A stretch of DNA of 64,000 nucleotides, from positions 2,052,529 through 2,116,528 of the forward strand of contig NZ_CP107030.1 of the NCBI RefSeq assembly GCF_027474825.1. The letters run 5' to 3'. Position 1 is the stretch's first letter. Each line of letters begins with the position of its first letter. Both the position numbers and the translations under genes were made by a program. This DNA is from Maribacter halichondriae (lineage in GTDB: Bacteria > Bacteroidota > Bacteroidia > Flavobacteriales > Flavobacteriaceae). Positions 1 to 64,000 of the stretch are shown here, in pieces. Below the pieces are notes generated by a model, which worked only from the letters and a program-made list of their open reading frames with translations, did no database searches and was not told the origin of the DNA.

Positions 1-53
1 TTCAATGGGAAGCGCTTGGATATTATTAAATTTAACGCATTAACATGATACCG

Positions 54-1346
54 ATGAAATACGAACAAATTCCCAACACCCTTTTTAAAAAGAATCGCAA
101 AAAGTTTATGGCCCAGATGAAGCCCAAAAGTATTGCGGTTTTTAATTCCAATGATATTTATCCCATCAGTGCCGATAGTACCATGCCGTTTCAGCAGCAT
201 CGGGATATCTTTTATCTAAGCGGCGCTGATCAAGAGGAGACGATTTTGGTGTTGTTTCCTGAAGTGATGGATACAAAACACCGGGAAGTTTTATTTGTTC
301 GAGAAACCAACGATCATATCGCCGTTTGGGAGGGAGCCAAATTGACCAAAGAACAAGCGACCGAAGTTTCAGGTATCGAAACTATTTATTGGCTTTCTGA
401 TTTTGATAAAATCTTTTTCGATTTGATGACCGAGGCGGAGACGATTTACTTCAACACCAACGAACATTACCGACAGGCCGTGGTCACCCAGACCCGAGAA
501 GACCGTTTTATTCAAGACTGCAAACGGAAGTTTCCGGCACATCAGGTCGCCAAGAGCAACCCGATTTTGCAACAGATCCGAGGGGTCAAGGAACCCGAGG
601 AAATCGAATTGATGCAAAAGGCTTGTAATATCACGGAAAAAGGATTCCGACGTGTTCTTGAATTTGTTAAACCAGGTGTTTGGGAATACGAGATCGAGGC
701 CGAATTGTTGCATGAATTTATCCGCAACCGCTCAAAAGGATTTGCCTACACACCAATCATCGCTTCGGGGAATAATGCCAACGTCTTGCATTATGTGGTC
801 AATAATGAACAATGCAAAGACGGCGATTTGATCTTGATGGATGTCGCCGCGGAATACGCGAATTACTCAAGTGACCTGACCCGCACCATTCCCGTTAACG
901 GAAAATTCACAAAACGCCAAAGGGAAGTATATGAAGCGGTACTCCGCGTAAAAAAGGAAGCGACCAAAATGCTCGTACCCGGAACTATTTGGGCCGAATA
1001 TCATAAAGAATGTGGGAAAATCATGACCTCTGAGCTTTTAGGATTAGGCTTGCTCGATAAAGCCGATGTTCAAAACGAGGACAAAGACTGGCCCGCCTAT
1101 AAAAAATACTTTATGCACGGCACCAGCCATCATATTGGGCTTGACACCCATGATTATGGCGAACTAAAAACGCCGATGAAGGCGAATATGGTCTTTACCG
1201 TGGAGCCGGGCATTTATATTCCCGATGAAAAAATGGGCGTGCGGTTGGAGGATGATGTTGTGATCCAGGAAAAGGGGGAGCCGTTTAATTTAATGGGGAA
1301 TATTCCAATCGAAGTTGAGGAGATTGAGGGACCAATGGCCGGGTAG
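54..1346 (+). CDS. pepP: Xaa-Pro aminopeptidase (M24B, PepP type)
   Basis: Cytosolic metallopeptidase expected to remove an N-terminal residue that precedes proline. The N-terminal creatinase-like domain (about residues 1-170) is followed by the pita-bread catalytic domain. Metal ligands of the M24 family are visible in order: the Asp in ILMDVAAEY, the Asp in YSSDLTRT, the His in HGTSHHIGLDTHD, the Glu in VEPGIYI and the Glu in VRLEDDVV. At about 430 residues it has normal family length. Two ATGs lie close together (45 and 54); I use the second because family members usually start MKYE, but the first cannot be excluded. The gene stands alone, convergent with the next gene, with about 40 bases between the two stops. 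Confidence 0.9.
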   Translation: MKYEQIPNTLFKKNRKKFMAQMKPKSIAVFNSNDIYPISADSTMPFQQHRDIFYLSGADQEETILVLFPEVMDTKHREVLFVRETNDHIAVWEGAKLTKEQATEVSGIETIYWLSDFDKIFFDLMTEAETIYFNTNEHYRQAVVTQTREDRFIQDCKRKFPAHQVAKSNPILQQIRGVKEPEEIELMQKACNITEKGFRRVLEFVKPGVWEYEIEAELLHEFIRNRSKGFAYTPIIASGNNANVLHYVVNNEQCKDGDLILMDVAAEYANYSSDLTRTIPVNGKFTKRQREVYEAVLRVKKEATKMLVPGTIWAEYHKECGKIMTSELLGLGLLDKADVQNEDKDWPAYKKYFMHGTSHHIGLDTHDYGELKTPMKANMVFTVEPGIYIPDEKMGVRLEDDVVIQEKGEPFNLMGNIPIEVEEIEGPMAG

Positions 1347-1385
1347 TCCTTTTTATTAGGATGGTAAATGATTTTGGATTTAGAA

Positions 1386-2963
1386 TTATTTCTCCCCCCG
1401 TTCCTCCCGCTGCTTTTTAACCATGTCCTCAACATCACGAAGCAACTGTTTGGCATCGTACACAATACCATCTTTTATAGTGTATTTTACCCCACCGACT
1501 CGCTCTACTTTGCCAGTTTCATCGTTCAACCTTGGAAAACCTGTACCGTATAGTACCTTCAGATTTTCAATCGGGTTTTCTTCGATGATGATGAGGTCGG
1601 CCAAGAGTCCGGGTCGTACAATACCGAATTCAATAGGTTTTCCTTTTGGTTCGAAAATGGCTTCGGCGGCATGAAGAGTGGCGCCTCGAATGACTTCCAA
1701 AGGATGGAAACCAGCTTCTTGGAGTAGTTCCATTTCTTCAATAACCCCGACACCAAAAAGATTGTAAATAAAGGAAGCATCATCACTTACGGTCACTCTA
1801 CCCCCGGCATTTTTATAATCGTTCAAAAAGGACATCCAGACCCGATAGAAATTCTTCCAGGCGACTTCTTCCCATGTGGTCCAATTGTAAAAATAAGAGC
1901 CGTGATCTAGACGATTGGGTTCGTAGAAATCATGTAATGAAGGAAGTACGTATGGCTCCATCCAATCGGCATTTCGCGCCTTCATGACATCGCGCCCGGC
2001 CAGATATGCGGTCATGGTCGGATCCAGAATAAAATCCTTTTCAAGAAAGAAATCAATGAGTTCGTTCCATTCGTCGCTCCCTCTCGGATGGATTTTATCC
2101 CACTGATGGGCTACCTGACTGAAACGGTCTTGTTCATCGTTATATTCTAAATCCCGCGGCCAGTGTTGAATGTCCTCGTCCTTATATAATGATTCGAAGA
2201 GCCCGTAGAAATGGGTAAGATTATGAAGTCCCATCTCAGAGGCTTCACGAGCGTTTACCCGACCCACCATTAATTGAGACAGGTGCGCAACGGAACCCAT
2301 TTTTAGTTTACGGGATTCGTCAATAGCTGCCGCCATTATTTCAGGATCGAGATTAAAGATTTTGATTCCCTCTACCCCTTTCGAGTTCGCCCATGCGACC
2401 CATTCCCTTGTTTTTTCAGGGGTCAACAGAGGTCCTCCTTTCCATTCCTTGCCCGAACCGGGCACTTGAAAATTCACGATTCTGGGAGCTACGATTTTAT
2501 TCGCAGCACTGCGCTTCTTTTCATTTTCCACCCAATTTACTTCCCCTGCAGGCACCCCTCGAATCGTAGTAATGCCATGGCCCAACCAGAGTTTATAGGC
2601 ATATTCCGCTTCCGGTGCTTTAGGGCCGCCATCCACATGACTGTGGATGTTGATAAAGCCGGGAAGCACGTAGGCACCGTTGGCGTCTATTTCTTTTGTG
2701 CCTTTGGCGGGTCTATCCTCTGAATTAATGGGTACATGAGGGGTACCTACCAACACCACTTCCTTAATTCTGTTGCCTTCGATTATGATATCGACTGGCC
2801 CGAATGCCGGAGCGCCTGTTCCATCAATAAGATTTGCTCCACGTATGACCATTCTGTCAAAAGGGCCTTCACCTTCATTGGGTCCTCTATCGGGAGCGGG
2901 TTGTACTTGAGCGACTATAAAAAGTGGAAGGGTTATAAAAAGTAATTGGATTAATCCTTTCAT
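1386..2963 (-). CDS. Exported amidohydrolase-family protein
   Basis: Secreted or periplasmic metal-dependent hydrolase of the amidohydrolase superfamily. Residues 1-18 form a signal peptide ending AQ. The N-terminal beta-sandwich half is followed by the TIM-barrel metal motif HIHSHVDGG near residue 105. Later come AHLSQLM and NLTHFYG, which may supply metal or substrate histidines, then the acidic motif VSDDAS near residue 395. The C-terminal GLLADLIIIEENPIENL segment is typical of imidazolonepropionase-like members. Length 525 residues is normal. The substrate cannot be read from the sequence; cyclic amides or dipeptides are family precedents. Its own promoter was not identified. Confidence 0.85.
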   Translation of the reverse strand: MKGLIQLLFITLPLFIVAQVQPAPDRGPNEGEGPFDRMVIRGANLIDGTGAPAFGPVDIIIEGNRIKEVVLVGTPHVPINSEDRPAKGTKEIDANGAYVLPGFINIHSHVDGGPKAPEAEYAYKLWLGHGITTIRGVPAGEVNWVENEKKRSAANKIVAPRIVNFQVPGSGKEWKGGPLLTPEKTREWVAWANSKGVEGIKIFNLDPEIMAAAIDESRKLKMGSVAHLSQLMVGRVNAREASEMGLHNLTHFYGLFESLYKDEDIQHWPRDLEYNDEQDRFSQVAHQWDKIHPRGSDEWNELIDFFLEKDFILDPTMTAYLAGRDVMKARNADWMEPYVLPSLHDFYEPNRLDHGSYFYNWTTWEEVAWKNFYRVWMSFLNDYKNAGGRVTVSDDASFIYNLFGVGVIEEMELLQEAGFHPLEVIRGATLHAAEAIFEPKGKPIEFGIVRPGLLADLIIIEENPIENLKVLYGTGFPRLNDETGKVERVGGVKYTIKDGIVYDAKQLLRDVEDMVKKQREERGEK

Positions 2964-3084
2964 AAGAGTTTGGTTTTCGCAAGGAGTATTTAAATGATGA
3001 CCAACATGCTGTTCATTAGAATCTTAAATATAGTAAATAGGTAGTTAACTGGGCTTAGAAATTTGATTCAACCAAGTTAATTAA

Positions 3085-3789
3085 CTAACCTAACAATCGA
3101 GCAAGATTCATCTTATATACCTTTCCAATAGGCATGGTTTGTTTCCCGATATGAATTCGGTTTCCCTCAACACTTTTAATATGATTGGGTGCCACAGCAA
3201 ATGATTTATGAACTTGCAGCAATTGCGCGGATGCTAGTGAAGAAAGTAGGTCCGAAAATTTTTCCCGAATCGTGATCGTTGCATCTACGGTAACGATCTT
3301 TGTATAGTTTCCTGCCGCTTCAAGATATTGAATGGCATTTAGTTCCACCTGAATGTATTTTTTATTTTCCCGAAGGAAAATAGTTTTATGGTTAGCATCC
3401 AATTCTTTCGAAGTAACCTGTTGGGTTGGCACCTTTGAAGATGAACCTACCGCTTTGTTAACCGCCTTCAGAAAACGTTCAAAACCAAAAGGTTTCAATA
3501 AATAATCAACAATATTCAATTCGTACCCTTCTAGCGCATGTTCTTGATAGGCCGTGGTTACGATGACTTTTGGTGGATTCGAAAGCGTTCTTAAAAAGTC
3601 AAAACCTTTTAATTTGGGCATGTTGAGGTCAAGAAAAATCAGATCTACTTCGTTGTTGTTTAAATATTCGAAGGCCTCCAAAGCGTCATAGCAGTTTTTT
3701 TGCAATTTCATATTGGGTAACAGGTCGCAATAGCTCTTGATAATATCATGAGCAATGTGCTCGTCGTCAATAATCAGATATCGAATCAT
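3085..3789 (-). CDS. LytTR-family response regulator
   Basis: Cytosolic transcriptional regulator. The receiver domain covers about residues 1-120 with the acidic pair in IIDDEH, the phospho-acceptor Asp in LIFLDLNMPK, a Thr in VTTAYQ and the Lys in LLKPFG. A LytTR DNA-binding domain follows from about residue 135 to the end (FLRENKKYIQVELNAIQYLEAAGNYTKI region). It overlaps the stop of the upstream histidine kinase in an ATGA arrangement, so the two are translationally coupled and form one two-component system. The target genes are not visible here; LytTR proteins bind direct repeats and often regulate few genes. Confidence 0.92.
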   Translation of the reverse strand: MIRYLIIDDEHIAHDIIKSYCDLLPNMKLQKNCYDALEAFEYLNNNEVDLIFLDLNMPKLKGFDFLRTLSNPPKVIVTTAYQEHALEGYELNIVDYLLKPFGFERFLKAVNKAVGSSSKVPTQQVTSKELDANHKTIFLRENKKYIQVELNAIQYLEAAGNYTKIVTVDATITIREKFSDLLSSLASAQLLQVHKSFAVAPNHIKSVEGNRIHIGKQTMPIGKVYKMNLARLLG

Positions 3790-4607
3790 AATGGCTTTAA
3801 TGATAATTGGGCTTTATAATTTGTACCTTCTTTTTGGAAGGATAAAGAATGGTTGTCAGGATATGCCAGTTCTAATCTTCGTTTGAGGTTTTTTAATCCT
3901 ATTCCTGGTTCCTCTGCTACTTCCGAAGCATCAAAATTATTGGTTACCGCAAAACGAATTGCCTTTTCATCGGCCGACATTTCTATATGCACAAAAGAAT
4001 TCTCTCGTAAATTCTCGACACCGTGTTTAAAGGCATTTTCCAGAAGCAAGATAAAGAGTAGAGGCATAATAAGATATCCTTCTTTTTTGATATCAGTATC
4101 AAATTTCACATTGATGGTTTTATGGTACCGCATTTTGTGCAACTCGATATAGTTTTTCAGATAGGCCACCTCCTCTTCTAGGGTTACAAACTCTCGCTCT
4201 CCTTCATAAATGCTATAGCGCATCATATCTGAAAGTTTCAGGATGAGTTCTTGTGCTTTTTTAGGGTCTTTCCCCACTAAGCCATAAAGATTGTTTAATG
4301 TATTGAAGAAGAAATGCGGGCTTACCTGGCTTTGCAAATGCAATAATTCGTTTTTTGATGTTTCATTCTTTAAGGCTAAAACAGATTTCAATTGTCCGAT
4401 GATCCAAATGATTCCCATCAAAAGTAATATGGCATAATAAACGACTACGACAATACCTACGGCAGACGGATAATCGCCAAGAAATACCACCGAATCCTTT
4501 CCCAATACGATGAACTCGTAAGCAGTAATACTCAGAGGAACGGCGATAGTTACGAGGACTATTATTTTGGCCAAAAGCCAATTATTACGCTTTAAATTCT
4601 TAATCAT
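3786..4607 (-). CDS. LytS/YehU-type sensor histidine kinase
   Basis: Inner-membrane sensor kinase paired with the downstream LytTR regulator. Two membrane segments (about residues 13-32 and 45-70) precede a His_kinase domain whose phospho-acceptor is in LQSQVSPHFFFNTLNNLYGL. The ATPase part shows the N-box-like LLLENAFKHGVE and the PGIGLKNLKRRL glycine motif. There is no large extracytoplasmic domain, so the signal is probably sensed in or near the membrane. A CAAAAATA (reverse complement TATTTTTG, matching the Bacteroidota -7 box) lies at 4612-4619, only a few bases ahead of the start, so the transcript could be almost leaderless. Confidence 0.9.
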   Translation of the reverse strand: MIKNLKRNNWLLAKIIVLVTIAVPLSITAYEFIVLGKDSVVFLGDYPSAVGIVVVVYYAILLLMGIIWIIGQLKSVLALKNETSKNELLHLQSQVSPHFFFNTLNNLYGLVGKDPKKAQELILKLSDMMRYSIYEGEREFVTLEEEVAYLKNYIELHKMRYHKTINVKFDTDIKKEGYLIMPLLFILLLENAFKHGVENLRENSFVHIEMSADEKAIRFAVTNNFDASEVAEEPGIGLKNLKRRLELAYPDNHSLSFQKEGTNYKAQLSLKPL

Positions 4608-4781
4608 ACCTCAAAAATAAGGGAATCAGTAGGCTACAGAAGTAAAAGTGATAAACGATCATTTTACGGTGTCAAAAACAAACTTGTGTGTGACAAGATC
4701 CTTTCATCTTCCTTCTAGGGATTTCCAGGTACTTTGAGAGCGTGTTGGTCACATTTCTTTTTTCATGGCATATCCCAATAG

Positions 4782-4789
4782 TATGTTTG
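4782..4789 (+). promoter_or_regulatory. Putative Bacteroidota -7 box for the metallophosphoesterase
   Basis: TATGTTTG matches the TAnnTTTG consensus and sits 45 bases ahead of the ATG at 4834. No convincing -33 TTTG was found at the usual spacing. Its value is that it places transcription start downstream of the frame-1 ATGs at 4765 and 4783, so neither of those would be the translation start. Confidence 0.4.
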
Positions 4790-4833
4790 CATCATCAATC
4801 AAAAATCGAACATCAATTATAAAATCTATTACG

Positions 4834-6005
4834 ATGAAGAAAAAGATCTTGCGCTACTTAAAGCATATTTCTCTAACTTTTTCTTACTTGCGATTATTGC
4901 CATTTGTTTCGGTCTCTACCACGGGGCCAGTGCCAGTTATGGCCACAACCCGCTACGATTGACATTTGATGGCGATGGGCCTTACGCTTTTTATAAAAAC
5001 GACACTACTTTACATGTCAACTATATAAAAGGAAATAAAGAGGATGGTTTTTATCTAGATCAAAAGGACTATGCCACAAACGAAGCGATACCTGCAAGTT
5101 GCTTTTTTCCGTTGGATTCGACTCGTTTTCAGTTTGCGATCAAAACAGATTTTCAGCCTCCAAAAACCACCTACAGTGATAGCAATAAAATATTGGCTAT
5201 CTCGGATATCGAAAGCGGATATAAAACATTTCGGGACATTTTGATACATAACAAGGTAATCGACCAAAATTTAAACTGGACATTTGGTAAGGGCCATTTA
5301 GTTCTGGTCGGCGATTTTATGGATCGAGGTTTTTCGACAACGCAGGTGCTCTGGTTCATTTATAAATTGGAACAAGAGGCTAAAAAGCAAGGAGGGCATG
5401 TGCATTTTATTATAGGAAATCATGAATTGAAAAATATGCATGGTGATTATGAAGCGGCATCGCTCAAGTACACCTATGTGGCCTCGATTTTAGGAAAAAC
5501 GCAAGCGAACTTATATGATACTAATTCTTTATTGGGTAAATGGTTGTCAAGCAAAAATGTTATAGAATCGATCAATGGTCATCTTTTTGCGCACGGGGGT
5601 TTGCATCCTGATATTATTAATATGGACCTGTCTTTGGAAGAAATAAACATGTTTTTAAGAGCCAATTATTATACGGCCCCATATCCGAAAGTCAACAAGC
5701 CCGAGACCGATATGTTGTTATCGTCAAAAAAAGGAATTTGCTGGTATCGCGGTTATTTCAAAGACGATCTAACGCGGGAAGAAATTGAAAGACCATTACA
5801 GAAATACGATGCCAAGGCAATCATTGTCGGGCACACTTTGCAATCAAGAGTAAAAAGCTTTTATGAAGGAAAAGTTTTCGGCATTGATGTGGCGCACCCC
5901 AAAGATTATCACAAAAATTGGCCCAGCAAAAAGTCCGAAGGTTTATTGATTGAGGATGAAAACTATTATAGGGTTTTTGACGATGGAGAGAAAAAAGCGA
6001 TTTGA
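4834..6005 (+). CDS. Membrane-anchored PPP-type metallophosphoesterase (apparent 1-base frameshift near the start)
   Basis: Calcineurin-like phosphoesterase. Motifs are VLVGDFMDRGFST (GDxxDRG), FIIGNHELKNM (GNHE), LFAHGGLHPD and VGHTLQS, in the order of PPP-family or Shelphs-like phosphatases. The catalytic frame is open upstream to 4782 and encodes an apolar helix (FFLLAIIAICFGLYHG) before the domain, but that frame has no ATG. The ATG at 4834, preceded by TAAAA, is one frame off. Adding one A to the A5 run at 4840-4844 joins them to give MKKKDLALLKAYFSNFF, a normal N-anchor. Either a base is missing from the sequence or the gene is shifted. Without that repair translation could only begin at the TTG at 4959, giving 348 residues without the anchor. 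Substrate unknown. Confidence 0.8.
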
Positions 6006-6073
6006 CTGGGTAGGAAGAAATGGACAAATCCAAAATTAATTGTACTTTGATTCTGATTCGAATCTAGAAAACT

Positions 6074-7348
6074 TCACCTAACCTCTTTTCCAATTATATT
6101 AGTTATTCCAAAAACCACTCCCGCAGGCAATACCCAACCCAAACTAAATTTACTCAAAGGAATATAGGTTTGCAAACCTGTGATTGATTCCCCAAACCCA
6201 ACACTACCCAAAAAATCAGGAACACTAAATAGAATAGTTGCAATGATGACCCACCGAAATACTTTTTCAGAGGCAAACCGTTCAGGTACAACATTGAGTA
6301 ATATCAATACAATCGTAATCGGGTAGATAAACATCAAAGCGGGTACGGCGACGGCTATTATATAATGTACATCGAATTGCCCCATGGCCACCCCTAAAAC
6401 GCACCCGATAATTGCCGTGATCCAATAAGCTTTCTGCGAACCGCCAAAACGGTGTTTGATAAAATCGGCGGTTCCGGTAACGATGCCGACGGCTGTGGTA
6501 AAACAGGCGAGACTGACCAGAATACTTAAAAAGAGGTTTCCAGCATTGCCCAAGGTCTTGGTGCTGAGACCACTTAATAAAGCCGTTCTCGAAATTTCAG
6601 AATTAAATTCGTCGCTCATCAAGGCTCCGGTCAAGATAAGGCCAGCATAGATAAGGAAGAGTCCAAGGCCGGCGAGCCATCCAGCGCGGCGAATCAATTG
6701 TTTCTTTTCCTGAAACGAAGCTTTTTTGTTCTTGATATTGATAGAAATGATGATTACCCCGCCGACGACCACCGCCCCAATGGCATCAAAAGTTTGGTAG
6801 CCTTCCAGAATACCATTCGTAAACGGACTTGTAAAGTCGGTTTCGCCAAATTGAAAGTCATACCAGACTAGTGTAATCCCTATAATGGCAAAAAGAATAA
6901 GAATGATGGCTGGGGTCAAGAGCTTTCCTATGATATCCAAAATCTTGGAACGGTTGATGACGAATATAAAGACCAGCGCAAAATAGATTAGGCTGGTCAA
7001 GATCGATGGGCTATCAAAAAAAGGCTGTATTCCTATTTCATGGGTTACCGATGCGGTGCGTGGAGAAGGCAGGCTTATTGAAATCGCATAGACGATATAA
7101 CAATAAACGATACTAAAGGTCGGAGAGACCTTATTCGCAAAATCGAGCATGGTGCCTTGTAATCGAGCGTGTGCTAGGATTCCAAAAATCGGAATGAGTA
7201 CGGCGGAAATACAAAACCCCAAAGTGACGAGCCACCAGAGTCCGCCTGATTTGAAACCCAATAAGGGTGGAAGAATCAGATTGCCCGCCCCAAAGAAAAG
7301 TGAGAAAAGGGCAAAAGCCGTAACAAAGGTCTCTTTGGTTCTGTGCAT
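6074..7348 (-). CDS. brnQ: Branched-chain amino acid transport protein (BrnQ/LIVCS family)
   Basis: Integral inner-membrane carrier of the LIVCS family, which takes up Leu, Ile and Val with Na+ or H+. About 12 hydrophobic segments span 424 residues. The N-terminal FVTAFALFSLFFGAGNLILPP is the family hallmark, followed by the PSPRTASVTHE region. It starts at an ATG directly followed by polar HRTKE. It is convergent with the phosphatase gene upstream in the window, with about 70 bases between the stops, and stands alone. Assignment to the family is firm; the exact substrate is inferred from the family. Confidence 0.9.
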   Translation of the reverse strand: MHRTKETFVTAFALFSLFFGAGNLILPPLLGFKSGGLWWLVTLGFCISAVLIPIFGILAHARLQGTMLDFANKVSPTFSIVYCYIVYAISISLPSPRTASVTHEIGIQPFFDSPSILTSLIYFALVFIFVINRSKILDIIGKLLTPAIILILFAIIGITLVWYDFQFGETDFTSPFTNGILEGYQTFDAIGAVVVGGVIIISINIKNKKASFQEKKQLIRRAGWLAGLGLFLIYAGLILTGALMSDEFNSEISRTALLSGLSTKTLGNAGNLFLSILVSLACFTTAVGIVTGTADFIKHRFGGSQKAYWITAIIGCVLGVAMGQFDVHYIIAVAVPALMFIYPITIVLILLNVVPERFASEKVFRWVIIATILFSVPDFLGSVGFGESITGLQTYIPLSKFSLGWVLPAGVVFGITNIIGKEVR

Positions 7349-7644
7349 GGTTGTTTAATCGGAGAAAGATAATGAATTCTTGATATGAGATATATTCTTT
7401 TAAAGCATAGCAATATTTATTTAGGAATCCATCGTTCAATGAACGGTAAAAAAGAACCCTTAATCGAAAAAAATACCGTTCATCGAAAATACGGCCTGAA
7501 TAACAAATCAAAGCCAATAAAAAACTGTATCGAGGCGTTCTAGTTTTCGAAGTGTTTCATGAACCACTTCAACGTACAAACTGAAATTATCCGAATGCAC
7601 CTCACGGCCCCCAAATCCCGAAAGTGCAGCCTAAAACCTACATC

Positions 7645-7863
7645 ATGAAGAAAGTATTTTGCAATATTTTTGGCCACCACTACGCGGTGTCAAAAAAAGT
7701 TACCTCCCATATCAAAGAATATAAATGCATCCATTGTGGACGTGAAGTGACCACCGACGTCGGCGGCCATCTTTCGACCTTGACCCCTGAATTACAGGAT
7801 ATCAATAAAACCTTGGAGACCATATATCAAAAAAGACATAGGGCCGCCGAACAGGCCGCTTAA
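7645..7863 (+). CDS. Small zinc-ribbon-like protein (DUF1660-like)
   Basis: A 72-residue protein starting at the ATG before KKVFCNIFGHHY. The pattern is a Cys-x4-Gly-His-His followed by CIHCG about 25 residues on, which resembles the DUF1660 pattern and would bind one zinc ion. The C-terminal half (TLTPELQDINKTLETIYQKRHRAAEQAA) is a charged helix. An ATG-less extension of seven codons to a TTG-like start at 7624 is possible but unlikely. DUF1660 members are often annotated from prophages, but no phage gene surrounds this one. Function unknown; a nucleic-acid or protein contact is only a guess. Confidence 0.65.
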   Translation: MKKVFCNIFGHHYAVSKKVTSHIKEYKCIHCGREVTTDVGGHLSTLTPELQDINKTLETIYQKRHRAAEQAA

Positions 7864-8032
7864 CTATGCTCTGGCAATAGATTCCGATTATAAACAGTCA
7901 TCGGAATTTAAAAGTTATTCCTGGAAATCTAGAAAGCACCTTACCTCAACTGTCGTATGCCCCACAATAGTTACCTTAGGACTGCCCTTGATTTTCGGGA
8001 ATTTTTTATTTCGCGAACTTTGTCAAAGTTAT

Positions 8033-9084
8033 TTAATCGACATTTTTTCTAAAGTGCCGAATGATGGCATCCGTCAATTTCCGAATGGCCCAGTCCGGCA
8101 AATCGTGTCCCATATTTTCAATCCACAGACTTTCTGAATTTGGGATTGTTTCTGCCAACTTTTTACCATGCACAATCGGTATAACCGGGTCTTTAACCCC
8201 ATGGATAATCAAGGTGGGAAGCTCTAATTTTTTTAATTCCTCAATACGCGATTTCGATGCTAACATGGCTGCAAAGTGATGCCTTGCCGACATCAAATTA
8301 AAACCTTCCCTTTTCTTCAGATTATAGTAGGCAACCTCGGCCAAGGTCTCGACATCGATGTCGCCTGTGGCCTCGTCCATCAATATTCTTTTCTGAACGA
8401 TTTGTCGTTTGATCTGTCCCTTTTTGCTTCCGAAAAACCATGATTTAGTACTGCACTTATCATTTTGGGCAAAACTTCATCCGACATTGGCGGTAATTCG
8501 GGATCCATGACATCGCCTGAAGACATTATCGAAGTGAGGGTCTCCGTTCTTTCAGGGTGTTCCAAGGCAATAATTTGTGCGATCATGCCGCCCATCGAAA
8601 CACCTACGATATTAGTCTTTTTAATATTCAGCGTATCCAATATTGCTATGGCATCGTCGGCCATATCGGTCAGGGTGTATGGATTTTTCTTCTTCCATTT
8701 TTCTCCGTATTCTGATAATCCCGTACCGCGATGATCGTGTCGTATGACTTCGTAACCTGCCTTGGTAAAGTTTGAAATAAAATCTGGTGGCCAACTCAGG
8801 GCATCCTGTCCGTTGCCCATAATCAAAAGTAACGTGCCCTTTATTTGCGATTTTGAAGGAACTTTCTCGAACCAAATCTTATTTCCGTCGTTCATGGCAT
8901 AACCTGTTTCGCCTTTTACCACTTCAGGAAGCGGTTCATTCAATACTTGCTTAATCGTCTGTTTGCTTTCCTTGGATAGTTTTGGGATTGAGGCACAGGA
9001 ATACGCCATACAACCTACGAAAGCATACGTAAAAAACTTTCCTGAAATTTTAGCTATTCCCCTTAACGGTTTTATTTGTATCAA
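8033..9084 (-). pseudogene. Alpha/beta hydrolase lipoprotein, split by a one-base frameshift
   Basis: Two adjacent frames make one alpha/beta hydrolase. The upstream part has the oxyanion region LLIMGNGQDALSW, the HDHRGTGLS motif and the nucleophile elbow GVSMGGM. The downstream part has the cap, the acid (GVKDPVIP) and the catalytic His (ENMGHDLP). The first frame ends at SFRKEY-stop; adding one base to the T4 run at 8389-8392 (A run on the coding strand) gives a continuous FRKRILMDEATGD. All catalytic residues are intact, so a sequence undercall is as likely as a real lesion. The start is uncertain: TTG at 9084 gives a signal peptide ending AFVGC (a possible lipobox) and overlaps the preceding gene by 35 bases. 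Confidence 0.75.
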
Positions 9085-9745
9085 GCTCCCGAATTTTAGA
9101 CTTTGGATTATTCCTCCGATAAAAATACACGATAAATCCGATTGCCAACAAAGTTCCGAATACCGATGGCAGAATTTGGCTGTACGGATGGTAGTCATCA
9201 TAAATGGTGCCTGTTGCCGCTGCCAAAAGTGCCGTAAAAGCAGATACCATTTTGTAAATATGTTCGTATAACCAAAGGTTTTTGTAGTTGTCTTTTGGAA
9301 TTAAATAGCGCAGCAAGTCATACGCAATAACCAAAAATAGAGCACTCAGGGTTGCATAGATAATGGTGGGGGACCAAACCATACCAATGCTTTTCATATA
9401 GTATAGAAAATAGATGCCCGAGGAAACGGATAATAGCGCAACCAAAATATCTTGTCGGTTGACCTGATTGGTTTTGTTCTGCAAGACCCGTATGCCCGAA
9501 TAGGCATTGTAACCACTTAAAATAGTGATGACCATCAAGAATTGGTTTACCTCAAAAATCAGGACGCCAAATAACCCCGTCACTACAACAATGGTCAGGA
9601 AATATAGGAAGAAGGATCCGCTTTTTCGGTGGGCCTTTCCTCCTTTTAGGGTTGAAAGGGCAGTGATGCCCAGCATTAGGGCAATCAATCCGGTAACGAC
9701 ATGAATGCTGATATTGATTTTGTGTAAAAATTCAAGATGTTCCAT
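9050..9745 (-). CDS. Multi-pass membrane protein (DUF2306-like)
   Basis: A 231-residue inner-membrane protein with about seven hydrophobic helices, starting at the ATG for MEHLEFLHKINISIH. The opening helix followed by TLKGGKAHRKSGSFF resembles DUF2306 family proteins (HxxxG-type loop), which have no known function. A longer open frame exists upstream but overlaps the AraC gene in another frame and lacks hydrophobic or structured character, so it was not used. It lies 67 bases after the AraC regulator and just ahead of the hydrolase, all on the same strand, and may be co-transcribed with them. Confidence 0.7.
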   Translation of the reverse strand: MEHLEFLHKINISIHVVTGLIALMLGITALSTLKGGKAHRKSGSFFLYFLTIVVVTGLFGVLIFEVNQFLMVITILSGYNAYSGIRVLQNKTNQVNRQDILVALLSVSSGIYFLYYMKSIGMVWSPTIIYATLSALFLVIAYDLLRYLIPKDNYKNLWLYEHIYKMVSAFTALLAAATGTIYDDYHPYSQILPSVFGTLLAIGFIVYFYRRNNPKSKIRELDTNKTVKGNS

Positions 9746-9812
9746 AGGATTAGGTTTTGGACAAATCTCCGTTTTAGAAGAATTCCCCACGACCCAACCT
9801 ATCGGTTGAAAC

Positions 9813-10955
9813 CTATTTTGCCTGTTTTTTCTTGAATTCGGAGGGAGAGACCCCGGTATGTTTTTTGAAATAGCGATTGAATGAGGATTTCGATTTGAAA
9901 CCACATTCAAAGGCTATACCCAATATCGACAAGTAATCAAAGTCTGGAGAAAGCAGTCTTTTTTTGGCTTCTTCGATCCGGTACTGGTTTACAAAATCAT
10001 AAAAGTTCATTTGAAAGTGTTGGTTGATAACCTGCGAAAGTTGTGCTTGGGAGATTTTACATTGTTCCGCAAGGGTGTGCAGACTGAGATCTTCATTTAA
10101 AAAGGGCTTCTCTTTTTTCATATGCTCCTCAAGTTCGTTAGCCAGGCTTTCGATTTTCTTGGCATCAAGCCCTGATTTGGCATAGACGGCCATCTGCGAA
10201 TCTTTTCTTTCTAGAGATTCTATCTTATCGTCCCCAACGTTCAGATTGGAGAAAATTGCAGTTTGTCGAAATCCATAAAAACCAAAGGCGACCAGCATAA
10301 GACTTAATACAATACCCACAAAGGCAAAAGCCTCTTTCATGGGGAAGAGTTGAAACTGGGTCGCTCCGAAAATCAAGAAGGAAGCCAATATAAACAAGAT
10401 AAAATAGGAATAGACCACGTAACGCACCCAGTTCAAGCTTATTTTCTCATCGAAAGAGAATAGGGCTACAATGTTTTTGCGATGTCGGTGTAAAAGCCAT
10501 AAGTCCCAAATACAATATACAAGTCCGGATACGGCCAGCGGTATGGCGTAGTAAAGCATCCACTTTGGTGGATTTGGGGGAATCTGAATATAACCTTCCG
10601 AAGCCGTGAGGGTTACATCGTTATACTCTTGAAGAAAAAACAGGACTCCTACGAAAACAAAATAAACGCCAAGGTGTGCTATTATCGTCCACCATGAAAC
10701 ATGATGCCCCGTTAATGATAAAATGTAAAGAAACAAAAGCGGCCCGCCTAGTAATGGTAGCCCAAAACCGGCAATCGCCCAGAAACCATAAAACTCAAAA
10801 CGGTACAGCGTAATTTCGTAAAATAGTATTTGCAATAGGGTGATTAGAATCCAACAAAGAAAAAAGTAATCTTTTCGATTTTTATCGCGCCTGAAGAGCA
10901 ACAATAAAAACATAAGGATTCCGATGCCTAGACCTGCATTTAAAATGACCTCCAT
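9813..10955 (-). CDS. AraC-family regulator with 7TM sensor domain
   Basis: Membrane-bound transcription factor of the type common in Flavobacteria. About seven hydrophobic helices fill residues 1-230. A linker follows, then a C-terminal AraC DNA-binding domain with both helix-turn-helix units (LHTLAEQCKISQAQLSQVIN and the FDYLSILGIAFECGFKSKSSFNRYFKKHTGVSPSEF region). The first gene of a short minus-strand group with a membrane protein and a hydrolase, which may be its targets. The ligand is unknown; the membrane half may sense a lipophilic or external signal. Confidence 0.9.
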   Translation of the reverse strand: MEVILNAGLGIGILMFLLLLFRRDKNRKDYFFLCWILITLLQILFYEITLYRFEFYGFWAIAGFGLPLLGGPLLFLYILSLTGHHVSWWTIIAHLGVYFVFVGVLFFLQEYNDVTLTASEGYIQIPPNPPKWMLYYAIPLAVSGLVYCIWDLWLLHRHRKNIVALFSFDEKISLNWVRYVVYSYFILFILASFLIFGATQFQLFPMKEAFAFVGIVLSLMLVAFGFYGFRQTAIFSNLNVGDDKIESLERKDSQMAVYAKSGLDAKKIESLANELEEHMKKEKPFLNEDLSLHTLAEQCKISQAQLSQVINQHFQMNFYDFVNQYRIEEAKKRLLSPDFDYLSILGIAFECGFKSKSSFNRYFKKHTGVSPSEFKKKQAK

Positions 10956-11013
10956 AAATCGGTTCGATTAACGCTATGACAAACTACGGATTTCCTGCGG
11001 AAGAAATGCGAGT

Positions 11014-12066
11014 TTATTCAGAGACATCGAAGGAATTCCACCCTTGCGCTGTCAGAGGAATCTTTGTATTTGCCCTCGTAATCAAATTGGCACCTTCGGA
11101 AGCGTCTGTCATATGACCTATCACGGTCAAATTGGGGTTGTCCTTTATTTTATCGAAATCTTTCTGATCTATGGTAAAGAGCAGTTCGTAATCTTCGCCG
11201 CCACTCAGGGCGACCATCGTACTATCCATTTTAAATTCCTCACAGGCTGCAATAACTGTTGGGTCGAGCGGAATTTTATCCTCGAACAAATTGCAACCGA
11301 CTTTGCTGTTCTTACAGAGATGAAGAATTTCAGAGGAGAGTCCGTCACTGATATCGATCATCGCCGTTGGTTTGACCCCAAGTTTTTCGAGAAGTTCAAC
11401 AATGTCTTTGCGAGCCTCGGGTTTGAGCTGTCTTTCAATAATATAGGAATACGGTTCTAGATCGGGCTGATTGTTCGGGTTGACCTTAAAGACTTCTTTT
11501 TCACGTTCCAGAACTTGCAATCCCATATAGGCCGCAGCCAGATCACCGGTAACGACAAGCAAGTCGTTGGGTTTTGCACCATCGCGATAGGTCAGCTGTT
11601 CTTCGGACGCTTCTCCAATAGCCGTTATGCTGATCAACAATCCTTTTTGCGAAGAAGTCGTATCACCACCGATCAAATCTACTCCGTATGTTGTGGTCGC
11701 CATTTGTATTCCGGCATAGAGTTCTTCCAAGGCTTCCAAAGGAAAGCGATTCGAAGCGGCGATCGACACGGTAATTTGTCTGGCCGTTGCGTTCATTGCA
11801 TATATATCAGAAAGGTTGACCATGACCGCTTTATAGCCCAAATGTTTTAAGGGCATATAGCTGAGGTCAAAGTGAACGCCTTCGATAAGTAAATCTGTGG
11901 TAATGACGGTTTTTTTCTTTTCAAAATCAAGAACTGCCGCATCATCGCCGATTCCTTTTACCGTTGACGCGTGTTGGTTTGAAAAAGATGCCGTAAGGTG
12001 TTCTATGAGACCGAACTCCCCTAATTTTTCCAATGATGTGCGTTCTTGGTCTTTATCTTCTAGCAT
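11014..12066 (-). CDS. thiL: Thiamine-phosphate kinase
   Basis: ATP-dependent kinase making thiamine diphosphate from thiamine monophosphate, the last step of cofactor synthesis. Seen in the sequence: the N-terminal GEFGLIEHL, the GIGDDAAVLDF motif that binds Mg-ATP, VITTDLLIEGVHFDLSY, and the ISDGLSSEILHL and SGGEDYELLFTI motifs of the ThiL/PurM-like fold. Length 350 residues is normal. It is separated from the upstream oxidoreductase gene by a strong hairpin terminator, so it has its own promoter, not identified. No other thi genes are in the window. Confidence 0.95.
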   Translation of the reverse strand: MLEDKDQERTSLEKLGEFGLIEHLTASFSNQHASTVKGIGDDAAVLDFEKKKTVITTDLLIEGVHFDLSYMPLKHLGYKAVMVNLSDIYAMNATARQITVSIAASNRFPLEALEELYAGIQMATTTYGVDLIGGDTTSSQKGLLISITAIGEASEEQLTYRDGAKPNDLLVVTGDLAAAYMGLQVLEREKEVFKVNPNNQPDLEPYSYIIERQLKPEARKDIVELLEKLGVKPTAMIDISDGLSSEILHLCKNSKVGCNLFEDKIPLDPTVIAACEEFKMDSTMVALSGGEDYELLFTIDQKDFDKIKDNPNLTVIGHMTDASEGANLITRANTKIPLTAQGWNSFDVSE

Positions 12067-12101
12067 TTTGCAAAAGTAAGGAGTAAATACAATATTGGAT
12101 A

Positions 12102-12131
12102 TAAAAAAACTGGAGCTATTCGGCTCCAGTT
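12102..12131 (-). terminator. Rho-independent terminator of the oxidoreductase gene
   Basis: On the minus strand a 9-bp stem (AACTGGAGC with GCTCCAGTT, loop of about 6) is followed by a T run of seven. It lies about 40 bases beyond the stop of the Gfo/Idh/MocA gene and before thiL, in the right orientation to end the former. Confidence 0.85.
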
Positions 12132-12170
12132 TTACTATTTTTAAAATAGTTCGAGACTATCCTTTCGAGA

Positions 12171-13628
12171 CTATCCTAAAGAATATCCTTCCCTATACGA
12201 ACGTTTCACATACTTGTTGGCGGGTTCGAAGTTGGTAATCTTCATGTTTTCCGCATCCCAATTCAAACGTTTTCTGCCGTAATATTGAGATCCGCCTCCC
12301 CAGAAACCTTTGTTTTCGGAGGCCGGGTCAACTTCAAAGTAAGCTTTCAACGCTAAGTTTCCGATGAGTATACTTTCGGTAAACGGACCTGCATAATCGA
12401 ACGAAGAACTGGTCTCGGCATTTCCGTATCCTGCCATACAAGCGTTGACCCACTGCAAATAATGACCTTCGGGTACTCTTTTGATAGTCTCTTCGACTTC
12501 AAATTGCTCGTTCAAGGTCAGAGGAAGCAATCTTGGGTTGGCCCCGTAACAATCGGCCAATAATTTACCTTTTGTTCCGATGAAAAGAACGCCTCCATCC
12601 CAGTTTCCTAAAGCCTCGTCGTCTCCTAATTCATCGGGTCGTTCAGGGAGAAGTCCACCATCCATCCAACTAACTTTTATCGTTCCCTTGCCATCCGTTC
12701 TTGGGTAGCTCAAATGTATTTTGCTCGAGTTCGGGAAGCTCTTCGGATACTCGGTATATTGAAAATTACCGCTAAACGAATCCGATACACTGCATTCGAC
12801 AGTGCTAGGATACAAAATAGGAAGAATTCTGTACACAGGATCCATAATATGACAAGCCATATCGCCCAATGCCCCTGTACCAAAATCGGACCAGCCTCTC
12901 CAGTCAAAAGGTAAATAGGCATCATTGTAATCGCGCATTTCTGCCGTGCCCAACCATAAGTCCCAATTCAATCCCTTGGGCATTTTATCTTTTTTTGTTG
13001 GAGTTTCCAAGGCTTGGGGCCAAATGGCACGGTTGGTCCAGCACTTGACGGTATGTACATCACCGATAATTCCGGTATCATAAATTTCCTTCATTTTACG
13101 TACGCCATCACCAGAACCTCCTTGGTTGCCCATTTGGGTCACTACCTTGAATTTTTTGGCCGCTTCGGTAAGCATTCGGGCTTCCCAAATATCATGGGTC
13201 AATGGTTTTTGAACGTATACGTGTTTGCCCATTGCCATTGCCTGGTAGGCGGCTACGGCATGATTATGGTCAGGAGTGGATACCGATACGGCATCGATAT
13301 TGTCCTTTTCCTTTTCGAGCATTTTTCTAAAATCTTGGTAATAGCTCGCCTTGGGGAAATTTTTTCGTGATTCAACAGCCTGTCTATCGTCTACATCGCA
13401 CATGGCCACTATCTTGGCATTGGGGCTTTCTGCAAAGGAAGCCATATCGCTTCTTCCCTTGCCCCCGGCACCTATTCCTGCGATATTCAATGTATCGCTA
13501 GGTGGAACGTAACCTTGGCCTCCTAGAACGTGTCTCGGTACTATCATAAATCCTGCCGCCGCCAGGCCTGAGTTCTTGACGAAAGTTCTTCGAGATTCGT
13601 TTTTTAATTCGGTCTTCTTTTTGGACAT
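12171..13628 (-). CDS. Gfo/Idh/MocA-family oxidoreductase with Tat signal
   Basis: NAD(P)-dependent oxidoreductase exported folded through the Tat pathway. The N-terminus has the twin-arginine motif SRRTFVKN followed by an apolar stretch (GLAAAGFMIV). The Rossmann fold begins at IAGIGAGGKGRSDM; VQKPLTHD corresponds to the family's E-K-P motif, with the catalytic-region Lys retained. The C-terminal half has the GDMACHIMDPVYRI segment common in Bacteroidota members. Length 485 residues. Members of this subgroup act on sugars or sugar alcohols, but the substrate here is unknown. It is divergent from the propeller lipoprotein gene and ended by a terminator. Confidence 0.9.
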   Translation of the reverse strand: MSKKKTELKNESRRTFVKNSGLAAAGFMIVPRHVLGGQGYVPPSDTLNIAGIGAGGKGRSDMASFAESPNAKIVAMCDVDDRQAVESRKNFPKASYYQDFRKMLEKEKDNIDAVSVSTPDHNHAVAAYQAMAMGKHVYVQKPLTHDIWEARMLTEAAKKFKVVTQMGNQGGSGDGVRKMKEIYDTGIIGDVHTVKCWTNRAIWPQALETPTKKDKMPKGLNWDLWLGTAEMRDYNDAYLPFDWRGWSDFGTGALGDMACHIMDPVYRILPILYPSTVECSVSDSFSGNFQYTEYPKSFPNSSKIHLSYPRTDGKGTIKVSWMDGGLLPERPDELGDDEALGNWDGGVLFIGTKGKLLADCYGANPRLLPLTLNEQFEVEETIKRVPEGHYLQWVNACMAGYGNAETSSSFDYAGPFTESILIGNLALKAYFEVDPASENKGFWGGGSQYYGRKRLNWDAENMKITNFEPANKYVKRSYREGYSLG

Positions 13629-13771
13629 AGTGATCTGGAATTTTATGGTTTAAAAAATGAAGTTCAATATAATCGATTTATTTGAATTGACAGAGCGGAG
13701 TTTCAATAATATTTGAAAAACCAAATAACCTCGATTGTTTATCTTTACATAGTAACACTAATACCATCGCT

Positions 13772-15022
13772 ATGAAAAAGTTTACAGTTTTATCTATGCT
13801 ACTGCTTTATGTTTTGGGCTGTTCCAAAAATAATACGGACACAGAACCCGAACCCGAAATGCAACCTGAAATGCAAGGGGGCGATCAGCAAGCTTCAGTG
13901 TCTTTCATGCCCTGCGAAAATGGAAAGGCGGGAGAGTACGCCTGCAATGGGTATGACTTTTTGGGCCAATTGGATTTGCGTGCCTTTGATGCGCAGGCAG
14001 GGAACGATATATGGGGATGGACAGACCCAACGACCGATAAGGAGTATGCCTTGATGGGCCTTGACAACGGAACGGCTTTTATTGATATCTCCGATACTGA
14101 AAATCTAATCTATTTGGGAAAATTACCGTCTGCGACTGGTTCAAGCACTTGGCGAGACATCAAAGTGTATAAAGATCATGCTTTTATCGTATCCGAATCG
14201 GCCGGTCATGGTATGCAGGTTTTTGACCTTACCAGGCTGCGAAACGTTACCAATCCACCTCAGTCTTTTACCCAAGATGCTCGATATACGGGTTTTGGTA
14301 ATGCGCATAATATCGTTATCAACGAGGAGACCGGTTTTGCTTACCCCGTTGGAACCGCCCGTGATGATGCCTTTTTCGGGGGCGCTCACTTTATCGATGT
14401 CCAAGACCCGAAAAACCCGGTCGGTGTCGGTGGTTATGGAGTGAGTGGATATTCCCATGATGCACAAGTTGTTACCTATAATGGTCCCGATAATGATTAT
14501 TCAGGTGATGAGATATATATCGGGTCAAATGAAACCAATGTAGCCATCGCCAATGTGACCGATAAGGACAATCCCTTTCAGATTTCGTCATTGACCTATG
14601 GAAACAGGGCCTACACACATCAAGGTTGGTTTACCGACGACCAACGCTATTTTATTCTTGGTGACGAGCTCGATGAAACCAATTTTGGAGTCAACACCAG
14701 AACGTTGGTTTTCGATGTCAGTGATTTAGATAACCCCGTATTGCATATGGAATATACAGGCTCAAATTCGGCTATTGACCATAATGGATATGTTAAAGGA
14801 AACGAATTTTTTCTTGCAAATTATACAGCGGGTGTCCGTGTATTGGATATTTCAAACATTGGGGCCAAAACGATTACGGAAACAGGATTTTTTGACACTT
14901 TCCCGACTTCCAATACGGCTAGTTTCAGCGGTGTGTGGAGTGTATATCCCTATTTCGAAAGTGGAAAGATTATTGTAAGTGATATCAACAGAGGATTGTT
15001 CGTGATCCAAAAATCGAACTGA
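13772..15022 (+). CDS. Choice-of-anchor B family lipoprotein (LVIVD-type propeller)
   Basis: Surface or periplasmic lipoprotein. Residues 1-17 form a lipoprotein signal with the lipobox ending VLGC, then a Glu/Pro-rich linker. The body is a beta-propeller made of LVIVD-like units, visible as repeated phrases: ALMGLDNGTAFIDISDTENLIYLG, HGMQVFDLTRLRN, GGAHFIDVQDPKNPVGVGG, NVAIANVTDKDNPFQ, TLVFDVSDLDNPVLH and GVRVLDISN. Usual length for the family (416 residues). The stop overlaps the start of the next lipoprotein gene (TGATG), so the pair is translationally coupled and probably works together. Function unknown. Confidence 0.85.
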   Translation: MKKFTVLSMLLLYVLGCSKNNTDTEPEPEMQPEMQGGDQQASVSFMPCENGKAGEYACNGYDFLGQLDLRAFDAQAGNDIWGWTDPTTDKEYALMGLDNGTAFIDISDTENLIYLGKLPSATGSSTWRDIKVYKDHAFIVSESAGHGMQVFDLTRLRNVTNPPQSFTQDARYTGFGNAHNIVINEETGFAYPVGTARDDAFFGGAHFIDVQDPKNPVGVGGYGVSGYSHDAQVVTYNGPDNDYSGDEIYIGSNETNVAIANVTDKDNPFQISSLTYGNRAYTHQGWFTDDQRYFILGDELDETNFGVNTRTLVFDVSDLDNPVLHMEYTGSNSAIDHNGYVKGNEFFLANYTAGVRVLDISNIGAKTITETGFFDTFPTSNTASFSGVWSVYPYFESGKIIVSDINRGLFVIQKSN

Positions 15023-16368
15023 TGCGAAAACTGGCATTGCTTTTTTTGTTTTTTGTTTTCTCCTGTTCTACGGATGACAGTGGGGGAGGTGCTATCATCG
15101 GTCAGCAGGATGCTGCTTTTTTAGGCGAACTCGATCGGGTTCAAAGTTTTGGTGGATCGGGTGAAGATACCCCAAGAGATGTCATTGGTACTTCAGATGG
15201 CGGGTATGCCGTTTTGGGCTTCAGCAATAGTACTGATGGAGACCTTCAGGGCAAAAATCTTCCGGTGATGGACTATTGGTTATTGAAGTTCGATAGCGAA
15301 GGAGATTTACAATGGAACAAGACCTACGGCGGAAGCGGAGAAGACTTGGGCCAAAGTTTGATTCAGACAAATGACGGGGGGTATGCCTTAACGGGCTATG
15401 CCCAAAGTGCCGACGGTGACGGAAGTAATAATAATGGTTTTCATGATAATTGGATCATAAAGCTGGACGCGTCCGGAACAATAGAATGGGAGCGGAGTTT
15501 CGGTTTTTCGGGGCATGACCATTCCTACGATATCCTCCAAACCGAAGATGGTGGTTTTTTCTTTGTAGGCTTTTTGGATATTACTTCGGCCCGGGCGGAT
15601 GGCTATACGGAAAAAGGAGGTTCACTCACACGACATGGGGTAGGAGAATTTTGGGGAACGAAAATAGATGCCCAGGGCGATATTGAATGGCGCAGGTATT
15701 TTGGCGGTACGAACAATGACAGGGCACATGCGGTCGTTCAGAGCGAAGATGGAGGGTTCGTGATGGCGGGTTTTACGGAAAGCAACGATTTCGATATCAA
15801 AAACAGCAGGGGAAGCTATGATTTTTGGGTTTTGAAAATCGACAATTCCGGTAATTTAGTTTGGGAACGGTCTTTCGGCGGGTCAGGTATCGAAATCGCC
15901 TACGATATTTCCAAAACGAACGACAATGGCTTTGTTATTACAGGAAACACGTTTAGTGATGATGGCGATGTTTCAACAAGCAAGGGAGAATCGGATATTT
16001 GGCTTATCAAAATAGACGATGGAGGGAACCTGCTTTGGGAAAAAACATATGGTGGTACCCAGTTTGATGCTGCCCAGAGCGTTCAAGAAAGTGCCGATGG
16101 TGGATTCATTATTACGGGCAACTCCAAAAGCACCGATGTCGATTTGATGGCCAATGTCGGCGAGAATGATTTATGGCTTATCAAGACCGATGCCTTGGGC
16201 AATTTGGTGTGGCAAAAAAGTTTCGGTGGCAATGCCATTGATTTTGGTTTTGACGCGGTTGAAAATGCGGATAGAAGTATTATTCTTGTGGGCGAGACTT
16301 CGAGCACCGATTTTCTTGAATTTCAAAACAAAGGAAAGTCTGATGTTGTTGTTCTTAAAATAAAGTAA
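15022..16368 (+). CDS. Seven-repeat beta-propeller lipoprotein
   Basis: A 448-residue exported lipoprotein, signal ending FSCSTDD. The whole body is seven repeats of about 55 residues with the form FGGSGxDxxxxVxxTxDGGYxxxGxSxSxDGDL followed by a DxWLxKxDxxGNLxWxKxYGG phrase. Seven such units would close a seven-bladed propeller. The repeats are complete and the last ends at the C-terminus, so the protein is not truncated. Start ATG overlaps the stop of the preceding propeller lipoprotein. No enzyme motif is visible; binding of a carbohydrate or partner protein is inferred only from the fold. Confidence 0.8.
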   Translation: MRKLALLFLFFVFSCSTDDSGGGAIIGQQDAAFLGELDRVQSFGGSGEDTPRDVIGTSDGGYAVLGFSNSTDGDLQGKNLPVMDYWLLKFDSEGDLQWNKTYGGSGEDLGQSLIQTNDGGYALTGYAQSADGDGSNNNGFHDNWIIKLDASGTIEWERSFGFSGHDHSYDILQTEDGGFFFVGFLDITSARADGYTEKGGSLTRHGVGEFWGTKIDAQGDIEWRRYFGGTNNDRAHAVVQSEDGGFVMAGFTESNDFDIKNSRGSYDFWVLKIDNSGNLVWERSFGGSGIEIAYDISKTNDNGFVITGNTFSDDGDVSTSKGESDIWLIKIDDGGNLLWEKTYGGTQFDAAQSVQESADGGFIITGNSKSTDVDLMANVGENDLWLIKTDALGNLVWQKSFGGNAIDFGFDAVENADRSIILVGETSSTDFLEFQNKGKSDVVVLKIK

Positions 16369-16413
16369 TGTGTAATTTTTTCAGGGATTGGTCGTTATGA
16401 CTAAAACCGAGAA

Positions 16414-17038
16414 ATGAAGAAATTTTTAGCTCTGTTTATTTTAATTCTCTTCCATAAATTCTCCTTTGGCCAAGACATAGGTTTTCATCTCGGGGTTAAT
16501 TTTGCCAATCAAACACACAAAAAAATTCCTTAAGGTCTACCAGATTATAAAAGTGTTGAGGGTATTCGAATAGGTGTAGACTTAACAGAGGCCATTTCAA
16601 AAAACTTGAATTATAGGCTTGGGGTTGGCTATAGTCAACGAGGAGCTAATCGAGATTGGGATTTCACCGAAACGACTTTCATCTACAAAATAAGAAGTAC
16701 TTTAGATTACATTGAAGTGCCAATATCCCTCATCTATCATAATTCAGAGAAAAAAACGACTCCTTACATTTCCGTCGGATCATATTTATTCATTTTTGAT
16801 TTCAAGTCAATTTGCACCTCCCTCAAGATCGAATGCTTGGGAACTCTTTAATAAGAATGATTTTGGAATAAAATGGGGTGCTGGTCTTAAAGTTGATCAA
16901 GTCTGGTTTGAAATCACCTATGATTTAGGCCTGTCGAATGTCTGTTTATGTAACGACAGATTTATAATTAAGAATAGAAATTTGAGTTTGACCGCGAGAT
17001 ATTTTCCAAAATTCTTCAAGAAGCAGAAGAAGTGGTAA
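16414..17038 (+). pseudogene. Decayed PorT-like outer-membrane beta-barrel gene
   Basis: Remains of a small outer-membrane barrel gene. It begins with an ATG and signal peptide (MKKFLALFILILFHKFSFGQ). An in-frame TAA at 16531 interrupts it, and the same frame resumes with GVDLTEAIS and NYRLGVGYSQRGANRDW, typical barrel strands. A second lesion shifts the frame near the T run at 16793-16797, after which strands GIKWGAGLKVDQVWFEITYDLGLSN continue to a C-terminal end. Two separate lesions of different type (a nonsense codon and an extra base) make real decay more likely than for the single-indel genes elsewhere in the window. The same family appears intact twice at 21.6-23.1 kb. Confidence 0.7.
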
Positions 17039-17262
17039 TTTGATGTTGTGGTCTTCTAACGGAATAAAATCGGAATGTTTCGCTTTGACTTGTCCAAAGA
17101 TGTCTTGCTGAGCTAAGCGCAGGGAGGCTTCCTAGAAAACGGCTAGTACTTTCGATTATTTAATAAATCCGCTTTGCTTTTCTCCTTCTTCCCATAAAAA
17201 ATCCTTATCTACCTATACGTTATATTAATGTTAGGAAATGAGGTAAAACCCTACTAAACTTC

Positions 17263-17270
17263 TATATTTG
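17263..17270 (+). promoter_or_regulatory. -7 promoter box of the suf operon
   Basis: TATATTTG, an exact TAnnTTTG match, 26 bases ahead of the sufA ATG. No clear -33 TTTG at the usual distance. The 225 bases before it (from 17039) hold no gene I can support. Confidence 0.6.
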
Positions 17271-17296
17271 TAAACTATTTAGAATCGAAACAAATA

Positions 17297-17626
17297 ATGA
17301 TACAGGTTTCAGAAACAGCTAAGAAAAGGGTTGTCAACCTTATGGAAGAAGAGGGTTTTGACGCTACGAAAGACTACGTTCGAGTTGGTGTGAAAAGTGG
17401 AGGGTGTAGTGGCCTATCGTACGAATTGAACTTCGATAATAAAGTTGATGATTCAGACAAGGTTTTTGAAGATAATGATGTCCGCATCATTGTTGACAAA
17501 AAGAGTTTTTTGTATTTGGTAGGAACGATACTCGAGTATTCGGGTGGCCTAAACGGAAAAGGTTTTGTATTCAATAACCCCAACGCTCAGCGCACTTGTG
17601 GATGCGGAGAAAGTTTTTCACTCTAA
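17297..17626 (+). CDS. sufA: A-type Fe-S carrier protein (HesB/IscA/SufA family)
   Basis: A 109-residue cytosolic carrier that accepts Fe-S clusters from the SufBCD scaffold and passes them to apoproteins. The three cysteine positions of the family are present: SGGCSGLSYEL and the C-terminal RTCGCGESF. First gene of the suf operon with a consensus -7 box just upstream; sufB follows after 9 bases. Whether it is SufA- or ErpA-like cannot be told from motifs alone, so the symbol rests on position. Confidence 0.92.
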   Translation: MIQVSETAKKRVVNLMEEEGFDATKDYVRVGVKSGGCSGLSYELNFDNKVDDSDKVFEDNDVRIIVDKKSFLYLVGTILEYSGGLNGKGFVFNNPNAQRTCGCGESFSL

Positions 17627-17635
17627 AAAAAGAAC

Positions 17636-19081
17636 ATGGCATATACCGAAGAGGAATTGAAAAAAGAACTCGAAACCAAGGAATATGAGTATGGTTTCTA
17701 CACCGATATCGAATCGGATACGTTTCCCAATGGCCTGAACGAAGAAATTGTCATTGCCATATCCAAAAAGAAGGAAGAGCCTGAATGGATGACCTTATGG
17801 AGATTGGAATCCTTTAAATATTGGAAGGAAATGGTCGAGCCCGAATGGGCCAATGTACGCTATAAAAAACCTGATTTTCAGGCAATCTCGTATTATTCAG
17901 CTCCGAGCAGCCAACCTAAATATGATAGTTTGGATGAGGTGGATCCCGAATTGCTGGACACTTTTAAAAAACTGGGAATATCGCTTGACGAACAGAAAAA
18001 ACTGGCCGGGGTTGCAGTCGATATCGTAATGGATTCGGTTTCCGTCGCCACCACGTTCAAGAAGACCTTAGCCGAAAAAGGAATCATCTTTTGCTCCATT
18101 TCCGAAGCCATCAGAGAGCATCCAGAATTGGTAAAGAAATATATCGGTTCCGTTGTTCCGCAAAAAGATAACTTTTATGCCGCATTGAATTCCGCAGTAT
18201 TTTCCGATGGAAGCTTCTGCTACATTCCAAAAGGAGTTCGCTGCCCCATGGAGCTTTCCACTTATTTTAGGATTAATCAAGCGGGTACCGGACAGTTCGA
18301 AAGAACTTTGGTGATTGCCGACGAGGGCAGTTATGTAAGTTATTTGGAAGGCTGTACGGCCCCATCAAGAGATGAAAACCAACTGCATGCTGCGGTTGTG
18401 GAGCTAATTGCACTGGATGGCGCAGAAATAAAATACTCAACAGTACAAAATTGGTATCCAGGCGGAAAGGACGGAGTTGGTGGTGTATTCAATTTTGTGA
18501 CCAAGAGAGGGCTATGCGAGAAAAACGCTAAGATTTCTTGGACTCAGGTCGAGACTGGATCTGCCGTAACCTGGAAATATCCTTCTTGTATTTTGAAGGG
18601 AGATAATTCTATTGGAGAGTTTTACTCCATTGCGGTAACCAACAATTATCAGCAGGCCGATACAGGCACGAAAATGATCCATTTAGGAAAGAACACGAGA
18701 AGTACGATTATATCCAAGGGAATATCCGCCGGAAAATCACAGAACAGTTACCGCGGTTTGGTGCAGGTAAATAGTCGCGCCGAGAATGCTCGTAACTTTT
18801 CGCAATGTGATTCCTTACTGATGGGTAACGAATGTGGGGCACATACCTTTCCATATATTGAGGTCAAGAACAAGACGGCGCAGATAGAACATGAGGCGAC
18901 GACAAGCAAAATTGGCGAGGACCAGATTTTCTATTGCAACCAAAGAGGGATCCCAACGGAAAAGGCCATCGCCTTGATAGTCAACGGTTTTAGCAAAGAA
19001 GTCTTGAATAAACTGCCCATGGAATTTGCCGTTGAAGCGCAAAAACTATTGGAAATAAGCCTTGAAGGCTCGGTGGGATAA
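17636..19081 (+). CDS. sufB: Fe-S cluster assembly scaffold SufB
   Basis: Scaffold subunit of the SufBC2D complex on which Fe-S clusters are built. Length 481 residues is typical. Recognised by the N-terminal [21 protein letters not shown], the central [26 protein letters not shown], and the C-terminal core [43 protein letters not shown] with the conserved cysteine (QCDSLL) and [22 protein letters not shown]. Lies between sufA and sufC with short gaps, as in other Bacteroidota. Confidence 0.97.
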
Positions 19082-19107
19082 AATTTGTAGAACAAACACA
19101 AAATAAA

Positions 19108-19860
19108 ATGCTTAAAATAAAAAACCTGCACGCCAGTGTAGAAGATAAAGAAATATTAAAAGGAATAAACCTTGAGGTAAACGCAGGTGAGGTACATGCG
19201 ATAATGGGCCCGAATGGTTCTGGCAAAAGTACATTGGCCGCTGTTATCGCTGGAAAGGAAGAATTCGAAGTCACCAAAGGATCTATAGAACTCGAAGGCG
19301 AGGATTTAGAAGATGCTTCCCCTGAGGAACGGGCCCACAAGGGTATTTTTCTATCGTTTCAATATCCGGTGGAAATTCCCGGAGTTTCTGTGACCAATTT
19401 TATGAAAACCGCCATCAACGAAACCCGAAAGGCAAAGGGACTCGAAGATATGCCAGCCAATCAGATGTTGAAGCTCATCCGTGAGAAATCGGAGATGTTG
19501 GATATCGATCGTAAATTCTTGTCCCGTTCATTGAACGAAGGTTTTTCAGGTGGGGAGAAGAAGCGGAACGAAATTTTTCAATTGGCCATGTTGGAACCAA
19601 AGCTAGCGATATTGGACGAAACCGATTCCGGACTCGATATCGACGCCCTAAGAATCGTTGCCAATGGAGTCAATAAATTGAAAAGCAAGGAGAATGCGGT
19701 CATCGTGATTACCCATTATCAAAGGCTCTTGGAATATATTGTCCCCGATTTTGTACATGTGCTCCATGATGGTAAAATCGTAAAATCGGGTGGTAAAGAA
19801 CTTGCATTCGAGCTTGAAGAGAAGGGTTACGATTGGATTAAACAGGAAACTGTGGTTTAG
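19108..19860 (+). CDS. sufC: Fe-S cluster assembly ATPase SufC
   Basis: ABC-type ATPase of the SufBC2D complex; ATP binding drives rearrangement of the scaffold. Walker A GPNGSGKST, Q-loop LSFQYP, signature SGGEKKRNE, Walker B LAILDETDSGLD and switch His in VITHYQR are all present. 250 residues, normal length. The stop codon TAG directly abuts the left heptad array of the inserted S23 cassette, which separates sufC from sufD by 467 bases. Confidence 0.97.
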   Translation: MLKIKNLHASVEDKEILKGINLEVNAGEVHAIMGPNGSGKSTLAAVIAGKEEFEVTKGSIELEGEDLEDASPEERAHKGIFLSFQYPVEIPGVSVTNFMKTAINETRKAKGLEDMPANQMLKLIREKSEMLDIDRKFLSRSLNEGFSGGEKKRNEIFQLAMLEPKLAILDETDSGLDIDALRIVANGVNKLKSKENAVIVITHYQRLLEYIVPDFVHVLHDGKIVKSGGKELAFELEEKGYDWIKQETVV

Positions 19861-19890
19861 TTTCAGGTTTCTTGTTTCTGTTGTTTCAGG
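19861..19890 (+). repeat. Left heptad array of the S23 cassette in suf
   Basis: Four copies of a 7-base unit starting TTTC: TTTCAGG at 19861, TTTCTTG at 19868, TTTCTGT at 19875 and, after two bases, TTTCAGG at 19884. The unit is the reverse complement of the CCTGAAA-type unit at the other end of the gene, so the two arrays are inverted relative to each other. It starts at the base after the sufC stop and ends two bases before the S23 ATG. Confidence 0.8.
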
Positions 19891-19892
19891 TT

Positions 19893-20300
19893 ATGGCTAC
19901 GATAAAACGTTTTGAGGATTTGGAAATATGGCAAGAAGCCAGAAGACTTTCGAAAGAAATTATAAAGCTGTCAAGATCAACTGATTTAAAAAATGATTTT
20001 AAGTTACGAGAACAGATCAAAAGTTCTTCGGGTTCGGTAATGGATAATATCGCCGAAGGTTTTGAAAGAGACGGAAATATTGAGTTTAGACAGTTTTTAT
20101 CAACAGCCAAGGCATCCGCGGGCGAATCAAGATCACAGTTGTACCGGCTTTTTGATAATGATTATATCAAACAAGATGAATTGCAAAAATTAGCTTCGGA
20201 ATATGAAACCCTGAGTAGAAGAATCGCAAACTTCATCAACTATTTGAACAAAAAAGATTTCAAGGGAACAAAGTTTAGGCACAACGAAGCTGAAACTTGA
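19893..20300 (+). CDS. S23-type four-helix bundle protein (23S rRNA IVP family) inside the suf operon
   Basis: A 135-residue all-helical protein of the 23S rRNA intervening-sequence/avd-like family. Family features seen: KRFEDLEIWQEARRLSKEI at the N-terminus, LREQIKSSSGSVMDNIAEGFERD (the NIAEG core), FRQFLSTAKASAGESRSQL. Members form pentameric bundles with a positive surface and are thought to bind nucleic acid; no enzyme activity is known. No 23S rRNA is nearby. The start is the ATG before ATIKRF; a TTG-started extension at 19872 would translate the repeat array. The last residues (EAET) and the stop lie inside the right heptad array. The gene splits sufC from sufD, which are normally adjacent, so it is an insertion. 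Confidence 0.9.
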   Translation: MATIKRFEDLEIWQEARRLSKEIIKLSRSTDLKNDFKLREQIKSSSGSVMDNIAEGFERDGNIEFRQFLSTAKASAGESRSQLYRLFDNDYIKQDELQKLASEYETLSRRIANFINYLNKKDFKGTKFRHNEAET

Positions 20301-20318
20301 AACTTGAAACCTGAAACT
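20291..20318 (+). repeat. Right heptad array of the S23 cassette in suf
   Basis: Four head-to-tail heptamers in perfect register: TGAAACT, TGAAACT, TGAAACC, TGAAACT. The S23 stop codon TGA is the first three bases of the second unit. The array ends 9 bases before the sufD ATG and is inverted relative to the array at 19861-19890. Confidence 0.85.
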
Positions 20319-20327
20319 TTTTTAAAG

Positions 20328-21644
20328 ATGGACCTAAAAGACAAATTAATATCATCCTTCATGATGTTCGAGAACAACATCGATATCGAACATCCGGTAC
20401 ACGACGTTCGTGTAGATGCCATGAAGAACTTTGAAATGAAAGGCTTCCCATCCAAAAAAGAAGAGGCTTGGAAATATACTTCATTGAACAGCCTTCAAAA
20501 AGTCGATTTTAGTATTTTCCCAAAAGAAGTCAACGCACTTGAATATAAGGATGTCAAAAAGTATTTCATTCATGAGATAGATACCTACAAAATTGTATTT
20601 ATCGATGGGATCTATAGTTCCTATCTTTCCGAAACCACCCATGACGGGGTCGATATTTGTCTAATGAGCTCTGCCCTGACGAAGCCGATGTACAAGCCCG
20701 TTATCGATGTGTATTTCAATAAAGTGGCCTCAAAAGATGAGTCGTTGACTACTTTGAACACGGCATTTAGCCGGGAAGGAGCCTATATCTACATTCCAAA
20801 AAATAAAATGCCGAAAAAACCTGTCGAAATCTTACACTTTGCGACAGGCAACGAATCGACATTAATGTTACAGCCCCGTAATCTCATTATTGTCGAGGAA
20901 AATGCAGAATTACAGGTAATCGAAAGGCATCAAAGTTTGACCAGCAATGAAGTATTGACCAATTCGGTTACGGAGATTTTTGCTGCCAAGAATGCTATTG
21001 TGGATTATTATAAGGTTCAGAATAATGTGGGTTCGGCATCTCTGATAGACAATACTTATATTGACCAAAAGGATAAAAGTGTTGTTAAGGTGCATACTTT
21101 TTCTTTCGGTGGAAAATTGACCCGCAACAACTTGAATTTTTATCAAAACGGTGAATATATCGATTCAACCATGAAAGGGGTTACGATTTTGGGTGAAAAA
21201 CAACATGTAGATCACCATACCTTGGTGCACCACATTGAGCCCAACTGCGAAAGCCATCAGGATTATAAAGGTATTTATGGTGAGAATTCCACAGGTGTTT
21301 TCAACGGAAAAATCATAGTTGAAAAGTTGGCCCAAAAGACCAATGCCTTTCAGCAGAACAATAATATTCTGATCAGCGATAAGGCCACCATCAATACCAA
21401 GCCCCAATTAGAAATTTTTGCAGATGACGTAAAATGTTCCCATGGTTGCACCATAGGTCAATTGGATGAGGAAGCTCTTTTCTACCTGCAATCCAGAGGA
21501 ATTCCGAAAAAGGAGGCCAGGGCTTTATTGATGTACGCTTTTGCCAATAACGTGCTGCAAAGTGTTCGTATTCCTGAATTAAAAACCCGCATCAACAAAT
21601 TGATCGCCAATAAATTAGGAGTAAACCTTGGCTTTGATCTGTAA
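20328..21644 (+). CDS. sufD: Fe-S cluster assembly scaffold SufD
   Basis: Second scaffold subunit of SufBC2D, needed for iron entry and complex stability. Start ATG gives MDLKDKLISSFM; an in-frame TTG/ATG-like extension at 20304 lies inside the heptad array and is rejected. Family features: KKEEAWKYTSL near residue 45, GEYIDSTMKGVTILGEKQHVDHHTLVHHIEPNCESHQDYKGIYG in the core, and HGCTIGQLDEEALFYLQSRGIPKKEARALLMYAF at the end. 438 residues. It follows the S23 cassette instead of sufC directly. Confidence 0.96.
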   Translation: MDLKDKLISSFMMFENNIDIEHPVHDVRVDAMKNFEMKGFPSKKEEAWKYTSLNSLQKVDFSIFPKEVNALEYKDVKKYFIHEIDTYKIVFIDGIYSSYLSETTHDGVDICLMSSALTKPMYKPVIDVYFNKVASKDESLTTLNTAFSREGAYIYIPKNKMPKKPVEILHFATGNESTLMLQPRNLIIVEENAELQVIERHQSLTSNEVLTNSVTEIFAAKNAIVDYYKVQNNVGSASLIDNTYIDQKDKSVVKVHTFSFGGKLTRNNLNFYQNGEYIDSTMKGVTILGEKQHVDHHTLVHHIEPNCESHQDYKGIYGENSTGVFNGKIIVEKLAQKTNAFQQNNNILISDKATINTKPQLEIFADDVKCSHGCTIGQLDEEALFYLQSRGIPKKEARALLMYAFANNVLQSVRIPELKTRINKLIANKLGVNLGFDL

Positions 21645-22317
21645 ATCGAATTCAATAAAGAATAATGGAGCGAAAGCAACCTTGTTGTTTTCGCTTTTCT
21701 GTTTTTTAGTAACATTTAACATCGGTGCTCAAGATATCCATTTTGGAGTTAAAGGTGGATTGAATTATTCTTCAATAATCGGTAATTTGACCGAAGGACT
21801 CAAGTTTCGTTTTTCAGGGCATGGGGGTATTTTTTTGCAAATGGAGCTTTCCGATAAATTCGCTTTGCAGCCTGAAGTATTGTATTCCTCCCAAGGATTT
21901 CAATATAGTACAGATCTGGCGGCTATTCAGAATGGCACCGTCATTGCAGGGGATAACGATTTTCGCACTAATGTACAATTGAACTACCTAACCGTACCTA
22001 TTTTAGGAAAATTTGCACTTGGCAACGAAGTCACCCTCGATTTTGGCCCCCAATTCGGATTTCTCTTGAACCAAGTTACGAAAATCAAGAACCTTGACGA
22101 ACTTGAAGATTCGAATACCGATGAACGTAACTTGGTATCGGGTGATTTTCAACTGGATTATGGCGCGGCCATCGGTCTGGGTATTAAAGTCAACGAACAG
22201 TTTTCGGTGTCGCCGAGATTTTATATAGGTTTACGCAACAGGCTCAACGGTTTGCCCGATACCATGCAGAATTATAATGTTGCTATTCAGCTTTCGGTAA
22301 ATTATACCTTTCCTTGA
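21628..22317 (+). CDS. PorT-like outer-membrane beta-barrel protein
   Basis: Small barrel protein, 229 residues, with a signal peptide ending NIGAQ and alternating strands such as FGVKGGLNYSS, FALQPEVLYSSQGFQ, YLTVPILGKFALG and LDFGPQFGFLL, ending with YTFP (aromatic C-terminal strand). The start is a TTG at 21628 that overlaps the sufD end by 17 bases; no in-frame ATG precedes the signal peptide, so an upstream error or an unusual start is possible. It is followed by a second barrel of the same family, and a broken one lies upstream of sufA. No link to Fe-S assembly is known. Confidence 0.8.
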   Translation: MALICKSNSIKNNGAKATLLFSLFCFLVTFNIGAQDIHFGVKGGLNYSSIIGNLTEGLKFRFSGHGGIFLQMELSDKFALQPEVLYSSQGFQYSTDLAAIQNGTVIAGDNDFRTNVQLNYLTVPILGKFALGNEVTLDFGPQFGFLLNQVTKIKNLDELEDSNTDERNLVSGDFQLDYGAAIGLGIKVNEQFSVSPRFYIGLRNRLNGLPDTMQNYNVAIQLSVNYTFP

Positions 22318-22445
22318 AAAAGGGAATTTTATTTAGGCATGCGATTTTAAATTTTGTTGAATGAAGTGATTTATGTTCCGAATTCCAAAGCAACCCAAAT
22401 AGCGTTTAGGCATCTTTATTGCAGACATCCTTAAATGCTATTTCG

Positions 22446-23075
22446 ATGCATCTAAAATCAGTGATTCTTTTGTTTTTTGGTTCGTTCATTTGTAATTCGA
22501 TACTGCACGGCCAAGAAATTCATTTGGGCGTTAAAGCGGCCATCAACTACACCGATGTGCTGGGAAATTATTTTTACGAAAATGTCAAGGCCAAACCTTC
22601 ATATGAAGCCGGTATTTTTGCCGAATTTCCGGTACGTGGCAAATGGACCTTTCATCCAGAAGTATTATATGTTTCTAGGCGCACATCAGTCGATTTTCTG
22701 GACCCTAGAAATTTTCAAGAATTTTCGGTCGATAGAAAAGTGGACTTTCATTCACAGCTTTTGGCAGTTCCCCTGATTACCAAATACACTATAAACGATT
22801 CTTTCAGTATTGAACTCGGGCCGCAGCTGAATTTTCTTCTCAGGGCGGAGGGCAAGTCTTCAGGTATTGAATTTGAGGACGATGATGAGCTCTCTTTCGA
22901 TATTGGCCCGACCTTAGGCGTCGGCTATGGCCTGAATGATCGGTTTAAATTACAATTGCGTTACTTTATCGGTCTTTCTGACGTGTTTAGAAAAGAAAAT
23001 ATTGTCGGCTATGAAATCAATAGAGACCGATATACCAGTGTCTTCCAACTTGGGCTGGGCTATGTGATTTTCTGA
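22446..23075 (+). CDS. PorT-like outer-membrane beta-barrel protein
   Basis: 210-residue barrel protein related to the preceding one: signal peptide MHLKSVILLFFGSFICNSILHGQ, then the same strand pattern (IHLGVKAAINYTDVLG, FHPEVLYVSRR, LAVPLITKYTI, IELGPQLNFLL) and the C-terminal GLGYVIF. I chose the ATG at 22446 over the in-frame TTG at 22419 because it leaves a normal signal peptide. Tandem duplication with 21628-22317 is likely, though the two have diverged. It sits between sufD and the promoter of sufS. Confidence 0.8.
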   Translation: MHLKSVILLFFGSFICNSILHGQEIHLGVKAAINYTDVLGNYFYENVKAKPSYEAGIFAEFPVRGKWTFHPEVLYVSRRTSVDFLDPRNFQEFSVDRKVDFHSQLLAVPLITKYTINDSFSIELGPQLNFLLRAEGKSSGIEFEDDDELSFDIGPTLGVGYGLNDRFKLQLRYFIGLSDVFRKENIVGYEINRDRYTSVFQLGLGYVIF

Positions 23076-23117
23076 GGAATAATAGCGTAATCCTACCTAT
23101 ATTTATTGCATACCCAG

Positions 23118-23125
23118 TATCTTTG
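23118..23125 (+). promoter_or_regulatory. -7 promoter box of sufS
   Basis: TATCTTTG, an exact TAnnTTTG match, 18 bases ahead of the sufS ATG. It indicates that sufS can be transcribed apart from sufABCD. Confidence 0.5.
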
Positions 23126-23143
23126 CAGTTCATTTGAATTGCT

Positions 23144-24358
23144 ATGTTCAACGTTGCTAAAATCCGAAAAGACTTTCCTATTCTGAACCGTCAGGTCAAC
23201 GGAAAACCTTTGGTATATCTCGACAATGCCGCCACTTCCCAAACTCCGAAACAGGTCATCGATGTAATTGTAGATTATTATTCGAACTATAATGCGAACA
23301 TCCATCGTGGCGTTCATGCCCTTTCACAAGAAGCCACGGATAAATATGAACAAGCGCGACAGAAAATACAAAGACACTTCAATGTAGCCAAGTCGCATGA
23401 AGTCATTTTTACATCGGGCACGACGCACGCCATCAATTTAGTGGCGAACGGATTTTCATCCATCCTAAAGAAAGGCGATGAGATTTTGGTTTCGGCTATG
23501 GAACATCATTCGAATATTGTTCCGTGGCAGATGCTCGCTGAACGGACCGGAGCCGTATTGAAAGTGATCCCAATGAATCAGGAAGGTGAATTGTTGATGA
23601 ACACGTATCAAGAAATGCTGTCCGAAAAGGTAAAACTGGTTTTCTGCAATCATGTATCCAACGCATTGGGAACCATCAATCCCATTGAAAAAATCATAAA
23701 TATGGCCCATGATGTTGGAGCCGCCGTCTTAATCGATGGTGCGCAAGCCGCTCCACATATCAAAGCCGATATGCAAAAATTGGACGTTGATTTCTATACC
23801 GTATCCGCCCACAAAATATGTGGCCCGACAGGAGCGGGAATGTTGTACGGAAAAGAAGAGTGGCTCAATAAACTTCCACCATATCAAGGTGGAGGCGAAA
23901 TGATCGCCGAAGTGACGTTTGAAAAGACCACCTATGCCGATTTGCCACATAAGTTCGAAGCCGGAACCCCGAATATCTGTGGAGGAATCGCTTTTGGCGG
24001 CGCCCTAGATTATATGAATGCCATAGGTTTCGAGTCTATCGCGGAATATGAACATGAACTTTTGGACTATGCGACCAAAAAGCTTCTGGAAATAGACGGA
24101 TTAAAGATTTACGGTACCGCTAAAAACAAGACTTCGGTCATTTCGTTCAACATCGATAACATTCACCCCTATGATATTGGGACCATTCTAGACAAATTGG
24201 GTATAGCGGTGAGAACGGGTCATCATTGTGCCCAGCCGATTATGGATTTTTATAAAATTCCCGGTACGGTACGGGCTAGTTTTTCCTTTTACAATACCAA
24301 AGAGGAAGTCGATATCTTGGTCGAAGGGGTGAAAAGGGCGAAAAATATGCTGCTGTAA
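23144..24358 (+). CDS. sufS: Cysteine desulfurase SufS
   Basis: PLP enzyme that takes sulfur from cysteine and passes it to SufE. Group II desulfurase: YLDNAATSQTPKQV, the PLP-region MEHHSNIVPW, VDFYTVSAHKICGPTGAGMLYG with the PLP-binding Lys, and RTGHHCAQPIMDFY with the catalytic Cys in a short loop. 404 residues, full length. It has its own -7 box and lies downstream of the barrel genes, followed by sufE. Confidence 0.97.
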   Translation: MFNVAKIRKDFPILNRQVNGKPLVYLDNAATSQTPKQVIDVIVDYYSNYNANIHRGVHALSQEATDKYEQARQKIQRHFNVAKSHEVIFTSGTTHAINLVANGFSSILKKGDEILVSAMEHHSNIVPWQMLAERTGAVLKVIPMNQEGELLMNTYQEMLSEKVKLVFCNHVSNALGTINPIEKIINMAHDVGAAVLIDGAQAAPHIKADMQKLDVDFYTVSAHKICGPTGAGMLYGKEEWLNKLPPYQGGGEMIAEVTFEKTTYADLPHKFEAGTPNICGGIAFGGALDYMNAIGFESIAEYEHELLDYATKKLLEIDGLKIYGTAKNKTSVISFNIDNIHPYDIGTILDKLGIAVRTGHHCAQPIMDFYKIPGTVRASFSFYNTKEEVDILVEGVKRAKNMLL

Positions 24359-24384
24359 CCATTTGTTATCATTCCCTTAAAGTA

Positions 24385-24415
24385 TTGAATCCCAGCTGTA
24401 CTTATCGTATTTTTG
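24385..24415 (+). promoter_or_regulatory. Promoter of sufE
   Basis: TTG at 24385-24387, then 20 bases, then TATTTTTG at 24408-24415 (exact TAnnTTTG). The ATG of sufE is 15 bases after the box, so the leader is very short. Spacing fits the Bacteroidota -33/-7 promoter. Confidence 0.55.
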
Positions 24416-24429
24416 TTTAAAATCAATGC

Positions 24430-24852
24430 ATGAAGATTAAAGAAATACAAGAAGAAATAGTAGATGAGTTTTCGATGTTCGAAGATTGGATGCAGCGGTA
24501 CGAATATATGATCGAACTCGGAAAGTCACTACCGTTGATCGATGAAAAATATAAAACCGATGACAACATAATCAAAGGATGTCAAAGCAAGGTATGGGTA
24601 CATGCCGAGCTTGAAGACGACAAATTGATTTTTACCGCCGATAGCGATGCCATTATTACCAAAGGAATCATTGCGATCTTGATCCGCGCTTTTAGCAACC
24701 AAAAGCCCCAAGATATTATTGAGGCCGATACCGAGTTTATTGATGAAATCGGACTCAAGGAACATTTGTCCCCGACACGGGCCAACGGATTGGTAAGCAT
24801 GATCAAGCAATTGAAGTTATATGCGGTAGCGTACCAAACACAATTAAATTAA
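24430..24852 (+). CDS. sufE: Cysteine desulfuration protein SufE
   Basis: Sulfur acceptor for SufS that passes persulfide to SufB. 140 residues. The acceptor cysteine lies in DNIIKGCQSKVWVHAEL, with MFEDWMQRYEYMIELGKSLP at the N-terminus and GLKEHLSPTRANGLVSMI at the C-terminus, both typical. It has its own promoter and is followed 5 bases later by sufT. Confidence 0.96.
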   Translation: MKIKEIQEEIVDEFSMFEDWMQRYEYMIELGKSLPLIDEKYKTDDNIIKGCQSKVWVHAELEDDKLIFTADSDAIITKGIIAILIRAFSNQKPQDIIEADTEFIDEIGLKEHLSPTRANGLVSMIKQLKLYAVAYQTQLN

Positions 24853-24857
24853 AAAAA

Positions 24858-25190
24858 ATGAGCGAAGAAACTACAATGGTAGATACCCAAGAATTGGGCG
24901 AGAAAATAGTTAGTGTATTGAAGACCATATATGATCCTGAAATTCCTGTTGACATTTATGAACTGGGCCTGATCTATGATGTATTTGTAAACGAAGACAA
25001 CGAGGTCAAAATTTTAATGACCTTGACATCGCCCAATTGTCCGGTCGCGGAAACACTACCGGTCGAGGTCGAGGAGAAAGTAAAGTCTTTGAACGCCGTT
25101 TCCGATGCCGAGGTCGAAATCACCTTTGACCCACCATGGACCCAAGATTTGATGAGTGAAGAAGCAAAATTAGAGTTGGGGCTTTTATAA
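24858..25190 (+). CDS. sufT: SufT-like MIP18-family Fe-S maturation protein (DUF59)
   Basis: 110-residue cytosolic protein of the DUF59/MIP18 family, which helps put Fe-S clusters into target proteins. Key phrases: LKTIYDPEIPVDIYELGLIYDV, LTSPNCPVAETLPVEVEEKV with the conserved Cys, and ITFDPPWTQDLMSEEAKLELGLL. The last phrase is typical of the SufT-type members encoded with suf genes. Directly after sufE. Confidence 0.93.
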   Translation: MSEETTMVDTQELGEKIVSVLKTIYDPEIPVDIYELGLIYDVFVNEDNEVKILMTLTSPNCPVAETLPVEVEEKVKSLNAVSDAEVEITFDPPWTQDLMSEEAKLELGLL

Positions 25191-25205
25191 ACAAGAATTT
25201 TGTCA

Positions 25206-25223
25206 TTTCCGCGAAGGCGGAAA
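25206..25223. repeat. Small intergenic palindrome (REP-like)
   Basis: TTTCCGC, loop GAAG, GCGGAAA, between sufT and the DUF2480 gene. The context TGTCATTTCCGC...GCGGAAATC looks like a dispersed repeat common in Bacteroidota. There is no T run, so it is not a classic terminator. Confidence 0.5.
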
Positions 25224-25249
25224 TCTATTGAACTTTAGGGAAAAGCCAG

Positions 25250-25756
25250 ATGCAGGAAGAAATCATAAACCGCGTAGCCCAGAGCAAACTAATCACCTTT
25301 GATTTAGAGGATTACTACCCAGAAGGAAAAAGGGTGCTTTTAGATATTAAGGATTGGCTTCACGAAGGCTTTATTCTCAAAGAAAAAGAATTCAGGGCTT
25401 TCGTTTTGTCGCATGATTGGGAACAATATCAAAATACATATGTGGCATTACACTGTTCTACCGATGCGATCGTACCCGGTTGGGCTTACATGCTGGTGAC
25501 TACAAAACTACAGTCTTATGTTGCCAAAGTCGTTCAAGGAAATCTTCAAGACCTTGAGACTTCGGTGTATCAATCTATACTAGAAAACTTGGATCTTTCG
25601 GAATTCAAGGATAAAATGGTCATTATTAAGGGCTGTAGTAAAAAACCGGTGCCGCCCAACGCATATTTGTTAATAACCTCAAGGCTACAACCCGTCGTAA
25701 AAAGTCTCATGTATGGCGAGGCATGCTCCTCCGTGCCCTTGTTCAAAAACAAATAA
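25250..25756 (+). CDS. DUF2480 family protein
   Basis: 168-residue cytosolic protein of a family nearly confined to Bacteroidota and regularly placed after suf genes. Recognised by FDLEDYYPEGKRVLLDIKDWLHEGFILKEKEFR, VALHCSTDAIVPGWAYMLV and IIKGCSKKPVPPNAYLLITSRLQPVVKSLMYGEACSSVPLFK. It has three conserved-looking cysteines (about residues 65, 128, 161), which would suit a metal or thiol role, but the function is not established. No signal peptide or membrane segment. Confidence 0.88.
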   Translation: MQEEIINRVAQSKLITFDLEDYYPEGKRVLLDIKDWLHEGFILKEKEFRAFVLSHDWEQYQNTYVALHCSTDAIVPGWAYMLVTTKLQSYVAKVVQGNLQDLETSVYQSILENLDLSEFKDKMVIIKGCSKKPVPPNAYLLITSRLQPVVKSLMYGEACSSVPLFKNK

Positions 25757-25772
25757 TTGTTAATAACAGTGA

Positions 25773-25801
25773 TTGTATATTGTTAACAATTCTTACATTT
25801 G
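25773..25801 (+). promoter_or_regulatory. Promoter with spacer palindrome, DUF3078 gene
   Basis: TTG at 25773 and TACATTTG at 25794-25801 (exact -7 match), 18 bases apart, 33 bases ahead of the ATG. A perfect 12-base palindrome ATTGTTAACAAT (25779-25790) fills the spacer, with a related half site (AATTGTTAATAA) upstream at about 25755. A protein bound there would block the promoter, so a repressor site is a reasonable inference. Confidence 0.55.
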
Positions 25802-25834
25802 CCCTTCATTAACACAATTAAAACACTACACATT

Positions 25835-26767
25835 ATGAAAAGATTAGTAATTGGTATGTTGGCGATTTTAGCCTTTTCGACATCATACGCCCAGACCATT
25901 GATGAACTAAAGACGGAACAAGCCACCAAAAAAGACTCGATTGCCGACATTCAAGGCAGGGTCGATGCCCTTCAAGGTCAAATCGATGCTTTCCCGGGAT
26001 GGAAAAAAGGAATTTTTGGCACCATTGGGGCCAATCTTTCCGGATCTAAAAACTGGTATTCGCAAGGTACTCCAAATAACTCCTCTGGAAACATAGGCAT
26101 TGGGGTAAACGCATTTGCGAATTTAGATCGTGATAAGTTTTTCTGGCGAAATTCAGGAAACGTCAACCTGCAATGGGTAAAGTTGGACAACAAGGATATC
26201 GCCACCGATAACGATAGTTTTAACGGTACTACCGATGTTTTCAATATTACCTCACTTTATGGCTATAAACTGAGTAAGAATTTTGCGATTTCGGCCTTAG
26301 GGGAATATCGTACCTCTATTATCAACAATTTTAATGACCCTGGATATTTAGATTTAGGGGTCGGTGCCACTTGGACACCCATTACCGATATGGTCGTGGT
26401 GATACATCCATTGAACTACAACTTTGTTTTTGCTAAGGATGATGCGACCTATCAATCTTCTTTGGGAGCGAAAATTGTAGTAGACTATACCAGACAGATT
26501 GGAGCGATAAACTTTAAGACCAATTTCTCGACCTTCCAGAGCTATGAAACGAGTAATCTTTCAAACTGGACATGGATCAATTCTTTTGGATATACCTTAT
26601 GGAAAGGTATAGGACTCGGTTTTGAGTTTGGCCTGCGTAACAACAAACAGGAAGAACTGGCAAATGCCTTGGCGCAAACTCCTGTTCCGACACCTGCACC
26701 CACTTTTGATAATATCGACGTGAAGACGCAGAGCTATTGGTTGTTCGGTCTGAACTATTCTTTTTAG
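25835..26767 (+). CDS. DUF3078 outer-membrane-type protein
   Basis: Exported protein of about 310 residues. Signal peptide MKRLVIGMLAILAFSTSYAQ, a short coiled-coil-like stretch (LKTEQATKKDSIADIQGRVDALQGQIDAF), then a beta-rich DUF3078 body starting GWKKGIFGTIGANLSGSKNWYSQGTPNNSSG and ending with an aromatic strand (WLFGLNYSF), as in outer-membrane barrels. I chose the ATG at 25835, not the earlier one at 25799, because it begins the signal peptide and follows the promoter. Function unknown. A strong terminator follows 27 bases after the stop. Confidence 0.88.
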   Translation: MKRLVIGMLAILAFSTSYAQTIDELKTEQATKKDSIADIQGRVDALQGQIDAFPGWKKGIFGTIGANLSGSKNWYSQGTPNNSSGNIGIGVNAFANLDRDKFFWRNSGNVNLQWVKLDNKDIATDNDSFNGTTDVFNITSLYGYKLSKNFAISALGEYRTSIINNFNDPGYLDLGVGATWTPITDMVVVIHPLNYNFVFAKDDATYQSSLGAKIVVDYTRQIGAINFKTNFSTFQSYETSNLSNWTWINSFGYTLWKGIGLGFEFGLRNNKQEELANALAQTPVPTPAPTFDNIDVKTQSYWLFGLNYSF

Positions 26768-26794
26768 CAACTATTATAACCTCTTCGAAATAAA

Positions 26795-26820
26795 AAACGC
26801 CCCGTCGTCGGGGCGTTTTC
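26795..26820 (+). terminator. Terminator after the DUF3078 gene
   Basis: Stem ACGCCCCG with CGGGGCGT (8 bp, loop TCGT) preceded by an A run and followed by TTTTC, so it can act in both directions. It marks the end of the suf-DUF3078 region and heads repeat copy A. Confidence 0.85.
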
Positions 26821-27095
26821 GTTAAGTAGGATCGTTAAATTTGGTTAAACAGTCAAAAAAATTAAACCCTTAGGTCAAGCTCAGATTTGGGCAAATCCAA
26901 ATATTAGTTATTGGTTAAGCTGAGGTTTGTTTGAGACAAAACATCAAATAATAAATACATGGCGAATGTATATGTACCGATCCGCATTGCTAAATTTTTG
27001 TTGTGAACATATCAAAAGCTGTTGTGAAGTGCGTTAAAGTGTGTGGTATGATCGATGAAATACTATGGTATTGAAGGTTTTGAGTAAATAAAAAA
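26821..27095 (+). repeat. Interspersed repeat copy A (degenerate)
   Basis: No gene is visible from 26768 to 27473. Copy A opens with GTTAAGTAGG after the terminator and shows phrases shared with copies B and C (AAGCTCAGATTTGGG, CTAAATTTTTGTTGTGAAC). The most conserved part is a pair of GTTGTGAA sites at 27000-27007 and 27021-27028, exactly 21 bases apart. It is clearly more diverged than B and C are from each other. Confidence 0.65.
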
Positions 27096-27120
27096 GCCCC
27101 GAGTTCTCGGGGCAATTTTT
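27096..27120 (+). terminator. Terminator hairpin heading repeat copy B
   Basis: GCCCCGAG with CTCGGGGC, then CAATTTTTT. No gene lies between the previous terminator (26795) and this one, so the hairpin cannot be ending a coding transcript. It is more likely part of the repeated unit, or the end of a short non-coding RNA. Confidence 0.7.
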
Positions 27121-27345
27121 TAGTTAAGTAGGTCTATTCATAAAATTTGGTCTAAGCTTTTGTAGGTTCTAAAAGTTGGCTTTTGGCGAAACCGGTTTTT
27201 AGATTTTCAGTCAAGTTCACAGTGTGATTTGGGGTCAACACTATCACTTAATTACATTGTAAATCTAAGCCGGTTTTCGGATGTATCTAAATTATTGTTG
27301 TGAACCTATCATATAATGTTGTGAAAAATATGAGTGGTTTCCTTT
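27121..27345 (+). repeat. Interspersed repeat copy B
   Basis: About 215 bases nearly identical by eye to 35053-35265. It begins GTTAAGTAGGTCTATTC and contains a long-range inverted repeat (AAACCGGTTTTTAGATT at 27189-27205 against AATCTAAGCCGGTTT at 27262-27276). It ends with GTTGTGAA at 27297-27304 and 27318-27325, 21 bases apart, followed by AAAATATGAGTGG. No reading frame or transposase. It lies about 130 bases upstream of the hybrid regulator gene. Confidence 0.85.
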
Positions 27346-27473
27346 CTTCGATGAATGGAACTATTTTTTCACGAAAAGGAACTAGAGTATTAGCACCAAT
27401 GGTATGTTCTGCTTTATAATTGATATGATACTAGTTAAGATTAGGTATCTTTAATAATACAATACTTTAGGAG

Positions 27474-30400
27474 ATGAACCGATTGCTTCTCCCCCCTTGT
27501 TACTTATCACTTCATTGTTGACCTCACAATCAGCGGGGGATGGTATTGAATTGGGCGACCCTTTTATTCGCAATTATACGACCGAAGAGTATCCAGGTCA
27601 CATGCAGAATTGGTCCATTACGCAAGATAGAAATGGTTTCATCTATGCAGGCAATGGCAACGGTGTTTTGGAATACGATGGAGAATCTTGGAGGCTCATA
27701 CCGCTTGATGACCTGAATGCAGTTCGGTCAATAGCTATTGATGAAAACAACGTAAAATGGGTGGGTGGCGATAGGGAATTGGGGTATCTGGAACCCGATT
27801 CATTAGGATTTCTCCGATACATATCCCTAAAAAATAAAATCCCGCCATCTCATGCTCTAACGGCGAATGTTTGGAATGTATTCACCACAAATGTAGGTGT
27901 TGTATTTCGGGGAGGCGATACAATATACATTTGGAGAAACGGAGTATTTCAAATAATCCCGAATAAGGGAAGAATTCATACGGGTTTTCAGGTTGGCGAA
28001 AGAATATTTTTTAGGCTATACGAAAAGGGCCTATACGAATTACAGGATGGAAAATTAAATCTGATTCCGCAAGGAGAAGTATTCAAGGATATTCGTGTCT
28101 ATGCCGCACTGCCATTTAAGGACAATTCCATATTGCTGGGCACGAGAGATGCCGGACTTTTTGTTTACGATGGAACTTCCGTAAGCAAGTTTGAAAATGA
28201 GATCGATGACTATCTTATAAGCAACCGTTTGTACAATGGCTTGCACTTGCCAGATACTACCTATGCCTTTACGACCTTACGAGGAGGGTTGATTATCATT
28301 GGCGAAAATGGCAAAATACGCAGGACTATCACAACAAAGAATGGACTTTTAAATGATGAAATATATGGTATTTGTTTAGATGACCGGAATGGAATTTGGC
28401 TGGGGTTACAAACAGGAATTTCACATATTGAACATTTACGACCCTATACTTTTTTTGGCAAAAAAATGGGGCTCGGAGGAACAGTGGATGCCTTTGCAAG
28501 ACATAAGGGAAAATTATATGTGGGTACCTACGACGGAATCCACTCTTGGGAACATTCGTCCACGGAGAACGGGTATCGATTCAAAAGAATAGATGAGATA
28601 AATAGTGGATGCACATCACTTCTTTCCACCAATGATTGCCTTTTGGCACTTACAGACGATGGAACGTTTGAAATCAGGAACGGGGCCATCGAAAAGTTGA
28701 ACAATCTAAAGGGAGTTTTTTCTTACCGATCCCAAATAGACACCAATAGAATATTTATAGGCCACAAAGAGGGTCTGGCTACGTTATATTTCTTCGAAGG
28801 CGCATGGCAGAACGAAAGTACCATCGGACAAATTGACGAAGAAGCCATATCAATGACCGAAACAGGAACCAATACACTTTGGTTGGGGACACGAGTTGAC
28901 GGAGTCGTTAAAATAGAATTTCCTTCGATGCGTGGCGAAAAATGGAAGCGGAACCCCGAAAATCTTAAAATTTACCACTACAACCAAAAGCACGGCCTGC
29001 CACATGGCTGGAACAAAGTTTATACCATTGACGGACAGTTGCGGGTTACCGCGAATACCGAAATGGGGCCACCCTTGTTCAAGTTCGATGCTACGGCGGA
29101 CAGCTTTATACCAGATACCGAATTTGGCAAAAAGTTCGGATTGGATTCCGTAATGGTACATCCTTTGGCAGTTCAAGACAACGGCACCTATATGCTATTA
29201 AAATCACTTTCCATAGCAGGATGGCCGTCTAGATTTTCTTCGTATAAAAACGCACAAACAGGAAAATACAGGGTCACAAAACTACAGGATTGGAGGTTTA
29301 GTGGCCATTACAAGGTTTTTTGGGAAAATCAAAATTTGTTTTGGTTAGGAAGTGAGGACGTAGTACGTTACGAGATTCCAAAAAATCCCGAAAATGTTCC
29401 ACCGTTTAAAACATTTATTCGAAAAGTAATATCCGGACAAGATTCCATTATATACGGAGGGGTGCAAGTCGCCTTTAACAATCCCAAGCTTAAACACTCC
29501 CATAGAGGGCTACGATTTCAGTTTGCGGCACCTATTTTTGATGATTCCCAATCCAAAACATATCAATATTTCTTAAAAGGATTTGATAAAGAATGGTCCA
29601 ATTGGAGTCATGAAACCCAAAAAGACTATACGAATATATATGAGGGGGACTATCAGTTTTTGGTAAGAGCTAAAGATGTTCATGGTGAAGTAAGCGAACC
29701 CGCTTTTTTTCTTTTTCAATATTGCCCCCTTGGTATCGCTCTTTGTGGGCCTATTTAGTATACCTGTTACTTTTTGTCGGATTTTTTGGACCATCTTAAA
29801 ACTGCGTTCCCGCCAATTGAAGGCACAGAACGAAGCCTTGGAAAAACTAATTGCCGTGCGAACATCCGAAGTACAACATCAGGCCAACCAACTAAAAATA
29901 CAAGCAGAAAAATTGCAGGAATTGGACAAGGCCAAGTCCCGATTCTTTGCCAACATTTCCCACGAGTTCCGTACGCCACTTACGTTGATCAATGGCCCCA
30001 TTGAGCAGATGGAACAGAACTTCACTGAAAAACTGAACATGGATACGGTAAAAATGATTAGACGCAATGCCAATCGCCTGCTCAATATGGTCAACCAATT
30101 GCTGGATCTTTCAAAAATAGACGAGGGCAGTTTAAAGTTGGCACCCACCGAGGGCGATGTCTATAAATGTATTCGTGCAGCGGCATCCTCTTTTAATTCG
30201 CATGCCGCACAACGCAATATGGATTATAGAGTAGAGATTCCCCCAACCGTGCTTTGGGCCTCTTTTGACCGGGATAAACTGGAAAATATAATTTATAATT
30301 TATTGGGCAACGCCTTTAAATTCAGTAGTGACGGTGCTAAAATTTCTTTTGTGACTGATTATAATAAATATGGCCTCCAAATTCAGGTTTCCGATGCGGG

Positions 30401-31445
30401 CAAGGGTATCGCTGCCGAGAAACTTCCTTTTATTTTTGATCGCTTTTATCAGGCCGATAGCAGCGACACTCGTGATAAAGGGGGTTCGGGTATCGGACTT
30501 TCACTGTCCAAAGATTTGGTGGAATTGATGGACGGCACCATCACCGTCTCAAGTGAAGAGGGTAAGGGCACCTTCTTTACCGTGCAATTGCCCATTCAAG
30601 AAATCAAAACACGCCAGAAGAAAACTTTAGAAGATGTTCCAACCTTAGAAATACCTGTGCTTAAAAAACCGTTCGCCTTGTCCAGTACCGATAAAAGAAA
30701 GCTGCCTACCATCTTGTTGGTAGAGGACAATAGCGACATGCGGTACTTCATAACGCAGCATCTGATTGAATTCTATAAGGTAAAGGAGGCCGTCAATGGT
30801 GAAGTAGGCCTGCAAAAAGCAATTGCCGACTCCCCAGATTTAGTAATTACAGATTTGATGATGCCGAAATTGGATGGGATAGAACTCTGCAAAAAGTTGA
30901 AGACCGATTTACATACCAGCCACATACCGGTAATCATGTTGACCGCCAAAGCGGGAATGGACAATAAATTGGAAGGTCTTGAAACAGGAGCCGACGACTA
31001 TTTGACAAAGCCATTTGATGGCAAGGAACTACTTGTGCGGGCAAAAAACCTTATAGAGCAGCGACAAAAGCTCCGGGAGCTGTTTAGTAACAAAGCAGTG
31101 AAAATCGATCCGAAAAAAATAACAGTCACTTCCGTTGACCAAAAGTTTTTGGAACAGGTTCTGGAACTACTCGAAACGAATTTCTCCAGTCCCGATTTTG
31201 GGGTGCCCCAAATGCAGGATAACTTGGCCATGAGTAAAACTCAACTGCATAGAAAATTAAAAGTGCTGACCAACGAAGCTCCCGGAGAACTGCTCCGCAA
31301 TTTTCGGATAAAAAGGGCTGCCCAATTATTGTCACAAAAAGAGGACAGTGTTACTCAGATTGCCTACAAGGTCGGGTTTAGCAATCTCTCTTATTTCGCA
31401 AAGTGCTTCAAGGAACTTTATGGAGTAGTACCGTCGGCATATTGA
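27474..31445 (+). pseudogene. Hybrid two-component regulator (propeller sensor, kinase, receiver, AraC), with apparent frameshifts
   Basis: One-protein regulator of about 1320 residues spread over three frames. The periplasmic part has Reg_prop propeller repeats (NWSITQDRNGFIYAGNGNGVLEYDG and others) and a Y_Y_Y domain. The kinase has the H-box FFANISHEFRTPLTLI, N-box NIIYNLLGNAFKFS and G-boxes DAGKGIAAEKLPFIF and GSGIGLSLS. The receiver has the Asp in LVITDLMMPK and Lys in YLTKPF, then a C-terminal AraC domain. Three one-base deficits are implied. An extra C in the C6 run at 27491-27496 joins the ATG signal peptide MNRLLLPPLLLITSLL. Extra bases in T runs at 29704-29716 and 29782-29787 restore PPWYRSLWAYLVYLLLFVGFF, the usual membrane helix. 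No other stops occur, so an undercall is plausible. If the lesions are real, sensor and kinase are uncoupled. Confidence 0.85.
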
Positions 31446-31657
31446 TTCCCGATAGCTATCGTCAACATCTAAGAAATTTTAGGAATTTGTCATAACTTTT
31501 ACAGTAGACCTAAATTTCTGTACCCGTTTACATATCACAATATCGAGCTTAAAAAATTAAGCATTTTAGAAACTTCAAACGGAGCGCTCACGGCCTGCTT
31601 TTTCACCATCCATCATCACAATATCTCCAGCTATAATTAAATAGCTACCATTTATCA

Positions 31658-31744
31658 TTTGAACCAAGATTCCAACCCTGGAACCCTATTGTTATCATCT
31701 GGAACCCAGCTGTTAGCAATCTGGAAACTAATGAAATAGCTTTG
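31658..31744 (+). promoter_or_regulatory. Phased direct repeats and -7 box ahead of the first lipoprotein
   Basis: CTGGAACCC at 31678-31686 and 31699-31707 and CTGGAAACT at 31721-31729 (spacings 21 and 22), with a weaker TTTGAACCA at 31658 one further turn-pair upstream. They lead up to TAGCTTTG at 31737-31744, an exact -7 match, 80 bases ahead of the ATG at 31824. Repeats at two helical turns fit activator sites of an AraC-type regulator; the hybrid regulator just upstream is the obvious candidate. The rest of the gap 31446-31657 shows nothing I can support. Confidence 0.6.
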
Positions 31745-31823
31745 ATTCATCAATTGGTTGAAATAAAAAGACAACTAAAAAATGCTCCCCATATATAATG
31801 GTAAATCCAAAAAATCTACAGTT

Positions 31824-32789
31824 ATGAAAACAGTAAGAAACAACAGGACTATTAAAGGCGATGTTTTATTTACGGCCATGATTCTTTTTTCAATGGTGCT
31901 TATGGCATGCAGTAAAAGTGACCCACCTCAAAACCCAGAACCAATACCCATTGGGGGGTCGGCCATAAAGGGTACGGTAAAAGATGAAAAAGGCAATCCC
32001 TATCCTAAAACTGGAGTTACATTTTCAAAAGGATCGGAGAAAGTTGAGATGATTACAAATGTCTCCGGCAATTTTGAAGGCGAAACGAAAGACCTCGGCA
32101 CATATAGTGCTACCCTATTACCGCCCTTGTCAACCGAAATAGTGACCAACCTTCCCGTTTCGGTAAATGTACAGGCAAATCAAACGGCGACTGTAGATTT
32201 TGTCATTCAGCCACAATCTGTAAAAGCCCATTTGAACTTTGGGAGCGTCCAAATATTGGAAGAAATTGTCGATATGAATGGAAATACCCCAACAGATCCA
32301 AATGAACCGTTATATGCCAAAAACAACTTCGATGAACCTTTAGGCTTGCTCACTGAAATTAAGGCTCCTGATGGGCATCAGGTTATTTTGTCAGAATTTC
32401 AAACCGCACAAGGAAACATGATTGTGCATTGCAATGGCAATTCTTCTACTATTGAAATTGCTCTGGAGGGGATGATCCCTAATGGCACCTATACTTTTTG
32501 GTTGGCCTTTCTCAAAAAAACGAGAAAAGTAGGTGAACAGATTGATTTTGCCAATGATTTTGTCAACTTCAACAACCCACCGATAGGTGCATCCAACGGT
32601 ACGGAGAACATTGCGGTTGCCGATGCTAGTGGAAAAATTGACGTGACTCTCGAACATGGTTCGTGCATTCTTACCGATGAAGTGGCCCTTGTAATCCCAG
32701 TCCTATACCATATAAATGGACAAACCTTTGGGGGCGGCCATGTGCCCGATCCCGAAGAAATGGTGCATATGCTGGTTTACTTTCAATAG
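31824..32789 (+). CDS. Lipoprotein with carboxypeptidase-regulatory-like domain
   Basis: 321-residue exported lipoprotein: signal with lipobox ending LMACSKSD, then a Pro-rich linker. A beta-sandwich domain resembling carboxypeptidase regulatory/CNA-B repeats follows (AIKGTVKDEKGNPYPKTGVTF ... NVSGNFEGETKDLGTYSATLLPP). The C-terminal 180 residues are not recognised. I use the ATG at 31824; 14 codons upstream to 31782 are in frame but precede no signal feature. It starts an operon-like pair with the beta-helix lipoprotein 67 bases later, and both share the CSKS lipobox context. No catalytic motif seen. Confidence 0.75.
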   Translation: MKTVRNNRTIKGDVLFTAMILFSMVLMACSKSDPPQNPEPIPIGGSAIKGTVKDEKGNPYPKTGVTFSKGSEKVEMITNVSGNFEGETKDLGTYSATLLPPLSTEIVTNLPVSVNVQANQTATVDFVIQPQSVKAHLNFGSVQILEEIVDMNGNTPTDPNEPLYAKNNFDEPLGLLTEIKAPDGHQVILSEFQTAQGNMIVHCNGNSSTIEIALEGMIPNGTYTFWLAFLKKTRKVGEQIDFANDFVNFNNPPIGASNGTENIAVADASGKIDVTLEHGSCILTDEVALVIPVLYHINGQTFGGGHVPDPEEMVHMLVYFQ

Positions 32790-32856
32790 GCCTTTGGCTA
32801 AATCTGGCAAAAAAAGTTCCTCATAATTAAGTAGTAAACTATTAAAAATTTAGATT

Positions 32857-34998
32857 ATGGAAACAAAATTTCAAATCAAGAATCTCATAAGTTTGACTTT
32901 GGATCGGCGAATTAAAAATGCTCCATTTCTACTTTCGCTTTTAGGAATAGTTTTGTTCTTAGGGGCATTTATGGGTTGCAGTAAAAGTGAACCGGTTGAA
33001 AATCAAACTCCCGACCCTGTAGCGAAGAACCCTACGATAACATCGATTAGTCCCACAAGTGGAATTGAAGGGACTGAAGTAACCTTTACCGGCACAAATT
33101 TTAGCAGTTTTTTGGACGACAATGCTGTCACCTTTAATGGTGTGGCAGGTACCGTAAAATCATCTTCCACCAAACAATTGATTGCCGTAGTTCCTGCGGA
33201 GGCAACTTCGGGAGCTGTGGCTGTAACTGTTAACGGTAAAAATGCACAAGGACCCTCATTTACGGTTGTCACTGGTACCGCATTCGATTGCGGCAACAAT
33301 GAGATTACCGAAGATACTGTTTGGGAAGATGTAGAAGCAGGTGATGCCATTGATTATATTGTCCAATGCGAAATTTTGGTTAAAGGAAATGCCCTGCTCA
33401 CAATCGAACCCGGAGTAATCATTGCCTTTGAGGGAGAAGCGAGTGGCATTTTTACTGTTGAAGGGGGAGGATTAAAAGCCATAGGCACAGCTTCAGACCC
33501 CATAAAATTTATAGGTACCAGTGAAAACAAAGGAGTATGGAAGGGAGTTTATTTTGCCTCTAACCATCCTGAAAACCGGCTAGAACACGTTACCGTGATG
33601 AATGCCGGGAGGGTGGCATCAGGGCAATCCAAAGAAAAAGGGGCTGTTCAGCTAAGTCAAGGCGATGATTCGCGAGGCGCCATTGTGAACTGCACCATTA
33701 GCAACAATAACGGATTCGGAGTTTTTATTACGAATAATAGTGATTTGGACGAATTCTCCGGTAACAACATTACCAACAATGAAAGTGCACCCGTAGGCCT
33801 GTTTTTTAACCAAATCGGTGCGTTGGATGAAGCTACGGCATATACGGGCAATGGCAAGAATTACATAGAAGTTCGTCAAAATGACCTTGAGGAAGAAGTA
33901 AGTATGGCGACCTTGAACGTACCTTACCGTTTTGTTGAAAGTAATAGATATAATATCAACAATGCCTTGACCATTGGCGCAGGTAATATTCTGGAATTTA
34001 CGAACGGAGCTGGATTTAGGTTAGGAGAACAGGCATCAGATTGTATTACCACCACAGGTTCCTTGAATGCCACTGGTACCGACGAAAATCATATTGTCTT
34101 TAAAGGTGTGACCGCGGGCAAAGGCACTTGGCTGGGTATCGGTTTTAATTCAACCAGTCCGAACAATAATTTGATTTACTGTGACATTTCTGGAGGGGGA
34201 AGCGCAAATCTTTATAATGGTTCTTCCTTTGCAGCCAATGTTACCTTGCAGTGCGAAGCCCGTGTGAAAATTCAGAATACCAGTATTACCGATAGCGGAG
34301 GTTTTGGTGTCTATATGTTGGATGAGGACACGAAACTTGAAGATTTTGAGAACAACATGCTGACCAATAATGAACTGGCTCCTATTTTGATCCACTTTCC
34401 CCAAGTAGACCAGTTGGATGTGGCTTCGTCCTATGCAGAAGGGAATGGCAGGGGCTATATTGAGGTAATGGGCCAGTCAATTACGGACGCCGACCTTACG
34501 ATTGCGAAACTGGAAGTGCCCTACCGCATTGGAAAGGCTAGATCAGGAACGGCCCCCTATGTGGGAAGAGCATTGACCATAGAACCTGGGGTAATTTTAG
34601 AATTTGAACCCTCTATAGGAATAATTCTTGGGCATGCGAGTTTTGATTGTACACCGCTTACCGGCTCCCTGCATGCCGAAGGTACGGAGGAAGAACCTAT
34701 TATTTTTAGGGGGATTACAGAGGGACAAGGAACATGGCGCGGTATTGGAATAAATTCGAGCACTTCTGCCAATGTTCTGAAGTATTGTGAGATTATAGGT
34801 GGCGGCGGCAACCAAATGTACAATGCCGGTGGGCAAGGTAACATAGTGATTCACTGTCAAGGATCCCTTGCTATTGAGAATAGTACTATCAAGGATAGTG
34901 GTTCGTGGGGTATTGATTTCGTACAGGGTGGCAACGTATTGAGCGAATCGAGTAATGATTTTTCCAACAATGCAGCTGGGGATATTGCCCCAAATTAG
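32857..34998 (+). CDS. IPT/TIG-domain lipoprotein with beta-helix repeats
   Basis: 713-residue exported lipoprotein: signal and lipobox LGAFMGCSKSEP, then one IPT/TIG domain (PTITSISPTSGIEGTEVTFTGTNFSS ... NGKNAQGPSFTVV). Three long repeats of about 190 residues follow. Each has a start phrase such as LTIEPGVIIAFEGEASG or ALTIEPGVILEFEPSIGI, a KAIGTASDPIKFIGTSENKGVWKGV-like block, and a turn ending NTSITDSGGFGVYM or similar. This suits a right-handed parallel beta-helix, as in carbohydrate-binding or -cleaving proteins, but no lyase residues can be assigned. The repeats are diverged, so duplication is old. A strong terminator follows 26 bases after the stop. Confidence 0.8.
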   Translation: METKFQIKNLISLTLDRRIKNAPFLLSLLGIVLFLGAFMGCSKSEPVENQTPDPVAKNPTITSISPTSGIEGTEVTFTGTNFSSFLDDNAVTFNGVAGTVKSSSTKQLIAVVPAEATSGAVAVTVNGKNAQGPSFTVVTGTAFDCGNNEITEDTVWEDVEAGDAIDYIVQCEILVKGNALLTIEPGVIIAFEGEASGIFTVEGGGLKAIGTASDPIKFIGTSENKGVWKGVYFASNHPENRLEHVTVMNAGRVASGQSKEKGAVQLSQGDDSRGAIVNCTISNNNGFGVFITNNSDLDEFSGNNITNNESAPVGLFFNQIGALDEATAYTGNGKNYIEVRQNDLEEEVSMATLNVPYRFVESNRYNINNALTIGAGNILEFTNGAGFRLGEQASDCITTTGSLNATGTDENHIVFKGVTAGKGTWLGIGFNSTSPNNNLIYCDISGGGSANLYNGSSFAANVTLQCEARVKIQNTSITDSGGFGVYMLDEDTKLEDFENNMLTNNELAPILIHFPQVDQLDVASSYAEGNGRGYIEVMGQSITDADLTIAKLEVPYRIGKARSGTAPYVGRALTIEPGVILEFEPSIGIILGHASFDCTPLTGSLHAEGTEEEPIIFRGITEGQGTWRGIGINSSTSANVLKYCEIIGGGGNQMYNAGGQGNIVIHCQGSLAIENSTIKDSGSWGIDFVQGGNVLSESSNDFSNNAAGDIAPN

Positions 34999-35023
34999 TT
35001 CTTTACAAAGAGTGTTTCAAAAA

Positions 35024-35052
35024 AAAGCCCCGCACTAGCGGGGCTTTTTTTT
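35024..35052 (+). terminator. Terminator after the beta-helix lipoprotein gene
   Basis: AAAGCCCCGC, loop ACTA, GCGGGGCTTT, then T's. It ends the island and heads repeat copy C, as at copies A and B. Confidence 0.9.
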
Positions 35053-35275
35053 TGTAAGTAGGTCTATTCGTAAAATTTGGTCTAAGCTTTTATAGGTTCT
35101 AAAAGTTGGCTTTGGGGAAACCGGTTTTTAGATTTTCGGTCAAGCTCACAGTGCGATTTGGGGTCAACACTATCACTTAATTACATTGTAAATCTAAGCC
35201 GGTTTCCCGAGGTATCTAAATAATTGTTGTGAACTTACCTGAGAATGTTGTGAAAAATATGAGTGGTGCGATTTC
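35053..35275 (+). repeat. Interspersed repeat copy C
   Basis: Near-identical to copy B by eye over about 215 bases, including the CCGGTTT inverted repeat and the GTTGTGAA pair (35226-35233 and 35247-35254, again exactly 21 apart). The gap 34999-35396 contains no gene. Copies B and C are in the same orientation and flank the 27474-34998 island. Confidence 0.85.
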
Positions 35276-35396
35276 TTGGATGAACTACATCTCAATTAAG
35301 AAAATGAAGGTCTAATTTACTTTGCACTTAATTCCAATTTCTACCCAGTTTCAATTTTTGGAACCTACCTGCCAGCAGCCAGGTTTGGCATTTTCT

Positions 35397-36608
35397 TCAA
35401 TACTGATCTAAATGCTCCGGGTACAAGAAGTTATTGTATGGAAAACGCGTGACATGAATTTCACGAACCTCATCGTAGACCCGTTTTCGAAACTCGTCCA
35501 TGTTCTCTTTGTTTAGGGCGGAAATAAAAATAGCATCCTTACCGACACGTTGCATCCAGGTGTTTTTCCATTCATCGATCGTGAAGTGCCTTTCGGTCTT
35601 TTCTGTGGTCAAGTCATCACTATCGATGGTCTCATGTTCATATTGATCAATTTTATTAAAGACCATGATTGTTTTTTTATCGGCACTTTCGATTTCTCCC
35701 AAAATATTGTTTACAGAATCGATTTGTTCCTCGAACTGTGGGTGCGAGATATCGACTACGTGAAGCAACATATCGGCCTCCCTTACCTCATCCAGAGTAC
35801 TTTTGAAACTTTCGACCAATTGTGTGGGTAGCTTTCGAATAAAACCGACAGTATCGCTAAGTAAAAATGGAAGGTTTCCAATGACCACCTTGCGTACCGT
35901 AGTATCGAGGGTAGCAAAGAGTTTGTTCTCGGCGAAGACATCACTTTTGCTGATGACGTTCATTAAGGTAGACTTTCCGACATTGGTATATCCGACAAGG
36001 GCAACTCGAACCAAAGCGCCACGATTGCCACGTTGGGTTTCCATTTGCCGGTCGATTTTTAACAACTTCTTTTTGAGCAAAGAAATACGGTCGCGTACGA
36101 TTCGTCTATCCGTTTCGATTTCGGTTTCACCGGGGCCACGCATTCCGATACCACCTCGTTGGCGTTCCAGGTGTGTCCAGAGTCCGGTCAATCGGGGCAA
36201 CAGATATTCATATTGGGCCAGTTCAACTTGAGTTCTTGCATAACTGGTCCGGGCACGTTGGGCAAAAATATCGAGGATCAGGCTTGTTCGGTCGATGATT
36301 TTACAACGCAGTTGTTTTTCGATATTTCGTTGTTGTGCCGGGGTCAGTTCATCATCGAAGATGACCGATCCTATTTCATTTTCTTCCACAAACATCTCCA
36401 CCTCCTTCATTTTTCCACTCCCTATAAGGGTTTTGGGGTCGGGCGGGTCCATGCGCTGAACAAAGCGTTTAACGACTTCTCCCCCTGCCGTGTAGGTCAA
36501 GAATTCAAGTTCGTCTAGATATTCCGTTACCTTTTCTTCATTCTGTTCGCGATTGATGACACCGATCAATACCGCCTTTTCATAGTCTATGTCTTTCTTC
36601 TCTAGCAT
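35397..36608 (-). CDS. hflX: GTPase HflX
   Basis: Ribosome-associated GTPase of the Obg-HflX class, linked to rescue of stalled or split ribosomes. The N-terminal HflX domain ends in RDRISLLKKKL. G domain: G1 GYTNVGKSTLMN, G3 DTVGFIRKLPTQLVESF and G4 NKID. 403 residues, typical. A CAAATTTA (TAAATTTG on the minus strand) lies 17 bases upstream as a likely -7 box. It is divergent from the next gene. Confidence 0.95.
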   Translation of the reverse strand: MLEKKDIDYEKAVLIGVINREQNEEKVTEYLDELEFLTYTAGGEVVKRFVQRMDPPDPKTLIGSGKMKEVEMFVEENEIGSVIFDDELTPAQQRNIEKQLRCKIIDRTSLILDIFAQRARTSYARTQVELAQYEYLLPRLTGLWTHLERQRGGIGMRGPGETEIETDRRIVRDRISLLKKKLLKIDRQMETQRGNRGALVRVALVGYTNVGKSTLMNVISKSDVFAENKLFATLDTTVRKVVIGNLPFLLSDTVGFIRKLPTQLVESFKSTLDEVREADMLLHVVDISHPQFEEQIDSVNNILGEIESADKKTIMVFNKIDQYEHETIDSDDLTTEKTERHFTIDEWKNTWMQRVGKDAIFISALNKENMDEFRKRVYDEVREIHVTRFPYNNFLYPEHLDQY

Positions 36609-36624
36609 GTGGTGGATTAAAGTG

Positions 36625-36632
36625 CAAATTTA
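36625..36632 (-). promoter_or_regulatory. -7 promoter box of hflX
   Basis: CAAATTTA reads TAAATTTG on the minus strand, an exact TAnnTTTG match, ending 17 bases ahead of the hflX start. No clear -33 element. Confidence 0.45.
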
Positions 36633-36686
36633 ATCAATACCAAGCTAGCTTATTTCGTAATTTTAGTATCCTTATCCCACAAGCAC

Positions 36687-37664
36687 ATGATTTTTTCATT
36701 TTTAAAACGGAAAAAAGGCAAACAGCTATTTACGATAGCCTTTTATAATCTGGAAAATCTGTTCGATACCGAGGATGATCCCAATACCTTGGACGACGAC
36801 TTTACACCAACTGGTTTTAAAAAATGGACAAAAAAGCGATATAAGCGGAAGTTGTACAAACTGTCGAAAACTATTTCCGAAATCGGTCAAAAATCTTCAC
36901 AAAAAGTACCTGTTTTGGTGGGGATTGCCGAAGTGGAGAACGAAACCGTGATCCGCGACCTGATAGGTGCCGAGCCGCTAAGGGATATTGACTACGGGTA
37001 TGTGCATTATGACTCTCCCGACGAGCGTGGTATCGATACAGCATTACTCTATCATAAGGATTTTTTTGAAGTGCTCCATTCCGAACCCATAACCTTATAT
37101 GTAGAGAACTTAAACGGCGAACGCGATACGACCCGTGATATTTTATATGTACATGGAAGGTTGAACGGTGAAGAAGTACATATTTTTGTAAACCATTGGC
37201 CGTCAAGAAGAGATGGCGCTGAAGAAACCGATTATAAGAGAATTGTTGCCGCCCATACCATCCAAGATTTTATGAAAAAAATCGAAGAACATCAAGAAAT
37301 GCCCAATTATATTGTTATGGGCGATTTTAACGACGACCCTTCTTCGACCAGCATTCAGACCTTGATGAAATCAGGTGCGCTATATAACCCTATGGAAAAA
37401 CTACATGCCCCGTTTGCGCGTGGAAGTACCACCCATAGACGAAGCTGGAGCCTGTTCGACCAGATTATGGTCTCGCATAATTTTTTCAACTATCAAAAAG
37501 GCACCCATAGCTTTGCCCATGCCAACATTTTCGACGACCAGTTTTTGACCGAATTCAAGGGAAAATATAAGGGCAGCCCCTTTCGTACGTTTGCAGGGAA
37601 AAAATATTTGGGCGGGTATAGCGACCACTTTCCGGTGTATATTCAGTTGAAGTTTAATGGTTAA
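36687..37664 (+). CDS. Endonuclease/exonuclease/phosphatase family protein
   Basis: 325-residue enzyme of the EEP superfamily (Mg-dependent phosphodiester or phosphatase). Visible motifs: IAFYNLENLFDTEDDP, VGIAEVENETVI with the metal Glu, HVFVNHWPSRR-like (IFVNHWPSRRDG), VMGDFNDDPSS, and the terminal GGYSDHFPVYIQL with the Asp-His pair. No signal peptide is evident; the N-terminus is short and basic (SFLKRKKGKQ). The substrate cannot be told; family members cut DNA, RNA, inositol phosphates or sphingolipids. Divergent from hflX and convergent with the exonuclease gene, 8 bases between stops. Confidence 0.88.
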   Translation: MIFSFLKRKKGKQLFTIAFYNLENLFDTEDDPNTLDDDFTPTGFKKWTKKRYKRKLYKLSKTISEIGQKSSQKVPVLVGIAEVENETVIRDLIGAEPLRDIDYGYVHYDSPDERGIDTALLYHKDFFEVLHSEPITLYVENLNGERDTTRDILYVHGRLNGEEVHIFVNHWPSRRDGAEETDYKRIVAAHTIQDFMKKIEEHQEMPNYIVMGDFNDDPSSTSIQTLMKSGALYNPMEKLHAPFARGSTTHRRSWSLFDQIMVSHNFFNYQKGTHSFAHANIFDDQFLTEFKGKYKGSPFRTFAGKKYLGGYSDHFPVYIQLKFNG

Positions 37665-37672
37665 ATATTAAT

Positions 37673-38386
37673 TTACACCTTCTTAATCTCCCCATCATCT
37701 AATAACTCCTCATTCCGCAACCGAAGAAATACCTGCGCCGTAGTCACTACATCCAATTCGCAATAGGTAATAATTCGGTCGAGGTCTTTTTCTTTATAGT
37801 AAACCTCACGCACCATACTACCATCGATATCCTGTTTAGGGGATGGTATGCCCAACACATTGGCCATCAATTTTAAGGAAGTATAATGTTTATAATCACC
37901 GAATTTCCAGAGCTCCATGGTATCGAGATGTGGAACTTCCCAAGGCTTTTTGCCGAACAGGTTCAGCTTATACGGTAGGTCGATACGATGGATCAACATA
38001 CGACGTGCGATGTACGGAAAGTCGAACTCCTTGGCATTATGCCCACAGAGCAATTTTTTGGGATGGTTGAAATGTGAGTTCAAGAGGTTTTTGAATTCCT
38101 TCAATAATTTGGCCTCCTCGCCGTGAAAAGTGGTCACTCTAAATTCGCGATGGTCCCCTTTGATATTGAAATAACCGACCGAGATACAGATGATTTTTCC
38201 GAATTCGGCCCAGATGCCTGCACGCTCGTAGAATTCTTCCGCGGTCACATCCTCTTTTCGCTGATATTGCGATTTCTGCTCCCAAAGTTCTTTTTTGGCA
38301 CCGTCCAGTTCCTCAAAATCGGAATGTTCGGGTACGGTCTCGATGTCAAGAAAAAGAATATCCTCTAAATTGATTTTTTGTAGCAT
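37673..38386 (-). CDS. 3'-5' exonuclease (DnaQ-like, PolB-type)
   Basis: 237-residue DEDD exonuclease. ExoI FLDIETVPEH, ExoII GHNAKEFDFPYIARRM and ExoIII YCELDVVTTAQVF (DEDDy type, with Tyr) are in order, giving the four acidic metal ligands. It resembles the exonuclease domain of family B DNA polymerases and is a separate protein here. Stand-alone gene; starts at ATG with an LQKIN terminus. Its role, repair or DNA/RNA end processing, is inferred from fold only. Confidence 0.88.
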   Translation of the reverse strand: MLQKINLEDILFLDIETVPEHSDFEELDGAKKELWEQKSQYQRKEDVTAEEFYERAGIWAEFGKIICISVGYFNIKGDHREFRVTTFHGEEAKLLKEFKNLLNSHFNHPKKLLCGHNAKEFDFPYIARRMLIHRIDLPYKLNLFGKKPWEVPHLDTMELWKFGDYKHYTSLKLMANVLGIPSPKQDIDGSMVREVYYKEKDLDRIITYCELDVVTTAQVFLRLRNEELLDDGEIKKV

Positions 38387-38434
38387 CTCAGTCCAAATAA
38401 ATACCAGAAGTGCGGCTTCAAGGTAAGAAATTTA

Positions 38435-40234
38435 TTATTCTTGTTTTAGAAACATATAGGCTCGTGAATGATTAATGATAATCGAATCTTTACTTCTATT
38501 GAATCCCAAATCGGTAAAAATAAGTTGTACCAAAATACTATCATTTTTGAATTCCAGGGTCATTTCTTCGACATCCAATTGACCCAGGTCGGGTCCATGT
38601 TGGGTCAAATCGAGCAACTTTTGTTTGAGGGGCATATCCAGAACTTTTAGGCTGTCTTGATTTGCCCTTAAGGAAAGCGAAACCACATCTGTATCAAATA
38701 GAACGGTATAATCGCCTATTTTCATGTTATCCTTGGCATGACTACTGAAAGTAAGGGTCGATAGATATTGATATGCGCTGATATCATAGGTCATGTTTGA
38801 ATAGTGGTCGCCATAATAATTATAGTACGTGCCATTAGGATTATTATAGCTCAATTCTTCGGCACTTATAGAGATCCCCAATGAATCCAATATTTTTTCG
38901 GTTTCGAGATAGCCGTAATCCTTGAACTTTGCGTTAACCGTATCTTTTATGGCATTTTCCGAGGAAATCTGCGTGGTTTCGTCCAATCGGGAAAGTGCCT
39001 TTCGGTCGTCAAGGTAGTTCAAGATGGATTTCAGTTGATCATATTCTTTAAAGGTCGCCACCTTGTTGTTTGATTTTACCTGTTCGTACACCTTTTTGAA
39101 CTGGCTTACCTGACTGTTTTTTGATACGGTAAATGCGCCCCAAGGCCCAAAACTTGATGCCAGGGCCAGTATAAATAAGGATATGGGCAGCACTTTTAGA
39201 CTTTTGCCTTTGCCAAATAAGAGGTAGAGCGAAATCCCCAGGATCCAGAAGGCAATAATCAATACAAAATATCGGTTTTCGGTAATGCCATAGTCCGCAA
39301 TACGTCTAAAGATGGCCGTAAACAGCAATACGATAAGCGGCAGCAATAAAATATAGAACCATGGATAGAAACTGTTGATCGTCCATGATTTTATAGTTTT
39401 TTGTACAGGATTAATGATGACCTGTACCACAAAACCCAGAATGGCCAGAGCGGTGACCAGATACGAGACCCAACCTTGGGGAAGTTCCCATTGCAATAGA
39501 ATCTTGATGCTGTACGCATATAGAATAACGATGTAAAGCATTACCAAGGGAATCAAGATATATTTTACAAATACTTCCAAGGCCTTGTCAAAGTGAATGG
39601 TCATATTCTCCAGTATATTTTTTGGAAAATCGGAGAGATAGATCCACGTATTCACAATACCCAAGCAAAAAATAAAGAGTTGTCCATACCGCTCACCGGG
39701 AATATGCACATTAAACAATGAATCGATGGCCAGCAAGGCAAAAACAAGGCCGAGGTAAAGCACCCCTGAAAAGAGGGCACTACGTACAATGGCGAAGGCA
39801 ATGGACTTGAGATAGTTCCAATACGAGGCCTTGTCCCATTTCGCTATGAAGGGCGCAAAAAACACGAATAGATGTCCGGCGATGAAATAGAGAAAGAAAC
39901 GACCTAAAAATATGGGATTGTCCTCAATACGTTCTACATCCGGCAAGTGCCAATAAAATAGGAACAAAAGCACGAGTACCACCAACTTCGAAAACTGCCA
40001 CTTTTTCATATCGCCGCGCTGCTCGATATAGAATTGGATCCCGATAAGCCAACTGACCCCTAAAATCAGGGTCAAAAAGACATCGAGGTGGTCGTCAAAA
40101 AAATTGTTTGCGTTGTTTCCGATGTGATATATACAATAAAAACTGCCGAAAACCGCCCAAATCAAGGTGACCGGAAAACGCTTAAAAGCACCTTGCGCCT
40201 TGTCGGAGATTTCTTTGATTGAAGGGAATGCCAT
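38435..40234 (-). CDS. DUF4153 multi-pass membrane protein
   Basis: 599-residue inner-membrane protein. About 12 hydrophobic helices fill the first 370 residues, starting RFPVTLIWAVFGSFYCIYHIG. The last 220 residues are soluble and probably extracytoplasmic (KYEQVKSNNKVATFKEYDQLKSILNYLDDRK onward), with YNNPNGTYYNYYGDHYSN in the middle. DUF4153 has no known function. A CAAATGTA (minus-strand TACATTTG) 26 bases ahead of the start is a good -7 box. The 258-base gap beyond it holds only a small hairpin. Confidence 0.82.
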   Translation of the reverse strand: MAFPSIKEISDKAQGAFKRFPVTLIWAVFGSFYCIYHIGNNANNFFDDHLDVFLTLILGVSWLIGIQFYIEQRGDMKKWQFSKLVVLVLLFLFYWHLPDVERIEDNPIFLGRFFLYFIAGHLFVFFAPFIAKWDKASYWNYLKSIAFAIVRSALFSGVLYLGLVFALLAIDSLFNVHIPGERYGQLFIFCLGIVNTWIYLSDFPKNILENMTIHFDKALEVFVKYILIPLVMLYIVILYAYSIKILLQWELPQGWVSYLVTALAILGFVVQVIINPVQKTIKSWTINSFYPWFYILLLPLIVLLFTAIFRRIADYGITENRYFVLIIAFWILGISLYLLFGKGKSLKVLPISLFILALASSFGPWGAFTVSKNSQVSQFKKVYEQVKSNNKVATFKEYDQLKSILNYLDDRKALSRLDETTQISSENAIKDTVNAKFKDYGYLETEKILDSLGISISAEELSYNNPNGTYYNYYGDHYSNMTYDISAYQYLSTLTFSSHAKDNMKIGDYTVLFDTDVVSLSLRANQDSLKVLDMPLKQKLLDLTQHGPDLGQLDVEEMTLEFKNDSILVQLIFTDLGFNRSKDSIIINHSRAYMFLKQE

Positions 40235-40259
40235 AGTATCTTTTTTAAAATCAGTACAA

Positions 40260-40267
40260 CAAATGTA
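40260..40267 (-). promoter_or_regulatory. -7 promoter box of the DUF4153 gene
   Basis: CAAATGTA reads TACATTTG on the minus strand, an exact -7 consensus, 26 bases ahead of the ATG. No clear -33 TTTG. Confidence 0.45.
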
Positions 40268-40492
40268 CTCCTAACAACGATTAGACCCTACCCTGTTTAT
40301 AGGGATTTTGTCATCCCAACGGTAAAATGCCCAATTACTATGGAACCAACTACAAAGTCGGTTTTTGTTGTTAAGAAAAAGAGTTTTTAAATTAAAACCC
40401 CTATAATTTACATGGCTTTATCGACGAAATGTAAAGAATTGGAATAATAAATCATCGATAAACACCTGAACAGACCGCTTGGTCTGAAAAAA

Positions 40493-40966
40493 TTAGAACA
40501 AGGACTGCTGTTTTACAGGACTCTCATGCTCCAAAAGCCATTTTTTACGGTGCAATCCGCCAGCATACCCGGTTAACGAACCGTCGCTGCCGATGACTCG
40601 ATGGCAGGGAACAATAATCCATAACGGATTCTTTCCGTTTGCCGCTGCGACAGCTCGAATGGCTTTGACATCGCCCAGGGTTTTGGATAATTCCAGATAT
40701 GAGACAGTTTTTCCAAAGGGAATATTCAAAAGGGCTTCCCAGACCCTTCGTTGAAAATCAGTACCTTCGGGATTAAGTTCAAGATCAAAGACTTTTCGTT
40801 GTCCCTCGAAATACTCCTGTAGCTGGTACATGGCATCCTCTAGCGCTTCTGGGATGATTTTAGTGATTTCCTCCGAAGTATCAAGAACGGTAATGGCACT
40901 TAGGCCATCTTCATCACCCTCGATTTTGGCAATGCCCAAGGGGGTTTGTATAAAGGCCTTTTCCAT
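40493..40966 (-). CDS. ogt: Methylated-DNA-protein-cysteine methyltransferase
   Basis: Suicide repair enzyme that moves an alkyl group from O6-alkylguanine to its own cysteine. Active site PCHRVIGSDGSLTGYAGGLHRKKWLL is complete, preceded by the DNA-binding helix region FQRRVWEALLNIPFGKTVSYLELS. 157 residues without the Ada N-terminal half, so the Ogt type. The ATG overlaps the stop of the upstream CBS-domain exporter by one base, so it is co-translated with it. Confidence 0.95.
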   Translation of the reverse strand: MEKAFIQTPLGIAKIEGDEDGLSAITVLDTSEEITKIIPEALEDAMYQLQEYFEGQRKVFDLELNPEGTDFQRRVWEALLNIPFGKTVSYLELSKTLGDVKAIRAVAAANGKNPLWIIVPCHRVIGSDGSLTGYAGGLHRKKWLLEHESPVKQQSLF

Positions 40967-42087
40967 TACTCTTTATTATTGTTCTTTTCCAAAACCCCAG
41001 AGCGTTGTGCCCTGGTCTCCCAATTTTTTCGGGCCAGTTCCTGTAGATCGGCGACGCTATCGCTTTCGTCCATAATCTCGAGCCCTAGAAGTGTTTCTAT
41101 GATGTCTTCCATAGTAACCAATCCGCTTACCGATCCATATTCATCGACCACCAGTGCTATATGCTCTCGCTTGCTGATCAAGGTGTCGAAAAGTTTGGGA
41201 ATCGGTGTATTTCGTTCTGTGACCAAAATCTCGCGTTTGATTTCGGATAGTGGAACTTCTCCATTGCCATTGACCATTTCCTCCAAAATATTGTCCTTGA
41301 GTACAAATCCCTCGATATGGTCCATCTTTTCTCCGTGTACCGGAATTCGGGAAAAGCGCATTTTAGGATTGTCCTCAAAAAATTCGCTTATCGTATTTTT
41401 CTCGGAGGCTATTTTCATGACCGCCCGGGGAGTCATCACGTCCTTCACCAAAACTTCTTCAAAACGCAACAGATTCTTGATTATGGTCGATTCCGATTTT
41501 TCGAATACCCCTTCTTCATGCGCGATATCGGTCATGGCCGTGAAGTCTTCGCGGCTCAGCACACTTCCATGATGACCTTTGCCACCTACCAGTTTGGTAA
41601 AAAGCTGTAAGATCCAAAGAAGCCCCGTCCATTTGAGCATCAAGACCATGATCTTGAGTGTTTTGGCGGTGAAGTTGGCCAATTGACGCCAATACGTTGC
41701 CCCAATGGTTTTCGGGATTATCTCGGAAGCGACCAGAATAAGAATGGTCATTAGGGTTGAAACCACGCCGACCATAAGATCTTCGGTAAATTCAATACCT
41801 AAAATAGATCGGGTAGTACTACCGTACATTTGGGCATAGGCGACCTTCGCCTGTACACCTACGAGAATGGCTCCCACGGTATGGGCGACGGTGTTGAGGG
41901 TCAAAATGGCGATTAACGGTTTATCGACATCTTTTTTTAAGGCTTCAAGGGTAAGGGCATACGATTTTCCCTCCTTTTTTTTCAGGTTGACAAAAGTAGG
42001 ATTTATGCTCAAAAGCACGGCTTCTAGAATAGAGCACAGAAAAGAAAAAAAGATGGAAATAAGTGCGTAGAATACGAGTAACCCCAT
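40966..42087 (-). CDS. CNNM/CorC-family transporter with CBS pair (DUF21)
   Basis: 373-residue inner-membrane protein. DUF21/CNNM domain with four hydrophobic helices (first: GLLVFYALISIFFSFLCSILEAVLLSINPTF) is followed by a CBS pair (KDVMTPRAVMKIAS ... SKREHIALVVDEYGSVSGLVTMEDIIETLLG). The family is linked to Mg2+ and Co2+ efflux. It lacks the C-terminal transporter-associated CorC_HlyC domain seen in many members. First gene of a two-gene unit with ogt, overlapping by one base. Ion specificity inferred from family only. Confidence 0.88.
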   Translation of the reverse strand: MGLLVFYALISIFFSFLCSILEAVLLSINPTFVNLKKKEGKSYALTLEALKKDVDKPLIAILTLNTVAHTVGAILVGVQAKVAYAQMYGSTTRSILGIEFTEDLMVGVVSTLMTILILVASEIIPKTIGATYWRQLANFTAKTLKIMVLMLKWTGLLWILQLFTKLVGGKGHHGSVLSREDFTAMTDIAHEEGVFEKSESTIIKNLLRFEEVLVKDVMTPRAVMKIASEKNTISEFFEDNPKMRFSRIPVHGEKMDHIEGFVLKDNILEEMVNGNGEVPLSEIKREILVTERNTPIPKLFDTLISKREHIALVVDEYGSVSGLVTMEDIIETLLGLEIMDESDSVADLQELARKNWETRAQRSGVLEKNNNKE

Positions 42088-42138
42088 GTATCGTTTTTTG
42101 TGGCACTAAGATACGAATTCGACAAGAACCGAATGAGA

Positions 42139-43467
42139 TTAATCGGAAGCAAGGTTACCTTGATAAAATATCTGTTGTACCGCCGACCGAATATTCAACG
42201 TATAGATATTGGAATGTTCCCTGCTCGGATAAACACGGTTGGATAAGAATATATATACCAATTGGTTTTCAGGGTCCGCCCAAACGAAAGTACCTGTAAA
42301 TCCACTATGTCCGAAACTATCATTACCCACCTCAGGCGCGGGATACGAATCTTTAAGTGATAATTCTGAATTGTTCAGTGAAGGTTTATCAAACCCCAAG
42401 CTCCTTCGATTATCGTTTTCGGGATATTGAACCTGCGTAAATCCTTTTATCGTTTCTTCGGATATATACCGTTTTCCTCCATAGCTACCGTACTGCATAT
42501 ACATTTGCATAACCTTCGCAAGGTCGGTGGCGGTGGCGAAGAGTCCCGCATTACCGGAAACTCCGCCCAAAAGCGATGCGTTTTCATCATGTACCCAACC
42601 TCGCGTCAACGTATGGCGAAATAGCGTGTCGATTTCAGTAGGCACAATATTATTCGGATAGTTCTTGGTCATGGGCCGAAATCCTAAGGTCGTTGCACCC
42701 AAGGGGAGATAAAAATTCTTTTCCAAATAGTATTCGTACGACTGTCCTGTAAGTTGTTCAATTAATTCAGGGAATATCAGAAATGTAAGTCCTGAATACC
42801 TGTATTTCTTTTCACCGACCGAAGAGCGGTCTATGAGGCGGTACATTTTTCGATTGAAATTATTTTTGACGAAAAGTCCGTCGTAGGCTTCGTACTTAAA
42901 CCTATTAGTTGGTACGGTTCGCACAAACCGCCTTTTGATCTTGCCATTTTTTTTGATGACTTCGTTCAAAAAAACAATATATGGGGTCAAACCCGCTTGA
43001 TGTGCCAAGATTTCCCGCAGAGTGAGGTCTTTTTTATTTTCGACTTTCTGCCAAGGTTTCCAATAGGTACTAAAGGGTTTGTCCAAATCAAGTTTTCCTT
43101 CGTCGACCAACTTCATGATAGCGGGTAATGGTCCTATAATCTTGGTTACGGAAGCCAAATCGTAGATGTCTTCCAAACCGACTGGTTGAAGCGAATCGTA
43201 GGTGTGAAATCCGTATGCTTTGTGAAAGATTATTTTTCCTTCTTTGGCCACCAATATTTGCGCCCCAGGGAAAGCCTCCTGCTTTATACCGTTCGTTATG
43301 ATAGAATCGACTTTGATGTGGATGTATGTGGGGTCGAGGCCCATGGAAGATGGGTGGGCATAAATTAATTCGTCGGCCATTGATAGGTTGAGGTCGACCG
43401 ATGCGTTTTCTTGGGCTTTTAGAACAAAAGAAAACAAGCAAATTAGTATGGTGGTTATATTTTTCAT
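42139..43467 (-). CDS. Exported serine hydrolase (beta-lactamase family)
   Basis: 442-residue secreted or periplasmic protein: signal peptide MKNITTILICLFSFVLKAQ, then the class C beta-lactamase/DD-peptidase fold. The nucleophile motif is DLASVTKIIG (SxxK), with a YSG motif near residue 245 (KYRYSGLTFLIFPELIEQLTG) and GHSGFTGT late in the chain (HxG). Homologues hydrolyse D-amino peptides, esters or lactams; substrate unknown. Last gene of the heme locus in the minus direction, 42 bases after hemB across a REP-like remnant, so it may or may not belong to the transcript. Confidence 0.88.
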   Translation of the reverse strand: MKNITTILICLFSFVLKAQENASVDLNLSMADELIYAHPSSMGLDPTYIHIKVDSIITNGIKQEAFPGAQILVAKEGKIIFHKAYGFHTYDSLQPVGLEDIYDLASVTKIIGPLPAIMKLVDEGKLDLDKPFSTYWKPWQKVENKKDLTLREILAHQAGLTPYIVFLNEVIKKNGKIKRRFVRTVPTNRFKYEAYDGLFVKNNFNRKMYRLIDRSSVGEKKYRYSGLTFLIFPELIEQLTGQSYEYYLEKNFYLPLGATTLGFRPMTKNYPNNIVPTEIDTLFRHTLTRGWVHDENASLLGGVSGNAGLFATATDLAKVMQMYMQYGSYGGKRYISEETIKGFTQVQYPENDNRRSLGFDKPSLNNSELSLKDSYPAPEVGNDSFGHSGFTGTFVWADPENQLVYIFLSNRVYPSREHSNIYTLNIRSAVQQIFYQGNLASD

Positions 43468-43509
43468 ACGATTATTGGTCCGCTACGCTCTGAATGACGC
43501 CAGCAAAGA

Positions 43510-44499
43510 CTATCCCATCAACTTCACTGCGTCCTTTGCGAAATAACTCGCAATGATATTCGCCCCGGCCCTTTTAATGGCGATCAACTGCTCCATCATT
43601 ACGGCATCATGGTCGAACCATCCTTTTTCGGCCGCCGCTTTGAGCATGGCATATTCACCACTTACTTGGTAGACTGCCACCGGCACATCGACCTCATTTT
43701 TGATTTCACGAACGATATCCAAATAACAGAGTCCGGGTTTTACCATGACGATATCGGCACCTTCCTCGATATCCATCTGGGTTTCCTTAATGGCCTCGAA
43801 TCGGTTTGCCGAGTCCATTTGATAGGTTTTTTTATCCTTGGGCACATTTTTCATATCGACAGGAGCCGAATCTAAGGCATCACGAAATGGACCATAAAAA
43901 GCACTGGCATACTTGGCACTGTAGGCCATAATACCGGTATCATAGAGTTCTTCTTCTTCGAGGGCTTCGCGAATGGTAAGAATTCGGCCATCCATCATAT
44001 CGCTGGGAGCCACGAAGTTTGCGCCGGCCTGGGCATGTGAAATGCTCATCTCGGCCAAAATTTCGGAAGTCTCGTCGTTCAATATTTTTCCGTCTTGTAC
44101 GATGCCGTCGTGACCAAAAGAAGAATAGGGGTCGAGGGCAACATCGGTCATGACCAACATCTCGGGGCAAGCATTCTTGACGGTTTTGATGGCCAATTGC
44201 ATCAGTCCGTTTGGGTTCAAGGCTTCCGAACCTTTATTGTCTTTTAGATTATCGGGCACCTTTACGAAGAGAAGTACGGCACAAAGTCCTAGGCTCCAAA
44301 GTTCTTTGACCTCTTTTTCAAGGTTGTCTAGACTTAATCGGTAGTAATCGGGCATTGAGGGAATTTCTTCCTTTACTCCTTTTCCTTCCACCACAAAAAG
44401 TGGGACCAAAAAGTCGCTGGGCGTTATTATGGTTTCGCGAACCAAATGTCGAATGGCATCATTGGAGCGGAGTCTTCTATTTCTTCGAAGTGGATACAT
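43510..44499 (-). CDS. hemB: Porphobilinogen synthase (delta-aminolevulinate dehydratase)
   Basis: Condenses two 5-aminolevulinate to porphobilinogen. 329 residues. Active-site lysines lie in MAYSAKYASAFYGPFRD and MVKPGLCYLDIVREI. The metal-loop reads DVALDPYSSFGHDG: the three zinc cysteines of the animal/yeast enzymes are absent and replaced by Ala/Asp, so this is the Mg-dependent Asp-rich type. Lies in the heme locus with the phzF gene just upstream. Confidence 0.96.
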   Translation of the reverse strand: MYPLRRNRRLRSNDAIRHLVRETIITPSDFLVPLFVVEGKGVKEEIPSMPDYYRLSLDNLEKEVKELWSLGLCAVLLFVKVPDNLKDNKGSEALNPNGLMQLAIKTVKNACPEMLVMTDVALDPYSSFGHDGIVQDGKILNDETSEILAEMSISHAQAGANFVAPSDMMDGRILTIREALEEEELYDTGIMAYSAKYASAFYGPFRDALDSAPVDMKNVPKDKKTYQMDSANRFEAIKETQMDIEEGADIVMVKPGLCYLDIVREIKNEVDVPVAVYQVSGEYAMLKAAAEKGWFDHDAVMMEQLIAIKRAGANIIASYFAKDAVKLMG

Positions 44500-44519
44500 G
44501 ATTTAATGCTTGTTTTAAA

Positions 44520-45308
44520 TTAGATATTTATTTCACCTATCAAATAAAGAATGGCTTTTCCGGCTATCTTGATCCGTGAACCGAGATATTCACAAATCAG
44601 GTCTCCACCCCTTGGCGACAACTGCTTTGCGGTCATTTTGGTCTTCCCCAAAACTTTGGACCAATAAGGGGTCAGGGTCGTGTGAGCCGAACCCGTTACG
44701 GGATCTTCGGGAATACCACATTGCGGAAAAAAAGCACGTGAAACAAAATCAACCTCATTGCCGGGTGCGGAAACAATGACTCCGCGACAATTCAATTGAT
44801 CGAGCAAATGAAAATTCGGAGTAATTTCTTCGATTTCCTTTTGCGAACCATAAATTAGAAGATAGTCCGTTTTTCCTTGTATGGTTTTAATAGGTTCTGC
44901 ACCTATTGCCTTTGTTATCTCTTTTACTTCGGCTACTTCTGTTGTTTCATCCCTAGGAAAATACAAGGTCAAAAAACCATCGTCACTTTTCTCAACGTTC
45001 AATATGCCACTTCTGGGAGAATAGAAATCAAGTTTCGCGACATTCTTTTCAATAAAACGGAACAAGACATAAGCCGAGGCCAAGGCAGCATGACCGCAAA
45101 GGTCGACCTCAAGTTCAGGGGTGTACCAGCGAATTTCATAATGCTCGGATTTTTTGACCAAAAATGCGGTCTCGGCCAAATTGTTTTCCATGGCGATCTG
45201 TTGCATGATCTTGTCATTCAACCAAGTGTTTAATACACAAACTGCGGCCGGGTTTCCCGAAAATAGTTTTTCCGTAAAAGCATCAACTTGATATAGGGTC
45301 AGTTTCAT
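44520..45308 (-). CDS. PhzF-family isomerase/epimerase
   Basis: 262-residue enzyme of the PhzF/DapF fold. Recognised by QVDAFTEKLFSGNPAAVCVL, ENNLAETAFLV with the catalytic Glu, RWYTPELEVDLCGHAALASAYVLF and GIPEDPVTGSAHTTLTPYWS. The known member isomerises a phenazine precursor, but most homologues have unknown substrates and no phenazine genes are here. I use the ATG at 45308, which starts KLTLYQVDAF. An earlier ATG at 45329 adds seven residues. In the minus-strand heme locus, before hemB. Confidence 0.9.
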   Translation of the reverse strand: MKLTLYQVDAFTEKLFSGNPAAVCVLNTWLNDKIMQQIAMENNLAETAFLVKKSEHYEIRWYTPELEVDLCGHAALASAYVLFRFIEKNVAKLDFYSPRSGILNVEKSDDGFLTLYFPRDETTEVAEVKEITKAIGAEPIKTIQGKTDYLLIYGSQKEIEEITPNFHLLDQLNCRGVIVSAPGNEVDFVSRAFFPQCGIPEDPVTGSAHTTLTPYWSKVLGKTKMTAKQLSPRGGDLICEYLGSRIKIAGKAILYLIGEINI

Positions 45309-45374
45309 TATTTCATGGTCAATTACCAAGTTAAAGATATGGATTATTGGGCGGTTTACGAGGAGAGATTGACA

Positions 45375-45953
45375 TTAGTGAATACGGTCCATTTCTTTTT
45401 TGCAGGCTATAATTCGTTGCAAGTCTTGGCCAAATCCTCGTTCTGCCCAAAGACCGATATCATCTTTAAGTTCGATGGGATTTTGGTCGGCATCTATATA
45501 TTTTCGAAACGATTGGATCAAGGGGTCGTCGAAACCATTGATTTTTAAAATGGATTTTCTACCAGGAATACTATAATCACCTTCATAATCGTAACAAAAG
45601 ACCAATACTTGGTCGCCCATTGACAAACCGGATTCATGAAAACAATCGGTCGAGAAGAATTTTTGATTGGCATAGGTGCTTTCGTCCAAATCCTTGATTT
45701 TGAAAACTTTTTCTAGCTCTATAATTCCCCTTTGCGAAGTGTATAAGGGGCCTGGGTCATCAGTAGGTGTTTCCAAGCTTGTTATAGTTCCGGTAAATAC
45801 CAGGGAAAGCTCTTCGCCACAGTTACCAATAAAAGGCCCGTCTTGTGGCCACCAATAGGTGTAGCCCACATTTAAAGTGTCTTGGGTGAAGATGACATCG
45901 ATATCGCTTTTTGATTTTTTGGTATTACAAGCAACGATTAAACCGACGAGCAT
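45375..45953 (-). CDS. Putative lipoprotein of unknown function
   Basis: A 192-residue protein with a short hydrophobic N-terminus and lipobox LIVACNTKKSK. The body has GEELSLVFTGTITSLE, a YTSQRGIIELEKVFKIKDL stretch and GDQVLVFCYDY, a pattern loosely like the beta-barrel of TIMP/netrin-type domains; this is weak. The N-terminus lacks the usual positive residues. Upstream, adding one A to the A6 run (T6 at 45974-45979) would allow a TTG start at 45982 giving MKKINALLLYMLVGLIVAC, a normal signal, overlapping the DUF4421 stop. So the start may be affected by a missing base. Confidence 0.6.
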   Translation of the reverse strand: MLVGLIVACNTKKSKSDIDVIFTQDTLNVGYTYWWPQDGPFIGNCGEELSLVFTGTITSLETPTDDPGPLYTSQRGIIELEKVFKIKDLDESTYANQKFFSTDCFHESGLSMGDQVLVFCYDYEGDYSIPGRKSILKINGFDDPLIQSFRKYIDADQNPIELKDDIGLWAERGFGQDLQRIIACKKEMDRIH

Positions 45954-45978
45954 ATAAAGTAGTAAGGCATTAATTTTT

Positions 45979-46923
45979 TCAATCCAACCCGTATTTTTTA
46001 TTAAAACGATTTGCTTTCTCTATCCATTTCTTTGGGGCATTAAAACGATATCCAAGATAAAGTTCTGCGAAAGTAATATAGTCATCTAATCGGGCAGTTT
46101 GGTCGTCTCCTTGTCCCAATGTCTGGACACTGAAATTTATTCCGGTAAAAAAACGTTCTGAGTTGTAGCCGATTACGGTTCGTAATATAACTTGAGCCAA
46201 ACTAGAGGTCACCGTTTCACCTTCCGATCGCGTAAAATTCGCGCCTATTCCGACGGTCGCACCGGCCCCGATAATGAAATGTCGACCAATTACAAGATTG
46301 TAATAATACCCGGGGCCAATGGCAAGGTTGTACGAATGGTCGTTGGTTTGCTGACCGTCTTCATCAAGACGAAAGCGAGTGTAATAGAAGGTAAAACTCG
46401 GGATAAAACTACCCGCACTTTTCTTTTGCCATTCGTTCTGGAAACCAACCGCTCTGAACGAGAAGCGTTTGTTGAAAATGTAACTTGTAGAACCTCCTAC
46501 TTTTAATGTACCGAATTCAGGAAAGGGCAAAGTCTCGTCATTGGTAATCGCAAAAAACCCTTTTTGATTGTAGAAGTCCAAGGTTTGCATCCATTTGCCC
46601 AAGAACATGCGAAAATTCAGCGTGAACAATTTAGATCCTTTATTGTCTTGATTCTCGGAGAAGAAATTAGGGGCATATCCCAAATCGATTTCAACAGATC
46701 TGAACAGCACCGAAAGCCCCAAATAAGTTTTGTCATTGGGTATGAGTTCTATTATCTCATTGTTCTCAATATCAGTAAGGATAAAGCTGTTCGAAGTATT
46801 CTGAATGCCGATACGTGTAGTCAATTTCTCTGGGAACGTTCGAATATAGTCTTCGACATTTTGGGAAAAGGAAGCAGAGCTAAAAAGTGCACTAAAACAA
46901 AAAATCCATTTTCTCAAACCCAT
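45979..46923 (-). CDS. DUF4421 family outer-membrane protein
   Basis: 314-residue barrel-type protein: signal peptide GLRKWIFCFSALFSSASFSQ, then beta strands (LGLSVLFRSVEIDLGYAPNFFS, YYNLVIGRHFIIGAGATVGIG, RFFTGINFSVQTLGQ) ending YLGYRFNAPKKWIEKANRF. Matches DUF4421, a Bacteroidota family without known function. Its start overlaps the hemF stop by ten bases, so it is in the heme operon and translationally coupled, unusual for a barrel gene. Confidence 0.82.
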   Translation of the reverse strand: MGLRKWIFCFSALFSSASFSQNVEDYIRTFPEKLTTRIGIQNTSNSFILTDIENNEIIELIPNDKTYLGLSVLFRSVEIDLGYAPNFFSENQDNKGSKLFTLNFRMFLGKWMQTLDFYNQKGFFAITNDETLPFPEFGTLKVGGSTSYIFNKRFSFRAVGFQNEWQKKSAGSFIPSFTFYYTRFRLDEDGQQTNDHSYNLAIGPGYYYNLVIGRHFIIGAGATVGIGANFTRSEGETVTSSLAQVILRTVIGYNSERFFTGINFSVQTLGQGDDQTARLDDYITFAELYLGYRFNAPKKWIEKANRFNKKYGLD

Positions 46924-47816
46924 TCTTTCGGCATTTTGAGAGTGGCCAACAAACGCTCCTCCTCACTTCCTTTTTTGGGATGATGGTCATAACGCCATTG
47001 TACATGTGGTGGAAGGCTCATCAAAATACTTTCGATACGACCGTTAGTCTTCAGACCAAAAAGAGTGCCCTTATCATGCACCAAATTGAATTCCACATAA
47101 CGACCCCGGCGGATTTCTTGCCAATCACGCTGAAGCGTTGTAAAACCGATAGCTGAACGTTTTATAACAATAGGTATATATGCTTCCAGAAAACTGTTCC
47201 CCACCTCGGTTACAAAGTTGTACCAGTCTTGCATGCCCATATCTCCCGTTGCTTTACAATAGTCGAAAAAGAGTCCGCCTACGCCTCGGGCTTCATTTCT
47301 ATGGTTATTCCAAAAGTATTCGTCGCACTTTTTTTTATAGGTAGGATAAAATTCAGGATGGTGTGCATCACAAGCCCTTTTACAAACGGAATGAAAATGA
47401 ACCGCATCTTCATCGAACAGATAATAGGGAGTAAGGTCTTGTCCGCCTCCAAACCATTGATCTACAATATTCCCCTCTTTGTCATACATTTCAAAATAAC
47501 GCCAATTTGCATGTACGGTCGGCACCATTGGGCTCTTTGGGTGGATGACCAAACTCAATCCACAGGCAAAGAAATCTGCATCTTCGACACCAAAATAGGT
47601 TTGCATGCTTTTAGGGAGTTCGCCGTGAACGGCAGAAATATTGACTCCGCCTTTTTCGAAAACTGCTCCATTTTCAATAACCCGCGAACGGCCCCCACCA
47701 CCTTCCGGCCGCTTCCAAATATCTTCACGAAATTTGGCTTCTCCATCTACTTCCTCGAGTTTTGAGGTGATGGTATCTTGGAGGGTTTGGATGTATTGGT
47801 AGAATTTGTCTTTCAT
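46914..47816 (-). CDS. hemF: Oxygen-dependent coproporphyrinogen III oxidase
   Basis: Converts coproporphyrinogen III to protoporphyrinogen IX using O2. 300 residues. Family phrases: KRPEGGGGRSRVIENGAVFEKGGVN, PMVPTVHANWRYFEM, WFGGGQDLTPYYLFDEDAVHFHSVCKRACD, ARGVGGLFFDY and RRGRYVEFNLVHDKGTLFGLKTNGRIESILMSLPPHVQW. Overlaps the GNAT gene start by four bases and the DUF4421 gene by ten, so three genes are tightly coupled. Use of HemF, not HemN, suits an aerobic host. Confidence 0.97.
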   Translation of the reverse strand: MKDKFYQYIQTLQDTITSKLEEVDGEAKFREDIWKRPEGGGGRSRVIENGAVFEKGGVNISAVHGELPKSMQTYFGVEDADFFACGLSLVIHPKSPMVPTVHANWRYFEMYDKEGNIVDQWFGGGQDLTPYYLFDEDAVHFHSVCKRACDAHHPEFYPTYKKKCDEYFWNNHRNEARGVGGLFFDYCKATGDMGMQDWYNFVTEVGNSFLEAYIPIVIKRSAIGFTTLQRDWQEIRRGRYVEFNLVHDKGTLFGLKTNGRIESILMSLPPHVQWRYDHHPKKGSEEERLLATLKMPKEWV

Positions 47817-48346
47817 GCGTATAACTCATAAAGCTCCATATCCAAAGCAGGTTCATGGGGCGGGGTATGTTCTTTGAGCAATGTAGTTTTCCAAATATAG
47901 CCACATTTTTCCGCAACTTTAATGCTCGCTAAATTGCTTTCGTGAACAATGATTTGAAGGGTCTTCAATCCAAGTTTTTCAAATGCATAAGTAGAGAGTG
48001 CCTTGGTGGATTGGGTCATCCAACCTTTTCCTTCATATTGATAACCGATGCAGTAGGCCAGCTCGGCCTGTTGTCGCTGCCAATCCATTTTTTTGATATA
48101 GACCAGACCAATTACGGTTCGGTTTTCCTTTTCCTTGAGAACAAAAAGGAATTCCTCTTTGTTCGAAAATTGCTTGACCTTCTTTTCGACGAAGTATTTT
48201 GATAAATCGGGAGTCAGATTTTGCTCCAAAGTTTTTGGAAAAAAGCGCTTTAACCGATCAGCGTTCACCGTAACAAAATCGCAGATCCGCCATGCATATT
48301 TTTCATGGATGGGTTCGATGGTGTAATTTTCAAATTCTGCAATCAT
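47813..48346 (-). CDS. GNAT-family N-acetyltransferase (RimJ/RimL-like)
   Basis: 177-residue acetyltransferase. The acetyl-CoA site phrase is GYQYEGKGWMTQSTKALSTYAFEKLGLKTLQIIV, followed by ESNLASIKVAEKCGYIWKTTL, typical of RimL/RimJ-like proteins that modify N-termini. The acceptor cannot be told. It lies between hemE and hemF and overlaps hemF by four bases. Confidence 0.88.
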   Translation of the reverse strand: MIAEFENYTIEPIHEKYAWRICDFVTVNADRLKRFFPKTLEQNLTPDLSKYFVEKKVKQFSNKEEFLFVLKEKENRTVIGLVYIKKMDWQRQQAELAYCIGYQYEGKGWMTQSTKALSTYAFEKLGLKTLQIIVHESNLASIKVAEKCGYIWKTTLLKEHTPPHEPALDMELYELYA

Positions 48347-48370
48347 TGTAATTTTTTCAACTTTTGTATT

Positions 48371-48548
48371 GGAGAGACCTCCCTAAACCTGCCTGCCGGC
48401 AGGCAGGTCCCTCTCAAGGAGGGAGTTTACTCTTTGCAATATTTTAAAACCTTCGAATGGTTTGAAACATTCTAGTTTTTGTCCCTCCCCTTGGGGGAGG
48501 CTAGGAGGGGACTACGTCCGAGTTGTAGTTCTCCCGCCTGTGGCGGGG
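48371..48548. repeat. Cluster of three intergenic palindromes
   Basis: Between hemE and the GNAT gene. A perfect 22-base palindrome with centre TGCC/GGCA lies at 48387-48408, flanked by CCTCCCTAA and AAGGAGGGA. A second hairpin (CCTCCCC, TT, GGGGGAGG) is at about 48484-48500, and a third (CCCGCC, TGT, GGCGGG) at about 48533-48547. All lie in CTCCC/GGGAG-rich sequence, the style of dispersed Bacteroidota intergenic repeats. None has a terminator T run. Transcription from hemE to the GNAT gene must pass through them. Confidence 0.65.
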
Positions 48549-49580
48549 CTAGGGAGCTTCTTTCCACTCCTTCACAGCATCAATAAAAGCCTTCGCATTT
48601 TCAACGGGAATATTGGGCAGAATACCGTGCCCTAGGTTTACCACATACTTATCCTTCCCAAATTCATGGATCATTTGGGTAACCATCTTTTTGATTTCGG
48701 AAGGAGGTGACAATAGCCTAGCCGGATCGAAGTTGCCCTGAAGTGTGATATTCCCTCCGGTCAAATACCTGGCATTGCGTGCGGAGCACGTCCAATCGAC
48801 CCCAAGGGCGGAAGCTCCTGATTTTGCCATATCGCCCAGGGCGAACCAACAACCTTTTCCGAAAACGATAACCGGGGATTCGTCTTTTAAAGCATCGATA
48901 ATCTGTTGAATGTACTGCCAAGAGAACTCTTTATAATCGCTTGGGGATAACATACCTCCCCAAGAATCGAAAACCTGGACGGCATTGACACCAGCTTTGA
49001 CTTTGGCCTTCAGATAAGCAATTGTCGTATCGGTAATCTTTTGCAACATCTCATGGGCAACTACAGGTTGTGTGAAACAAAACTCCTTGGCCTTGTCAAA
49101 GGTCTTACTGCCTTGGCCTTGGGTTGTGTAGCACAATATGGTCCACGGTGAACCGGCAAAGCCAATAAGCGGCACTTCATCGTTCAACTTTTCTTTTGTC
49201 GCCTTAATGGCCTGCATAACATAATCAAGTTCTTCATTAACATCGGGAACGATAACGCGATCCACTCCTTTTTCATCTCGAACAGGATTTGGCAAATACG
49301 GTCCGAAGTTGGGTTTCATTTGTACCTCGATGCCCATTGCTTGAGGAATTACCAGAATATCGGAAAAAAGAATAGCGGCATCCATACCATATCTACGGAT
49401 GGGCTGTACCGTGATTTCTGAAGCCAATTCAGGAGTTTGACAGCGTGTGAAGAAATCATATTTCTCCTTGATTTCCATAAATTCAGGAAGATAACGGCCG
49501 GCTTGGCGCATCATCCAAACTGGTGGGCGGTCTACGGTTTCGCCTTTTAGGGCTCTTAGGAATAGGTCGTTTTTTATCAT
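48549..49580 (-). CDS. hemE: Uroporphyrinogen decarboxylase
   Basis: Removes four carboxyl groups from uroporphyrinogen III to give coproporphyrinogen III. 343 residues. Signature [17 protein letters not shown], second signature [17 protein letters not shown], and [13 protein letters not shown], ending [19 protein letters not shown]. The ATG is only three bases from the end of a heptad array of the S23 cassette; the array contains the likely TAAAA ribosome-site equivalent. Upstream, the S23 gene separates it from hemCD. Confidence 0.97.
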
Positions 49581-49583
49581 ACT

Positions 49584-49618
49584 TGGCAGATAGCTTTTAG
49601 CCTTAGGCTATTGGCTAT
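49584..49618 (-). repeat. Left (3') heptad array of the S23 cassette in hem
   Basis: Five degenerate 7-base units on the plus strand: TGGCAGA, TAGCTTT, TAGCCTT, AGGCTAT, TGGCTAT. They resemble the reverse complement of the ACAGCCA units at 49974-50008. The S23 stop codon (at 49608-49610) lies inside the array, and the hemE ATG begins just after it. Confidence 0.7.
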
Positions 49619-49967
49619 TTTTGATTTTACGAATTAGACTATTTAGCATTTTTGCCTCTTTATCGAGAAGGTCAAATGCACTTTTCAAACCTTCTTTAGA
49701 AATAAAACCCAATTCAACTGCTATAATAAGTTGGGTCTCTACTTCAAAAAGAGAACCTATTGCAATTTCCAAAAAACGTTTGAATTCTATTTCACTATTT
49801 CTGCTACACCCTTCGGCAATATTTGAGGGAATGGACACGGCCGCTCGTGTAACTTGACTACGAAGGCCGAATTTTTCTTGAGCAGGCAGCTTATCGGATA
49901 ATTTATAAATTTCTTTAACGATTTGAATGCCGTTCTTCCAGATATCGAGTTTTCTAAAATCTCTCAT
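49608..49967 (-). CDS. S23-type four-helix bundle protein inside the hem operon
   Basis: A 119-residue helical protein of the same family as 19893-20300: FRKLDIWKNGIQIVKEIYKLS, LRSQVTRAAVSIPSNIAEGCSRN (NIAEG core) and EFKRFLEIAIGSLFEVETQLI. Only the motif skeleton is shared between the two, so they are different subfamilies, not a recent copy. C-terminal KIKNSQ and the stop fall inside the heptad array. It splits hemCD from hemE. Likely an insertion carried with its flanking arrays; the molecular role is unknown, nucleic-acid binding being the family precedent. Confidence 0.9.
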   Translation of the reverse strand: MRDFRKLDIWKNGIQIVKEIYKLSDKLPAQEKFGLRSQVTRAAVSIPSNIAEGCSRNSEIEFKRFLEIAIGSLFEVETQLIIAVELGFISKEGLKSAFDLLDKEAKMLNSLIRKIKNSQ

Positions 49968-49973
49968 ACTTTA

Positions 49974-50008
49974 TTTGCCAACAGCCAACAGCCAACAGCC
50001 AACAGCTA
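49974..50008 (-). repeat. Right (5') heptad array of the S23 cassette in hem
   Basis: TTTGCCA then three perfect ACAGCCA units and one ACAGCTA, head to tail, on the plus strand. The hemCD stop TAG (complement of CTA at 50006-50008) is formed by the last unit. Unit length is 7, as in the suf cassette, with an unrelated unit sequence. Confidence 0.85.
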
Positions 50009-51586
50009 ACTTCTATAACTTTCATTAACCAACTCGATCAAACTTTCCACATCGGGAATTTTCGCCACTCGAACATCATCAAAATGCTTTCGCGCCTCGT
50101 TGGCGGTGGTCTCCCCGATACAGTAGGCGATCTTATCAGGCTTATTCTTTAACAAATAACTCTCGACGGTAGACGGACTAAAAAATAGAACCCCTTTTAC
50201 GGTATCATCGATTTTTGAAGGGGAATGTTTGGTCTCGTACGCCTCGATTTCAGTTACCTCAATATTATTTTCTGTCAAGATATTTGGTAAATCCTCCATT
50301 CGCAAATTGCTGCAAAAATAGGTTACCCCCAATCCTTCTATATATTCGACTAAATATTCGGCCAGTTTTTTTGCATTTTTTTCTTGATGTTTTACCGGAC
50401 CTATACGGCGTTCTATCAAGCGTTTGGTCTTTCGCCCAACGCAATAGATATTTTTGAAGTTCAATTGATCGGCGCTTACGTTCGATAAGATGGCCTCGAC
50501 CGCATTTTGACTGGTAATAATCACGTTCGTCATTTCTCGTTTCAACACGGCGGTGGAAATACGGTTCGGACTTATCTTGATAAAGTCGTCGGATTTGACC
50601 CGAATACCATTATTGAATGTCTGTAGCTGATCGGAAGTCAGTTTTTTGGTCGAAAAAATTTGGGCGCCGATGTTCACTCCGACCAATTTGTTCATCAAGG
50701 CCTTCCCACCACGACTTAGCATACTGTTTGCGCAGTCACGGCCGAGATTTTCGTGTTTTCCGATAGGAGCTTTAAATTCGGCTTCCAATTTTTTGCTTCC
50801 GTCAACGGTTAAAAGCACACCCTTTAAGGTTATTTCGTCTTCTTTGTCGATGGTCGCAAGGGCACCGATGGGAGCAGTACATCCTCCTTCCAAAATACGT
50901 AGAAATTCACGCTCTAGTTTGGTACAGATGGCCGTCGGTTCGTGATTGAGTTCTGAGCAAGCATCTCGTACAAAATCATCGTTCTCCATGGCTACGACCA
51001 TGATCGCACCCTGCGCCGGTGCGGGCACCATCCAGGTGAGTCCGATGGTGTTTTCAGGTTCAAGCCCGATACGTTCGAGTCCGGCAGCGGCAAAAATGGC
51101 ACCGTTCCAATCGTTATTTTTTAATTTTTCATAGCGACTGTTTACATTGCCCCGTAGATCGACAACGGTATGGGTTGGGTAGCGGTTGAGCCATTGTGCT
51201 TTACGGCGCTGGCTTCCGGTAGCGATAATAGCTTCACGTTGTGCCAAAAATTCCTCGTTTTTTTTGAAGGCAAGAATATCCCAATAGTTAGCGCGTTCCA
51301 AGACGGCGGCCTGAACGATACCTTGAGGAAGTGCCGTTGGTACATCCTTCATAGAATGCACGGCAATATCGATTTCGCCTTTGAGCATCGCAACATCCAA
51401 GGTTTTGGTAAAAATGCCTGTTATGCCGAGTTCATAAAGGGGTTTGTCGAGCACAAGGTCTCCGGTAGCTTTCACGGGAACAAGCTCGGTCTTATGACCT
51501 AGCGCTTCCAATTGCGATTTAACGGTGTTTGCTTGCCATAACGCCAATTCGCTATCGCGGGTGCCAATGCGTATGACCTTGCTCAT
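50006..51586 (-). CDS. hemCD: Fused hydroxymethylbilane synthase / uroporphyrinogen III synthase
   Basis: 526-residue bifunctional enzyme, the third and fourth steps of tetrapyrrole synthesis. HemC part (residues 1-300): IRIGTRDSELALWQA, VHSMKDVPTALP and the dipyrromethane-cofactor Cys in EGGCTAPIGALA. HemD part (about 315-526): TAVLKREMTNVIITSQNAVEAIL, VGRKTKRLIERRIGP, YFCSNLRMEDLP and VLFFSPSTVESYL. The fusion appears standard in related Flavobacteria. Its start overlaps hemA by four bases; its stop lies in the S23 heptad array, so the last codon comes from the repeat. Confidence 0.95.
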   Translation of the reverse strand: MSKVIRIGTRDSELALWQANTVKSQLEALGHKTELVPVKATGDLVLDKPLYELGITGIFTKTLDVAMLKGEIDIAVHSMKDVPTALPQGIVQAAVLERANYWDILAFKKNEEFLAQREAIIATGSQRRKAQWLNRYPTHTVVDLRGNVNSRYEKLKNNDWNGAIFAAAGLERIGLEPENTIGLTWMVPAPAQGAIMVVAMENDDFVRDACSELNHEPTAICTKLEREFLRILEGGCTAPIGALATIDKEDEITLKGVLLTVDGSKKLEAEFKAPIGKHENLGRDCANSMLSRGGKALMNKLVGVNIGAQIFSTKKLTSDQLQTFNNGIRVKSDDFIKISPNRISTAVLKREMTNVIITSQNAVEAILSNVSADQLNFKNIYCVGRKTKRLIERRIGPVKHQEKNAKKLAEYLVEYIEGLGVTYFCSNLRMEDLPNILTENNIEVTEIEAYETKHSPSKIDDTVKGVLFFSPSTVESYLLKNKPDKIAYCIGETTANEARKHFDDVRVAKIPDVESLIELVNESYRS

Positions 51587-52839
51587 CGTGGATTCACTTC
51601 AAGTTGAAACACCTTTTGAATGAGTTCTAGGCTATCATCCGCATCCGTATTCGAATCTTTTAAATGATTGGCGAATTGTTTGGTGATCTTTTGAATAATG
51701 CGATCGGAAATAACATCGGCTTGCTCCGAGTTAAAATCAGCCAGTTTTTTGGATTGGTAGTCGAGCTCCTCTTCCTTCATGGTCTTTAATTTCTTTTTCA
51801 AGGCCTTGATGACCGGAGCGAACTTTCGGGTTTCCAACCACTGTATGAAATCATTTTTCACTTCTTGAATGATTTCTTCCGCCTGCGGAATGAATTGTTT
51901 GCGCCGCTCCAAAGTCTCATCGGTCATTTGCGATAAGTGATCCAAATGGATAACGGTCACATTTTGCAGATCAAGAACATTGTCGGAAACATTCTTCGGA
52001 ACGGAAAGATCAAGAATGAGCAATGGTTTTTTAGGATAGATCAACTCTTTTGAAATGGTGGGCGATTGCGCGCTGGTAGCGACGACGAGTACATCGGTCT
52101 TGCGTATTTCGGCCTGCAGGTCACCGTAGTCCTTGACCAGTAGGTTGAATTTTCCCGCAATTTTTTCGGCCTTGTCCTTGGTACGGTTGATCAAGGTAAT
52201 ATGTGGATTCTTGGTATGCTTTATCAAGTTCTCACACGTATTGCGGCCTATTTTGCCCGTACCGAAGAGTAGAATGTTCTTCTCGGAAATGTCAGGAACG
52301 TTTTTAAGAATGTATTGAACAGAAGCAAAAGCTACCGAGGTTGTGCCCGAGGAAATTTCGGTTTCGTTTTTGATGCGCTTGCTCGCCTGAATGACCGAAT
52401 TGCAGAGTCGCTCGATAAACGGGTTAGCAAGATCATGCTTTTTAGAGCGATTGAAACTTTGCCGTAATTGGCTGATAATTTCGAAATCACCCAAGATTTG
52501 GCTGTCCAATCCAGTGCCGACACGGAACAAATGGTTGATGGCTTCATTGTTTTTATAAACATAGGCAACCTCTTGAAATTCTTCGACCGTGCCCCGTGTA
52601 GTATCACACAACAGTTTAATAAGCTGGAACGGATGTTGGGCAAAACCATGAAGTTCTGTTCGATTGCAAGTCGAGGTAATCAAGAGGCCATCGATATCTT
52701 GCGATTTGGCACCTAGCAAAATTTGCTCCATACCGGCATCGTCAACACTAAATTTTCCGCGTACCTCGGCATCTGCCTTTTTGTAATTGAGGCCAATGGT
52801 GTAAAATGAGTTGTGTCTTGAAATGTGGTAGTCTTTCAT
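51583..52839 (-). CDS. hemA: Glutamyl-tRNA reductase
   Basis: First committed enzyme of C5 tetrapyrrole synthesis, reducing glutamyl-tRNA to glutamate-1-semialdehyde. 418 residues. Catalytic Cys in LITSTCNRTELHG, hinge and NADPH domain ILLFGTGKIGRNTCENL, then the C-terminal dimerisation helix. The ATG at 52839 (KDYHISRHNSF) is preferred to the in-frame ATG at 52890, which encodes a Cys-rich non-conserved stretch across the promoter. First gene of the heme operon, with a -7 box at 52859-52866. Confidence 0.96.
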   Translation of the reverse strand: MKDYHISRHNSFYTIGLNYKKADAEVRGKFSVDDAGMEQILLGAKSQDIDGLLITSTCNRTELHGFAQHPFQLIKLLCDTTRGTVEEFQEVAYVYKNNEAINHLFRVGTGLDSQILGDFEIISQLRQSFNRSKKHDLANPFIERLCNSVIQASKRIKNETEISSGTTSVAFASVQYILKNVPDISEKNILLFGTGKIGRNTCENLIKHTKNPHITLINRTKDKAEKIAGKFNLLVKDYGDLQAEIRKTDVLVVATSAQSPTISKELIYPKKPLLILDLSVPKNVSDNVLDLQNVTVIHLDHLSQMTDETLERRKQFIPQAEEIIQEVKNDFIQWLETRKFAPVIKALKKKLKTMKEEELDYQSKKLADFNSEQADVISDRIIQKITKQFANHLKDSNTDADDSLELIQKVFQLEVNPR

Positions 52840-52858
52840 GTATCCATGCAAACGGACA

Positions 52859-52890
52859 CAAAAATAAAAGCAATGAACGAATAAAAACAA
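52859..52890 (-). promoter_or_regulatory. hemA operon promoter
   Basis: On the minus strand, TATTTTTG (CAAAAATA at 52859-52866), an exact TAnnTTTG match, with a TTG (CAA at 52888-52890) 21 bases upstream. The leader to the hemA ATG is short (about 13 bases). Confidence 0.55.
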
Positions 52891-52990
52891 CGCTAGAGGA
52901 ACAATAAGTATCGGATTATGACTTTTTGAACCTTTTTCGACATCTTTGCTGGTAAAATCCGTAAATTTATAGGAATCATTACGCTTAGGG

Positions 52991-53025
52991 TATTTTTTAT
53001 TTAGAACGCTTCTAAATAAAAAATA
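52991..53025. promoter_or_regulatory. 16+16 perfect palindrome between hemA and araC gene
   Basis: Perfect inverted repeat of 16 bases per arm around CGC, ending 16 bases before the AraC ATG. The core reads TTTAGAA-CGC-TTCTAAA. Its form, a 7-3-7 palindrome with a TAGAA/TTCTA arm, resembles Fur-superfamily (Irr/ICE-type) operators known to act on heme genes; the match is inferred and not a proven Bacteroidota site. No T run on either side that would make it a terminator. It could regulate the AraC gene and, from about 150 bases away, hemA. Confidence 0.65.
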
Positions 53026-53041
53026 AAATATTTATATAAAA

Positions 53042-53929
53042 ATGGATAAAAAAAGTATCGCCAAAGGTTCATTTGATGAGGTGCTTATTGAGGATGGATT
53101 TTATGTATTGAAAATCCAAAATGATACCTCTGATATTCAAAAAATTACGCGTGATATCGATAGTTCTTTCATTCAATTTCATTTTTGTTTGAAGGGTCAA
53201 GCCAAGTTTATTTTTAATGATGGGCGATATGCCTTGGAGGTAACCGAGGAAAATTCATTGCTACTTTATAATACACAGCTGGATTTGCCCATGAACCTTG
53301 AATTGGCCTCGAATTCTTGGATGTTGTCCGTTGTCATGACCATTCGAAAATTCCACTCCCTTTTCTCGCGTGAGGCAGACTATATTCCATTTTTGAGCGA
53401 TGAGTATAAAGAGAAAAAATATTACTCCCAAGAAGGAGTATCACCGGCGATCGCCGTGGTGCTCAGCCAGATAATGAACTATAATCTGCATCCATCAATA
53501 AAAGAACTTTATATAAAAGGCAAGGTGTATGAACTTATTGCGCTCTATTTCAACAAAAGTACCGATGCCGACATCGAGCAATGCCCGTTTCTAGTCGATG
53601 AGGATAATGTGAGCCGTATCCGAAAGGCGAAAGAAATAATGATAGCCCGAATGGCGGAACCTCCAACGCTTGTAGAACTTTCCGAAGAGATCGGACTAAG
53701 CCTTAAAAAGCTAAAAGAAGGGTTTAAACAGATTTATGGCGACTCGGTGTATAGTTTTTTGTTCGACTATAAAATGGAACATGCACGAAAACTGCTGGAA
53801 GCCGGAAAACATAATGTCAATGAAATTGGACTCAAAGTGGGGTATAGTACCTCGAGCCATTTTATTGCCGCTTTTAAGAAAAAGTATGGCACGACGCCAA
53901 AAAAATATGTGATGTCCATTGCTAATTAA
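53042..53929 (+). CDS. AraC-family regulator divergent from hemA
   Basis: 295-residue transcription factor. The N-terminal cupin-like sensor (residues about 20-150: FIQFHFCLKGQAKFIFNDGRYALEV) is followed by the double helix-turn-helix (LVELSEEIGLSLKKLKEGFKQIYGDSVYSFLFDYKM and VNEIGLKVGYSTSSHFIAAFKKKYGTTPKKYV). It resembles PchR-type regulators that read siderophore or iron-related signals. The position next to hemA and the palindrome suggest control of heme supply. Preceding spacing is AT-rich; a perfect palindrome overlaps its leader. Confidence 0.88.
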   Translation: MDKKSIAKGSFDEVLIEDGFYVLKIQNDTSDIQKITRDIDSSFIQFHFCLKGQAKFIFNDGRYALEVTEENSLLLYNTQLDLPMNLELASNSWMLSVVMTIRKFHSLFSREADYIPFLSDEYKEKKYYSQEGVSPAIAVVLSQIMNYNLHPSIKELYIKGKVYELIALYFNKSTDADIEQCPFLVDEDNVSRIRKAKEIMIARMAEPPTLVELSEEIGLSLKKLKEGFKQIYGDSVYSFLFDYKMEHARKLLEAGKHNVNEIGLKVGYSTSSHFIAAFKKKYGTTPKKYVMSIAN

Positions 53930-53991
53930 GTTCTTTTTCAGTTATTAGGGCTAGTTTAGTCTCTAAGTATGAACCTCAATTCTCTTGTAAT

Positions 53992-54785
53992 ATGCGAATA
54001 TTTCTAAAAAGCACCCTCCTAGTTTTTTCAGTTGTTTTGTTGAACGCCTGTGGCGCGGGCAAGATAGATGAAGATGTCAATTTTGTTGAACGTGAACCGG
54101 TCCAAAGAATTACTTCCCCCTTCTGGTATTGGAAACCGATTTGGTACTTGTTTTTACGAAGACCAATGGGTATCGTCACAAATCCATTGAAAAAGGGGTC
54201 AACACCTTAAAATTTTTGGGGTTGAAAAATGATTTTGTCATTACCCACACTGAGGATTCCTTAGCTTTCAATACCAAAAATTTAAAAAAATACGATTTAG
54301 TCGTTTTTTTGAGTACGACCCAAGATGTGTTGGGGCAGGAACAACAGGAGGCTTTTGAAGACTATATACAAAATGGCGGAAGTTTTATGGGCATTCACGC
54401 CGCCGCCGATACGGAATATGAATGGCCTTGGTACGGAGAACTCGTGGGAGCTTATTTTAAGAGCCATCCGAAACAACAGGAAGCCAAAATCGACGTGGTG
54501 GACAGAAATCATTCGGCAACCTCACATCTGAACAGTACTTGGATGCATTTTGATGAATGGTACAACTACAAGAATATCAACCCTTCGATGAATGTTCTCA
54601 TGAGATTGGATGAAAGCAGTTATGAAGGTGGTGAAAACGGAGGCAACCATCCCATTGCCTGGTATCATGAATTCGATGGGGGGCGCGCTTTTTACACAGG
54701 CCTTGGTCATACTCACGAATCATATGACAATCCCGATTTTCAAAAACATTTGGTAGGGGCCATTCGCTGGTGTCTCGACCGCTAG
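53992..54785 (+). pseudogene. ThuA-like lipoprotein, split by a one-base frameshift
   Basis: The upstream frame encodes a lipoprotein signal (MRIFLKSTLLVFSVVLLNACGAGK) and a short linker; the downstream frame encodes a complete ThuA-like glutamine-amidotransferase-fold domain (VFTKTNGYRHKSIEKGV, FLSTTQDVLGQEQQEAFEDYIQNGGSFMGIHAAADTEYEW, HPIAWYHEFDGGRAFYTGLGHTHESY). Adding one C to the C5 run at 54116-54120 fuses them into SPLLVLETDLVLVFTKTNG. All ThuA motifs are intact. Role probably carbohydrate related; unproven. Whether broken in the organism or undercalled in the sequence cannot be told here. Confidence 0.8.
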
Positions 54786-55621
54786 AGCGGTCTGGCTACC
54801 ATAATCCCGATATTATTCTTGATCTTCTTGAGGTAATCGGCCAAAGGAAGTTTTGAAACTTCGACCTCCATCGAGCCTGTAGAGGCATGAAGCAAATGAA
54901 TACGCCCATCTTTTTCTCGGGTGGCAATTCCGGTATGGGTTACGTCGAGTCCATTGATGGAAGTGGTAAGGGCAATGATATCTCCAGATTGGATCAAATG
55001 TTCGTTCGCCTCGATCTGCTCTTGGGGCAAATAGCAAAAAGATTCATTGTTCAGGGCCTTTTCGGTTTCAACGATTTTTTCAAAATTAGCATCATCTTCA
55101 AGAAAGGGGTAGAGGTCGCGATGCGTGCCCATGAAATTAATCTCCTTTTTGATTTCGACGCCGCCGATGTCCGAGGTGATTTCTTTTAGCAAACCTTTTT
55201 GCTCATTGTTGCGGATCCACTCCGAAAAATAATGGAGGCGTGAGCCATACCCATCGAGGGTGCCATCTTTATACCGAATGGTTTCCAAGGTTTCCGTGAA
55301 ACTATCAAAATCTGATTTTCCTTCTTTCAGAAGTAAGCCAAAGGCCAAGACATTTTCGACAAAAGTAGTGCAATCGAGTCCGTGTAGGTTGATGACCAGT
55401 GATTCGGTTTCGCCGATTTCCAGGGTTTTTGCAACGTACGGCGTACCCATAAAAGTTTTGCCGATAGCGACCAGTGTTTTGCCAAAATCTTTTTCTAGCA
55501 GGCCGTCAATTTCTATTGTCTTGTTTTCGAAGGCTTGTTTATCGGCGGGCGAGCAGGTGATTTGTTGGGCCGAACCGATTTTCAGCAATAGGAAAGCAAA
55601 AAATACAAAATAGGTCTTCAT
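54782..55621 (-). CDS. DUF1460 amidase-like exported protein
   Basis: 279-residue exported protein: signal peptide MKTYFVFFAFLLLKIGSAQ, then the NlpC/P60-related DUF1460 domain. The nucleophile is in NLHGLDCTTFVENVLAFG, with the His in DVTHTGIATREKDGRIHLLHAS. A structure-solved Bacteroides member of DUF1460 is an N-acetylmuramoyl-L-alanine amidase-like enzyme, so cleavage of peptidoglycan fragments is likely. Convergent with the ThuA gene, overlapping by four bases at the stops. A good promoter lies just upstream. Confidence 0.85.
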   Translation of the reverse strand: MKTYFVFFAFLLLKIGSAQQITCSPADKQAFENKTIEIDGLLEKDFGKTLVAIGKTFMGTPYVAKTLEIGETESLVINLHGLDCTTFVENVLAFGLLLKEGKSDFDSFTETLETIRYKDGTLDGYGSRLHYFSEWIRNNEQKGLLKEITSDIGGVEIKKEINFMGTHRDLYPFLEDDANFEKIVETEKALNNESFCYLPQEQIEANEHLIQSGDIIALTTSINGLDVTHTGIATREKDGRIHLLHASTGSMEVEVSKLPLADYLKKIKNNIGIMVARPL

Positions 55622-55635
55622 ATCATCCCTTTCAT

Positions 55636-55663
55636 CAAAAATACGAATATCACAGGTGTCAAA
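55636..55663 (-). promoter_or_regulatory. Promoter of the DUF1460 gene
   Basis: On the minus strand TTTG (CAAA at 55660-55663), 16 bases, TATTTTTG (CAAAAATA at 55636-55643). The -7 is exact; spacing is a little short. Confidence 0.45.
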
Positions 55664-55704
55664 ATAATATTAGGGCATAGATATGAAAAACCAAAATTAA
55701 CGGC

Positions 55705-57024
55705 CTATTCAAAAGGTGCCCACATAGTAAATACTTCCTGAACGCCTGCTGACAATGGCACATACGTGCCATAAAACGAATTGAATTCCTTTTGAACGGT
55801 AGTTGATTTGGTAAAGAGATCGACATGTTGCAATTCAATTTTGTCAAGATTGAAGTCAGGATAATTCATAAGGATTTCTTGAGGTAGTTCTCCTATTTTA
55901 TGTGGGTTTTCGGCTGGTGATATTACCGTCCATCTCGTAAACATGGGCTCGTCACCGTAAACATTATAGGACCATTTGGCGGTTTTCTTAATAAAAGTCT
56001 GATCGCTTGCAAATTCAAAATTATAAACTGAGTTTTCTACAATGGTGAAACTTGGTTTTGGCAGAATAGTAAGCTCCTCTATTTTATCTCCCATTTGCGA
56101 GTACCCATATGAATACCCATCCATTTTTATACCGAAATAAGTTCTATACGTTTTGAATGTATCGAGATAACCTACTTTCGCATTACTTTTTCCGTAAGTA
56201 AGGTCTCTACTTACCGTATGTTCATAGAGGTTGTAATCGGGCTGCTCACTAGCATATCCGGTACTCATAAACATAGAAAATGTATTCTCGGGCAGGTTGT
56301 CAAGTTCAAAGTAACTGTCGTACTCGGGTAGCTCTTCAAAAGCGAATTCATATTCCATGCCATCCACAGGATTCTCAATCATCACATATCTCAAATTATC
56401 CTGATTATCATAAAGACTGAGAATGTAAGTTTCATTTTCGTACAATGGAATTTGGCCCAGACTTAAAATCTGCAATCCAGCAGTTCCTTCAAAATCCGTA
56501 CTTCCAGTGTTTAGATTGCCATACGAGTTGGATATAGAATAATCGCGAACGCCCCCCATAATATTCGAAACCCTAATATTAAAATCACCAATTATAGGGT
56601 TAGGGTTATTTCTGAAATTATGATTTCTATTCCAAATACTTCCGCTTTCAAGATTTGCGTATGTCACCAACGAGTGATCAGGGTTAAATCCACCTCCGCT
56701 TAAAAAGTAAAAAAACTTTGTGGCAGTAACACTTTCGGGAACCTTATCTTTTTCAACCTTAAACCCAATGCGTTCACCATAAACAACCTTTCTATATTCC
56801 AGAATATCGCCATTCTGATCGTGCAAAATAATCCACTCATCTGCATTTTCGTTTAGAGAATTACTCTCGTAGGTAAAATAGACTACATTTTCGGAATCGT
56901 TCGGATTTTCGGTTTCCTGTTCTTTTTGTTCTTTTTCGGTTTCTGGTATCAAGGTGTCTTCTTTGCCGCAGTTGGCTAGAAGAAACACACATGAGATTAC
57001 TAAGGCGAGTTTAGTAATTTTCAT
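55705..57024 (-). CDS. Lipoprotein of unknown family
   Basis: 439-residue exported lipoprotein, signal ending LLANCGKED and an acidic spacer rich in Glu, Gln and Lys (TEKEQKEQETENPNDSE). The body is beta-rich with many aromatic residues and no catalytic motif that I can see. It has SFTIVENSVYNFEFASDQTFIKKTAKWSYNVYGDE late in the chain. No family recognised. It lies downstream of the large TraB/GumN gene on the same strand with 157 bases between. Confidence 0.65.
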   Translation of the reverse strand: MKITKLALVISCVFLLANCGKEDTLIPETEKEQKEQETENPNDSENVVYFTYESNSLNENADEWIILHDQNGDILEYRKVVYGERIGFKVEKDKVPESVTATKFFYFLSGGGFNPDHSLVTYANLESGSIWNRNHNFRNNPNPIIGDFNIRVSNIMGGVRDYSISNSYGNLNTGSTDFEGTAGLQILSLGQIPLYENETYILSLYDNQDNLRYVMIENPVDGMEYEFAFEELPEYDSYFELDNLPENTFSMFMSTGYASEQPDYNLYEHTVSRDLTYGKSNAKVGYLDTFKTYRTYFGIKMDGYSYGYSQMGDKIEELTILPKPSFTIVENSVYNFEFASDQTFIKKTAKWSYNVYGDEPMFTRWTVISPAENPHKIGELPQEILMNYPDFNLDKIELQHVDLFTKSTTVQKEFNSFYGTYVPLSAGVQEVFTMWAPFE

Positions 57025-57181
57025 AAAATGGTTTTTTTGCCTGGCTAATGGGCTAAAGAAGCCGTTAGTTACTAACGTAAACCTTCTCTAATTATTTTGG
57101 TAGAAAGCTATTTAGAGGTATCGGGTAAGATTGGGCAAGATGAAGTTCTGTCGTTTTAAAAACATGGATTAGGGTTATGGT

Positions 57182-60100
57182 TTAATACCCATGAAACCCA
57201 TACGCCCCGTACCCACCGGGCCGATATACGATGGCGCGTTGTCTTTTTTTGAGTAGAAACTCTTCGGTCACGAACTCCAAGGCATCGGCGTCGGTATCGG
57301 TGTCCTCGATTCGAAGCCCGTCATTTTGATAATAAGGCTTCGTACTGAACCCTTTTCCATTTTCGAACACGACCAAATGCATTTTAAAATTCTTGTCGTA
57401 ATCTTGGTTGTTGCGTACCTTAAAGTAGTAGCCTGTATACCCTTTGCCGTTATATTGCAACGGCCTCTGTTCCAAGAATACCGTTTTATAGTACTTTTCA
57501 TCATACTTTTTAAATTCGAACAACAACGCTTCTGCGATTGATTTCTCCGTGCGGTATACGGAAGGAATACGGTCTAGTTTTCGAATTTTCTTGAATTTAT
57601 TGAGCAAGAGATTACGGCTGTTGATATTCGAAGCCAAGGAGTCCAACATGCCCAACGGCAGCCCAATGTCATCTTTGGCCAATAGGGCGGCATAGGTCGT
57701 CTGGATTTTCTCGTTTTGAACGAGCTTCAATCGTTCAAAAAACTGTTTCACCTCTTTCTCCTGAATGAACGGATAGAGCAGTACGGCATAGTCTTCAAGA
57801 AGGTCGTTGCCGTTATTGCGATTGCCATTGTTCTGATTACGGTTCAGGTGGCGATAGTTCGACATTCCCAATTGGCGCTTCAGTTGAATTTTGGCGTCGT
57901 TCAACATTTGTTTTCGATACTTTTTATAGCTTTTTGGTTTGATTTCATCGGCTGCCATCAACTGGGCGAGCATTGAAAAAATCGGAAATTTGTATTCATC
58001 GATTACACTATAGTCCAATAATTCGGGATATAATTTTTTCGCCAAGGGCAGACTGTCCAAATAGGGTTGGAAAATGGAATGGATCTCAAATTTGTTGGAG
58101 ACCAATGGCAGATCTTTCGAGAGCAGTTCCAACAGCAATGAAACGGATGCATCATCTGCCTTTTTAGAAACGGCCTGTAATATTTTGGTCTGGGCGTACG
58201 AGTTGTTATACGATTTGGTATAGAAATCCTGAAAAAAGGGAAACACTTCAGGACTAACCATTTTTCCCAGTTTTTGAATGAGATGTGATTGGATGTTCTT
58301 TTTATCAGCCGGGTAATCGAATTCCGAAATATAATATTTTAAGGAGTCGATATGCTCGGGCCCAAACTGAATGAACCTATATCCCTTATTCAAAATACTA
58401 TCATTGGCTCGTAATGCGGAAAAAAATGCGGGTGTTTTATCCGTTAAAATTCCAGTGCCTATGAGCGTATCGTTCGGAGTGAAATTCGCAAAAAATTCAC
58501 TCACAAAACGACTAGGGGTTCCCTCGGTATCTACAGTCGTCTTGACTTCATAGAGCAGTCCTCCCTTAACAACATTCTTGATTAGAATTCCACGTGTGCT
58601 AGCGGTGTCGCCCAAGACCAATTCTAGTTCGTGACGCCCATCGGCATAACTGCTATCTTTCTCTCTAAGAATATTGAAACGGTCGTCGGCCAAGATTTTT
58701 TTTCTCAGCGCCCAAACGGAGTCAATGCTCGGAAACATCAAAAAGTCATGTGACTTATTCAACTCGACGGTGATGGCCTCATTGTTCTTGTTTTGGTATA
58801 CCGTCTTTTTATTGAAGGCATTGTAGGGTTTTGGTTTATTCCTTCCGTTATTGTAATTATTGCTGTTCTCGACGAATTTTGGGGGTTTTACCGAACTTAT
58901 TGTCGTAAAAAAAAGCGCGGTATCCTGAACTTTTTTGAATACCGAAGTATCGTCGGCCTCTTTGATTTTCAAAGATTCGAAATAGGAAGTTGCTTCCTCA
59001 TCATTCTGTGTCACGACTCCCATTAAATAATAATCGCCCTTTCGAAAAGTAGTTTTCAGATGCAATTGCTTTCCGTTGACAGAATCAATAATGGCCTTTG
59101 AGGTAAGTGTATTTACAGTATGCTTGCCATATGTGGGATTTATTTCTAAATCTTGATAGAAACGCTTTTGAATCTGCTTTAACTCAAAACTGTCTATTTC
59201 TATAAAATTGAAATCGTTCAACGTGGCCTTCTTCAGAAAATAGTACGAACCTGATATCGAATCATATCCTTGCAATAGTCGGTCACCGCTGCGATACTTG
59301 TTCGGAAAGGTATGCTGTGATGGCATACGCACCTCGAAATCATCAAACCCGGAAACTATGTTCTCCAACTTTGCACTAGGTTGTCTAAAGCGTAGACTGT
59401 TGAAAATGCTATCGGCATGTTGCAATACAAAATCGCCTTCACCGCCCATTTTAAATATGAGTATCTCTAAAGGAGTGACATAAATCTGGTAGCGTTGATG
59501 ATCCCCATTTTTCAGTTGGTTCTTGATATCAAGGCCTTTGAAACCATTTCTTGTAATCTTGGTCTTTTCCAAAATTGTTCCAGGGATGTTCTCGAAAAGT
59601 AACTTATCGAGATCCTCCAAGATATAGGTGGCATCCTGTTTTAAAAATTGAAAGGTCGGAATTCGATTGACCATGACATAACTTCCGTTGGCCAGATCTG
59701 GCGAAATATAAGTGGTGTTTACAAATTCGGAAACGGGATATAATTTATTGGTCAAGTTCAAGCTAAAGTAGCCATCGTCCGGTCGTGCCGTTTCATAGGA
59801 ATTTTCGCGAATCGAGTTTTCGAATTTTTCCTTTAAGCGCTTTCCTTTTGAAGTAGATCGTGACACCAAGGGGTTTACGGTATAGCCCATACTGCGTAAC
59901 ATTTCGATGACCCCTTTCTCACCGGGGAGATGGGCTGCGCCTATACCGGTGAATACCTTTCCGGAGTGCATGAGCGAGTCTAGTTTTTTGGCCATGTTCC
60001 GATTTCTGATAAAGAGCATATTTTTTAGGTAGTGCTCCGTGTACATGGCCTTGTCGATACTGTCGAGCAATGCGATATTGCGATTGCGATAGGCATCTTG

Positions 60101-60703
60101 CAACAAACTCATGGGGTCTTGTTGTTGCATTTTCTTCTGGAGCCACTCGTCCGGTTTTCGCTTCATGGCATTCATACTGGCACGGCCGACGAGTGCCGAA
60201 GACTCTTCAAGGTCTTCAAGTGCGATGACCGGCTTCTCGAATTTCTTGCCCGCCTGATAGATGAACATATCCAAATAGGTCTCCTCTTCAAAATTTTGGG
60301 AATATTCATCGGTACGGTAGAGAATGTTATTGACGCGATTGTCCTCAAAGGCCAGATAGGCACCGATTTCTTCTTTTTTGGGATTTTTAACTTGAAATGG
60401 ATAGGTATAAAATCCTTTGGCTACGAAACCATTTCCTTGGCCATATCCCATAAAACCAAGATTATCTGAATTTTCGAGCCAAGTACCTGGATCCGATTCC
60501 AAAGCGACGATCTCACTTTGGTCTAGGGCCTCGTAAAAAACATCGTCCAGCCGGAAGGCAATACGCTTGCTTACATGCATCGTTCCATAGAGATAAGACG
60601 ATTCTTGAAGTCCGTTGCCTGAAATTTCCCAAAGCAGACTGTTCTCTTTTTGAGCGGAGAGAGCGGTTATCGTAAAAATAAAAATTAGTGTAATAATCCG
60701 CAT
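57182..60703 (-). CDS. Large exported TraB/GumN-family protein
   Basis: 1173-residue exported protein: signal peptide MRIITLIFIFTITALSAQ, then a TraB/GumN (Tiki-like) domain, about residues 20-290. Its motifs are YLYGTMHVSK (GxxH, residues 40-43), IVALESDPG and VFTGIGAAHLPGEKGVIEMLRSMGY. The other 880 residues are not recognised. They include a beta-rich middle, a helical part with repeat-like leucine patterns (residues about 830-1000), an Asn-rich short tract (RNQNNGNRNNGND) and a final RPGGYGAYGFHGY. Typical GumN proteins have about 300 residues, so this is a fusion or extended architecture. Signal-peptidase-like proteolysis is only a family precedent. Confidence 0.8.
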   Translation of the reverse strand: MRIITLIFIFTITALSAQKENSLLWEISGNGLQESSYLYGTMHVSKRIAFRLDDVFYEALDQSEIVALESDPGTWLENSDNLGFMGYGQGNGFVAKGFYTYPFQVKNPKKEEIGAYLAFEDNRVNNILYRTDEYSQNFEEETYLDMFIYQAGKKFEKPVIALEDLEESSALVGRASMNAMKRKPDEWLQKKMQQQDPMSLLQDAYRNRNIALLDSIDKAMYTEHYLKNMLFIRNRNMAKKLDSLMHSGKVFTGIGAAHLPGEKGVIEMLRSMGYTVNPLVSRSTSKGKRLKEKFENSIRENSYETARPDDGYFSLNLTNKLYPVSEFVNTTYISPDLANGSYVMVNRIPTFQFLKQDATYILEDLDKLLFENIPGTILEKTKITRNGFKGLDIKNQLKNGDHQRYQIYVTPLEILIFKMGGEGDFVLQHADSIFNSLRFRQPSAKLENIVSGFDDFEVRMPSQHTFPNKYRSGDRLLQGYDSISGSYYFLKKATLNDFNFIEIDSFELKQIQKRFYQDLEINPTYGKHTVNTLTSKAIIDSVNGKQLHLKTTFRKGDYYLMGVVTQNDEEATSYFESLKIKEADDTSVFKKVQDTALFFTTISSVKPPKFVENSNNYNNGRNKPKPYNAFNKKTVYQNKNNEAITVELNKSHDFLMFPSIDSVWALRKKILADDRFNILREKDSSYADGRHELELVLGDTASTRGILIKNVVKGGLLYEVKTTVDTEGTPSRFVSEFFANFTPNDTLIGTGILTDKTPAFFSALRANDSILNKGYRFIQFGPEHIDSLKYYISEFDYPADKKNIQSHLIQKLGKMVSPEVFPFFQDFYTKSYNNSYAQTKILQAVSKKADDASVSLLLELLSKDLPLVSNKFEIHSIFQPYLDSLPLAKKLYPELLDYSVIDEYKFPIFSMLAQLMAADEIKPKSYKKYRKQMLNDAKIQLKRQLGMSNYRHLNRNQNNGNRNNGNDLLEDYAVLLYPFIQEKEVKQFFERLKLVQNEKIQTTYAALLAKDDIGLPLGMLDSLASNINSRNLLLNKFKKIRKLDRIPSVYRTEKSIAEALLFEFKKYDEKYYKTVFLEQRPLQYNGKGYTGYYFKVRNNQDYDKNFKMHLVVFENGKGFSTKPYYQNDGLRIEDTDTDADALEFVTEEFLLKKRQRAIVYRPGGYGAYGFHGY

Positions 60704-60873
60704 AGATGCAGCTAGTTTGATTTAAAAATGGCCCAAAAAATAAAATTTCGAAAATGTATTGTGCCAATTAACTTTTAATTGACAATTTCGATTCGAACTC
60801 GACATGATCAAAAATCCTTATGATACCATTGATACTATATTGAATATTGCTAACGTATTTTCATGGCAAGTAG

Positions 60874-60881
60874 TATTTTTG
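60874..60881 (+). promoter_or_regulatory. -7 promoter box of hemH
   Basis: TATTTTTG, exact TAnnTTTG match, giving a leader of about 70 bases before the hemH ATG. The rest of the gap from 60704 is AT-rich and shows no gene. Confidence 0.5.
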
Positions 60882-60958
60882 CGCTCACAAATTCGGTGGG
60901 TTGTAACATGCTGCAAATGCCCAGAGGATTAAACTAGTCGTTTTAAAAATATCCAAAA

Positions 60959-61990
60959 ATGAAAGGAGTACTACTCGTAAATCTAGGTTCGCCCGACAGC
61001 CCGACGGCAAAAGATGTAAAACCTTATCTTGATGAGTTCTTGATGGATGAAAGAGTCATTGACGTACCGAAAATTTTACGCAATATATTGGTTCGGGGCA
61101 TTATTTTGCAGACCCGCCCGAAAAAGTCGGCAGAGGCCTATTCAAAGATTTGGTGGGATGAAGGTTCGCCGTTGGTCGTGATCTCGGAGCGATTCGCTGA
61201 AAAACTTGGAAAACATACCGAGATGCCCGTAGCTCTTGGAATGCGGTATGGAAGCATGTCCATCAAAAAGGCGCTGCAAGAACTACATGAAAAAGGAGTT
61301 GATGAGGTGTTGTTGGTGCCGCTATATCCGCATTACGCCATGTCGAGTTATGAAACAGTGGTTGTCAAGACGATGGAAGTGCAAAAGGAGCATTTTCCGA
61401 AGTTGCAAATTACCACGCTTCCCGCTTTTTATAAAAACCCTGATTACATTAAAGTACTTTCCGAAAGTATTGCAGAAGGGTTAAAGGGGTTTGACTACGA
61501 CCATATTCTTTTTTCATACCATGGTATTCCTGAAAGACATATCCGAAAAAGTGACCCAACACGCTACCATTGCAAAATAGATGGGAGTTGTTGTAGTATA
61601 AATTCGGTTGCACATAATACTTGTTATCGCCATCAAGTCTACGAGACGACTGAATTAGTAAAGGCTTATTTGAATCTGCCCGAGGAGAAAGTCAGTTCTT
61701 CTTTTCAATCGCGGTTGGCGGGCGACCCATGGTTAAAGCCATACACCGATTTCGAGTTCGAAAGGTTGGCCATGGAAGGAAAGAAAAATCTAGCCGTTGT
61801 TACCGCTGCTTTTGTCAGTGATTGTTTGGAGACCTTGGAGGAGATTGCCATGGAGGGCAAACACCAATTTCAGGAAGTCGGAGGTGACAATTACAAACAT
61901 ATTTCCTGTTTGAACGATGGTGATGCTTGGGTGAAGGTGATGGCGAAGTGGGTGAATGAATGGGAGAACAGTGGGGCGTTGCCTGTTTGA
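60959..61990 (+). CDS. hemH: Ferrochelatase
   Basis: Inserts Fe2+ into protoporphyrin IX, the last heme step. 343 residues. N-terminal GVLLVNLGSPDSPTAKDVKPYLDEFLMDERV, the catalytic His in FSYHGIPERHIRKSDPTR, and the C-terminal VVTAAFVSDCLETLEEIAMEG motif. A cysteine group (CKIDGSCCSINSVAHNTC) could be part of a [2Fe-2S]-like or metal site but its spacing differs from the known C-terminal cluster. Separated from the main heme locus by about 8 kb and on the opposite strand. Confidence 0.95.
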   Translation: MKGVLLVNLGSPDSPTAKDVKPYLDEFLMDERVIDVPKILRNILVRGIILQTRPKKSAEAYSKIWWDEGSPLVVISERFAEKLGKHTEMPVALGMRYGSMSIKKALQELHEKGVDEVLLVPLYPHYAMSSYETVVVKTMEVQKEHFPKLQITTLPAFYKNPDYIKVLSESIAEGLKGFDYDHILFSYHGIPERHIRKSDPTRYHCKIDGSCCSINSVAHNTCYRHQVYETTELVKAYLNLPEEKVSSSFQSRLAGDPWLKPYTDFEFERLAMEGKKNLAVVTAAFVSDCLETLEEIAMEGKHQFQEVGGDNYKHISCLNDGDAWVKVMAKWVNEWENSGALPV

Positions 61991-62111
61991 TGTCTTTGCG
62001 AGGAGCGAGACGAAAGGGTATCGTAAAAACTAATTTTTCATCGCGATGCGGCAAACTGTTGAACCTTGATTAAAAATTCAACAGATTGCCACGCTTCGCT
62101 CGCAATTATAT
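61991..62111. repeat. Intergenic repeat remnant
   Basis: Between hemH and the MATE gene. TTTGCGAGGAGCGAGACG and CAGATTGCCACGCTTCGCTCGC are two halves typical of a dispersed Bacteroidota intergenic repeat with opposing GAGCGA/TCGCTC arms. A similar phrase (GTCCGCTACGCTCTGAATGACG) lies at about 43479-43500 between hemB and the serine hydrolase gene. No function seen. Confidence 0.45.
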
Positions 62112-63500
62112 ATGGCAAAAGTATCATCGGAACAACTCGGTTCGGAACCCATTGGCAAATTGCTCGTAAGACAGGCGGTACCTGCCAGTATTGGAATTCT
62201 GGTGATGTCTTTGAATATTCTCGTCGATTCGATATTTGTCGGTAATTGGATAGGCTCGATTGCCATAGCCGCAATTAATGTGGTACTTCCCGTTTCCTTT
62301 TTTATCGGAGCATTGGGTATGGCAATCGGTGTCGGAGGATCAAGCATCATCTCTCGTGCACTTGGGGCCAACAATAAAGAGAAAGCACTCAAAACTTTTG
62401 GAAACCAGATTACCCTAACGCTATTGGTCACGATTTCGATGGTCGCTTTAGGACTTTACTTCGTTGATTCATTGATTCCGGCTTTCGGCGGAAAAGGAGC
62501 CATTTTCGAGCCTGCCAAAATTTATTACGTCATCGTGTTATATGGAGTGCCCTTACTGGCGCTCTGTATGATGGGCAATACGGTCATTCGGGCCGAGGGA
62601 AAACCCAAATTTGCCATGATTGCCATGATAATTCCCTCGGTAGGAAACCTATTGATGGATTATATTTTCATCTATATTCTTGATTGGGGCATGCATGGTG
62701 CGGCTTGGGCCACTACTATAGGTTACTTCTTATGCTGTGCCTATGTGGCCTACTTTTTTCTTTCCAAAAACTCCGAATTAAAATTGGATTGGTCGCATTT
62801 TGGATTGGACAAACCCATACTAAAGGAAATTGGTTCATTAGGTTTTGTAACCTTATCGAGACAAGCTGTGGTCAGTATTATTTATTTGTTGATGAACAAT
62901 ATCCTTTTCGGGCTGGGCGGAGAGGCCATGGTCGCGGTATATGCCATTATCGGTAGAATGCTGATGTTCGCACTTTTTCCAGTGTTTGGGGTTACTCAGG
63001 GATTTCTGCCCATTGCAGGCTATAATTATGGGGCATATAAATATGATCGTGTGAAGCAAACCATTTATACGGCCATAAAATATGCGGCGATACTAGCTAC
63101 GATAGTATTTATTGGCTTGATGATATTTCCCGCCGAGATTGCGGGACTCTTTCTTAGCGACCGTCCCGATCTTTCCGAAATCGATTTGGCCACTAATGCT
63201 TTTGTTTTGGAGCATACGCCGAGTGCAATGCGTTGGGTCTTTGCCGCTACCCCGATTATTGCCTTGCAGTTGATCGGTGCGGCTTATTTTCAAGCCATCG
63301 GAAAAGCTGTGCCTGCGCTTTTGCTTACCCTTTTGCGCCAAGGGTTTTTCTTTATTCCTTTGATATTGATATTGCCTAATTTTTTAGGAGAATTAGGGGT
63401 TTGGATTTCCTTCCCAATCGCCGATGTGTTGGCAGCCATTGTTACGGGGTTCTATTTGCGAAAGGAAGTAAAAACCACTTTGGTCAAGAATAAAGGGTAA
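62112..63500 (+). CDS. MATE-family efflux transporter
   Basis: 462-residue inner-membrane protein with 12 predicted helices, typical MATE (Na+- or H+-coupled multidrug exporter). Seen: VPASIGILVMSLNILVDSIFVGNWIG near the N-terminus, GVGGSSIISRALGANNKEKA, VPLLALCMMGNTVIRAEGKPKFAM and FPVFGVTQGFLPIAGYNYGA. Full length and uninterrupted. Substrate cannot be read. Confidence 0.92.
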   Translation: MAKVSSEQLGSEPIGKLLVRQAVPASIGILVMSLNILVDSIFVGNWIGSIAIAAINVVLPVSFFIGALGMAIGVGGSSIISRALGANNKEKALKTFGNQITLTLLVTISMVALGLYFVDSLIPAFGGKGAIFEPAKIYYVIVLYGVPLLALCMMGNTVIRAEGKPKFAMIAMIIPSVGNLLMDYIFIYILDWGMHGAAWATTIGYFLCCAYVAYFFLSKNSELKLDWSHFGLDKPILKEIGSLGFVTLSRQAVVSIIYLLMNNILFGLGGEAMVAVYAIIGRMLMFALFPVFGVTQGFLPIAGYNYGAYKYDRVKQTIYTAIKYAAILATIVFIGLMIFPAEIAGLFLSDRPDLSEIDLATNAFVLEHTPSAMRWVFAATPIIALQLIGAAYFQAIGKAVPALLLTLLRQGFFFIPLILILPNFLGELGVWISFPIADVLAAIVTGFYLRKEVKTTLVKNKG

Positions 63501-63562
63501 CAGTACACCGTATGTGCAAAATTCACCTTTTCAAAAATCCAACAATCCAACAATCGAACTTG

Positions 63563-64000
63563 TCACTCTATCCCTTCGGCATACAACAATTCCATTCCCG
63601 TAGAAGATCTGGGTTTGAAGCCCGGCCAAGTCTCCTCATTGGAATTTTTGGGAATATTGAGATATTTCGAATGGTCCTCTCTTTTTAAATGAGTACCCAA
63701 AAAAGCGGTCACGAAATGTTGATTGACATTGTTGATTTTACGCTGGTCCCATGACGAATCCGCGTAGCGATAATATTCATCGATATGGAGTCCCGGTGCC
63801 AAGGATTTTGCCGGAGGAGGATTCGGCGCCACATTATGCCGTGCATTTTTATAAGTGAGCAAATAGCGGTCAGAGTTGATTGCACCTTCATAAATCGCCT
63901 TTATGCCCTTTTCATACCCTGAAATATCGTCTTGGCTTCCGGCGATGAACATGGTCGGTTTTTTAAGTCCTTTTAATCCTTCGGCATTCCAAACGCCGCG
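63563..64000 (-). CDS. Dienelactone-hydrolase-like alpha/beta hydrolase, C-terminal part (gene runs off the window)
   Basis: The last 146 residues of an alpha/beta hydrolase; the frame is open to the window edge, so the N-terminus and nucleophile lie beyond it. The acid is in [17 protein letters not shown] and the catalytic His in [17 protein letters not shown], followed by a helical tail. Typical of predicted dienelactone hydrolases, which are often exported. Not a complete gene of 129 residues starting at 63952, since the open frame continues upstream as [15 protein letters not shown]. Confidence 0.8.

Follow-up and report, generated by a model that had tools for sequence, protein, structure and literature searches.

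An S23 gene between inverted heptad arrays at the hemCD-hemE junction, and the pairing of S23 lineages with their repeat units

The S23 cassettes of Maribacter halichondriae

In the window, by which we mean the whole 64,000-nucleotide stretch of M. halichondriae contig NZ_CP107030.1 analysed here, two operons are interrupted by a gene of the S23 family. One of these genes lies between hemCD and hemE and the other between sufC and sufD, and both are bordered by short tandem arrays:

48549..49580, minus strand: hemE, uroporphyrinogen decarboxylase, the downstream gene (ORF and profiles)
49583..49617, minus strand: inverted heptad array downstream of the hem S23 gene, coding-strand TAGCCAA type, degenerate, holding the S23 stop codon (sequence, inverted match)
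49608..49967, minus strand: S23 gene, 119-aa four-helix bundle, PF05635 / TIGR02436 (ORF, profiles, AlphaFold, Foldseek)
49974..50010, minus strand: heptad array upstream of the hem S23 gene, coding-strand unit GTTGGCT, holding the hemCD stop codon (sequence, TRF, shuffles)
50006..51586, minus strand: hemCD fusion, porphobilinogen deaminase plus uroporphyrinogen-III synthase, the upstream gene (ORF and profiles)
19860..19892, plus strand: heptad array upstream of the suf S23 gene, unit GTTTCAG, touching the sufC stop codon (sequence)
19893..20300, plus strand: S23 gene of the suf cassette, between sufC and sufD (ORF and Pfam)
20291..20319, plus strand: inverted heptad array downstream of the suf S23 gene, unit CTGAAAC/TTGAAAC (TRF and sequence)

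Letter-by-letter inspection of 49583-50008 confirmed the sequence-only reading of this locus as an S23 gene that splits hemCD from hemE and is flanked by inverted 7-bp arrays. On the plus strand, positions 49974-50008 consist of TTTGCCA, three copies of ACAGCCA and ACAGCTA, while 49583-49617 consist of TTGGCAG, ATAGCTT, TTAGCCT, TAGGCTA and TTGGCTA. TRF reports 49977-50010 with period 7, 4.9 copies and 96% matches. Both stop codons, that of hemCD (50006-50008) and that of S23 (49608-49610), do lie inside an array, as had been claimed. The hemE ATG (49578-49580), which had been placed three bases after the array, is found there if the array is taken to start at 49584; counted from the last full unit, the distance is two bases. 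The arms form 32-nt inverted repeats that are 75% complementary and able to pair. None of 60 shuffles was as good as the array upstream of S23. The hemE-side array is by itself too degenerate for significance, with 27% of the shuffles as good, and when aligned in inverted register with the other arm it scores 16 against a 99% shuffle limit of 14.5. The cassette does not lie inside a 23S rRNA gene. No Rfam match exceeded the gathering score between 48000 and 51000, and a promoter and terminator scan gave nothing beyond chance. Outside the cassette, no copy of the hem unit with at most one mismatch was found in the genome, and with two mismatches a control pattern was equally frequent. A separate intergenic 8-bp array (CAACAATC, 3.5 copies) occupies 63532-63559 of the window, with no PF05635 match adjoining it.

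The hem and suf proteins match PF05635 with 129 and 108 bits (cut-off 33.8) and TIGR02436 with 123.7 and 100.8 bits (cut-off 24). In Pfam they match PF05635 only, with no transposase and no HUH Y1 transposase domain, and there was no reverse transcriptase among five scanned neighbour proteins of the two genes, all encoded by heme and suf genes. The AlphaFold model of the hem protein has four helices (pLDDT 80.7). Foldseek aligned it with the solved S23 proteins 2gsc (E 3e-7, TM 0.83) and 2rld (TM 0.73-0.76) and, more weakly, with Avd, both alone (4dwl) and in the DGR ribonucleoprotein (8ub7, 8ube), at TM 0.72-0.74. Pentamers are known for Avd and for S23 proteins, and the 2gsc and 2rld entries each list five chains.

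As had also been read from the letters, the hem and suf cassettes share a common plan with a different unit, GTTTCAG/CTGAAAC in the suf case; their proteins are 37% identical. The genome holds nine S23 matches, two of them with stops, and arrays were recognised by eye beside all nine. Their units differ: on either strand they read GCGTNNA, ACAGCCA, GTGGTTA, AAAAGTA, GTTTCAG, AAGTTGT, ATTCCAA, AGGTACG and the hexamer AAGTAC. In a shuffle test, a tandem array was significant on at least one side at eight of the nine loci, the GCGTNNA locus failing, and the other side of the GTGGTTA cassette is degenerate. The sole hexamer case (L009; G000:C1:1200218-1203439) is a broken S23 gene with two stops and the 6-bp units AAGTAC / TTGAAC. 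In the two congeners, sufC and sufD are separated by spacers of 18 and 27 nt with no S23 gene, that is, by empty sites, and the hem S23 gene is present in both (L012, L014). At about 80% identity, the congeners are too diverged for a target-site duplication to be read.

Heptad arrays at S23 genes and their units

S23 loci from genome searches were taken as the best-scoring matches by bit score. Across many phyla, a significant period-7 array lies on at least one side of 229 of 360 S23 loci, as compared with 7 in windows 0.6-0.9 kb away; period 7 is found on both sides of 107 loci, and period 8 on at least one side of 29. These counts include close relatives, so that the loci are not independent. 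Repeat loci were excluded (6 from this survey and 9 from the 381-cassette analysis described below), together with L460 (strand not assigned) and L400 (partial), and the survey is without L416-L439 and 7 of the 29 viral loci found. On viral contigs, 20 of the 22 S23 loci examined have a period-7 array. Among 206 Bacteroidota loci, a significant tandem period was detected upstream of 100 (75 of period 7, 7 of period 8) and downstream of 121 (87 and 12, respectively), against 17 and 12 in control windows 0.6-0.9 kb off, of which 2 and 2 were of period 7. Outside Bacteroidota and allies, period 7 was found upstream of 15 and downstream of 17 of 25 loci, in groups that include Clostridia, Chloroflexi, KSB1, Planctomycetota, a cyanobacterium, Thiohalocapsa and Stenotrophomonas. 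Period 8 occurs at the S23 genes of a Desulfosarcina and a Methanophagales MAG, and the loci of a Lentisphaerota MAG and of Bowmanella have no clear period 7. Further genomes and plasmids show the same pattern. Some arrays look self-homogenised (for example, L020 and L097).

The gene is co-directional with both neighbouring ORFs at 187 of the 206 Bacteroidota loci, and its neighbours vary: a neighbour family is common to only 1460 of 21115 locus pairs, so most cassettes adjoin different genes. Of the 24 records that yielded plasmid S23 genes, 22 have cyanobacterial names; a Calothrix plasmid pair sits in one shared context and thus carries no information on mobility. On the Anabaena sp. 90 plasmid pANA02 (L414), the cas6 and cas4 genes of a type I-D CRISPR operon are separated by an S23 cassette that has CTGTCAC-type heptads downstream. 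On the Nostoc edaphicum plasmid pNe_5 (L412), the two ribonucleotide reductase genes enclose an S23 gene that has AGTAGGG/CCCTACT arrays and runs antisense to them, which departs from the usual sense orientation.

The unit comparison was restricted to cassettes with a strong array on each side, 78 of the 206. Neither the hem nor the suf cassette of the window reaches that threshold; both are represented by orthologues or relatives. In these 78 cassettes, the two arms share their unit at a similarity of 0.74, compared with 0.42 for arms of different cassettes. The inverted arm match exceeds the 95% shuffle limit in 98 of 126 cassettes, and a cassette's own arm is its single best partner in only 28 of the 126.

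It had been predicted from the window that an S23 protein would co-vary with its own heptad, and this was found when the comparison was made. For pairs in different gene contexts, unit similarity rises with S23 identity, from 0.41 below 40% identity through 0.42, 0.49, 0.61 (n=99) and 0.68 (n=30) to 0.74 at 60-70% identity (n=16). The 145 pairs with at least 50% identity from different contexts and different genomes have a mean of 0.638, whereas 2000 permutations gave a mean of 0.452 and a maximum of 0.539. Unlike S23 proteins of the same genome have units no more alike than background (0.425, n=15, against 0.415 elsewhere), which indicates that the unit goes with the S23 lineage rather than with the genome. 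Over all phyla, in the 134 of 381 cassettes with strong arrays on both sides and an own-arm similarity of at least 0.5, unit similarity goes from 0.38 (below 35% identity) to 0.95 (above 80%), with gene context uncontrolled. On the S23 tree, the 15 unit types with at least three members (94 of the 134 cassettes) need 34 changes, as compared with at least 64 in each of 100 shuffles, so that the proposed plot of S23 phylogeny against heptad sequence also came out in favour of co-variation. Nor is unit length random: it is 7, with a minority of 8 that likewise tracks the protein. For period-8 cassettes, the nearest S23 protein from another genome and context also has period 8 in 10 of 16 cases (shuffles: mean 1.9, maximum 8 in 500 runs). 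An S23 lineage is thus paired with its unit, a conclusion that we hold with high confidence.

The coupling has its bounds. It appears only above about 45-50% protein identity and is absent below about 45%; the lowest pairs at 50-54% identity score just 0.17-0.37. A Mantel test on raw array alignments of all 206 loci gave a weak rho of 0.058, below the maximum of 0.090 reached in 500 permutations. S23 identity above 70% was found in only 9 different-context pairs, which implies that movement is rare, old or not ordinary transposition.

Arrays with and without an S23 gene

Among the loci collected here, eight S23 proteins are at least 70% identical to the hem protein. All of them reside at the hemCD-hemE junction, Tamlana and Marixanthotalea being among the several genera represented, and the TTGGCT/AGCCAA word was recognised by eye at all eight. 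At 55-64% identity, the proteins from Labilibaculum, a Bacteroidales MAG and a KSB1 MAG are accompanied, again by eye, by a TTGGCT/TTAGCT word, and the stretches around these three genes contain no hemE or hemCD match. Exceptions are a Roseivirga protein (58% identity to the hem S23) with GTTTCAA and a Bacteroidota protein (51%) with ACTAGGT. In L278, the Bacteroidales MAG, and in L281, both arms next to the gene have the same orientation and are not inverted. At four loci of the hem clade (L079, L128, L157 and L275), arrays in both orientations lie upstream of S23, like a second inverted pair.

In 60 genomes of the window's own family, 30 of 55 hemE matches were read. An S23 gene is present at 2 of the 30 loci, the window included, and inverted heptads that enclose no ORF occupy the hem junction at 3 (L220, L225 and L228, from three other genera). 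At one locus hemCD was not within reach, and at the remaining 24 there was no S23 gene and no array recognised by eye, 8 of them having at most 20 nt between the genes. M. halichondriae itself has ORF-less heptad arrays between operon genes, at L257:15600-15700 and L257:18820-18860 (both in a ribosomal-protein operon), L259:17280-17395 and L262:11680-11780, positions that we take to be rpsL-rpsG, before rplC, before sucC and leuC-leuD. As 3 of the 20 stretches inspected were chosen at known arrays or S23 genes, these finds give no unbiased density. The rpsL-rpsG array combines a GAGGTAC-type with a CTCGAAAC-type arm, and these arms resemble two different S23 cassettes of the genome.

Dispersed arrays were counted in the Xanthomonas/Stenotrophomonas family. 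The accessible text of PMC4692102 gives 186 and 183 GGGAATC-type arrays for two Xanthomonas genomes, with 70 and 75 convergent inverted pairs. In this family, many S23 genes are followed by roughly four units of the AATCCCG type and preceded by one to four GGGANT words. GGGACCG, GGGAATA or GTGAATC stands beside others, and no clear array was recognised at some. Taking the stop codon as the start, period 7 was detected downstream of only 10 of 49 genes (upstream, 21 of 49), and downstream arrays were therefore read from the end of the S23 domain. Many of the S23 ORFs in L448-L497 are 118-152 aa long, and some of the frames seem to enter the downstream array.

Matches to three GGGANTN units had a median of 86.5 in 84 S23-positive genomes and of 0 in 114 S23-negative genomes of the family, in a comparison that ignores kinship. 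With kinship likewise ignored, at least 100 matches were found in 41 of 84 positive and 1 of 114 negative genomes, and at least one match in 72 of 84 and 31 of 114, respectively. The exceptions are 8 negative genomes with at least 30 matches and 12 positive genomes with none. In 47 S23-positive genomes whose S23 flanks were compared, again with kinship ignored, the median number of matches was 353 where three or more GGGANT units lie next to S23 (n=27) and 31.5 in the others (n=20), five of which have zero. In 400 kb of one genome (G636), 18 of 34 arrays form 9 convergent ORF-less pairs in the same orientation as the S23 cassette, no divergent neighbour arrays were found within 350 bp, and the 9 interiors showed no blastn similarity to one another (E <= 1e-3). 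Several ORF-less GGGANT pairs of this genome (L533, L539) have a like inner edge, GGAAAAGC...GCTTTTCC, around unrelated interiors. That S23 acts in trans on such dispersed arrays seems to us slightly better supported than the opposite.

Recognition of the unit and competing explanations

The reading that we favour, with a probability of about 0.6, is that the S23 protein, a four-helix bundle resembling Avd, recognises its own heptad and acts on the arrays in cis and in trans, either driving or maintaining them. A cassette would then be one copy of a two-part system: heptad arrays plus the S23 protein that recognises them. The protein may bind the repeated unit multivalently, and that it binds the unit directly we consider quite probable. 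Its target would probably be double-stranded DNA, as inverted arms offer an identical site at both ends and bear no signature of base pairing. In their behaviour the arrays may resemble the ends of an element that is mobile or propagates itself, and S23 could work in trans on ORF-less arrays in the manner of autonomous and non-autonomous elements; the cassette or its arrays may thus be mobile. The gene would depend on read-through transcription from the host operon, a need that would explain its sense orientation.

The main rival is an RNA element resembling the intervening sequences (IVS) of 23S rRNA, in which the arrays pair in the transcript, RNase III cuts, and S23 is a passenger or a hairpin binder. 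In the accessible portion of PMC4990558, the Coxiella burnetii IVS is described as having three GACAGAT heptamers ahead of its S23 ORF and as being excised by RNase III. This rival also draws on the predominant sense orientation of S23, on its resemblance to Avd, which is part of a DGR ribonucleoprotein, and on the RNA fold of the hem cassette, which pairs the arrays with a z of -2.69 (1 of 100 shuffles as good). Yet mismatches between arms show no wobble bias. Transitions compatible with GU pairing numbered 207 against 267 incompatible ones in 186 cassettes, and 123 against 172 in 113 cassettes. When the units of one arm were put in permuted order, the match dropped only slightly, from 14.2 to 13.3 (p<=0.05 in 5 of 49), and pairing alone leaves the coupling of unit and protein unexplained. 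Tests of selection for an RNA duplex thus gave it no support, as the wobble asymmetry runs the opposite way and permuting the units costs little. For the same reasons, cleavage at the array hairpin, which the sequence-only reading had envisaged, finds no support in the substitution pattern. Each arm seems to keep to the unit rather than to its partner. The missing wobble bias and the low cost of scrambling favour recognition of double-stranded DNA, leaving the RNA element as an unlikely explanation, albeit the strongest competitor.

Recognition would not be needed if the arrays simply moved or were inherited with the S23 gene and diverged alongside it. The arrays do directly adjoin the gene, and units become less alike as the proteins diverge. 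However, fourfold sites of the S23 genes are saturated (identity 0.31-0.35 in every bin) where units are still up to 0.74 alike; unconstrained arrays should be random by then, which argues for constraint and makes linkage alone hard to uphold. Distant, dispersed arrays also accompany S23 and its unit. Mere linkage is therefore improbable in our view. Ordinary replication slippage, creating heptads anywhere with S23 incidental, would suit the variable array lengths and the self-homogenised arrays, but it is very improbable given the near absence of period 7 from the control windows, the copying of one unit in both arms and the median of zero matches in S23-negative genomes of the Xanthomonas family. 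Equally improbable is a host regulatory module in which S23 on the arrays controls the downstream gene (here hemE) and is kept vertically for that purpose: the hem cassette is retained at hemCD-hemE in several genera and two or three bases separate an array from the hemE start, yet the suf site is empty in both congeners, S23 is upstream of hemE at only 2 of the 30 loci read, most cassettes have different neighbours, and the S23 copy number varies from 0 to 16 among 149 genomes of the own family.

Several known systems resemble these cassettes in part. The Coxiella IVS is alike in its S23 family, in an ORF lying in sense within inverted repeats and in heptamers just before the ATG (PMC4990558, accessible portion); the hem cassette differs in lying between protein genes of an operon and in having arrays on both sides. 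That portion of the paper regards the heptamers as strain variation and does not tie the unit to the protein. Among the open-access papers that our searches listed, it is the only one found to join S23 and heptamers. Among the same papers, we found no description of a pairing between S23 and its unit or of a link between S23 and dispersed heptads. The Xanthomonas GGGAATC and Nostoc GGGGA(C/T)T repeats are likewise heptads, often in convergent inverted pairs in Xanthomonas, and the GGGANT word also occurs beside S23 genes of that family; the accessible text of PMC4692102 views them as G-quadruplex repeats and proposes no protein partner. The Beggiatoaceae TAACTGA repeats are similar as intergenic heptanucleotide arrays near start codons but are mostly direct repeats, and S23 goes unmentioned in the searchable text of PMC4679880. 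In 229 genomes of the class of Thiohalocapsa, three tandem copies of TAACTGA were found in 1 genome.

In REPIN/RAYT systems, one gene is accompanied by its own short inverted repeats and by many ORF-less copies, and the S23 cassette has a similar working plan. RAYTs are HUH transposases, unlike S23, which matches only PF05635; its repeats also differ in being heptad arrays, and the interiors of the pairs are unique. The likeness to DGRs lies in the Avd fold, and the lack of a reverse transcriptase among the scanned hem and suf neighbours sets the cassettes apart from them. We know of no heptads in DGRs. Homology of S23 and Avd is noted in the available part of PMC10053308. With transposons and MITEs the cassettes share inverted terminal repeats (not in L278 and L281) and the empty sufC-sufD sites of the congeners. 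They differ in that the interiors of the non-autonomous pairs in the 400 kb of G636 share no sequence, an outcome not predicted by a simple model of deletion derivatives (MITEs).

Heptanucleotide repeats are the commonest long simple repeats in most genomes surveyed, and slippage has been proposed as their source (Mrazek 2007, as cited in the accessible text of PMC4679880). It could as easily prove right as wrong that S23 proteins are the missing partners of these repeats, each using a few variable residues to read a word of its own, 7 bp (or 8 bp) long, and making or maintaining hundreds of arrays genome-wide. If so, the intervening sequences of rRNA, the S23 cassettes of operons and the dispersed heptads of Xanthomonas, Nostoc and others would be one selfish, protein-coded repeat system, and the cassettes may help to explain the decades-old puzzle of bacterial 7-letter repeats. 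S23 genes are widespread and of unknown function, and tying them to heptads merges two puzzles into one testable question. Such a tie would also provide a library of naturally paired proteins and 7-mers, from which a residue-to-base code might be read.

For such a code the data are suggestive only. Alignment column 127 (K103 in the hem protein) was the best by partial correlation, with r of 0.233 against a permutation 95% limit of 0.172. In a mutual-information scan of 825 tests, this column was outside the top 15, and the 7 independent pairs with support split into 2.0 for, 0.2 against and 4.8 neutral (median p 0.5). In the 120 of 134 cassettes with a clear base and residue, the G of the unit is preceded by A in 69 of 85 cases with E, Q or D at column 127, as compared with 8 of 35 with other residues; with redundancy removed (72 representatives), the proportions are 28 of 40 and 6 of 24.
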